Of a stretch of DNA of 32,260 bases, positions 1 through 32,260 are shown piece by piece (within the stretch, counting starts at the first letter, position 1; every line of letters begins with the position of its first letter). The translations under genes were made by a program, and so were the position numbers. The stretch comes from a virus, in IMG/VR virus record IMGVR_UViG_3300046167_000500, positions 1 through 32,260 of that record. One strand, written 5' to 3'. Below the pieces are notes generated by a model. It saw only the letters and a list, made by a program, of their open reading frames with translations. It was not told the DNA's origin and searched no databases.

Positions 1-107
1 CCTCGCGCGTACCCGCAGGGCAAAGTGTGCCATAGTACCTTTTTGTTTTAGCCTGTGCATTTATTAAACAATGGCGCGCAATTGCATGCAATTAAATCAA
101 AAGACAC

Positions 108-134
108 AAAAAAAAACCGCGCATCATGGCGCGG
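108..134 (-). terminator. Rho-independent terminator, distal
   Basis: On the minus strand a 6-bp GC stem (117-122 with 129-134, CCGCGC/GCGCGG) with a 6-base loop is followed by nine U residues (108-116). It lies beyond the end of the minus-strand early genes and is the second of two tandem terminators. Confidence 0.8.
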
Positions 135-149
135 CTGAGTAAGCAATTA

Positions 150-175
150 ATAAAAAGGGCGCTAAAAAGCGCCCT
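150..175 (-). terminator. Rho-independent terminator, proximal
   Basis: A 7-bp stem (156-162 with 169-175, AGGGCGC/GCGCCCT) has a 6-base A/T loop and is followed on the minus strand by a U-rich tract. It is the first terminator reached after the GP88-like gene. With the hairpin at 108-134 it should stop early transcription before the genome end. Confidence 0.75.
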
Positions 176-244
176 CTATAAACTCTAATATTAAACCCAA
201 AACGGCCATGAATGCTAAAATTATTGCATTAAATATTTTTTCAG

Positions 245-991
245 TCATGCGGCCATTACTTGCGGTTGCGGATCGATTACAAAGCCGGTTTCGTCTTTCC
301 TTGCTTTCCCTTTTGCATACAAAGCAACAATTGTTTGCTTTTTATCCAAGAAGCGCAAATCTGTTTTGTCACCATTTATTGTTGGCAACCCAAGAAAATC
401 GACTGGAATATTCTCAGCGCTACGAAACACAACCGCGATATTCATTCCACGATCTTGTGCAATCTTGGCCTGCTTGAGATAAATCGCGCTTGCTTCACTG
501 TAACTAAACGTCAAGTGATAATTGGGAATATCTAACGGCCGGTTGGCAATCTTTGTATAATCATAGAATTGAATACCTGGAAAGCGTTCAAAGATATTTT
601 GGCCGGCCGTATGAATATATTCCCATTGAATATCCGTTGTTCCATTCAATCTAACGGCCGGTTTTATGCCGCGCTTTTCGCAATAGTTTTGGAAACGCGT
701 TAAATCTTTGATCAATTGCGCCATGAAGCTTGCAATATCTTTTACAAACCATTCGGCTTTTCTTGCGCGGCCGCGCTGAACGCTATTCATTGCGCCGCGG
801 CCAGCCGTATTCAAGCAACCCGTCAAGCAACCGGCAATTTCGGCCATGGGGCAAAGATTGCGATTTAACGTCTTGTATGGCGTCATATACATAATGGCCG
901 TTAAATATCCGCTATCATTGCCCTTGACTGTTTTTGCATCTCCACCGGCGCGAATTAGATTGCCAATAAAGTTATATGTTTCTTTTTTCAT
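245..991 (-). CDS. GP88-like phage protein
   Basis: A 248-residue protein resembling the phage gene product 88 family of unknown function. The recognisable part is a cysteine cluster near residues 47-59 (CPMA, then GCLTGCLNTAGRG) followed by a basic stretch, suggesting a metal-binding or structural cysteine site. A further Cys lies near residue 104. No signal peptide or membrane segment is visible. The start is supported by AAGGAAG about seven bases upstream. It is the last gene of the early minus-strand region, followed by two terminators. The family call rests on the Cys motif and length; the function is unknown. Confidence 0.6.
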   Translation of the reverse strand: MKKETYNFIGNLIRAGGDAKTVKGNDSGYLTAIMYMTPYKTLNRNLCPMAEIAGCLTGCLNTAGRGAMNSVQRGRARKAEWFVKDIASFMAQLIKDLTRFQNYCEKRGIKPAVRLNGTTDIQWEYIHTAGQNIFERFPGIQFYDYTKIANRPLDIPNYHLTFSYSEASAIYLKQAKIAQDRGMNIAVVFRSAENIPVDFLGLPTINGDKTDLRFLDKKQTIVALYAKGKARKDETGFVIDPQPQVMAA

Positions 992-1035
992 GATCTTACT
1001 TCCTTTTATCTATTGTTTATTTTTGGCGCGAAAAT

Positions 1036-1048
1036 ACTGTTTAACAGT
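1036..1048. promoter_or_regulatory. 13-bp palindrome, possible operator
   Basis: ACTGTTTAACAGT is a perfect inverted repeat with 6-bp arms and a one-base centre. It sits between the small membrane protein gene and the GP88-like gene, about 45 bases upstream of the latter's start. The position suits an operator, but no convincing promoter boxes accompany it. Confidence 0.3.
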
Positions 1049-1065
1049 TTTCCAACATATTTTTT

Positions 1066-1248
1066 TCACCCTTCACAAACCAGGTTTAAGTAAAAACCGC
1101 CATTGTTAGGCGTCAAAAATCCAACGCCGCAATCGTCAGCGAAAAAATCCAAAAGCGCGAGATATGGCGTGGAATAAAGCGCCGCAAACATAAGCGCCAA
1201 TGCGACAAACCAAAACGCAATGTCACGTAGTCTTATTTGATAATCCAT
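1066..1248 (-). CDS. Small membrane protein, function unknown
   Basis: A 60-residue protein with one hydrophobic segment at about residues 10-31 (FWFVALALMFAALY), preceded by a short charged N-terminus, consistent with a single-pass inner-membrane protein. GGAAGG lies about seven bases before the ATG. Two cysteines lie in the C-terminal half. It sits between the repeat-framed gpZ-like gene and the GP88-like gene. I do not recognise a family. Confidence 0.5.
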   Translation of the reverse strand: MDYQIRLRDIAFWFVALALMFAALYSTPYLALLDFFADDCGVGFLTPNNGGFYLNLVCEG

Positions 1249-1269
1249 GTTTTTTCCTTCCCTGTTATT

Positions 1270-1284
1270 CTCCCATTTTGGGAG
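1270..1284. other. Hairpin upstream of the small membrane protein gene
   Basis: CTCCCA (1270-1275) and TGGGAG (1279-1284) form a 6-bp stem with a TTT loop. On the minus strand it has no U tract and lies in the leader of the 60-residue protein gene. An imperfect terminator or leader structure is possible. Confidence 0.3.
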
Positions 1285-1381
1285 GTTTTAACAATAAATG
1301 CAAGGGAAAAATGCATTAAATCAATGCCTTAATTTTTGCCGGTAAATCAAATAAAACCAGGTTATTTTGTCAAAAATACCC

Positions 1382-1467
1382 CTGTAGTGGAAAAGCTCAC
1401 CCCTGTAGTGGAAAAGCTCAGACCCCCTGTAGTGGAAAAGCTCACCCCCCTGTAGTGGAAAAGCTCA
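1382..1467. repeat. Four direct copies of an 18-bp repeat (downstream array)
   Basis: CTGTAGTGGAAAAGCTCA occurs exactly at 1382-1399, 1403-1420, 1427-1444 and 1450-1467, with starts 21, 24 and 23 bases apart and C-rich linkers between. On the minus strand each reads TGAGCTTTTCCACTACAG. The last copy supplies the TGA stop of the gpZ-like gene. Size and spacing resemble iterons, and TTTTCCACT differs from the DnaA-box consensus TTATCCACA at two of nine bases. Confidence 0.9.
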
Positions 1468-2154
1468 GCGCAGCTTTGCAGTGCGCAACGCCTGTATCCA
1501 AGCTTGCTTATACATAATCTTGAAATATTTATTCATGCCGCGCTTGACTGCGCGTTCAGGATTATAACCGCCCCGAATAGTGGCGCTCTTTGCTAAGCTG
1601 TGAAGTATCTTAATTTTCTTCTTGCCGGTGCGCTTGGCTATAAATGATTTGCCACCCTTTTGTAGAATAAATCCCTTGCCTGACTGCATAATGTTTCTAG
1701 GCTCAAAAGACTTATTAACAGCGCCAGCCCTAGCGCCAGATCTTTTACGGCTAACATTAGCCTCTATTGGAATAGCCAAGTTGCGTTTTAATCTAGGCGT
1801 CTTGATGCCGCCGGTAACATGCTTTTCCATAAATCTAGTTTGAGCTTTGCGCCCTCTTGTTTCTGGCCGTGCGCCTGGCGGGGATGGAAGGTCAGATCTT
1901 TGTATCGATGCAAGCGCCATACCTGTGCGCCGTATATGCCTAGCCGTGCTATTCCTGATTTGATGCACCTGTTTAAAAAACGCTTTGTTGCGCACCTCAA
2001 AGAACTTTCCATATTCCATGCGTAAATCAATATCACGACTGCTCTTGATTGCTTTATTGAGCGCCAATGATAGCGCGAATGGGGCTTGCTTAGTCACCAG
2101 GTCATCAAGCCGTCTTTCGATCTCTGGCACGTTTGATTTGATGCTAATATGCAT
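1465..2154 (-). CDS. gpZ-like minor tail protein, orphan and framed by repeats
   Basis: A basic protein of about 229 residues resembling prophage minor tail protein Z (lambda gpZ type). It has an N-terminal amphipathic region with ALNKAI, a very basic middle rich in Arg and Lys, and a C-terminal amphipathic helix. I chose the ATG at 2152-2154 because AGGGGG sits four bases upstream. A GTG at 2179-2181 would add nine residues encoded mainly by the repeat itself. The stop TGA lies inside a repeat copy. It is far from the tail genes (about 11.8-24.5 kb) and sits after the terminator of the replication operon. The gpZ assignment is by general resemblance; a DNA-binding role is an alternative given its charge. 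Confidence 0.55.
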   Translation of the reverse strand: MHISIKSNVPEIERRLDDLVTKQAPFALSLALNKAIKSSRDIDLRMEYGKFFEVRNKAFFKQVHQIRNSTARHIRRTGMALASIQRSDLPSPPGARPETRGRKAQTRFMEKHVTGGIKTPRLKRNLAIPIEANVSRKRSGARAGAVNKSFEPRNIMQSGKGFILQKGGKSFIAKRTGKKKIKILHSLAKSATIRGGYNPERAVKRGMNKYFKIMYKQAWIQALRTAKLR

Positions 2155-2162
2155 AAAACCCC

Positions 2163-2201
2163 CTGTAGTGGAAAAGCTCACCCCTGTGATGGAAAAGCTC
2201 A
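2163..2201. repeat. Two copies of the 18-bp repeat (upstream array)
   Basis: An exact copy at 2163-2180 and a variant at 2184-2201 (CTGTGATGGAAAAGCTCA), 21 bases apart and in the same orientation as the four copies at 1382-1467. On the minus strand the exact copy ends in CAGGGGG, the Shine-Dalgarno sequence of the gpZ-like gene. It also contains an in-frame GTG. Confidence 0.9.
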
Positions 2202-2215
2202 GGGAAGCTTAACAC

Positions 2216-2243
2216 AAAAAGAAACCCCGCGCAAAGCGCAGGG
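2216..2243 (-). terminator. Rho-independent terminator after the replication operon
   Basis: On the minus strand GCGC-rich arms (2225-2232 with 2236-2243, one mismatch in eight) close an AAA loop and are followed by TTTCTTTTT. It lies about 35 bases past the stop of the 48-residue gene, so it should end the transcript from the primase region. The gpZ-like gene beyond it would then be a separate unit. Confidence 0.7.
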
Positions 2244-2279
2244 CAGTAAGTAAGAAGTAAAATCATGAATGAATTTACG

Positions 2280-2426
2280 TTACTGATCCTTTAGCGATTT
2301 AGCAAGCTCCAATATCAGATGCGGAAATTCTTTGCGCGGCATTTCTGCCACCAGAACGCCATTAAACCATATCTTTAGAATATCATCATGCACAGCCCAG
2401 CGCGTTTTATTTGGCTCTAGTTCCAT
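2280..2426 (-). CDS. Small hypothetical protein (48 aa)
   Basis: Translates as a 48-residue soluble protein beginning MELEPNKTRWAV and ending LAKSLKDQ. GGAGAAG lies five bases before the ATG. Its first 20 bases overlap the end of the upstream 56-residue gene, the close packing typical of a phage operon. No known domain was recognised. A terminator follows about 35 bases after its stop. Confidence 0.6.
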   Translation of the reverse strand: MELEPNKTRWAVHDDILKIWFNGVLVAEMPRKEFPHLILELAKSLKDQ

Positions 2427-2577
2427 ACAGCTTCTCCAGTTCATACTTTCTTGCCAGTATTAGTCTGCGTTCATTCTCCGTCCATTTGGGCAAAGACCGC
2501 AAAAACCTTCTGCGATTTGCGAAGCCTTCTAGCTCCTCCAAAGAATGAATTGTTTTTAATTTATCTTCTATTGTCAT
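2407..2577 (-). CDS. Small basic hypothetical protein (56 aa)
   Basis: Translates as a 56-residue protein starting MTIEDKLKTIHSLEEL and ending EKLYGTRAK. It is rich in Arg, Lys and Glu and predicted helical. An AAGAGAG-like ribosome site precedes the ATG. It follows the structured spacer after the primase gene and overlaps the next gene by 20 bases. No family recognised. Confidence 0.55.
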   Translation of the reverse strand: MTIEDKLKTIHSLEELEGFANRRRFLRSLPKWTENERRLILARKYELEKLYGTRAK

Positions 2578-2587
2578 GGCTCTCTTA

Positions 2588-2697
2588 TACTAGACGGGAC
2601 AACGGGATATGCCTATAGGCATATATCCCGTCCCTCCCGCTTACTAGTATCGGGACACATCCCGTGACCTCCCGCCTATGTCCCGTTGTCCCGCTCG
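2588..2697. repeat. CGGGA-rich inverted-repeat region
   Basis: A perfect 13-bp inverted repeat (CGGGACAACGGGA at 2595-2607, its complement at 2681-2693) encloses two more palindromes: GGGATATGCCTATAGGC and its partner at about 2604-2629, and CGGGACACATCCCG at 2651-2664. More CGGGA/TCCCG copies fill the gaps. It starts inside the last codons of the primase gene. It could be a replication origin, a protein-binding array or a processing structure; no U tract makes it a simple terminator. Confidence 0.65.
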
Positions 2698-4502
2698 TCA
2701 TAAACCGTTGTTTTCGTTTGGGAAATTAGACCCTTTTCACATAGCTGTTTTCTTACGCTCTGATAACTGCTCTTTTTTGTGTCTTGTTTGGCCTCTCCGA
2801 GGATATTATAGTAATTGTCCCGCATATCATCGATTTTTGCGTAGTTTTGTGAGCCTTTTGTTTCATCGAATATCTGCATAAATTTTCGCTGCTTGTCCGA
2901 CAGATTATCTTTTTTTGCTTGCGGTCTTTTATCCTGGCAGACCTCTAGAACCACGCTTGTGGTTTCTTCTAAGTCAGCACCTATAAGGTCAATTTCACGA
3001 TGCATAAAGTTTAGCGGCTCTGGCATCTTTGCGTCTTTCATCTTGGTAAATTTGACCTCTATCTTAGCTGGCTGCTGATCGTTCCACTTATCTACCAAGA
3101 ACTCAGCATCAAGTGCGCCTAAGAGCGCAGAAGAACCCCTAGCTCTATCTTTTTGCGAATGGCCGGTATGATGCACTGCCAAGAGGGTGCAGTCGTAGGC
3201 ATTGCGAATATCATCCACTGCTCTGATGGCTGCTCCCATATCTTTGGTGCTATTTTCGTCAGCCGCGCCCATTGATCTGGCGAGCGTATCCACCACGATA
3301 AGCTGCGGCTCTCCATATTGCTGAACCATGCTGTCAATAACATTGACCAATTCATTGACGCTTTCATCTTCTGTTAAGATGATGGATCTGCTGGATTTAA
3401 AGAATGGTATGCCCTTCAGGGGAATATCGTTTGCCTTTGACCAAGCTGCTGCGCGTCTAGCAAATCCGTTGTGACCCTCACCAGCTATGTAGAATACTGG
3501 CCCCTTCTTAACTGCATGGCCGTGAAACTCTTGTCCTGTAGCTACACAGAGCGCCATATCAAGCACCAAGAACGTCTTTCCTGCTGCTGGTGATCCAAAG
3601 CAACATGCAAACGTATTGCGCTCTAGCAAGCCATCAATGATCCATTCTGGCGCTTTAAACTCAAGATCACCAAGCGGCACAAATAATGGCTTAGGTGGCT
3701 TTATCTTGCTAAGCAGCGCCTTAACTGAAGACGGGCCATCTTCCAGCATGACATCATTCCAGTCACGCTTATCGTAACCTGATGGTGCTTTATAAGTGAA
3801 GCCAGATTTCTCTGCGTATTTCTTGCCTTCATTGTCATTATCTGCGGCTACAAAATAGTGTGCATCAGGCCAAAGATCTTTTAGCACATCAGCGACTTTA
3901 GGAATATTGCTTGCGCTGAATGCGCAGATAGTTGGCCGGTTTGTGCATTGTGCGACTGATGCTGCGGTAGCGTAGCCTTCTGCAATGTAGGTTATGCCTT
4001 CTGGTGGCCCATTTATCACCAGATAGCATTCGCTTGTGGGCTTACCGGCTTCAAACTTCTTATTACCATCTGGTGTAATTGTTTGCTTGTTGATGCGCTT
4101 TTTATCACGGCCATACATGGGAATTACGACATTATCGCCATCCAGTTTTGCACCGCCAAGCAATTCTATGCCTTTGCGCTCATGGTATCTCTGGGTTTTG
4201 TCAAACTCCACATGATGATTGACAGCCGCAGAGAGGCTTTGTGAGCGCCGCATTTCGTTTTCCGGTGGTATGACATCATCAAAGACCATGCACTTCATTA
4301 TAGCGGGAAAGTCATTGCACTGATTGCAGTGAACCTTCACTTGGTTTTCATAGCTATTAATCCAGAACCGATCTGCGCCCCCGCAATGAGGGCATGGGCC
4401 ATTATAGCGTTCATGTCCGGTTTTTTTCAGATTGTATTGCTGGACTATGCGGCTTGAGTATTCATCCCAATATAATGTGGGGTATTTACTTTCATCTGCC
4501 AT
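2676..4502 (-). CDS. Bifunctional primase-helicase
   Basis: A 608-residue replication protein. The N-terminus has a primase zinc ribbon (C37-P-H-C40-G-G and C59-N-Q-C62) of the P4/T7-type. A Toprim catalytic domain follows, with EGYATA at 175-180 and the acidic DND at 221-223. The C-terminal half is a RecA-like ATPase of the RepA/AAA_25 type with Walker A GSPAAGKT at 303-310, a Walker B-like LIVVDT and a later HHTGH motif. It would unwind DNA and prime synthesis at the phage fork. It lies downstream of the SSB gene in the early operon. Its last codons form one arm of the inverted repeat at 2595-2693. Confidence 0.9.
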   Translation of the reverse strand: MADESKYPTLYWDEYSSRIVQQYNLKKTGHERYNGPCPHCGGADRFWINSYENQVKVHCNQCNDFPAIMKCMVFDDVIPPENEMRRSQSLSAAVNHHVEFDKTQRYHERKGIELLGGAKLDGDNVVIPMYGRDKKRINKQTITPDGNKKFEAGKPTSECYLVINGPPEGITYIAEGYATAASVAQCTNRPTICAFSASNIPKVADVLKDLWPDAHYFVAADNDNEGKKYAEKSGFTYKAPSGYDKRDWNDVMLEDGPSSVKALLSKIKPPKPLFVPLGDLEFKAPEWIIDGLLERNTFACCFGSPAAGKTFLVLDMALCVATGQEFHGHAVKKGPVFYIAGEGHNGFARRAAAWSKANDIPLKGIPFFKSSRSIILTEDESVNELVNVIDSMVQQYGEPQLIVVDTLARSMGAADENSTKDMGAAIRAVDDIRNAYDCTLLAVHHTGHSQKDRARGSSALLGALDAEFLVDKWNDQQPAKIEVKFTKMKDAKMPEPLNFMHREIDLIGADLEETTSVVLEVCQDKRPQAKKDNLSDKQRKFMQIFDETKGSQNYAKIDDMRDNYYNILGEAKQDTKKSSYQSVRKQLCEKGLISQTKTTVYDERDNGT

Positions 4503-4554
4503 ATCTTGTATAAATTCCTTATATCTGGCGGCTGTCAGGTTTATCGCTCGATTT

Positions 4555-4590
4555 GGCCAGCAGTATCCAACACTGCTGGCCCTTTTTATT
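4555..4590 (+). terminator. Strong hairpin with plus-strand U tract
   Basis: Ten-base-pair perfect stem (4555-4564 with 4572-4581, GGCCAGCAGT/ACTGCTGGCC) with a 7-base loop, followed on the plus strand by CTTTTTATTT. The U tract is on the strand opposite to the flanking SSB and primase genes. On their mRNA it is a stem-loop without a U tract, between the SSB stop and the primase start. Confidence 0.6.
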
Positions 4591-5243
4591 TAAAACGGGA
4601 TTTCATCATCGAAATCGTCAGTTGCCGCTTGTTGTTGCTCTTTCATTGGCGGCAAACCAAATTCATCTAATGTATCCTCTTTTTTATCTGACTGGATTAC
4701 TTCTGTTTCGACTGTATCAAAGTCATCATCTGTGGAGCCATAGACTGCTTTAGTGACTTGCAGCTTGTCAAGGATAAGTGAAACGCCGCCATTGCCGTCA
4801 GGATCAGAAACGGGGAATGCTAGAATGACTGCATTGCCGACTGAGCCGGTGTATAGTCGTTTATTCTCTAGCTCTTTCTTTTGGCCATCTAAGATAAGTG
4901 GCGGCTGGTTCATTTCACCTTTTTGTGACATGGCGCGTTTCTTTGCAGTGAATGTCACTAGAGTGCCATCTTCTGATTTCTTCATGCCAAATACTTTGCT
5001 GAATTTGGTCAGCTTTGTATTGCGTGTCATGCAGTCTTTGTAGTGCTCCTGCAATTCAAGAAAGATGCGCTTTCCTTCTTCTGTGCTGACGGTAAAGCCG
5101 CATGAATATGCAGCGCCTTGTGCGGCTGCTGGTGCTGCCTCGCTACGCTTTTCTTGGCTATTATATCGATACGGCTGATCTAGCTTAGGCCATGCGAGCA
5201 ATGCATCTTTTATCATAAATTTCTTAAAGTCTGGATTTGCCAT
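4590..5243 (-). CDS. Single-stranded DNA-binding protein
   Basis: A 217-residue protein with the layout of phage T7 gp2.5 / DUF2815-type ssDNA-binding proteins. It has a mixed beta-rich body with basic stretches and an acidic tail ending DDFDDEIPF, the C-terminal signature SSBs use to recruit replication and recombination proteins. An alanine-rich linker lies near residues 36-45. AAGGAG precedes the ATG at good spacing. It lies between the exonuclease and primase genes, the usual setting for an SSB serving both. The exact family is uncertain; the acidic tail and context make the role likely. Confidence 0.75.
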   Translation of the reverse strand: MANPDFKKFMIKDALLAWPKLDQPYRYNSQEKRSEAAPAAAQGAAYSCGFTVSTEEGKRIFLELQEHYKDCMTRNTKLTKFSKVFGMKKSEDGTLVTFTAKKRAMSQKGEMNQPPLILDGQKKELENKRLYTGSVGNAVILAFPVSDPDGNGGVSLILDKLQVTKAVYGSTDDDFDTVETEVIQSDKKEDTLDEFGLPPMKEQQQAATDDFDDEIPF

Positions 5244-5278
5244 CGTATTTCTCCTTCGTGGCTATGTAGGGAACCGCC

Positions 5279-6049
5279 CTACTCGGTTGTCATCCACTGT
5301 GGTGGGTGGATCATAGTAAAGCGAGGCCAGCCTGTTTCGTAAAGGTCTGTTTTCTTCGCTTCAGCTATTTTCTTAAGCGCGTACATCATGTCCTTTTTGC
5401 CTAGTGCAAGTGCTTCTAGGCTCATAGAGTGCATGTGCGCTTTATATGGTGCGGCTGTGCTAACTGCTAAGAAGATGAAGTGTTTGACATCCCAACCGGC
5501 AAGCTCTGCTACATAGGCATAGAAGCAGCCTTGTACGTCATAGCGGTATTTGTAGCACTCTCTTATAAAGCCATCAGGTGATGGATCTACTGTTGTTTTG
5601 ACGTCTGCCATTACTTGATCTGCTTTGTTGTAGCAGTCTGGCCTTGCCTTGAGTTGCAAGCCTGTTTCTGGACATTTTACGAATATGCTTTGCTCTTTAA
5701 GGGCATCAGGATGATCTAGTTGCTTTGCGCAGACTGGATCTTGTCGCAGGGCATCAGCTATTGCTTTAGCCTTTCTGTATTCTGGCTCTGGTAGCAAAAG
5801 CTTATCACCAGCTTCCTCTTGTGCTTCTTTCCAAGCATTGCCTCTGCGCGTTTCTGGGCCGCATATAGTGTTAGCGCCGCCTTCTAATGAAAGATCATGC
5901 ACGGCTGTGCCTAACTGCATTGCTGGCGTTTCTTTGCGCTCTTGGTGACGCCAATGCCAGACTGATGACATAAGGACAGATTTCACATCGGATGAGCTAA
6001 TCGCGTCATGTGCGTGATATTGCTCATTGGTAAGGTCATCGCGGATCAT
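5279..6049 (-). CDS. RecE-like PDDEXK exonuclease
   Basis: A 256-residue nuclease resembling the C-terminal nuclease domain of exonuclease VIII (RecE, DUF3799-like). N-terminal cues are YHAHDAISSSDVKSVL and AMQLGTAVHDLSLE, where the His is part of the active site. The catalytic core is LKARPDCYN followed by MADVKTT (D...D-x-K), with a conserved RYDVQGCFYAY helix after it. It would resect double-stranded ends for single-strand annealing recombination. It overlaps the upstream nuclease gene by 14 bases and precedes the SSB gene. No Redbeta/RecT-type annealing gene was recognised nearby. Confidence 0.8.
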   Translation of the reverse strand: MIRDDLTNEQYHAHDAISSSDVKSVLMSSVWHWRHQERKETPAMQLGTAVHDLSLEGGANTICGPETRRGNAWKEAQEEAGDKLLLPEPEYRKAKAIADALRQDPVCAKQLDHPDALKEQSIFVKCPETGLQLKARPDCYNKADQVMADVKTTVDPSPDGFIRECYKYRYDVQGCFYAYVAELAGWDVKHFIFLAVSTAAPYKAHMHSMSLEALALGKKDMMYALKKIAEAKKTDLYETGWPRFTMIHPPQWMTTE

Positions 6050-6443
6050 TCATCAATTCCCTACATAGATAGCAGAAGCCCTCGATGGAAAGCTCTACTA
6101 GGATTTTGCCATCGTCTTGCGTTCCGTACATCTTAGCAATGGCTTCTAAGCTTACGACTGCCCTTGGTTTATATCGATCATATTTATATATGACGCAGGG
6201 CATTTTATTTGCGGCTATCGCAGCCTTTTCTGATTGCTTCCACCATTCTGGTTTGCACCCAACGCCTGACTTGTAATGCTTGGCCTCGATGGAAAACGGG
6301 AACTGCTCATTGTCTGGGATAAGATCACCGCCTTCTGCTGTGCGGTATTGCTCTAGGTTTCTGGAGAAGGTTATTCCTAATTCAAGAAATAGCGCCTTTC
6401 CCAAATCTCTCTCCCATTTAGCCCCCTTTGATCGATTAGACAT
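6036..6443 (-). CDS. PDDEXK Holliday-junction-resolvase-like nuclease
   Basis: A 135-residue protein with a compact PDDEXK core. SKGAKWERDLGKAL carries the leading Glu, EGGDLIP the acidic residue, and FSIEAKHYK the E-x-K pair. The size and the GGD...EAKHYK pattern match phage Hjc-like resolvases, which trim branched DNA before packaging. It overlaps the end of the ribbon-helix-helix gene and the start of the exonuclease gene, indicating translational coupling. A generic structure-specific endonuclease is the alternative. Confidence 0.75.
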   Translation of the reverse strand: MSNRSKGAKWERDLGKALFLELGITFSRNLEQYRTAEGGDLIPDNEQFPFSIEAKHYKSGVGCKPEWWKQSEKAAIAANKMPCVIYKYDRYKPRAVVSLEAIAKMYGTQDDGKILVELSIEGFCYLCRELMNDPR

Positions 6444-6603
6444 CTAAATCTGGTTGCTCTGTTATGATGTCATGTTTTGCCAGGTAATCCCGCAATGCAT
6501 CTTGCGCGATTGTAGCCATGCTGCGGCGATATTTTTTCTTGAACAGCTTCATGCCTTCGACAATATTGCCATCAATTCTAACGTGTAAATCATGTTGTTC
6601 CAT
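6436..6603 (-). CDS. Arc-like ribbon-helix-helix regulator
   Basis: A 55-residue protein beginning MEQHDLHVRIDG, fitting a beta strand that contacts DNA followed by two helices (SMATIAQDALRDYLAKHD), the Arc/MetJ ribbon-helix-helix plan and about the length of Arc. I chose the ATG at 6601-6603 because AGGAG lies five bases upstream. A longer reading from 6669 lacks a ribosome site and would run through the divergent control region. It is first in the minus-strand early operon, next to a palindrome that is a natural target for it. Autoregulation is inferred. Confidence 0.75.
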   Translation of the reverse strand: MEQHDLHVRIDGNIVEGMKLFKKKYRRSMATIAQDALRDYLAKHDIITEQPDLDV

Positions 6604-6644
6604 ATTCTCTCCTACCAAAATGGTTGCACTTTGGTACAAAACAT

Positions 6645-6659
6645 TTGACAGTTCGTCAA
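6645..6659. promoter_or_regulatory. Divergent promoter region with palindromic operator
   Basis: TTGACAGTTCGTCAA is an inverted repeat with 5-bp arms. The plus strand has TTGACA (6645-6650), 18 bases, then TAAAAA (6669-6674). The minus strand has TTGACG inside the same palindrome, with a weak TACCAA 17 bases on. Both -35 boxes overlap the palindrome, so one bound dimer could control both directions. The -10 matches are only moderate. Confidence 0.5.
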
Positions 6660-6696
6660 CAGTCATCATAAAAAGATATTATGAAGGGAGAAAATC

Positions 6697-6852
6697 ATGG
6701 GATATTGTAGAGAATGTGAAGGCACCGGAGAAATCACGCGCAGGAACTTAATGGTGCCACCAGATCATGCAGATTATGCAACCTGGAAAGAGCCATGCAC
6801 CTATTGCCAAGACGAAGATGATTATGATTGGCGTGGAGGAGATGAGGAATGA
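6697..6852 (+). CDS. Small zinc-finger-like protein (51 aa)
   Basis: Translates as 51 residues with C4-x-x-C7-EGTG and C34-x-x-C37, like a single DnaJ-type CxxCxGxG zinc knuckle with a second CxxC, followed by an acidic tail (DEDDYDWRGGDEE). AGGGAG lies six bases before the ATG. First gene of the plus-strand cluster, directly after the divergent promoter. Its stop overlaps the next start (ATGA). The role is unknown; a small protein- or nucleic-acid-binding factor is possible. Confidence 0.65.
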   Translation: MGYCRECEGTGEITRRNLMVPPDHADYATWKEPCTYCQDEDDYDWRGGDEE

Positions 6853-7022
6853 GCAGTGATGTTGAAAGTATAAGGCAACAACTGCTCTTAAAGCGGAAAC
6901 TGCTTCTTGAGAAATACCCTGGTAAGCTACCACGCGAAGCAGCTTTGCAATCAATAGCTGATGCAATGGGTGTTGAAGTTAAAGAAGTTATTGCAATAAT
7001 GAAATTAAAGGAAGGCGAATGA
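6849..7022 (+). CDS. Small hypothetical protein (57 aa)
   Basis: A 57-residue protein starting MSSDVESIRQQLLLKRK and ending IMKLKEGE. The middle (REAALQSIADAMGVEVKEV) could be a short helix-turn-helix. The start overlaps the previous stop as ATGA and its own stop overlaps the next start the same way, indicating translational coupling. No family recognised. Confidence 0.6.
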   Translation: MSSDVESIRQQLLLKRKLLLEKYPGKLPREAALQSIADAMGVEVKEVIAIMKLKEGE

Positions 7023-7210
7023 CCTTAGCGGAACCTGTGTTTATGGCGTTTGTTATCTTTTCATCACCAGATGAATGCAAAGAGTTTGCTGAATACTATA
7101 ACCTAAAGCGGATCTTTCAGCCGCAATGCGTAGAGATGGGCGGTGAGGCAGATTACCGCCGCCCCATCCCCAATATAAAACCAAAAGCGAGGCCAGCAGA
7201 AAATGACTAA
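7019..7210 (+). CDS. Small hypothetical protein (63 aa)
   Basis: A 63-residue protein beginning MTLAEPVFMAFVIFSS with a mildly hydrophobic N-terminus and a proline-rich, basic C-terminus. The ATG overlaps the previous TGA, and its end overlaps the next gene by eight bases. No recognised domain. It belongs to the compact plus-strand early cluster. Confidence 0.55.
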   Translation: MTLAEPVFMAFVIFSSPDECKEFAEYYNLKRIFQPQCVEMGGEADYRRPIPNIKPKARPAEND

Positions 7211-7370
7211 TATTCTTGATGAATTGGATGAAGTTCTTGCACAGCTAAAACGCTGTGTAGATAGAAACCGCAATACAGTTAAGCATGAAGAGAAGGACAA
7301 AGAGATTGAACCTTACATCAGCAGATCAAGGACATTTAACTTTTCTAAGGGGCGCAGTGGATCGTCTTGA
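7203..7370 (+). CDS. Small hypothetical protein (55 aa)
   Basis: A 55-residue protein beginning MTNILDELDEVLAQLKR, with a helical acidic/basic N-terminal half and a Ser/Arg-rich C-terminus. It overlaps its upstream neighbour by eight bases. The next gene overlaps it by 14 bases if its GTG start is used. No family recognised. Confidence 0.5.
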   Translation: MTNILDELDEVLAQLKRCVDRNRNTVKHEEKDKEIEPYISRSRTFNFSKGRSGSS

Positions 7371-7497
7371 GAGGGAAAGCTTCCGATTAGACCCGCACCC
7401 CAATGTAAAACAAGACCTTGACCGCGCAAGGCGCGAGTTGAAGGCGTTTGTACTATGCCTAGAGAAGGAAGGTAAGCAAATACATGGATCACGATGA
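7357..7497 (+). CDS. Small hypothetical protein, probable GTG start (46 aa)
   Basis: A GTG at 7357 with AAGGGG five bases upstream gives a 46-residue helical, charged protein (VDRLERESFRLDPHPN...). An ATG at 7285 in the same frame would give 70 residues but overlap the previous gene by 86 bases without a ribosome site, so the GTG is favoured. The stop overlaps the next start by 14 bases. No family recognised. Confidence 0.5.
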   Translation: MDRLERESFRLDPHPNVKQDLDRARRELKAFVLCLEKEGKQIHGSR

Positions 7498-7789
7498 AGA
7501 ACTATTAGCTATTCAAATGAAGGAAATAGCCGATAAGGACATGGCTGCGAATAAACGCCGTGCAGCTTGGTCTGAAAGCATAAAGTGGCATAATACAGAA
7601 AAATATCAAAACAACCGCAGTCGTGGTGGCCGTCCATCAACCAGAAGTAAAATTTTGGCTATGCTGAAAGAAGGGTATTCAGTTGAGGAAGTCATCAAGG
7701 AATTGGATTGCAGGAGGAATTTAGCGCATGAATGTGCTAGAGTGCTAAAAATGGAACAAGATGCCGCGCCTCCCACGCGGCGTAGATGA
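7484..7789 (+). CDS. Helix-turn-helix-like small protein (101 aa)
   Basis: A 101-residue basic protein. A central GRPSTRSKILAMLKEGYSVEEV segment followed by a second helix (NLAHECARVLK) looks like a helix-turn-helix. It is the last plus-strand gene and the largest of its cluster, facing the end of the late operon. A transcription regulator is plausible from position and composition; the DNA-binding call is inference. Confidence 0.5.
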   Translation: MDHDEELLAIQMKEIADKDMAANKRRAAWSESIKWHNTEKYQNNRSRGGRPSTRSKILAMLKEGYSVEEVIKELDCRRNLAHECARVLKMEQDAAPPTRRR

Positions 7790-7913
7790 GGGGTACTAGG
7801 CTCCCCCTCTCCCCCGTCACTGCACATATCCTCCGTGGTGGCGGGGTTTTCGTGGGGCCAGCAAGTTCATCACAACCCTGTCACAGTTTCCTATGAGCCA
7901 GCCCCGAAAATAT
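7790..7913. other. Convergent junction between plus cluster and late operon
   Basis: About 120 bases between the last plus-strand gene and the repaired end of the amidase gene. A weak GAGGGG...CCCCTC stem lies at 7788-7809 without a U tract. No convincing bidirectional terminator was found. Confidence 0.4.
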
Positions 7914-8343
7914 TTATGCCCAATCTTTTACAGCAAAGCAAGGGCAAGCCTTTCTAGCATAGGAATTATGTCCAGATATTTCTTTGATGCTAGGGAAACT
8001 TGCTGCTGTATTCCACAATCAATTCACGCAAAGCCTCTTCTTGCTCTGGTGTAAAGTTATCCAGAAAAGCATCGTCAGCACAGCCGCCACGACCACCAAC
8101 CAGGCTCACCCCTATGGATGACTTGTTGCGGCCTCTACAGTGCGCCCCTGAGCGCTCTACGGGCCTGCCATAGCCTACAGATCCATCACGGTGAATGATT
8201 GCATGGTAGCCAATGTCAGACCAGTTGCGCTCTTCCACATGCCAGCGCCTAATCTCTGCGATTACATCTTCAACAGACCGATCAGCATACCAGTTTGAAT
8301 TGGTGGCAGTGCAGTGAATTATGATCTCGTTAATCTCTCTCAT
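7914..8343 (-). CDS. T7 lysozyme-like N-acetylmuramoyl-L-alanine amidase, frameshifted
   Basis: Endolysin of the amidase_2/PGRP fold that cuts the amide bond between MurNAc and the stem peptide. The zero-frame product (7990-8343) has 117 residues with H10 in IIIHCTAT and Y46 in IGYHAII, but stops at TTT CCC TAG before the last zinc ligands. Moving +1 at CCC-T continues for 25 residues with GHNSYARKACPCF, giving H125, K131 and C133. That is the same spacing as H122, K128 and C130 of T7 lysozyme. The repaired length is 142 residues. The start overlaps the holin stop (ATGA). The shift is either a one-base insertion in CCC or a +1 recoding site. Confidence 0.85.
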
Positions 8344-8735
8344 TTTGTTAAGCCTTTCTGCTTTTCATATGTCCTAAGACCGCCAATGCCTAACATGCCC
8401 CCAAGAACAGTGAGCAATGTTCCCATGTCAAACTCTGGCAACGGCGGGATCTGTGTACCCGTCAAAGCTACAACAAATAAGGCAACAGGCTGACCAATAA
8501 AATGCCAACCAAAAGCAAGCCCACAGATCCAACCAATGAAAGGACGCCAGCCACCTTTAAAAGTGCTTCCACTTGCCGCTTCTGCTGCGTTGACTTGTAT
8601 CTGAGCGAGGGCCAAGTCTTGCGCGTGACGCTGTGACATGGTGGCAATCTCGTGCGCGAGTTTTGCTTTCTCGTCGGCATCTGGAATGAACTTGTCTAAA
8701 AGACCAGTTACGGGTGCTATCAGTTTATCAATCAT
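8340..8735 (-). CDS. 3TM holin (GTA_holin_3TM type)
   Basis: A 131-residue membrane protein matching the three-transmembrane holin family named from gene-transfer-agent release. It starts MIDKLIAPVTGLLDKFIPDA, then a charged helix. Hydrophobic segments lie at about residues 62-90 (including GWICGLAFGWHFIG and ALFVVALTG) and 105-120 (LLTVLGGMLGIGGL). It forms the inner-membrane lesion that lets the adjacent amidase reach the wall. It shares ATGA overlaps with both neighbouring genes, making a tight lysis cassette. Confidence 0.8.
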   Translation of the reverse strand: MIDKLIAPVTGLLDKFIPDADEKAKLAHEIATMSQRHAQDLALAQIQVNAAEAASGSTFKGGWRPFIGWICGLAFGWHFIGQPVALFVVALTGTQIPPLPEFDMGTLLTVLGGMLGIGGLRTYEKQKGLTK

Positions 8736-9046
8736 TTCCTACTCATCCATGCTGTGGTTCCCATGTAAGCGCCAACAATACCAGCGCCGCTAATGTAGAA
8801 CAGATTAGAAATATCGCTGAGAGCCTCTATACGATCCACTGGCATCGCAAACATAGCAGCCGTGAATGCACCCATGCCAATTAGAGTCCAGCGAGCCATG
8901 CGTAATTGTGCCAGGTGCTTTCTTAGTGCATCTTCAGTTTCACGAATTTCTTTGGCTCTTGCCATTTCTGCATCAGAAACAATGCCATCATTATCCATAT
9001 CATAAGCATCATATTTGCTTTGATCTTCAAGCTTCTTTGCTGACAT
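8732..9046 (-). CDS. Membrane protein with an EF-hand-like loop
   Basis: A 104-residue protein. The N-terminus carries DMDNDGIVSDAE at about residues 16-27, a D-x-D-x-D-G calcium loop, followed by a charged helix. Two hydrophobic segments follow (WTLIGMGAFTAAMFAMPV, FYISGAGIVGAYMG). AGAGGT precedes the ATG. It lies directly upstream of the holin with an ATGA overlap, so a role in lysis or membrane anchoring is inferred. Calcium binding has not been shown. Confidence 0.65.
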   Translation of the reverse strand: MSAKKLEDQSKYDAYDMDNDGIVSDAEMARAKEIRETEDALRKHLAQLRMARWTLIGMGAFTAAMFAMPVDRIEALSDISNLFYISGAGIVGAYMGTTAWMSRK

Positions 9047-9047
9047 A

Positions 9048-9302
9048 TCAAACCTCTATGTTAATTTTGGTTCCTTGTGGCCGATCTGCATTAGTCTTGC
9101 GACCAAACCTATCATAACTCTCCTGCAAATCAAATCTCTGCTTTGCGAGCGCCTCTAAGTGACTGTGATTGGCTCTATGCTCTTTCTCCACCCTTTGCTC
9201 CGCTAAGTGCGTTTCTATCCGCTGGCGGCTCTGAGTTTGCTGGTGAATGTCTGACTGCACGTTAAATGGCAAAGATCCTATGCCGCTTAAACCATCACTC
9301 AT
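9048..9302 (-). CDS. Small hydrophilic hypothetical protein (84 aa)
   Basis: An 84-residue protein rich in Gln, Glu, Arg and His, with a probable coiled coil at about residues 18-62 and no membrane segment. The start overlaps the stop of the upstream gene (ATGA). It sits among the membrane proteins before the holin. Function unknown. Confidence 0.55.
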   Translation of the reverse strand: MSDGLSGIGSLPFNVQSDIHQQTQSRQRIETHLAEQRVEKEHRANHSHLEALAKQRFDLQESYDRFGRKTNADRPQGTKINIEV

Positions 9303-9742
9303 AATCGCCCCTGCTTGGCTAAGATAATCACAATCGTAATGCCCAGCATGATCGAAACAATAATTACAGCGCCACCATAAATAATAATCCGCTCAATCAA
9401 CTTCGCTTTGCGCTTCCTCTCAGCTTCTATCTTAGCCTTACGATCTTTCCTTGCTTGCACTCTTATAGCTTGCAATTCACCCCAAGCGGAAAAGCCTCTG
9501 GTGGCAATTACGATCTGACGCAATTCTTCTTCTGCGTCCTTGGCCCTTTGCAGATTAACAAAAGTCTCCATAGCATTCTCATCCGATCCAGAGAAAAGGC
9601 TGTTCTTCTTCTTTTCATGGGCTGCGCGTAAATCATCCACGCCATCGAAAAACTCACCAATCTGCTTGGTGACGTTGACAAGTTCCTTGCCCGCAGAAAC
9701 AGCAGATTTTACCGCCGCCAGTGCTGTGAATGGATCTATCAT
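9299..9742 (-). CDS. Coiled-coil membrane-anchored protein
   Basis: A 147-residue protein. An N-terminal region starts MIDPFTALAAVKSAVSAGKEL. A long charged coiled-coil lies around residues 40-115, and a C-terminal transmembrane helix near 117-141 (IIIYGGAVIIVSIMLGITIVII) is followed by KQGRL. Similar proteins occur before the lysis genes of marine phages. A spanin-like or tail-linked membrane role is possible but not shown. It overlaps neighbours on both sides by ATGA-type junctions. Confidence 0.6.
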   Translation of the reverse strand: MIDPFTALAAVKSAVSAGKELVNVTKQIGEFFDGVDDLRAAHEKKKNSLFSGSDENAMETFVNLQRAKDAEEELRQIVIATRGFSAWGELQAIRVQARKDRKAKIEAERKRKAKLIERIIIYGGAVIIVSIMLGITIVIILAKQGRL

Positions 9743-9912
9743 GTATCCCGCCCCACCAATACATAATTAGGGCATTTTGCCTCTGGCATTGTTCTGATGA
9801 CCCTTGGATAATGATAATAGAACGAAGGCGGCGGGCATCTATAAACACAAGCCTTATACATCACCCCGAAAGGATACATACCAAAGGCAATCGATGTTAG
9901 GGCGCAGATCAT
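9739..9912 (-). CDS. Small hypothetical protein (57 aa)
   Basis: Translates as 57 residues starting MICALTSIAFGMYPFG, hydrophobic at the N-terminus and rich in Pro, Tyr and Cys further on. Its TGA overlaps the next gene's ATG (ATGA), and a GGGG run lies just before its own ATG. Junction style and the gap it fills support a real gene. No family recognised. Confidence 0.5.
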   Translation of the reverse strand: MICALTSIAFGMYPFGVMYKACVYRCPPPSFYYHYPRVIRTMPEAKCPNYVLVGRDT

Positions 9913-9931
9913 GGCCCCATCATACCATATT

Positions 9932-10144
9932 TTATCGGGAAGCTAAATTCTGCAAATCACGCTGCATTTGCTTTTGATCGTTACGCACTTCTTTTAGCAA
10001 CTCATGCATCATTTCAGTCTTTTGCTCTAGCAATTCAATCTTTTTGGTGTTGGTAAGGATATTACGAACAACCCACCAAAGACCGGCCAAAGCAGCGGCT
10101 ATAACGCCCCATATTATAGTTGCAAAGTTCTCCATGAAGCGCAT
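9932..10144 (-). CDS. Small membrane protein with coiled coil
   Basis: A 70-residue protein starting MRFMENFATIIWG, with one transmembrane helix (about 7-26, including VIAAALAGLWWVV) and then a charged coiled coil (KKIELLEQKTEMMHELLKEV). I chose the ATG at 10144 because AGAGGT lies five bases upstream. An earlier ATG at 10177 overlaps the preceding gene. The anchor plus helix plan resembles inner-membrane spanins or regulators of lysis, which is only inferred. Confidence 0.6.
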   Translation of the reverse strand: MRFMENFATIIWGVIAAALAGLWWVVRNILTNTKKIELLEQKTEMMHELLKEVRNDQKQMQRDLQNLASR

Positions 10145-10152
10145 TTCAACCT

Positions 10153-10686
10153 CTACTTGATGACCCGCATATAGCACTGATCTGCATTTACTTTAGCCAG
10201 ATATATCACATCATGGCCTGATGCTGTATCTATAATTTCTGCTGGCCCTGTCCACAAGCTACTATCACCGCTGTATTCTGGCTCATCTGCGCTTATTAAA
10301 TCACCAGAAGCGTTATATCTATCTATTAAAATAGGATATTCGCCATCACTTCTTTTATATATCTTACTCTGCGTCAAACCGCCGCTTGAGTTATAGCTGT
10401 AGCTTCTAAGCATTTCGCTATCTGACTGACCATCAACATAAAGGCGCAGATTGCTGCTTCCTATGCTTTCTAAATCAACGCCATATCTATTAGTTGATGC
10501 TGATGATATTTCATTTGGTACAGATCCAATAATATCCGTTAGCGCCTCTATGCTGTTGAATACTACGCAAACGCTTAATTGCTCATCACGATAGCTAAAG
10601 ACAAGCTCTTGCACAGATGGAAAGACAAGAAAACTCATCTGGTTTAATGCTGATGAATGCTGTCCGAATTTATTAACCCAACTCAT
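10153..10686 (-). CDS. Hypothetical tail-associated protein (177 aa)
   Basis: A 177-residue protein starting MSWVNKFGQHSSALNQMSFL, rich in Ser, Asp and Tyr with a beta-rich look and no membrane segment. The start overlaps the stop of the glycine-rich protein gene, at the end of the tail tip/fibre group. Probably a minor virion component; no family recognised. Confidence 0.5.
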   Translation of the reverse strand: MSWVNKFGQHSSALNQMSFLVFPSVQELVFSYRDEQLSVCVVFNSIEALTDIIGSVPNEISSASTNRYGVDLESIGSSNLRLYVDGQSDSEMLRSYSYNSSGGLTQSKIYKRSDGEYPILIDRYNASGDLISADEPEYSGDSSLWTGPAEIIDTASGHDVIYLAKVNADQCYMRVIK

Positions 10687-11432
10687 TAGACCACCGTATA
10701 TGTGCCATCAGTGCCAGTTCTGACAACCTCTGAGCCATTAGAATTAATGACAACAAGACCAGAAAGGCCAGCCGCGCCATCAAATGAGCTATCACCGCCC
10801 GCGCCGCCTACACCCAAATCATACACCATTGACCCACCAACAGCTACATAAACCGTCTGCGTCTGCTCTGATCCCGCTAAACCGCCCTCGCCTTTATTTC
10901 CAGAGTTATCATAATCACCAGGATTGTCACCGCCAGCGCCAGATCCACCAGCAGCAAATCCTGTGCCAGCAGCGCCGTTTGTTTGTTGCGCGCTTTCACC
11001 GCCAGATGTGCCAAAGTTCTCAGAATAGCCTTGGCTTGTATCTGCGTTCTGACCAGCCGATCCACTATTGCTGTAATAAATCGCACCGTTATCACCGCCA
11101 GCGCCGCCGTTTGCCGTGTATGTGGTGCCGTTATATGTTAAAGTGCTATTACCGCCATCTGCTGCTGATCCAGATCCAGCCCCATTGAAAACACCATAAC
11201 CACCGCCGCCGCCAGCACCCAATAGCTTCCAAACAATATATCTTGCTTGGAATGTGCCGCGAAACTGCGACATCTTAATAGTTCCCGACTGAGGAACAGT
11301 TGTGTTATTTCCACTTACAGCCGCTTCATATGTATTGCTTCGATAATATTCCGACATAGAAATAGGATTAGATCCACCAAACTCAGTCTGGATTGTAGAC
11401 ATAGAAATTGAGCCTGTGGAAGAAATAGCCAT
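10686..11432 (-). CDS. Glycine-rich tail tip adhesin-like protein
   Basis: About 248 residues from the ATG at 11430-11432. That codon overlaps the upstream TAA and begins MAISSTGSISMSTIQTEFGG, an N-terminal motif shared by many phage tail proteins. A WKLLGAGGGGGYG junction follows, then a long Gly/Ser/Asn-rich domain (GGAGGDN, AAGGSGAGGD, GVGGAGGD) like the polyglycine sandwich of T-even gp38 adhesins. It probably sits at the tail tip and contacts the receptor. Low-complexity coding makes this a likely site of variation between relatives. Confidence 0.65.
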   Translation of the reverse strand: MAISSTGSISMSTIQTEFGGSNPISMSEYYRSNTYEAAVSGNNTTVPQSGTIKMSQFRGTFQARYIVWKLLGAGGGGGYGVFNGAGSGSAADGGNSTLTYNGTTYTANGGAGGDNGAIYYSNSGSAGQNADTSQGYSENFGTSGGESAQQTNGAAGTGFAAGGSGAGGDNPGDYDNSGNKGEGGLAGSEQTQTVYVAVGGSMVYDLGVGGAGGDSSFDGAAGLSGLVVINSNGSEVVRTGTDGTYTVV

Positions 11433-11797
11433 TAGATAGTTCCAAGCGCCGTAATATCGCCTACACAAGTTAAAGCGCCAGCAGACGATAGTTTCATCTT
11501 AGCTGCGCCGTTATATTCAAACGTCAAATCATTGCCAGAAAGGTCTAGCTTCCAATTTCCGATAATAGGATGGAAGTTGTTATTTGTGGCATCTAACTCA
11601 CCTATGACAATCCACTGAGCGCCATCATAGATTTGCAGCTTGTTTGTGTCCGTTTCAAACCACAGCATATAAGCTGATGGGCTTGATGGAGCGCTTGCAC
11701 CAGAATGCAAAGTTTTAAGCGTATCAAAAGCATTATTGATAGCAGTCCTTGCTGATGCCGATGTTACGTTTCCGATTGTTAAGCTATTCTGTGACAT
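11432..11797 (-). CDS. Small tail fibre-type protein (121 aa)
   Basis: A 121-residue protein. The N-terminus (TSASARTAINNAFDTLKTLHSGASAPSS is the start of the ordered part) precedes YMLWFETDTNKLQIYDGAQWIVIG, a short repeat found in phage fibre and baseplate proteins. The C-terminus (LDLSGNDLTFEYNGAAKMKL) looks like a fibre repeat. Start and stop overlap the flanking genes as TAATG. Probably part of the tail tip complex with the J-like protein. Confidence 0.6.
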   Translation of the reverse strand: MSQNSLTIGNVTSASARTAINNAFDTLKTLHSGASAPSSPSAYMLWFETDTNKLQIYDGAQWIVIGELDATNNNFHPIIGNWKLDLSGNDLTFEYNGAAKMKLSSAGALTCVGDITALGTI

Positions 11798-14536
11798 TAG
11801 TAACCTACCGTTGCTGAAAGAACTGTGATGGCTGGTGATACTTCGCTATTGGTTGCGTTTAAGTTTACCCTAAATTGGAAGCCTCTGCCAACCACTTGCT
11901 GACCAATAGCGTTTTCCCATGCGCCCCATGTCGGTGATGATGCTGGATTATCTGGCGTTGATCTTACTTGTATAGCCGTTGAGAAGTCACCAAAGGCAGC
12001 ACCTTCGCTTGTCCAATCATCAAAGTTATCAGGCCAAGTATCCCAATTCTGCGGGATGTTATCAAAGACTGAGGAATAATCGATGTGCCGCGCAAAGGTT
12101 ACGCTGCCGGTTGTGGTGGCCGTTCTGCTTGACCCCAAATCAATATAGTCAGCGCCATTGGTATCTGTTTGTGAGCCAGACAGATTGCCACCAAAATAAT
12201 AAATACCGCTTGGCGTAGCCGCAGAAGTGTCATTGATGCGTAATTCATCTGGATTTGGCGAAGTATCAACAGTGATGTTGGTATTGCTGATGCCGGTATT
12301 GCCAGCAAATGTATGCGCCCCGCTTTCCGTTTGAGTAACAGCCACGCCCAAAGTTGGCAGTGCAGCAGCAGGAATAACAACAAAAGCCGCATTGTTTGAC
12401 GGGTTTCCAGCCTTGTCATATGCCTTAATTAAGAATGTTCCCGATCTGGCGGGTACTGTGGCGAATGTAGCGGGCCTAGCAACGCGATTAATAGCAATGT
12501 TGGAGTTACCACCCCAAAGCGCGTTTGCATCACTGGTGGACGCTGTGGTTAAGTCTGATGAATATTTAATTTGATAGTAAGATAAATCTAAATCAGCGAT
12601 TGGCTCCCACTGCAAAAACAACGTGCCGCCAGAAACCTCAAATATAAAATCATTGCTAACAACATCTGCTGGTGGCGTATCTAAGGGAGCTAAGAGGAAA
12701 TTAAGCAAATAGCTATATTCGCCCTTCACGCCAAACGTATTAACGCCTCTTACTCTGGCATCATAATTAGCTTCATCCAGATCAAGAACACTATAACGCC
12801 CAAGGCCACCGGTTCCTATGTTTAGATAATCGCCAGTATTTGCCACCCTATATTGCACTTCTACACGATCAATCCTAGAGGCATCCGCTGCTGTTACATC
12901 TAGCTGTAGCTCACGCAATAGCTTCTCGCTCACAACCTTAAACACGCCGCCATATTCATTAGATGTGGCTATCGCTACTGGTGGCACCTCAAATGGGCTG
13001 AGAAGCGTTGTATTATCACGCTCATATACAATCCCATCAGATATATCATCAAAGACGCTTGCTGATATTTCTCGCAGCACCAAATTACAGCGCAGATCGT
13101 TATCTTCTTGCAATCCAAACGTCCATTGCACCACTTCATATTCTTTATTCGTCCAGCCAAATCTGGCAATAGTCATCTTGACAATATCACCAACCTGAAC
13201 TTGAAACGCCCTCATGCCCAGCGAAACTTGAACGGTTAGCTGCTGACGGTTGCGCTCCAGCGTAATAAGAGCCAGCCGCCTTGCTATGTCAAAGCTATCG
13301 GTAAAGGGCAAATCTAGGTCATAAGGTGCTGATCTGATTGTTGTCAGCCGTTCTAAATGCAGCATTGGTGACTTCTGCATAGTCTGTGGGCTGATAATCT
13401 GTTGCTGGCCCTCTAAATACGCCCTTGACCGTGTTGAAGTTATCCCTGCGACTATGGCGGGTAGAAACTTGCACATTAGAGCGCAGATCATCCTCAGTAA
13501 ATGTAATAGTGGGCGCAACGTAATGACCGGCCTTCATGCGCCACTTGCCTTGACCATACCAGATCAGCCCAGCCATTGCGGTTAGCATATCCATCATGTG
13601 ATCGTGTGGAGTGACCGCCGTGGTAAATGATCCATCCATAGTAAAGCGCAAGCCACCCGTTTTAGTGGACGCTGGATCTGCGTATTCACATCATAATTCT
13701 TATATTGGCAAACATCAGCCGCGACCTGTAACCGCATCATCATCAATCGATGCAGACCCCTCGCCAAGACCATAAGAAGCACTTGTTATGTAATCCCGTA
13801 GACAAAGCGCAGGATTATCTGACCATGCTGTGCTGGATGATCTGGGATCATAGACCTTCTTGCCTTTAATGATGCAAGTCATCTCAGGAACGCCATTCGG
13901 GAAGGCATCAGCGTCAAACTCTAACCTAAAATAAGCATAAGCCACGCCTTGCAGCTTATGGTCTTGCGTCCATGCTACACCACCAGAAATAAGGGCTGCT
14001 ATTGCTGTGTTATTTTCTGTGCCGCCTTTGCGCTGATAAATCCGCACATAATCATTATATCTGGTGCTGGTTGCGCCAGTTTTAGTAGTGGCAACGGTTG
14101 GCTTATAGTAAGTGTCACCATTGCTATCTGTATCGGTTGTGAGCGTAAGCGCCTCATCATTGAAATAGAACGTGCTAAATTCTTCGATTTCATGCCCAGC
14201 AAAAGCAATAACCCTATGAAGGATCTTGTTATTAACGCCTGATACGGCATCAAATACAATCGCGCCGCCAACCTTGGTTTGACCGTATATAATCTGATGA
14301 TTTTGAGCAGACCCCCTAGACGAAATCTGATAGCCACGATTAGCTGCGTTTGATCCCGTTGATACGTTTGGAATGCTTGGCTTTGGCGCAAGAGCATTAA
14401 GAGCAGCACCCATAGCCGTGGTGACTAGGAAGTGCGACATCATAGTGCCGCCAATATAAGCCGCACTCATCCCCGCGCCAATCATCGCGCCAGTCGTTGC
14501 GGTACTCATAATTGCCATGCCAGCAGAAATAGCCAT
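11797..14536 (-). CDS. J-like tail tip/host specificity protein, frameshifted
   Basis: The central tail tip protein (Phage-tail_3/TipJ type), about 912 residues after repair. Part 1 (13715-14536) has the Gly/Ala-rich N-terminus and the conserved IIYGQTKVGG region. Part 2 is a short stretch with VAADVCQYKNYDVN. Part 3 (13319-13651) has GLIWYGQGKWRMKAGHY and the TFTEDDL segment. Part 4 (below about 13330) has YDLDLPFTDSFDIARRLA, then fibronectin-like beta domains to 11797. Skipping one base near 13725, adding one near 13681 and skipping one near 13330 joins them. The apparent N-terminus MRPLLHLL of part 4 is out-of-frame reading. Confidence 0.8.
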
Positions 14537-14992
14537 CAGTCACCTATATATTTCTGATAAACACGTTCTACCATATTATACTTTAGATATTCCATTAGTT
14601 TATCAAATGGCCTGTGCGTCTTAGTGTTTATTGTCATCACAGAAACGCCTTCTTTCTTTAAGCACTTCTCAGCGAACTTAACTAACTTTACACCAGTTAA
14701 GCCTCTTCGCCAATCCTTGTGAAGGTATAGCACATCATTAACCGCAAACACATGATCCTTATAATGCAAATTCATGCCTATAATTAAAACAAAGTAACCA
14801 ACCAGCTTTTGGTTTTCCCGCGCCGTGTAAATGCGTAACTGGTTTTCCTTCTCTAGCTCCTGATACGCCTTCCCAATGCGGGTTTAGCTTAATCTTGTGC
14901 TTATTGATTGCTATTTCTTGCCAATGCAATTCTAGGAGATGTTTTGCGTCATCAGCGCAAGAAGCCAGAAATTCTTGCTGGAAGTTAGGCAC
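14536..14992 (-). CDS. GNAT-like acetyltransferase of the tail module, frameshifted
   Basis: Two fragments, 14759-14992 (starting PNFQQEFLASCADDAKHLL) and 14536-14775 (starting MNLHYKDHVFAVNDVLYL), join when one G is skipped near 14868. The bridge then reads RIYTARENQKLVGYFVLIIG. The product of 151 residues has the GNAT layout: a strand pair with LVGYFVL, then VNDVLYLHKDWRRGLTGVKLV for the acetyl-CoA loop. Such proteins are frequent between tail genes of marine siphoviruses, target unknown. It starts with GTG at 14990-14992, overlapping the previous stop by eight bases. Confidence 0.7.
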
Positions 14993-15663
14993 CAGCCCTG
15001 CCCCAAGTTATCTGAAGGTCTTGCATCCCCTCAACGAAATCAAACCCCTTATCATCAGGATATATTGATTTCTGATATTCAGATGTAAACCGGCCAACTC
15101 TAGGACGCTCCAAATCAATCAGTTTGTTTTCTGCCGATAGCTGCAAGGTGCTGGCATCTGCGCCCTCATCAATCGATAGCTGATCCATATAGCCAGTGAA
15201 TATTTCTGTAAGGCTGGTCTTGTTAGCCTCTAAGATCATGCGACCGCCAGTTTGCAGCAGAATATAAACCGGCGCATCAGTCGCACTGGTTTGATCTTCC
15301 AGCCGCCCCTTCTTGGAATAGACCAAAGAATATTTTACATGTGCGCCCCTGATATTGCTCCGTGAGCGCCAAAGATATGACTTCGCTAGGCACAGAGCTT
15401 AGAGTTAAAGAAGCGCCTCTAGCGGCTATTTCTGTGGTTTCCTCAATGACTGACACATCAAGCATAGTACCAGTGCCAAAATATTCATTGCCCTCATAAA
15501 CCAGAGTGCCTTGACCTGTCCAAAGGCGCAGAATGCGGTTGTAGACGTTGCCATCTGCCGCTTCAAACGTACCATCATCGAAGTTAAGCTCCACCGCAAA
15601 GAACGGGAAGATAACATCATCTTCAAGATTAACGGTTACACCAGTAGACAGGTCACGGGACAT
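14985..15663 (-). CDS. DUF2163-like tail assembly protein, frameshifted
   Basis: Fragments 15277-15663 (MSRDLSTGVTVNLEDDVIFP; LWTGQGTLVYEGNEYFGTGT; GRTCKIFFGLF) and 14985-15326 (GRLEDQTSATDAPVYILLQ; ENKLIDLERPRVGRFT) become one 225-residue protein when one C is skipped near 15315. It resembles the baseplate/tail-tip proteins of the DUF2163 type, as found in gene transfer agents and marine phages. It lies between the fibre genes and the GNAT and J-like genes, the usual place for such a tail tip connector. Confidence 0.7.
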
Positions 15664-16203
15664 TTATGCAGCATCCTTAACTGGTTGTGGTGTTGCATCT
15701 ACTACAGCCTGTGCTTCTGCACGTTCAGCTACATCAGTCGTAATCAAAGGGTTCTCAATGGTTTCCTCTGTAGGCTCTGCCATAGGATCATCCTCAGAGT
15801 ACACCATGCGTGTGACTGTAGGCTCAACAGGATCAATGGCTGTGACCGTGATAACCTCATGCATCAAATCTTCCATTTCCATTGTTTCTTCGTTGAATAC
15901 CTGCTCACCAGTAGGCTGCATTTCCCGTACCTCTGCACGACCATCTGCAACGACATACTGTGCTAGTCGGGCTGTGGCTGTCTTGTAGTCTGCCAGTTGT
16001 TGAGCAAACAGTTTAGCATCAGCCGCTGACTGTAGGTCTTCAGGAATATCACCGTCAAAGCAGTCTGTGCCTTGTTCAATGATTGCGTCTAGCACTTCCT
16101 GATAGTGGCGGTTTGCAGGGTCTAGGGGGATGTAGTGGTTATGGGTTTGGCAGACAATCGTTTTACCGCCAAGATCAGATGTATTGATGTTAAACATAAT
16201 CAT
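15664..16203 (-). CDS. Fibre-module protein of unknown function (179 aa)
   Basis: A 179-residue acidic protein. It starts MIMFNINTSDLGGKTIVCQ, then a helical middle (DAKLFAQQLADYKTATARLAQYVV) and a low-complexity acidic C-terminus rich in Glu, Thr and Pro. It follows the RNLLINGAMQ-type fibre gene with an ATGA overlap, a position typical of a fibre assembly chaperone or tail-fibre-linked protein, which is inferred. No enzyme motif seen. Confidence 0.5.
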   Translation of the reverse strand: MIMFNINTSDLGGKTIVCQTHNHYIPLDPANRHYQEVLDAIIEQGTDCFDGDIPEDLQSAADAKLFAQQLADYKTATARLAQYVVADGRAEVREMQPTGEQVFNEETMEMEDLMHEVITVTAIDPVEPTVTRMVYSEDDPMAEPTEETIENPLITTDVAERAEAQAVVDATPQPVKDAA

Positions 16204-17360
16204 AACTCCGCATCAAATATAACATTTCCAGTATTAAGGATTATCGTATACTGGTTTGCACCGTAATCTGTGGCTGGTGAACACTGTAATGTTACGCTTT
16301 GTTCAGTAGCCATCTGAAAACTTATACTGCCACCAACATTTCCATTGTTCACTGGTGCATGAATTAAAGGTGTTGAGCCAACAGTGCCAGTGGGTTCAGC
16401 CCTCATAGTAACTGGAAATTGAAGTCTTGATGAATAAGCATTTACAGTCGAATAATACCTATACACTTCTGTTCCAGAATTACTAGCAGTCCCTCCAAAC
16501 AGGTAGTTGTATGTATACCGCTGACACGCCGCCAGTTCTTCACCATAAGATCGGTGTTCAAAAGGCGTGGCGACTTTGCCTACTTCTAGTTGGACACCTG
16601 TGAAGTAGAAGTCATCTGAGGTAGAAAAACCAAAGTTAGCTTCGTGACCATAGGCCAATTTAGACCCAGTATAAGTTCCCCATGTCGTATTATCCGAACT
16701 GGTGTAAGCAGAACCAGCAAGCAAAATAAAATTAAGGAAGAACCCAGCCGTATTGTCATTAGCGATAGCCGCTGCTTCATTACCAGCAAAAGTTATTGTT
16801 TTATATTCCCATGTATTTGCGCTGTTAATTGTATATGTTGACCCAATGGTGTCGCCACCACCATCAAACATATATATACTCATGGCATACGTCCCTGTGA
16901 CGGAAGACTTTACCCAGAAAGAAAGCGTAATACTTCTTGCCTCGCTAGTTCCGTACGCTAAAGGCTGTAAATCTTGACTTTCTATTTTGTGTATTATTCT
17001 AACGTATTCATCAGTCGCTAATGTGCTTTCGGCAGTAGTTACATCCACTTTAAGTGAACTAGCAAAACCATTTGGGCTATCAGAACTTTGAGTTATGGTG
17101 GCAGCAAATTCATCAGTTGAAGCCTTATCATAGGTAAACCTGTCTAAGGTATACCCAGTTGAAGTAAAGCTCGTCCCCCTCTGCGCAACCTGCATTGCAC
17201 CATTAATAAGCAAATTCCTACGCCCTGCACCAACCAGATTAAACTGTTCCTGTGGTGTCTCAGCACGAAGCATAGCCTCGCCAGCTATACCTGTGGGTTT
17301 GTCTAGTTCTGCCAGCTTTTCTCTTACGTTAATGGCTGGCTTTGATACGTTGACTGTCAT
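16200..17360 (-). CDS. Receptor-binding tail fibre protein (RNLLINGAMQ type)
   Basis: A 386-residue protein. After a short N-terminal region it carries RRNLLINGAMQVAQRGTSF and TGYTLDRFTYD, a motif shared by many phage tail fibres. A beta-sandwich follows, resembling a carbohydrate-binding module (SITLSFWVKSSVTGTYAMSI, NTWEYKTITF, FYFTGVQLEVGKVATPFEHR). The C-terminus after EELAACQRYTY looks like a separate head domain. It probably binds a surface polysaccharide. It lies between the LamG fibre and the 179-residue protein. Confidence 0.75.
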   Translation of the reverse strand: MTVNVSKPAINVREKLAELDKPTGIAGEAMLRAETPQEQFNLVGAGRRNLLINGAMQVAQRGTSFTSTGYTLDRFTYDKASTDEFAATITQSSDSPNGFASSLKVDVTTAESTLATDEYVRIIHKIESQDLQPLAYGTSEARSITLSFWVKSSVTGTYAMSIYMFDGGGDTIGSTYTINSANTWEYKTITFAGNEAAAIANDNTAGFFLNFILLAGSAYTSSDNTTWGTYTGSKLAYGHEANFGFSTSDDFYFTGVQLEVGKVATPFEHRSYGEELAACQRYTYNYLFGGTASNSGTEVYRYYSTVNAYSSRLQFPVTMRAEPTGTVGSTPLIHAPVNNGNVGGSISFQMATEQSVTLQCSPATDYGANQYTIILNTGNVIFDAEL

Positions 17361-17370
17361 CTGTCACTCC

Positions 17371-20238
17371 TTATTCGTCAGCCACTAGGCCGTTAGATGC
17401 ACTGATTGCAGCACCGACAGCGGTTGTTGTGTTGTCTACTCGTCGTAGTCCTTGGAAGACTGAACGCCCTGCGCTTGTACCGACATGAAGCAACTCTGTG
17501 CTATCGTCGTAGGCCAAAGCTGTTACCGCATCAGACGAGCCGTATAGCGTGGCTTGTGCGCCTGTCTGGAAGAGATGCTTCTCGTCCTCGTAGATTTTCT
17601 TGATCTGCTCTGGGGATGGGACTGTTCCACTTACTCTTAAAAGAGCAAGTTCCCCAAGAAAAGGATACAAAGCATCATGTGATTGGCCTATAACAAGATC
17701 ATAATCAGTAGCGGTAAGGAAACTAGTAAGAGCCACATTTTGATGTAAATATGATTGTTCTACACCATTGAGGTATAGATGCCCTTTTTCCCCCGCTTTC
17801 ACTGTAGCTACACAACAATGCCAGACGTTTTGGGGAAACGCTTTATTAGTCTGAAGGTATGCATTACCACTTCCGTAATCAAAATATATGTTATTCGCTG
17901 CCATCCCAATACGCATACTTTCTGCGTTATCGGCTGTACCTCTAGCGCAGACGTATGACCAACTTCCAGATGTTTGTTTAAACCAAAACACCACAGAATA
18001 TTCACCAGTTCCGAAGTTTAAGTCAGCATTGTAGGGTTGGTAAAGATAGTTACTCGCAGACCACCCCCCATAGCTTACCAAATCAGCACCAGTAGCCACA
18101 GGGTTTTTGGTCACAGTGCCGAAAACCTGTAGACCGTTGCCGTTCACACTGCGGTCTGGCTCTGCTTCTCGTAATACTACGTTATCTATAGAACCACCAA
18201 AGGCAGCGGTGTAGAAAGAGAAGTTTTCAGCCGTGCTAGTAGGGGTAAATGTAAAGGATTTTGAACCAACACCCGCTGCATGATATCCAGAAGCAACCCA
18301 GATATGCCCAAAGTTCACATATATAGTACCCGCAGAATGGGCGGTTATATCAAAAGTCAAGACATAGGTTTTACCTACAACTGGAACTACATTAACGCTA
18401 GGTCTTAAAACACCTGAACTAGAACTTTGGCTAGTTAGTACACCACTGCCTATTGAATAAATGCTGGTTAAAACCCAATCTGAGTTTGAACTGAAGTCAC
18501 CATTGACGATAAGGTTACTGCCAGTAACGTCAGTATCATCGGTGTCGGACAAGGTGGCGAGTTTGATGTCGCCGTTCATCCAGCCTGTGGCATAATCAGA
18601 TGTGGTGTAGGCGACCATAGATGTTAGGTCAGGAGCCGTATCAATTGGGGCGTAAGCAACTTGGCTTAATCCAGCGGCTTGCCCAAAATGTTCGGCTGTC
18701 ATTGAAGTAATATCTCTACCACTTCCTTCACCAAATACAGAAACAATAGCGGTCTCACCGCCAGTTGCCCCGTGGTATCCATCAGATGGTACACTGTCGA
18801 GGCCATTCCCTAAAGAAAAGTCTGCACTTGGAATGGTGTTAATGTGAACATATCGGTCAGAGGTATCACTTGAAGAATATCCAACAGTGCTTACTATTTT
18901 ATTATCACTTCTAAAGGCTACAAAGTTACTCTTGCCCCATCCACTGGCCCCAGAGGTAGTCGTAATATCAACAACAGTCCCATCATCCTTGATAACAGAA
19001 ACCCCACCATCAGTCGCCACCGCAATAGTCGGCACAGGCAATCCTGTAGCAGCATCAATCGGGGCGTTGGGCAGAACGGTCATGGCTACATCGTTGACGG
19101 GGGAACTTACTATTACTGTTGCACCAGAAGTGCCGTAATCGTATGAACTGGCCCTTGATGCTATATCCGAAGTATAAGCCCCGCCATATGAACTATAAGA
19201 TGAAATAGGATACAAAAATCCATTATCGCTTATAAAGTTGACCTTGAGTAGTCCTTCAGCGGAACTACTAGGATTGCCAAGTGCTAAAGTTCCGTTCATC
19301 ATACTACAGCAACTTATGCCCCCAAAGGCAGTGGATCGTCCGAAAATTGGGTTAGCTTTTGCAAACACCATCCACATAGGCATATCAGGGTCATCACCAT
19401 CGTAGATAGTAACACCACTAGAAGTTGCCACAATAACAGCAACCGCTGGAAACTCCTTACGGCTACCACGGGTGCTAGATGCAGCTTCATTGTACCATGA
19501 GGTATGCTGTGTGCGTTTACGCCAAGCACCGCCATCACTGTCCTTGCGGGTGTCATACACTGAGATGTCTACGGCTGTGTCGGATATGGTGGCTGCGATT
19601 GCGTTGAGGTCTAGTTCATCTGTGGTGGTTTTGCCTGTAATGCCTACACCTGTTGAACTAAAAACCGCCCTAGTCGCAGCAGCAGCCCTCAGAACAAGTT
19701 GATCGTTTGAATTGAAATATTTTATTGATCCAGCATCAGCATCAGTATCACCTAATCTAAGTTCACTTGTGCCACCTATAGATGATAAAATTGTCATTTC
19801 TGAAGAAGGATCACCCGTACCTCCAACCGTAACAGCATCAAAGGAAGGGCTGTCGCTCGTAGACAAGCCTTGGTTGATTGCTTTAACTGCGGCTAAGTTT
19901 GCAAGCTCACTGTCCATCAATGCGCCAGCGGCTGTTACATTGGTTGCGTCTGTAACGTCTGCACCAGCCTCAATGCCATCTAGCTTAGTGCCATCCGCAG
20001 AAACATCCCGACCATCAACATTTCCAGAAACTACTACATTAGGAACTGTCAAGTTGCCCGTCATAGTATCGCCAGTGATCCTGACAAAGCCAGTAGCTGT
20101 ATCTAGGGCAGTCTTAAACTCACCAAAGGTAATCGCTTTCGTTTCATCTGCGCTTGTATCTACCAGCGCAAACTCATCATCATCAGCCAAATTAGCGCCT
20201 GTGATGTTGTTTAATTCAGATATTTTACGATCAGCCAT
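17371..20238 (-). CDS. Large tail fibre with LamG-type domain
   Basis: The largest intact gene, 955 residues. The N-terminus MADRKISELNNITGANLADD and FALVDTSADETKAIT is a marine-phage fibre attachment motif. Repeats around GDTMTGNLTVPNVVVSGNV and GTKLDGIEAGAD form a shaft. A middle region resembles beta-propeller or WD-like repeats (VAVIVATSSGVTIYDG; IAVATDGGVSVIKDDGT). Near residues 740-880 a concanavalin/LamG-like domain is visible (YSVVFWFKQTSGSWSYVCA; GHLYLNGVEQ; LGELALLRVSGTVPS). It probably binds a host glycan. It is free of frame breaks, unlike genes on either side of the tail module. Confidence 0.75.
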   Translation of the reverse strand: MADRKISELNNITGANLADDDEFALVDTSADETKAITFGEFKTALDTATGFVRITGDTMTGNLTVPNVVVSGNVDGRDVSADGTKLDGIEAGADVTDATNVTAAGALMDSELANLAAVKAINQGLSTSDSPSFDAVTVGGTGDPSSEMTILSSIGGTSELRLGDTDADAGSIKYFNSNDQLVLRAAAATRAVFSSTGVGITGKTTTDELDLNAIAATISDTAVDISVYDTRKDSDGGAWRKRTQHTSWYNEAASSTRGSRKEFPAVAVIVATSSGVTIYDGDDPDMPMWMVFAKANPIFGRSTAFGGISCCSMMNGTLALGNPSSSAEGLLKVNFISDNGFLYPISSYSSYGGAYTSDIASRASSYDYGTSGATVIVSSPVNDVAMTVLPNAPIDAATGLPVPTIAVATDGGVSVIKDDGTVVDITTTSGASGWGKSNFVAFRSDNKIVSTVGYSSSDTSDRYVHINTIPSADFSLGNGLDSVPSDGYHGATGGETAIVSVFGEGSGRDITSMTAEHFGQAAGLSQVAYAPIDTAPDLTSMVAYTTSDYATGWMNGDIKLATLSDTDDTDVTGSNLIVNGDFSSNSDWVLTSIYSIGSGVLTSQSSSSGVLRPSVNVVPVVGKTYVLTFDITAHSAGTIYVNFGHIWVASGYHAAGVGSKSFTFTPTSTAENFSFYTAAFGGSIDNVVLREAEPDRSVNGNGLQVFGTVTKNPVATGADLVSYGGWSASNYLYQPYNADLNFGTGEYSVVFWFKQTSGSWSYVCARGTADNAESMRIGMAANNIYFDYGSGNAYLQTNKAFPQNVWHCCVATVKAGEKGHLYLNGVEQSYLHQNVALTSFLTATDYDLVIGQSHDALYPFLGELALLRVSGTVPSPEQIKKIYEDEKHLFQTGAQATLYGSSDAVTALAYDDSTELLHVGTSAGRSVFQGLRRVDNTTTAVGAAISASNGLVADE

Positions 20239-20241
20239 GAT

Positions 20242-20856
20242 TTACCCCGTGATTGCTTCAACGGCTTCAAATGAAATACCGTAAATTGATGCGTTATCGA
20301 TTGACCAAGATGTTACATTATTTGACAGCCGAAATACACCTTTCGTGTCATTCGTACCAATAACCTCATTGGTATAATTTACTTTTAGATTTGGGAATAT
20401 CTCAACAGTGCCATTGCCAGTTCTATCTTCTAGGATCTGATACAGCCGCGCCGTACTATCAGCGCCCACTTGTATATAATCACCGGCCAGCAAAGTGCTT
20501 GATTGATCCTGCATGGTAATCGTTAAGAAGCTTTGACCAGCAGATCCCGTTACCGTTGCTTGGTTCTCTGCATTTGTAGAGCGCAGAGTGCCGCGTGGAA
20601 GCGCATAATCAGGATCACCTAACAAGAAGGTTCCCAGAGATCCTTTGAGGCTTACAAGGGCTGCTTTCCATGCCGCAGCATCATCACGCTTCATAGGCGG
20701 CAAGTTTACCGTGGCCTCAAATCGCTGACCGCCATGCGAAACAATCTGCTGCTTGTAGGTAAATGGTGACTGAGAAGTTGCGTTAGAATTAACTGTGCGC
20801 AACTCAACAGATGAAACCCCTGTCGTGGGTAAAGTTAAAGGATATGTAATAGCCAT
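20242..20856 (-). CDS. Distal tail-like minor tail protein
   Basis: A 204-residue beta-rich protein starting MAITYPLTLPTTGVSSVELR, with FEATVNLPPMKRDDAAAWKA and GSLGTFLLGDPDYALPRG, resembling minor tail proteins placed after the tape measure in marine siphoviruses (a distal tail or hub role). It follows the tape measure gene with a TAAATG-style junction. It precedes the fibre genes rather than the DUF2163-like gene directly. Family assignment is tentative. Confidence 0.6.
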   Translation of the reverse strand: MAITYPLTLPTTGVSSVELRTVNSNATSQSPFTYKQQIVSHGGQRFEATVNLPPMKRDDAAAWKAALVSLKGSLGTFLLGDPDYALPRGTLRSTNAENQATVTGSAGQSFLTITMQDQSSTLLAGDYIQVGADSTARLYQILEDRTGNGTVEIFPNLKVNYTNEVIGTNDTKGVFRLSNNVTSWSIDNASIYGISFEAVEAITG

Positions 20857-22539
20857 TTATCCAAACACCGCCTTCATCTGACCGCCACGCCTACGGCTCT
20901 CCATTATTGATTGCTTCGTCATCTTAGCAATTTTTGGCGCTTGCTGGGCAATTATTTGCTTTACGCTCTCATCACCATTCGCCGCGAAGTTAAATGTTTG
21001 CTGAACAACCACACCACCGCCCATTTGATTATTGGGTATAATGGCACCATTGCTTGATGGCACCATAAGCTCTGGGCCACGCTCTCCGACTAAATACGGC
21101 CTACCGGCTCTTACCGGCCCACCCATAGCCCTTGGAGCAACAGGCGGCGCAACAGAGCCACCAGTGCCAGCAGCAGAACCAGGCGCAAAAGCTCCAGCAA
21201 CGGCCCCCGTGATAAATCCAGTAATCTGTTTGACTACAAATACTCGATATAATTCAGATATTATATCAGACGCCAAAGCGCGGAAGGCATCCTTAGCTGA
21301 TGCTGTGCCCTTGATCATTGACATAAACGCGTTTTCAAATGATGTCCCTACCATTTCAGAGACATCCTTTATTCTTTGCAGTTCAGGCGTGATTTCTGAT
21401 GCGCCAACTTTGAAGTCTGCAACACTTTTCTTTGCGTCTTCCAGCATGTTCTTAGTTTTGTTGAATGCAGTTTGATCAATTGTTACAGGCATAGCCATTA
21501 AGGCTTCTTCGTCAGAAAACCTTAGTTTTAGTGAGGTCAGCAACATACCCTCTTTTATGTCTGCCCTCTTTTTTTCTAAGTCTAACATAGCTTGGCTTTT
21601 AACAACCGCTTGAGACATTATAGCGTCTTCTTCAGATAAAAACCTATTTAAGTAAGCGCTTCTGTCTTTAGCCCTAGCCTTCTCAAACTCTAATACTAGT
21701 TGGCTCTTGTTAATAACTTGCGCCATAACAATGTCTTCAGCATTCATTAGTTCGACCCGCTTCTTGGCCGCTTCTGTACGCGCTGTAACCATAGTTTTCA
21801 TAAGCTTTTCAAGTCGTGAAAGCTTATCATTTCCCTCTATGCTGTCATTAATTCCTTTTATGTATTCTTTCTGTAGATCAATTTGATCTTGAAGACGTAA
21901 AATAGCCCTATTGAACGAAGTTATTCTTTTAGTAGCAGCCTCCTCTTCACGTTTGTTTCCATCGTCTTTAGCTTTTAAAAGTCTGTCTTCTTGTTTATGT
22001 ATTTGATCATTAATCTTTGCTTGCTCTTGTTTAAGCTGCTTAATTTCTTCCTCAGCTTTAACGATGTCAGTGCTATTTATCCCACGCAAAAGAGCTTGAA
22101 TTTCAAGGTTTGTTTGCGCAGACTTATCTTTAAGCTCCTCCATTGCGTCCTTGGCTTCTTTAGCACCGCCAGCAAGTTTTGTGAAAGCAACGCCAACTGC
22201 TGATGCAATTGCAACGCCAGCACCCAAAACAGCACCGACAGGCCCAAATATACCTAAAAGCTGAGAACCCTGCTGACCAAAGGCTTGGAGCGCATTCGTG
22301 CCGCCAGCAATCTGAACCGCAAAGTCACCAACCTGGTAACCCGCTTGCTGTAAAGCGCCTTTTGCCCATTTATTAGTTGCAACCGCTGTGGAATTGTATT
22401 GCTTAGCGTGAGACCTTAACGCTCCGCTTGTTCTTCGCGTGGCTGCGCCTACATTATCAACCTGCTTGCGAACATTCCCTAATTGACGGAGCGCATCTCC
22501 TGATTTAACGCCTACAATGATATTCAGATCAGTGGCCAT
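20857..22539 (-). CDS. Tape measure protein
   Basis: A 560-residue protein that sets tail length. N-terminus MATDLNIIVGVKSGDALRQL, then an Ala/Gly-rich hydrophobic segment (LLGIFGPVGAVLGAGVAIASA), a long helical charged coil at roughly 120-370, and a second hydrophobic region (ITGFITGAVAGAFAPG). It ends with RPYLVGERGPELMVPSSNGA, the characteristic C-terminal motif of tail measure proteins. At the usual 0.15 nm per residue it predicts a tail near 84 nm. Its start overlaps the gpGT extension by 11 bases. Confidence 0.9.
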   Translation of the reverse strand: MATDLNIIVGVKSGDALRQLGNVRKQVDNVGAATRRTSGALRSHAKQYNSTAVATNKWAKGALQQAGYQVGDFAVQIAGGTNALQAFGQQGSQLLGIFGPVGAVLGAGVAIASAVGVAFTKLAGGAKEAKDAMEELKDKSAQTNLEIQALLRGINSTDIVKAEEEIKQLKQEQAKINDQIHKQEDRLLKAKDDGNKREEEAATKRITSFNRAILRLQDQIDLQKEYIKGINDSIEGNDKLSRLEKLMKTMVTARTEAAKKRVELMNAEDIVMAQVINKSQLVLEFEKARAKDRSAYLNRFLSEEDAIMSQAVVKSQAMLDLEKKRADIKEGMLLTSLKLRFSDEEALMAMPVTIDQTAFNKTKNMLEDAKKSVADFKVGASEITPELQRIKDVSEMVGTSFENAFMSMIKGTASAKDAFRALASDIISELYRVFVVKQITGFITGAVAGAFAPGSAAGTGGSVAPPVAPRAMGGPVRAGRPYLVGERGPELMVPSSNGAIIPNNQMGGGVVVQQTFNFAANGDESVKQIIAQQAPKIAKMTKQSIMESRRRGGQMKAVFG

Positions 22540-23019
22540 CTTTGGTGCGCTCCTCTAAGACTTTGTAATACGCGACCCATTCATTATACTCTTCCATTGT
22601 GATTTCATCAATCTCAGCAATTGTTTTGCCTAATTTTTCTGCCAATGAAACAACATTCATCCTGAATGGATCGTCAATTAGTTTTTTTCGTGTTCCTCCA
22701 CTGTGCGGCCAGAAACGAATAAAGATGCTAAACGCAAAACAATTAACGGCTCTTGATCATCAAACCATTTCTTATCGCCAATCTCAAACAAAGGCTCACC
22801 CTTGCTATCAAGCGCTTTCATTATAATAATGAACACTTGGATTTCGGCATCTAAAAGATTTTCCATGAAGTTTGGATAACGCTTATTAATCTTTTTATTC
22901 TCAGCCACAGTCATGGAAGAATAATGTATTTTGAGTGGCTGACCATCGATCACCCACTCTGGAACTTCTGTTGATTTCAAATCAGAAGAAGTTGTTTCAA
23001 TCCTTGATGTGATTGACAT
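22529..23019 (-). CDS. gpGT tail assembly chaperone, -1 frameshift product
   Basis: The slippery heptamer A AAA AAC at 22681-22687 (minus strand) lies in the correct frame at the last two codons of the gpG-like gene, with UAA next. Slipping back one base continues for about 50 residues: KKLIDDPFRMNVVSLAEKLG, then IDEITMEEYNEWVAYYKVLE, ending DGH at the TGA at 22529-22531. This C-terminal part matches the T domain of lambda gpGT. The product is about 163 residues and binds the tail tube protein and tape measure during assembly. Confidence 0.85.
22678..23019 (-). CDS. gpG-like tail assembly chaperone
   Basis: The zero-frame product of the gpG/gpGT pair, 113 residues ending EEHEKN. It starts MSITSRIETTSSDLKS and has a central helical region (MTVAENKKINKRYPNFMENL). 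It is placed between the tail tube gene and the tape measure, as in lambda. Most ribosomes would make this form; a minor fraction makes gpGT by slipping at A_AAA_AAC. Confidence 0.85.
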   Translation of the reverse strand: MSITSRIETTSSDLKSTEVPEWVIDGQPLKIHYSSMTVAENKKINKRYPNFMENLLDAEIQVFIIIMKALDSKGEPLFEIGDKKWFDDQEPLIVLRLASLFVSGRTVEEHEKN

Positions 23020-23021
23020 TG

Positions 23022-23423
23022 TTAGACCGTTCCAATTGATAATGCCCCAGTAAGCTGCAATTCTGCTTCTAAGGTGGCCAAGCCATCATGGGTTGTGCCT
23101 TTCGCGACAGATGTAACAATGAAAGTTCCCGATAGCTTAACATCGCCAGAAGCGTTGCCCTCAGAGTAAAACTCTGCGTCAACGCTATCACGTTGCAATA
23201 AATCAACTTGCGCAGCGTTGTCTGGGTCTAAGTAGCAGCTAATACTAGCAGTACCAGTAGCCAAACCAGCCACATAAGTTCTGTTAGTTGAACCCATAGT
23301 TGTACTATCAACGGTGTCACTCGTCATTGTTAATGACCAGCTTAAAAGCTCGCCAATAGACGCAGGAGAACCGCCAGTCGTAACTACTTTGCAGTCTCCA
23401 TCAGATCCAAAATATGTAGCCAT
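23022..23423 (-). CDS. Major tail (tube) protein
   Basis: A 133-residue beta-rich protein starting MATYFGSDGDCKVVTTGGSP, with SLTMTSDTVDSTTMGSTNRT and SISCYLDPDNAAQVDLLQRD and the C-terminal GTFIVTSVAKGTTHDGLATL typical of siphovirus tail tube proteins. It lies between the tail terminator-like gene and the gpG gene, the canonical order. Its product should be one of the most abundant virion proteins. Confidence 0.85.
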   Translation of the reverse strand: MATYFGSDGDCKVVTTGGSPASIGELLSWSLTMTSDTVDSTTMGSTNRTYVAGLATGTASISCYLDPDNAAQVDLLQRDSVDAEFYSEGNASGDVKLSGTFIVTSVAKGTTHDGLATLEAELQLTGALSIGTV

Positions 23424-23435
23424 AGCGTTTCTCCT

Positions 23436-23879
23436 TTACTTGGCCGTTTCTACATCATTTAATGCTGTAATATATCTCACTGAATAAGTCAGCTTTGCAA
23501 TACCTATAGGTTGCTCAGCATCCCCAGAAAACTGAATATCAGTTCCAGCAAGCACAGCCTCTTTTGCAAGACCGTTGACCGTAAAGTCACCGGCAATTGC
23601 CTCTTCGACTTGGACAGCTATCGCGTCCACATCGTCATCAAATGTTGATGTCGCCCTAACATATATATCAACATCAACAGTTAAAATTCTATTAAGATCG
23701 TTTAAGCCCATATTTAAACGACTTGAAACCTCTGACCCAGTATAAACTGTAATTGCTGGCAAATTCGCATCGGTAAGCGGGTAGACCCGTGTAGTATAAA
23801 CACGGCTAGATACCAAAGTGGCCCCAGTAGAAATAGTGCTAGCCATTCTGTCGCGTATCTGCTTGCGCACATGAGCCAT
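23436..23879 (-). CDS. gpU-like tail terminator protein
   Basis: A 147-residue protein starting MAHVRKQIRDRMASTIST, with PAITVYTGSEVSSR, VDVDIYVRATSTFDDDVDAI and a beta C-terminus, resembling minor tail protein U/tail terminators that cap the tail tube and join it to the head. It stands between the head-tail joining gene and the tube gene. Its start overlaps the previous stop. Confidence 0.75.
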   Translation of the reverse strand: MAHVRKQIRDRMASTISTGATLVSSRVYTTRVYPLTDANLPAITVYTGSEVSSRLNMGLNDLNRILTVDVDIYVRATSTFDDDVDAIAVQVEEAIAGDFTVNGLAKEAVLAGTDIQFSGDAEQPIGIAKLTYSVRYITALNDVETAK

Positions 23880-24175
23880 TACACTTTCTCCAACTGAACA
23901 ACTGTAACCCCAGTGCCATCTTCTATCCAGGCTTGCACTGTGTAATTTACGCCGCCAATAACCATAGCCTGGCTCTCAGCAATTGATGGAACATCCGCAG
24001 TGCGGCAAGTTAATCTAGGCTGCTCTTGATGAACCGATACAAAACCTCCAGCATCAATAGGAACTGTCTCATTGTCAAAAATGCCGTTGATCGTGCCGCC
24101 ACTGTAAGTGACCGCAGTGGCAAATTCATCAACGTCGAATATGTTTGCTAGGTCATCAGCTAGTGGCAGCGCCAT
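23879..24175 (-). CDS. Head-tail joining protein (gpFII-like)
   Basis: A 98-residue beta-rich protein starting MALPLADDLANIFDVDEFAT, with PIDAGGFVSVHQEQPRLTCR and VIGGVNYTVQAWIEDGTGVT, resembling the head-tail attachment family of lambda gpFII. It would form the interface ring for the tail. It overlaps the upstream small gene by 20 bases and its stop overlaps the gpU-like start. Confidence 0.7.
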   Translation of the reverse strand: MALPLADDLANIFDVDEFATAVTYSGGTINGIFDNETVPIDAGGFVSVHQEQPRLTCRTADVPSIAESQAMVIGGVNYTVQAWIEDGTGVTVVQLEKV

Positions 24176-24323
24176 CTTCTTCAGCCTTTTCTTCTTTTAC
24201 ATACGGCTTCGCATATCCGCGATCAATTAGCTTCTGAGCAACCTTGGCGTCAACTATGTGACTTGCGCCAGCCTTGCCATTCTTGCCACCCCAAGAGGCG
24301 TCTTTGATCAGCGTAATCTTCAT
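24156..24323 (-). CDS. Small KxGxxV protein, second of a tandem pair (55 aa)
   Basis: Translates as 55 residues: MKITLIKDASWGGKNGKAG, then SHIVDAKVAQKLIDRGYAKP and an acidic tail. The plan (lysine-rich start, KAG turn, V-x-x...A..LI.RGYA) matches the preceding gene and suggests a duplication. It overlaps that gene by four bases and the joining gene by 20. Probably a minor head or head-tail component. Confidence 0.6.
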   Translation of the reverse strand: MKITLIKDASWGGKNGKAGASHIVDAKVAQKLIDRGYAKPYVKEEKAEEDGAATS

Positions 24324-24514
24324 TTCTTGGCCCTTGTGGTCTTAGGCTTTGCAGCCCGATCAGTAGGAGCCTTAACTGGCTTAGGCTCAGGGGCATTGTC
24401 AATGCGCCCATATCCCTTTAACGCAGTCGCTTCATCTGCTGGAAGCTCTACTATATCGCCCGCTTTTCTAGCCTGACCAGCAGCAACACAGGATTTCAGG
24501 ATAATATATTTCAT
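24320..24514 (-). CDS. Small KxGxxV protein, first of a tandem pair (64 aa)
   Basis: A 64-residue protein from the ATG at 24512-24514 (an ORF extending further upstream runs through the terminator hairpin). It reads MKYIILKSCVAAGQARKAGD, then IVELPADEATALKGYGRID and a Pro/Lys-rich tail ending TTRAKK. GGGG lies about seven bases before the ATG. It follows the capsid gene directly and probably belongs to head completion. No exact family recognised. Confidence 0.6.
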   Translation of the reverse strand: MKYIILKSCVAAGQARKAGDIVELPADEATALKGYGRIDNAPEPKPVKAPTDRAAKPKTTRAKK

Positions 24515-24530
24515 CTTTCGCCCCTTATTG

Positions 24531-24554
24531 GAAAGGAGGGCCAAATGGCCCTCC
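24531..24554 (-). terminator. Hairpin after the capsid gene
   Basis: Perfect 8-bp stem (24535-24542 with 24547-24554, GGAGGGCC/GGCCCTCC) with a 4-base loop, followed on the minus strand by TTTCC. It lies 14 bases after the capsid stop. The short U tract suggests a partial terminator or an RNA-stabilising structure that would raise capsid mRNA relative to downstream tail genes. Confidence 0.65.
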
Positions 24555-24567
24555 CAAGTTAGCACTC

Positions 24568-25812
24568 TTATGCACCGTCATTGTTGAATGCAAAGCTTAC
24601 TGCGTGACGTACAGCTACGTCTACAGTTTGCAGTGCAACAATCCGCACTGTGCCTGAGCTAGACGCAGTGTATGGATCTACAACAATGTCCAAACCACCA
24701 TACATGCCGATCAGCAAATCAGCAAAGTTGCCGAAGTACAGATCACCAGCAGTAACTTGGTTTGATACGATTGCATTGTAACCGTTCATTGATCCATCTG
24801 GAGCAACAACAAACTGGCCTGAACCAGCGTCTTTCACAGTCGTTTTCAACGCACCGTACATGCTGGCTGGCAGGATGTAAGCCAAGTTGCCTTGCAGAGC
24901 GTTGTCTTCTGCTACCGCAGTTTCCATCGCTACAACTTCAGCAAATGTTGGGTTGGCTGCTGCAAAGTCAGTTGGTGTGTTGATGCCTGATGTGTTCTTT
25001 ACACCAGTTGGCTGACCAGATGATCCTGTTCCGGCCAATGCACCCAGATCAATCGCAAGAGCGATAGAAGCTGTCAGATCATTACGAACCAATGCTTCAA
25101 CATCCAAAGATGATTGCTGCATCATAACGCGTGTAATGTCTGTATGTGCGCCCAATACTTTAGGTGCCATAGTGACCTGACCAACAGTTGGCTCGCTTTC
25201 AGCAGATGCACCACCCTCAGATGAAATCCAACCAGCAGATGAAGCGGCTGTTTTCTTCGGGATCTTCACGTTGCCTGACAAGCCTGTCAGCATTGTTGCA
25301 CCAGCTTGCATAACTGATGAAGCATTCCGCAATACGTCGATGAAATCGCCGCCACGGAAATCGTCAGCAATGATGCCAGCATCGTTAGTTGTATTCATGT
25401 CGCGCACTTTCCAGCTACGCAATACATCTGCTGGGATCATAATGCCTTGTGCTTCAACACCCATCGCGTCTGACGCAGCAGCAGCAGCTTCTAATTCAAA
25501 AGCAGCAGCTTTTTGTGCAGAGCGATCAGTTGGGTTTGCATGGGCGCGGATAGCACGAAGCAATGAGAACTGACGGGCCTCTTTCGGGGCAAGTCCGATT
25601 TCATTTGGCGTATCCAATGGTGCATTACCGATTACGTCCAACAATTCACCGCGAAATTCTTCCAGTGAACGGCCTTCTGATACGGCTTTGTCTGCCAAAT
25701 CACGCTTGTTGTGCTTTGCAGCCAAGCGATACATTTCAGCAGTATCTTTTGCGGCGGCGCGTGTAGCTTCGGCCTTTACCGCATCGATGTCGATCTTGTT
25801 TTCTTCCGACAT
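24568..25812 (-). CDS. Free major capsid protein from internal start
   Basis: The ATG at 25810-25812 (MSEENKIDIDAVK) has GAGAGG eight bases upstream and would give a 414-residue protein of normal HK97 capsid length. It has a helical delta-like scaffold region (about 1-110) and the capsid fold after (GDFIDVLRNASSVMQAGATM; WISSEGG; LTASIALAIDLGALAG). This start lies inside the fused frame, so both forms could be made. The capsid forms the icosahedral shell. Confidence 0.7.
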   Translation of the reverse strand: MSEENKIDIDAVKAEATRAAAKDTAEMYRLAAKHNKRDLADKAVSEGRSLEEFRGELLDVIGNAPLDTPNEIGLAPKEARQFSLLRAIRAHANPTDRSAQKAAAFELEAAAAASDAMGVEAQGIMIPADVLRSWKVRDMNTTNDAGIIADDFRGGDFIDVLRNASSVMQAGATMLTGLSGNVKIPKKTAASSAGWISSEGGASAESEPTVGQVTMAPKVLGAHTDITRVMMQQSSLDVEALVRNDLTASIALAIDLGALAGTGSSGQPTGVKNTSGINTPTDFAAANPTFAEVVAMETAVAEDNALQGNLAYILPASMYGALKTTVKDAGSGQFVVAPDGSMNGYNAIVSNQVTAGDLYFGNFADLLIGMYGGLDIVVDPYTASSSGTVRIVALQTVDVAVRHAVSFAFNNDGA

Positions 25813-27183
25813 AATAGTTTCCTCTCTTACAAGGGTTTCAGTGATAGGTTTTGCGGGTGGCTTCTCTGCTGCGCGGCCCACCCCGACTGTCCTGTCTGCG
25901 GGTATGCTCACAACTGATACTTCCATTGGAAGCCAAGACTTCACGCGGTAGCTATCCGCATCTTGACGCTCCATATCGTTGACATGATAGCCAACACTAA
26001 TGTTGCTTCTGATACCATCCACAACATCCTCGAAAACCTCTTTGGCAAGTCCATTTCTTCCGAAACGCACAGTCGCCCGCAATCTGCGAGCCGAGCCATC
26101 AAGGTTTACGTCCTCTACCACACCAATCTGCTGGCGTGGATCATGATCCAAGAGCAACGGCATACGACCTGACTTAGCAAAGCTAAGATCAATGCTGCGC
26201 TCATTGTGATCTAATATTTCATTGCCAAAGCTACGCTCAACTGGCTCTTCGCTGGATACAGCAATCCGCACAGTACGCTTATCTTCGTCAACAACCTTAC
26301 CGTCAAACGACATGCCGCGAGTTTCCATTTTCTCACGGTCAAGACGCTCTTCATCATCATAACTCTGAATGCGCTCATCTGCCTCTTCGACAGCTTCCAT
26401 TTCTTCTGGCTGATCTTCCCGATCAGGCTTCGCAAAAGTGACAGTGTAAGCATCATCTGTCTCTTCCACGTTTAATATATGACGCTCTTCCATTGTCTCT
26501 GATCCCTTCAGTTCAAGACCGATAATATCATCTTTTGCCATATCTGCGCTACCCCTTTCATCGTTAGCCATTGGATGACCCTTTGGCAGAAGGTCAGTAT
26601 CATGCTTTCCGCTGCGGAATTTGCCATTGCGCAGAACGTACAAAAAGCTGTTCACGCGAGCATATGCCCACTGCTCAGGTGACTTTACGTTGGGCCTGAC
26701 GCTCTGCGGGTTTGTCTTATAAGCGCCAATGCCTCGACGGAATACTGCACCTAATGTGCGTGTGCTAGTGCGCTTAGACGCTACATCACCAACCTTTTCA
26801 TTGTGATCCTTAGCTTTCTTCGCCAATCCCACTTTAACAGCATCAGTCAATTCAGGAGCGCGATCTTCTTTAGATAGACGCTCTGCGATCTGTCTGCTCC
26901 ACGAAAATCCCGCATCACCACCCCAAAGCGCCCATGCGATACGGCCATTTGATGGATAACCCTTTTCACCCACGCGAAAACCCTCGGCCTTCTTATCTAC
27001 CTCATGGCGACTAAAGAAGCTGTACATGCGCTTAACTGTATCGTCTGACAAATTCTTGCCATTGGATATGTCACGCGCTCTGGCAATACCGACCTCTGTA
27101 CCGCCACGGCCAAACTCACGCCGCCACTCTAGGCCGCGCTTCGCTTCTTCTACCATTCCATCAGTCGGTTTGTTCGACATCAT
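24568..27183 (-). CDS. HK97-type protease-major capsid protein fusion
   Basis: An 871-residue open frame with four parts. Residues 1-110 (KRGLEWRREFGRGGTEVG; GRIAWALWGGDAG) and about 110-210 (RRGIGAYKTNPQSVRP; HDTDLLPKGHP) are two small domains common upstream of phage head proteases. From about 290 comes an HK97-type prohead protease with H347 in LLLDHDPRQQIG and S423 in PMEVSVVSIPAD. From M458 comes the scaffold-like helix region and HK97-fold capsid protein (VPQ-like, ending SFAFNNDGA). An internal ATG at 25812 with its own ribosome site can give free capsid. A natural fusion is likely, but a single indel cannot be excluded. Confidence 0.8.
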   Translation of the reverse strand: MMSNKPTDGMVEEAKRGLEWRREFGRGGTEVGIARARDISNGKNLSDDTVKRMYSFFSRHEVDKKAEGFRVGEKGYPSNGRIAWALWGGDAGFSWSRQIAERLSKEDRAPELTDAVKVGLAKKAKDHNEKVGDVASKRTSTRTLGAVFRRGIGAYKTNPQSVRPNVKSPEQWAYARVNSFLYVLRNGKFRSGKHDTDLLPKGHPMANDERGSADMAKDDIIGLELKGSETMEERHILNVEETDDAYTVTFAKPDREDQPEEMEAVEEADERIQSYDDEERLDREKMETRGMSFDGKVVDEDKRTVRIAVSSEEPVERSFGNEILDHNERSIDLSFAKSGRMPLLLDHDPRQQIGVVEDVNLDGSARRLRATVRFGRNGLAKEVFEDVVDGIRSNISVGYHVNDMERQDADSYRVKSWLPMEVSVVSIPADRTVGVGRAAEKPPAKPITETLVREETIMSEENKIDIDAVKAEATRAAAKDTAEMYRLAAKHNKRDLADKAVSEGRSLEEFRGELLDVIGNAPLDTPNEIGLAPKEARQFSLLRAIRAHANPTDRSAQKAAAFELEAAAAASDAMGVEAQGIMIPADVLRSWKVRDMNTTNDAGIIADDFRGGDFIDVLRNASSVMQAGATMLTGLSGNVKIPKKTAASSAGWISSEGGASAESEPTVGQVTMAPKVLGAHTDITRVMMQQSSLDVEALVRNDLTASIALAIDLGALAGTGSSGQPTGVKNTSGINTPTDFAAANPTFAEVVAMETAVAEDNALQGNLAYILPASMYGALKTTVKDAGSGQFVVAPDGSMNGYNAIVSNQVTAGDLYFGNFADLLIGMYGGLDIVVDPYTASSSGTVRIVALQTVDVAVRHAVSFAFNNDGA
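25821..25826 (-). promoter_or_regulatory. Internal ribosome binding site for free capsid protein
   Basis: GAGAGG on the minus strand, eight bases before the ATG at 25810-25812, within the protease-capsid frame. In the +1 frame a TAA directly overlaps this site, as expected if protease and capsid were once separate genes. Confidence 0.6.
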
Positions 27184-28652
27184 CCACCTCTGCTGGTACT
27201 GGCATCTTCATGCCAAACGGCTGATAGGCCATAGATAGACCAAATTGCTCAGCAAGCTCTTTATCACGCTCAATCTGTGCAAACGTATCCTCTGCATCAC
27301 GCCCATAAGTCGCCGCAATGTCAGAGTGGCTCAAAATGCCGTTCTGCAACCCTACAACCGCAGCGTTCATCTCCTTAAGCGGATCAACCCACTGGAAGCC
27401 CCTGCCGCGCCAAGTTACGTCTTGGCTGAACTTAAACACCTTATTTTCACCAGAAATAGGTATAAATCCATGATCCATCACATGCTCAAGCCAAATGCGG
27501 TAGAACGGATCAAGAAAGTGATCGATCATAAATCTGTGCAACGTGCGGTAAAAATCTCTCTCTTCCAATGCGCCCTGACGTATGGACGAATAGCTGGTTC
27601 CCTCAAGATCGTTGGCTAATGATGTATAGCTTACGCCCAACCCACCAGCTATGCCGCGCAAAATTGCCTTCTCAAAGTCAGCAAATGCAGATGTTGGATG
27701 AGTTGGATCAAACGGAGTGAAGTCAACACCAGCAGGAAGTTGGTGGAAACGTGCCAGCTTCAGCGTCATAGATTGGAACAGTATTTTGCTCATCGTCAAA
27801 CCCATCAGCAGTAAATCCATCCCCAGCAGGGCTGGTGAAGAAGCCCATCTTTGCGGCACCAGTTCTGGCCGCGACCAACTCAGCCTCACGATAACCATGC
27901 AGCATCTTCAATGACGCAATCGCAGCAACAGACCAGGGAACACCCCTAGTCTGATCTGCGCGTTCTGGGCGGTAGATGTGCATCATTTCATCCGCAGATA
28001 CCCGCGTATATTTGCGCTCTGCGGCTGGCGTCATATAATCATAGTCGCCCTTATGGTAATTCAGCACATAATACGCAATCGGACGCTTGGTTTTGCTGTC
28101 AAGCTCAACGCCCATACGCACCTGATTGCCGTTTGCCGCAAGCTCGTTCTTCTCTTCGTCCACAAGATCAGGCTCAATAAGCTGCAAACCTATGCCGTAG
28201 CGCAAATAGTTGCCCTTTACGATCTTCAGGAACACCTTCACCGTCACGCGCAACGCCAGATATAATGTGATTGCACAAATCCACCATTGAAAGCCCGCCA
28301 TCAATGGTTGGCCCGCCGAAAACGTGAGAAATCACGCCAAGCGCCCTCAATTATGTTATTTCCAGCGCGATCTAGCGAATTATCTGGGTTTCTGCCTCTG
28401 ATCTGTAGGTTAAAGCCATTTTCTCCGACAACATTTACCCGCAAAAGCTGCAAATAGCGCCGAAAATACTCATTATTGCGCTCTAAATCACGGACTACGG
28501 TTGCGCAAATCACGCAACGCCCAGCGTATCTCACTATCAGCGCTTCTATTTGATCCATGAAAGTCAGCGAAAAGCCGCCCCTTGGCGGCTGCTTGGTAAT
28601 TACGGCGCTGCGGCTTCTTCTTAGACCGCTTGAAGAGATCAAGTACACCCAT
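27161..28652 (-). CDS. Portal protein (lambda gpB-like), frameshifted
   Basis: Lambda-type portal, about 495 residues once repaired. The ATG at 28650-28652 (MGVLDLFKRSKKKPQRRNYQ) overlaps the preceding stop. Intact islands: RDLERNNEYFRRYLQLLRVN, IDGGLSMVDLCNHIISGVAR, LKIVKGNYLRYGIGLQLIEP and FHQLPAGVDFTPFDPTHPT with ILRGIAGGLGVSYTSLAND. Each is joined by skipping one base, near 28493 (CC), 28320 (TTTT), 28236 (GG) and 27746 (CC). The repaired length is divisible by three. It forms the twelve-subunit ring for DNA passage at the head vertex. Confidence 0.85.
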
Positions 28653-29239
28653 CAGCTAAACCTCACTTTGATCGTGTTGGGGCTTGGCTTGCCCTTCTTC
28701 ACTGCCTCATCTGCTTGCTCACGCTTGTAGATGCCCATGTACCTGTTTCTAGCCTCTTCTAGTTCAGCGAAGGTCATCTTCGTTAATGACCGGCCAGCAA
28801 TAGAATAACTGCCGACATCGCTGTCAGCCTTGCCAGTAAGTATGGTTTCGATCTTATCAACCATAATTTGAGCAAAGGAACGTGGATCAACGCCATTAAC
28901 ATCCATGTCAACATGAATATCCCAATGGCCCGTTTCGTGTACGATGCGCTCACTGTCGCTATTGCGAACAACCTCAAGCTGCCATTTGTGATGACCAGAG
29001 CTAAATCCAGAAGAAGCAGATCCTAGAATTGTGAATAGATAATCAGAGCCACTTGCCGTTCCAGTTACTTGAAACTCATGCGAGCCACCGCCAGCATCCC
29101 TTGATACATATGTTAGCGTGTACGCACTATTGGGATAATCATCACTTAGATCTGTGCGCTTCCATTGCACAAAATCACCGACCACAAAGTCAGTCGGTTC
29201 AGTAGTCGGTGCATTTGCTGCGTCGAATAAATTAGCCAT
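28652..29239 (-). CDS. Head-tail connector-like protein between TerL and portal
   Basis: A 195-residue protein. The beta-rich N-terminal half (GDFVQWKRTDLSDDYPNSAY; HHKWQLEVVRNSDSERIVHE) looks like a phage connector/adaptor domain. The helical C-terminus (SIAGRSLTKMTFAELEEARN then YKREQA) recalls lambda gpW, which sits at this place and helps join head and tail. It starts four bases upstream of the TerL stop and ends overlapping the portal start. The gpW link is tentative. Confidence 0.55.
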   Translation of the reverse strand: MANLFDAANAPTTEPTDFVVGDFVQWKRTDLSDDYPNSAYTLTYVSRDAGGGSHEFQVTGTASGSDYLFTILGSASSGFSSGHHKWQLEVVRNSDSERIVHETGHWDIHVDMDVNGVDPRSFAQIMVDKIETILTGKADSDVGSYSIAGRSLTKMTFAELEEARNRYMGIYKREQADEAVKKGKPSPNTIKVRFS

Positions 29240-29242
29240 CTA

Positions 29243-31029
29243 TCACCTATAACCGTGAACGAACGAATTGCGGCGCGGCAATGCTGGACGCCTGACTTGC
29301 TGAGGTTTGTCCGATTGTACCTTATTTTGGGCCTGTTTTGCAACAGTATCCATGTTTATATTTAAAACAGCCAAAGCCGCAGTCGCATAAACCCGACAGT
29401 CAAGCGCTTCGTTGCGCTGCCTAATCTTCACCCATTCACGTTTTGGACGCCCTTTGAAATACTTAACCACTCTTTTTTCTGCGGTAAGCATCCTAAAGTA
29501 TTCCTCGTTTCGTCCAATCGGGAAGTGACAATATCCCGCGCCCTCTTCAGTCATCTTTAGGCGAGCATACACTAATTCTTTCGCTGTATCTACTCCCACA
29601 GGGAATAGGTTGATTTTACCGATATTATTCTTGCTTGGCCTGCCGATCACAGGCTTGCCCTCGCCACCGATACCCTTGATAGCGAACACCCGCCTGCCCG
29701 CACGATTTCGCGCATAGTTGTAAACTTGCTGCGTGTAATGACCGCCACTATCGATGCAGGCCGATCTAAGCGTCATGTCACCAGATAGCGGATGTGTGTA
29801 TGTACGCTGCAACGCCCTATCCAGATCGATCCATAATTCCTGCTGACGATGGATCACCATATAAGACGTTGTAGTCGATTGACCAACTTTCTCTCCCACG
29901 ACCCCAGCCAACTATCTCATACTCCAGTCGATCATCTTGAACATCCACTCCAGCAGTCAGCATCAGGACGCCTTCAGGTAGCTCATCGCCCCAATCCTTC
30001 TGCCCGATCAATCAGATCATATTCGTCAAGCATCTCGCCCTGCTCTTCCCACGTCTCGCCCTAGAAATGTATTCACCCATGTCTTCAGGCGCATAGGATC
30101 ACGCTTTGACTTAATAAACTCATCAACCGCATCAGAAATCGCCACCCAAGGTGAATACAGCGCAGATATATGAAATCCAGCAATACCTTTGAACTCCTCT
30201 GATGCCCTCCATTCCCCAAAAGATATAGGCCTTTTGCCTCTGAGCATCAGACCATGCTGAACCGCATTCCTCGCAGTAATATGCGGCTGTGTTGGGGTCT
30301 CTGTCAGTCCACTGCACATTTGCCCACCTTCAAATATTGGTATTCACCACAATGAGGGCAGGGAACATAAAACTTGCGCTTGTCGGTTTCCTCATAAGGC
30401 AGCCTCTATTCGTGAAGGCTCCCTTTTCAGTCGGGGTGCTAACTAAGACTATCTTTCTGTTCCAAAATGTAAGAGCGCGTTTTGTAGGCCAGCGCTATGG
30501 GGTCACCCTCTTCTTTTGCCGACAAAGGATAGCGATCAACCTCGTCGCATAGGACAACTCTTATCGGCCTAGACGCTAGGCCCGCTGGGCTATTCGCCCC
30601 CACAAGGCTCAATGCACCAGCAGGGAATGTCTTGTGCAGGGTTGTGTTGCCGCTATCTCTGGCTCTTGGGTCTTTGACTTTACCCCTCAAGCTAGGGGTG
30701 GTTGCAAGCAGGCCAGATGTAATTCTATCCTTTGAGAAGGATTGAGCCATTTCCACAGTTGGCTGCATCATCAGAATAGGGCTTGGATCATATTCGATAT
30801 GGTATCCGATAATATTTAATAACGCCTCAGACTTGCCAAGCTGAGCGCCAGCCATGACTACCACTTGCTTGATGGATGGATCTGAGCAAGCGTCCATTAT
30901 GCCACGCTGATATTCTGCGCGTGAAGTTCGCCATTTCCCCGCTTCTGAACTACTTTGAGAGCTTAGACGCCTTCTTTGGTCTGCCCACTCGCTTACGGTC
31001 AGTTTTGGTGGTGGCTTCAGTATCGACAT
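29243..31029 (-). CDS. Terminase large subunit (gpA-like), frameshifted
   Basis: Packaging motor ATPase and nuclease of the lambda gpA group, about 592 residues after repair. The start chosen is the ATG at 31027-31029 (MSILKPPPKLTVSEWADQRR). Motifs: MAGAQLGKSEALL as Walker A, VVLCDEVDRYPLS as Walker B, VSTPTEKGA, the CPHCGEYQYL...CEECGSAW zinc-like cysteines, and the nuclease part with TAGVDVQDDRLEYE and ACIDSGGHYT. Eight skipped bases (near 30471, 30415, 30396, 30327, 30235, 30060, 29996, 29849) join the pieces; the repaired length is divisible by three. It overlaps TerS by 80 bases. Confidence 0.85.
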
Positions 31030-31372
31030 CGCCCCCTTCAACTTCTCCGACAGTGATTGTCGCGCCTGTTGGGTCTGAAAGTGGCTCATAGTTTGAGAGT
31101 TCATCAAGACATTCCTTTATTTCATCCTCCAACCTAGATTGAATTATAGATGCGTCATCTTCTGCAGATAAAGCTGGCCCAACTTTCGTAGGAATAGCCA
31201 GCAACTTGGCCTTTAATGCAGCTAAAACCTCATCCCAAGCCTTCACCACGTCAGCGACTATAGCAAGGTCATTCCTTATCTTGGCAAGCTCAAGCTCTGC
31301 TATCTCAGCTTCAGCCGATACTTTTCTAGTTCTGGCCTCATCATAGGTTAAATATGAGCTTGCGTCATTCAT
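30950..31372 (-). CDS. Terminase small subunit (Nu1-like)
   Basis: A 140-residue protein that should recognise the packaging site for TerL. It has the Nu1/TerS layout: a helical N-terminus with YLTYDEARTRKVSAEAEIAE, a central LAIPTKVGPALSAEDDASII region, then a helical oligomerisation part (LEDEIKECLDELSNYEPL) and a basic C-terminus ending RVGRPKKASKLSK. It follows the HNH gene (overlap of four bases) and overlaps the TerL start by 80 bases. Confidence 0.75.
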   Translation of the reverse strand: MNDASSYLTYDEARTRKVSAEAEIAELELAKIRNDLAIVADVVKAWDEVLAALKAKLLAIPTKVGPALSAEDDASIIQSRLEDEIKECLDELSNYEPLSDPTGATITVGEVEGGDVDTEATTKTDRKRVGRPKKASKLSK

Positions 31373-32181
31373 CTTTGCACCATCTTTTTTTTTACGCGGC
31401 TGAACTCATCTAATGTGCGTGTCTGCTTTGCCGAATTGCAACTCAAGCACATAATCGTAATATTCGATAAAATATGCTTACCTCCACGCGAAAGAGGTAC
31501 ATCGTGGTCTATTGTTTTGTTCGATGGCGTGACAGGATAATTCTGCGTCATCTTTACGCCACAATGATCGCAATGCTCTGCATGTCGCAGCATATCGCTT
31601 AAGATCTTGACAGTTATACTGCCATCGTCTGTTAGCCTGATCTGTTCCATTCTATCAGGCTTGTCAGAATAAACCTTTGCCTTAGCCGCCTCACAACACT
31701 TGCAATATGGACGCTTTTTATCGCGGCCATTCGGGCCAAATGAAAACTCGTCAAAAGACAAACGAAAACCACACTCAAAGCATGTTTTCATCTGCTCCCT
31801 TATATCAGTCTCAATCTGCTCCCAAGTTCTTCTAGTACTGCAACAATAAGGCAAATATGCTTTTTGCCGTTCATTGTAAAAATACTTACGCGGCTTTTCG
31901 CATCCGCAATTAGTGCATTTTTGTATCTCTGAAAGCCATGCTTCTCTTTTTTGCTTCGCTTCTATTGACGCCTTGACTGCTGATGGCGATCTATAACCTG
32001 AACCTTTGCCATATTTCTTATTATGACAAGACTTACATATAGATTGGTACTTGCCGCTAGATTTATTGAAATTGGCGTCTGGATGCCAATTCTGACAAGA
32101 GTTACAATACACCTCACAAATGCCAGAAACGTTGCGAAGCCTAGACTGATATTTCTTCTGCGAAAAGTTTAAAGTGGCCAT
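31369..32181 (-). CDS. HNH endonuclease with repeated zinc ribbons
   Basis: A 270-residue protein. Three or four treble-clef-like zinc modules come first (CEVYCNSCQNW...CKSCHNKK; CTNCGCEKPRKYFYN...YCC; CFECGFRLSFDEFSF...YCKCCEAAK). An HNH nuclease follows: CDHCGVKMTQ, TIDHDVPLSRGGKHILSN and IMCLSCNSAKQTRTLDEF, with the DH pair and Asn/His metal sites visible. HNH enzymes next to TerS are often needed for DNA packaging in HK97-like phages. No Shine-Dalgarno is visible before the ATG at 32179-32181, so the start is uncertain and may be leaderless. Confidence 0.85.
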   Translation of the reverse strand: MATLNFSQKKYQSRLRNVSGICEVYCNSCQNWHPDANFNKSSGKYQSICKSCHNKKYGKGSGYRSPSAVKASIEAKQKREAWLSEIQKCTNCGCEKPRKYFYNERQKAYLPYCCSTRRTWEQIETDIREQMKTCFECGFRLSFDEFSFGPNGRDKKRPYCKCCEAAKAKVYSDKPDRMEQIRLTDDGSITVKILSDMLRHAEHCDHCGVKMTQNYPVTPSNKTIDHDVPLSRGGKHILSNITIMCLSCNSAKQTRTLDEFSRVKKKMVQR

Positions 32182-32184
32182 GAC

Positions 32185-32260
32185 TAGAGAAGCTACCCGA
32201 TTCCGAACCGGAGGTCAACGTAAATCCTGAATGGCGAAACACAACGTGCCTCACGCGTAC
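32185..32260. promoter_or_regulatory. Right-end control/packaging region
   Basis: This non-coding end holds a near-palindrome at 32197-32211 (CCGATTCCGAACCGG, 6 of 7 arm pairs). A minus-strand TTGACC spaced 17 bases from TAGCTT at 32190-32195 could be a weak promoter for the late operon, with the start site close to the HNH ATG. The last 12 bases (32249-32260) nearly match bases 1-12. Confidence 0.3.

Follow-up and report, generated by a model that had tools for sequence, protein, structure and literature searches.

A short asymmetric sequence is arrayed in tandem on both sides of a gpZ-like gene in the phage DNA analyzed here, and we tentatively read the arrays as binding sites for a protein, resembling operators or stoperators, at the operon junctions around this gene (probability roughly 45%). 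The window is the whole 32,260-nucleotide stretch of IMG/VR record IMGVR_UViG_3300046167_000500. In the proposed model, the two tandem arrays are copies of one cis-acting site on either side of gpZ, the right-terminal conserved gene of a cos siphophage of lytic type. A DNA-binding protein would sit on the units and control polymerase where the replication operon, gpZ and the accessory and late genes adjoin, in the manner of the operators and stoperators of cluster A mycobacteriophages. Because an otherwise different phage also carries the motif, its role is probably that of a control site rather than the end of a mobile gene cassette.

The window holds five exact copies of an 18-mer, starting at 1382, 1403, 1427, 1450 and 2163, and a sixth copy at 2184 with two changes. 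Searching the window at up to 3 mismatches returned these six alone, against a mean of 0.02 in shuffled sequence. All six lie on one strand in the same direction, in two clusters that flank a single gene, and read along that gene as TGAGCTTTTCCA(CT/TC)ACAGGGG. The features of this region, all on the minus strand, are as follows.

1382 to 1399, minus strand: 3' unit 4, exact copy
1403 to 1420, minus strand: 3' unit 3, exact copy
1427 to 1444, minus strand: 3' unit 2, exact copy
1450 to 1467, minus strand: 3' unit 1, whose TGA (1465-1467) is the gpZ stop codon
1465 to 2154, minus strand: gpZ-like minor tail or tail-completion gene, 229 aa from ATG (PHROG 1924, E 9e-10)
2163 to 2180, minus strand: 5' unit 2 (TGAGCTTTTCCACTACAG); the GGGGG that follows, with the unit's AG, is the gene's Shine-Dalgarno sequence, AGGGGG
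2184 to 2201, minus strand: 5' unit 1 (TGAGCTTTTCCATCACAG), two changes relative to the reference
2224 to 2244, minus strand: terminator-like hairpin between the replication operon and the gpZ gene (folding z -4.1)

These coordinates bear out the preliminary description of four copies downstream and two upstream of one gene, with the stop codon inside a downstream copy, the Shine-Dalgarno sequence at the end of the exact upstream copy, and a terminator separating the gene from the replication operon. The in-frame GTG assigned to the upstream copy does exist, but its G sits in the spacer just outside the unit.

The likeness of the gene product to minor tail protein Z also held up in the profile search that had been proposed for it. 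The window protein matched PHROG 1924 'minor tail protein' at E 9e-10 and its relatives matched at 1e-14 to 1e-91, and by this profile the predicted product is a gpZ-like minor tail protein. A Pfam search of the window protein returned no match, PF06763 appeared below its cut-off in one relative only, and the predicted structure was poor (pLDDT 64) and gave no fold match.

The gene had been called an orphan more than 9 kb from the other tail genes. That distance exists on the linear map only, as the contig ends are cos, and the gene belongs to a right-terminal block facing terS. The features that bear on the genome ends are as follows.

1 to 43, minus strand: right genome end, conserved cos block ...GGTACTATGGCACACTTTGCCCTGCGGGTACGCGCGAGG
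245 to 991, minus strand: accessory gene GP88 (PF17338, E 1e-44), in the slot between gpZ and cos
1066 to 1248, minus strand: putative 60-aa membrane protein, first in the accessory slot
30950 to 31372, minus strand: terminase small subunit (PHROG 57, E 2e-18), the next conserved gene across cos
32249 to 32260, minus strand: left genome end, GTACGCGTGAGG, repeating the right end's 12 bases with one difference

Both window ends share GTACGCG(C/T)GAGG. The contig L007, which is 96% identical over the first 5.3 kb, continues through the end junction into terS and terL, and the block CCTGCGGGTACGCGYGAGGCACG recurs before terS in L014, L018, L033, L038, L040, L041, L044 and L047 and, with one change, in phage CRP-811. 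The cos sequence at the ends, the read-through in L007 and the recurring block before terS make it most likely that the window spans a complete genome from cos to cos, with gpZ as its right-terminal conserved gene. Contigs and published linear genomes of repeat-less relatives end ~33-100 bp past the gpZ stop codon, in sequence of the GGGTCCTTC...GGGTTATTCG type. The gene also stands at the genome end next to cos and terS in RcCronus, F10, S-CBS3, phi3LM21, Psul1 and CRP-406; this synteny is conserved, and the place next to cos is ancestral. The seemingly misplaced tail gene is thereby put at its usual genome-end position.

The neighborhood of cos is variable in other respects. Left of cos, the window and L007 differ though they are otherwise 96% identical: the window TerS (30950-31372) is without the N-terminal winged-helix part present in L007 TerS, and an HNH/endonuclease VII gene stands in front of it (31369-32181). 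Between the 3' array and cos lies changing cargo, including GP88, DUF7227, a 412-aa protein and others, with GP88 or DUF7227 often following the array. The near-identical phages L018, L020, L026, L033, L038, L041 and L151 alternate GP88, DUF7227, the 412-aa MKTVF protein and small acidic proteins in this right-end accessory slot, and the variation among near-identical phages begins ~500 bp past the 3' array. The 60-aa protein at 1066-1248 resembles by eye a 92-aa MCKECRTYP protein of group-A phages. Two readings tied to this region were rejected. The arrays are not cosB or TerS binding sites, as cos is 1.4 kb away and the arrays of the window and L007 are alike even though the window TerS lacks the DNA-binding N-terminus. 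They are not an iteron region of GP88 either, as 76 of 79 independent GP88 loci had no array, no other upstream arrays rose beyond noise, and cargo varies behind constant arrays.

We scanned 2.9 million viral contigs by the repeat alone, defined as two 12-mer cores within 34 bp, and recovered 43 contigs. A gpZ-like gene adjoins the array in 40 of them; among the other three, L017 breaks off inside gpZ, and L023 and L042 resemble the Roseobacter phage CRP-6. A looser motif scan added no new setting. The phages with arrays are marine and have Roseobacter viruses as relatives. The site consensus is TGARCTTTTCCA(TC/CT)(GG/AC)NGGGG, in which the core TGARCTTTTCCA barely varies, with positions 1-3, 5, 7-9 and 11 of its 12 bases at or near 2 bits. 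The gpZ proteins beside this near-fixed core are only ~20% identical between clades, a disparity that points to a trans-acting partner.

Placement is as regular as sequence. In nearly all contigs the gpZ stop codon, at offset -3 from the end of the reading frame, marks the start of the 3' array, and units point with gpZ transcription wherever gpZ is present. Arrays sit in both junctions around the gene; the ribosome-binding site of gpZ lies in the last 5' unit, and the 5' array opens at the stop codon of the preceding gene in 5 of 10 groups. In 4 of 10 groups, against 0.57 expected, a hexamer resembling a -10 box ends 4-5 nt ahead of the first 5' unit (P 0.001, for a position chosen after inspection). 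Only 3' units were present in L019, L024, L027, L031 and L037. Steps between units are most often 21, 27 and 23 bp, and steps of 16, 19 and 29 bp also occur. Even between the window and L007, which are 96% identical, two of the six units are of a different type. The number of copies and the type of unit evolve rapidly around a conserved core.

A diverged version, ATTTCCAYYGSMGGG, occupies the same gpZ stop codon in L162, L167 and their kin as arrays of 10-15 units, and the sequence shared with this most diverged version is TTTCCAYYG(G/C)NGGG. When 40 gpZ loci classed as repeat-free were tested, a 12-mer repeated at least 3 times was found only in L162, L167 and two unrelated near-copies. Since L162 and L167 bear diverged arrays at the same stop codon, the window's gpZ clade carries arrays throughout where downstream DNA is present.

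Other repeats were seen during the survey. Further families, namely GGTTCAAAAGTTAGACT, GATTTYARAGCRGTCTA and palindromes CTGCGNCGCAG, lie directly behind the arrays in L021/L035 and L047 (behind the 3' array) and in L009, L025, L039 and L050. In L234, a contig without a gpZ match, positions 1900-2250 hold four TTTCCAYYGGAGGGT units in AT-rich non-coding DNA with CTTAG-rich repeats. Nanoarchaeota/Pacearchaeota contigs L051, L053 and L055 carry intergenic tandem repeats of the TGAGCTTTTCCAC type at 17-20 bp steps, which are probably unrelated. Six matches in bacterial and archaeal genomes were coding repeats or unrelated DNA. A text search of the literature for the 11-mer and 12-mer led only to papers that appeared unrelated by their titles and the opening of their abstracts, and no repeats are mentioned in the publications describing CRP-811 and CRP-6.

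The repeats and the gene can be found apart. CRP-811 (L057), a phage of Roseobacter FZCC0198, has the bracket, and CRP-822 and CRP-406 of the same family have gpZ without arrays, as do RcCronus and F10; CRP-822 and its relatives infect hosts of the same CHUG lineage. Conversely, CRP-6, reported to be novel and highly mosaic (PMC6918029), has no gpZ and carries its units in a 595-bp divergent intergenic region upstream of the late operon. These units are oriented with the late operon, one of them lies within the spacer of a TTGACC-17-TAGAGT promoter of the opposite operon, and the metagenomic kin L023 and L042 repeat the arrangement. In the same region of CRP-6 (L229, 44500-44740), more than 8 copies of GTTGCARAAATGTCAC-like repeats stand beside the TGAGCTTTTCC units, and GANTC sites are many. 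Apart from GP88, present in two of the three, the only genes common to the window, CRP-811 and CRP-6 are tail genes, which phages without arrays have too.

The preliminary description had offered a movable cassette, or moron, with the repeats as its recombination ends, and had named a gene without repeats as evidence against it; both that and repeats without the gene were found. Only a weak form of the cassette survives. Against L012, the window gpZ is 26% identical, compared with 59-70% for TerL, 83% for the portal and 61% for the capsid. Across phages of the other gpZ clade (L012, L017), TerL, portal and capsid are 59-83% identical to those of the window, as they are within its own clade (L018, CRP-811), while gpZ drops from ~40% within the clade to 20-26% outside it. 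Because the backbone is equally similar but gpZ is not, gpZ has been replaced on a common backbone. Homology between repeats at both ends could let gpZ genes exchange as a cassette, a reading favored by the two ~20% identical clades sharing one bracket on equally related backbones and by a stop codon always supplied by the repeat. We nevertheless regard it as very unlikely. The similarity breaks that can be resolved fall away from the repeats: the downstream similarity of L009/L012 sets in ~400 nt behind the array, and L043/L049 match at 97% identity as far as the start of gpZ, diverging from there on. In several groups 5' units are missing, neither an integrase-like partner nor a recombinase or inverted end turned up, no other or foreign gene was seen between arrays, the gene holds the ancestral position at cos, and CRP-6, whose units have no matching empty flanks, would stay unexplained. 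Ends of an IS21-type or other transposon were rejected as well, the repeats being direct and without plasmid matches.

The main rival to a control site, which we consider unlikely, is that the units are iterons of a replication origin, where an initiator would bind the direct repeats and load the RepA-type helicase encoded just upstream, with gpZ simply located within or next to this origin. Direct repeats of 16-21 bp at mostly 21-23 bp steps downstream of a helicase-primase operon would suit such an origin, as would the iteron-rich, origin-like setting of the CRP-6 units and the other repeat families behind several 3' arrays. The period and the CRP-6 setting are the parts of the earlier origin proposal that fit. 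The skew check it suggested gave no switch near 1.4 kb, only drift along the window, and the idea that the gene was inserted into the repeats fails because gpZ holds the same place in array-free phages. Steps of 16, 19, 27 and 29 bp also depart from a regular period, the replication genes of CRP-6 and CRP-811 differ, no initiator common to CRP-6, CRP-811 and the window was found at BLAST sensitivity, and the closely related CRP-822 and CRP-406 manage replication with no such repeats.

It is very improbable, in our view, that the units act in RNA, either as a start-associated translation signal or as an antitermination or stability element of the gpZ transcript. The stop codon and Shine-Dalgarno sequence within units and the strict orientation recall the Start-Associated Sequences of cluster K phages (PMC3203893), and some arrays fold strongly (L009, z -6.0). 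Yet no structure is consistent (window arrays, z -0.8 and 0.15; L018 5' array, z +1.2), Rfam gave no match, most units follow the gene with no start codon nearby, and the CRP-6 unit sits antisense in a promoter.

From the conserved array we infer an operator. A double-stranded site read by a protein acting on transcription is favored because of the strict orientation, the overlap with stop codon and ribosome site, the placement at operon borders, the copy inside a promoter in CRP-6, and the lack of a consistent RNA fold or Rfam match. Counted for a control site are the gpZ gene at the array in 40 of 43 contigs, the orientation, the -3 offset, the upstream stop codons and -10-like hexamers at the 5' arrays, the promoter unit of CRP-6 together with L023 and L042, and the core surviving in the L162 and L167 variant. 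Counted against it are a window 5' array without a convincing promoter, sites confined to one or two clusters per genome, the array-free CRP-822 and relatives in the same CHUG host lineage, and the groups with 3' units only.

As to the protein, the best-placed regulator candidate in the window is a weak RHH-like match (6436-6669, PHROG E 0.006), which BLAST did not find in CRP-811 or CRP-6. Because BLAST found no phage gene that tracks the arrays or is restricted to their bearers, the binding protein may be the host's. A more specific proposal, which we think quite unlikely, is that a host DNA-binding protein from marine Rhodobacterales, rather than a phage repressor, recognizes this orientation-dependent array in lytic phages that are unrelated to each other and serves as a polar roadblock or switch between replication and late regions. 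If so, phages would share the array as a control module that has spread horizontally and whose subtype specificity changes fast. The motif is a strong cis-element, easy to search for and present in abundant marine phages, and since two bearers are cultured (CRP-811 and CRP-6), the regulation of roseophage gene expression becomes testable.

Among known systems, the gpZ genes (PHROG 1924) next to cos in RcCronus, F10, S-CBS3 and CRP-406 are homologous and hold the same place between replication genes and terS, but have no arrays, with cos ~33-100 bp past the gpZ stop. Iterons of plasmid and phage origins likewise lie downstream of replication genes as direct repeats in tandem, spaced by about two turns of the helix; here the period is variable, there is no shared initiator and no skew signal, and close relatives lack the units. 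Start-Associated Sequences of cluster K have one orientation, contain a Shine-Dalgarno sequence and can include the upstream stop codon, and their function is unknown (PMC3203893). The units share all three traits, but Start-Associated Sequences precede many genes, 3-7 bp before the start codon, whereas here only the last 5' unit does so and most units follow gpZ. Stoperators are asymmetric, follow the direction of transcription and occupy promoters and the gaps between genes (PMC9283540). Those of the cluster A mycobacteriophages L5 and TipsytheTRex share with the present units their shortness, asymmetry and single orientation, and the overlap with promoters and short intergenic gaps also occurs here, at the stop codon, the Shine-Dalgarno sequence and the CRP-6 promoter. 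They differ in being single 13-bp sites bound by the phage immunity repressor, ~20 or more of them dispersed over the genome. The window has six sites in two clusters, and the arrays stand in tandem at one or two junctions, with no repressor found, in a phage family of the CRP-822 type reported to be without integrase (PMC12629253). The arrays thus fall outside stoperators in site number and spread, and outside Start-Associated Sequences in their place relative to start codons. Anatomically, Start-Associated Sequences come closest; as a working model, stoperators do.
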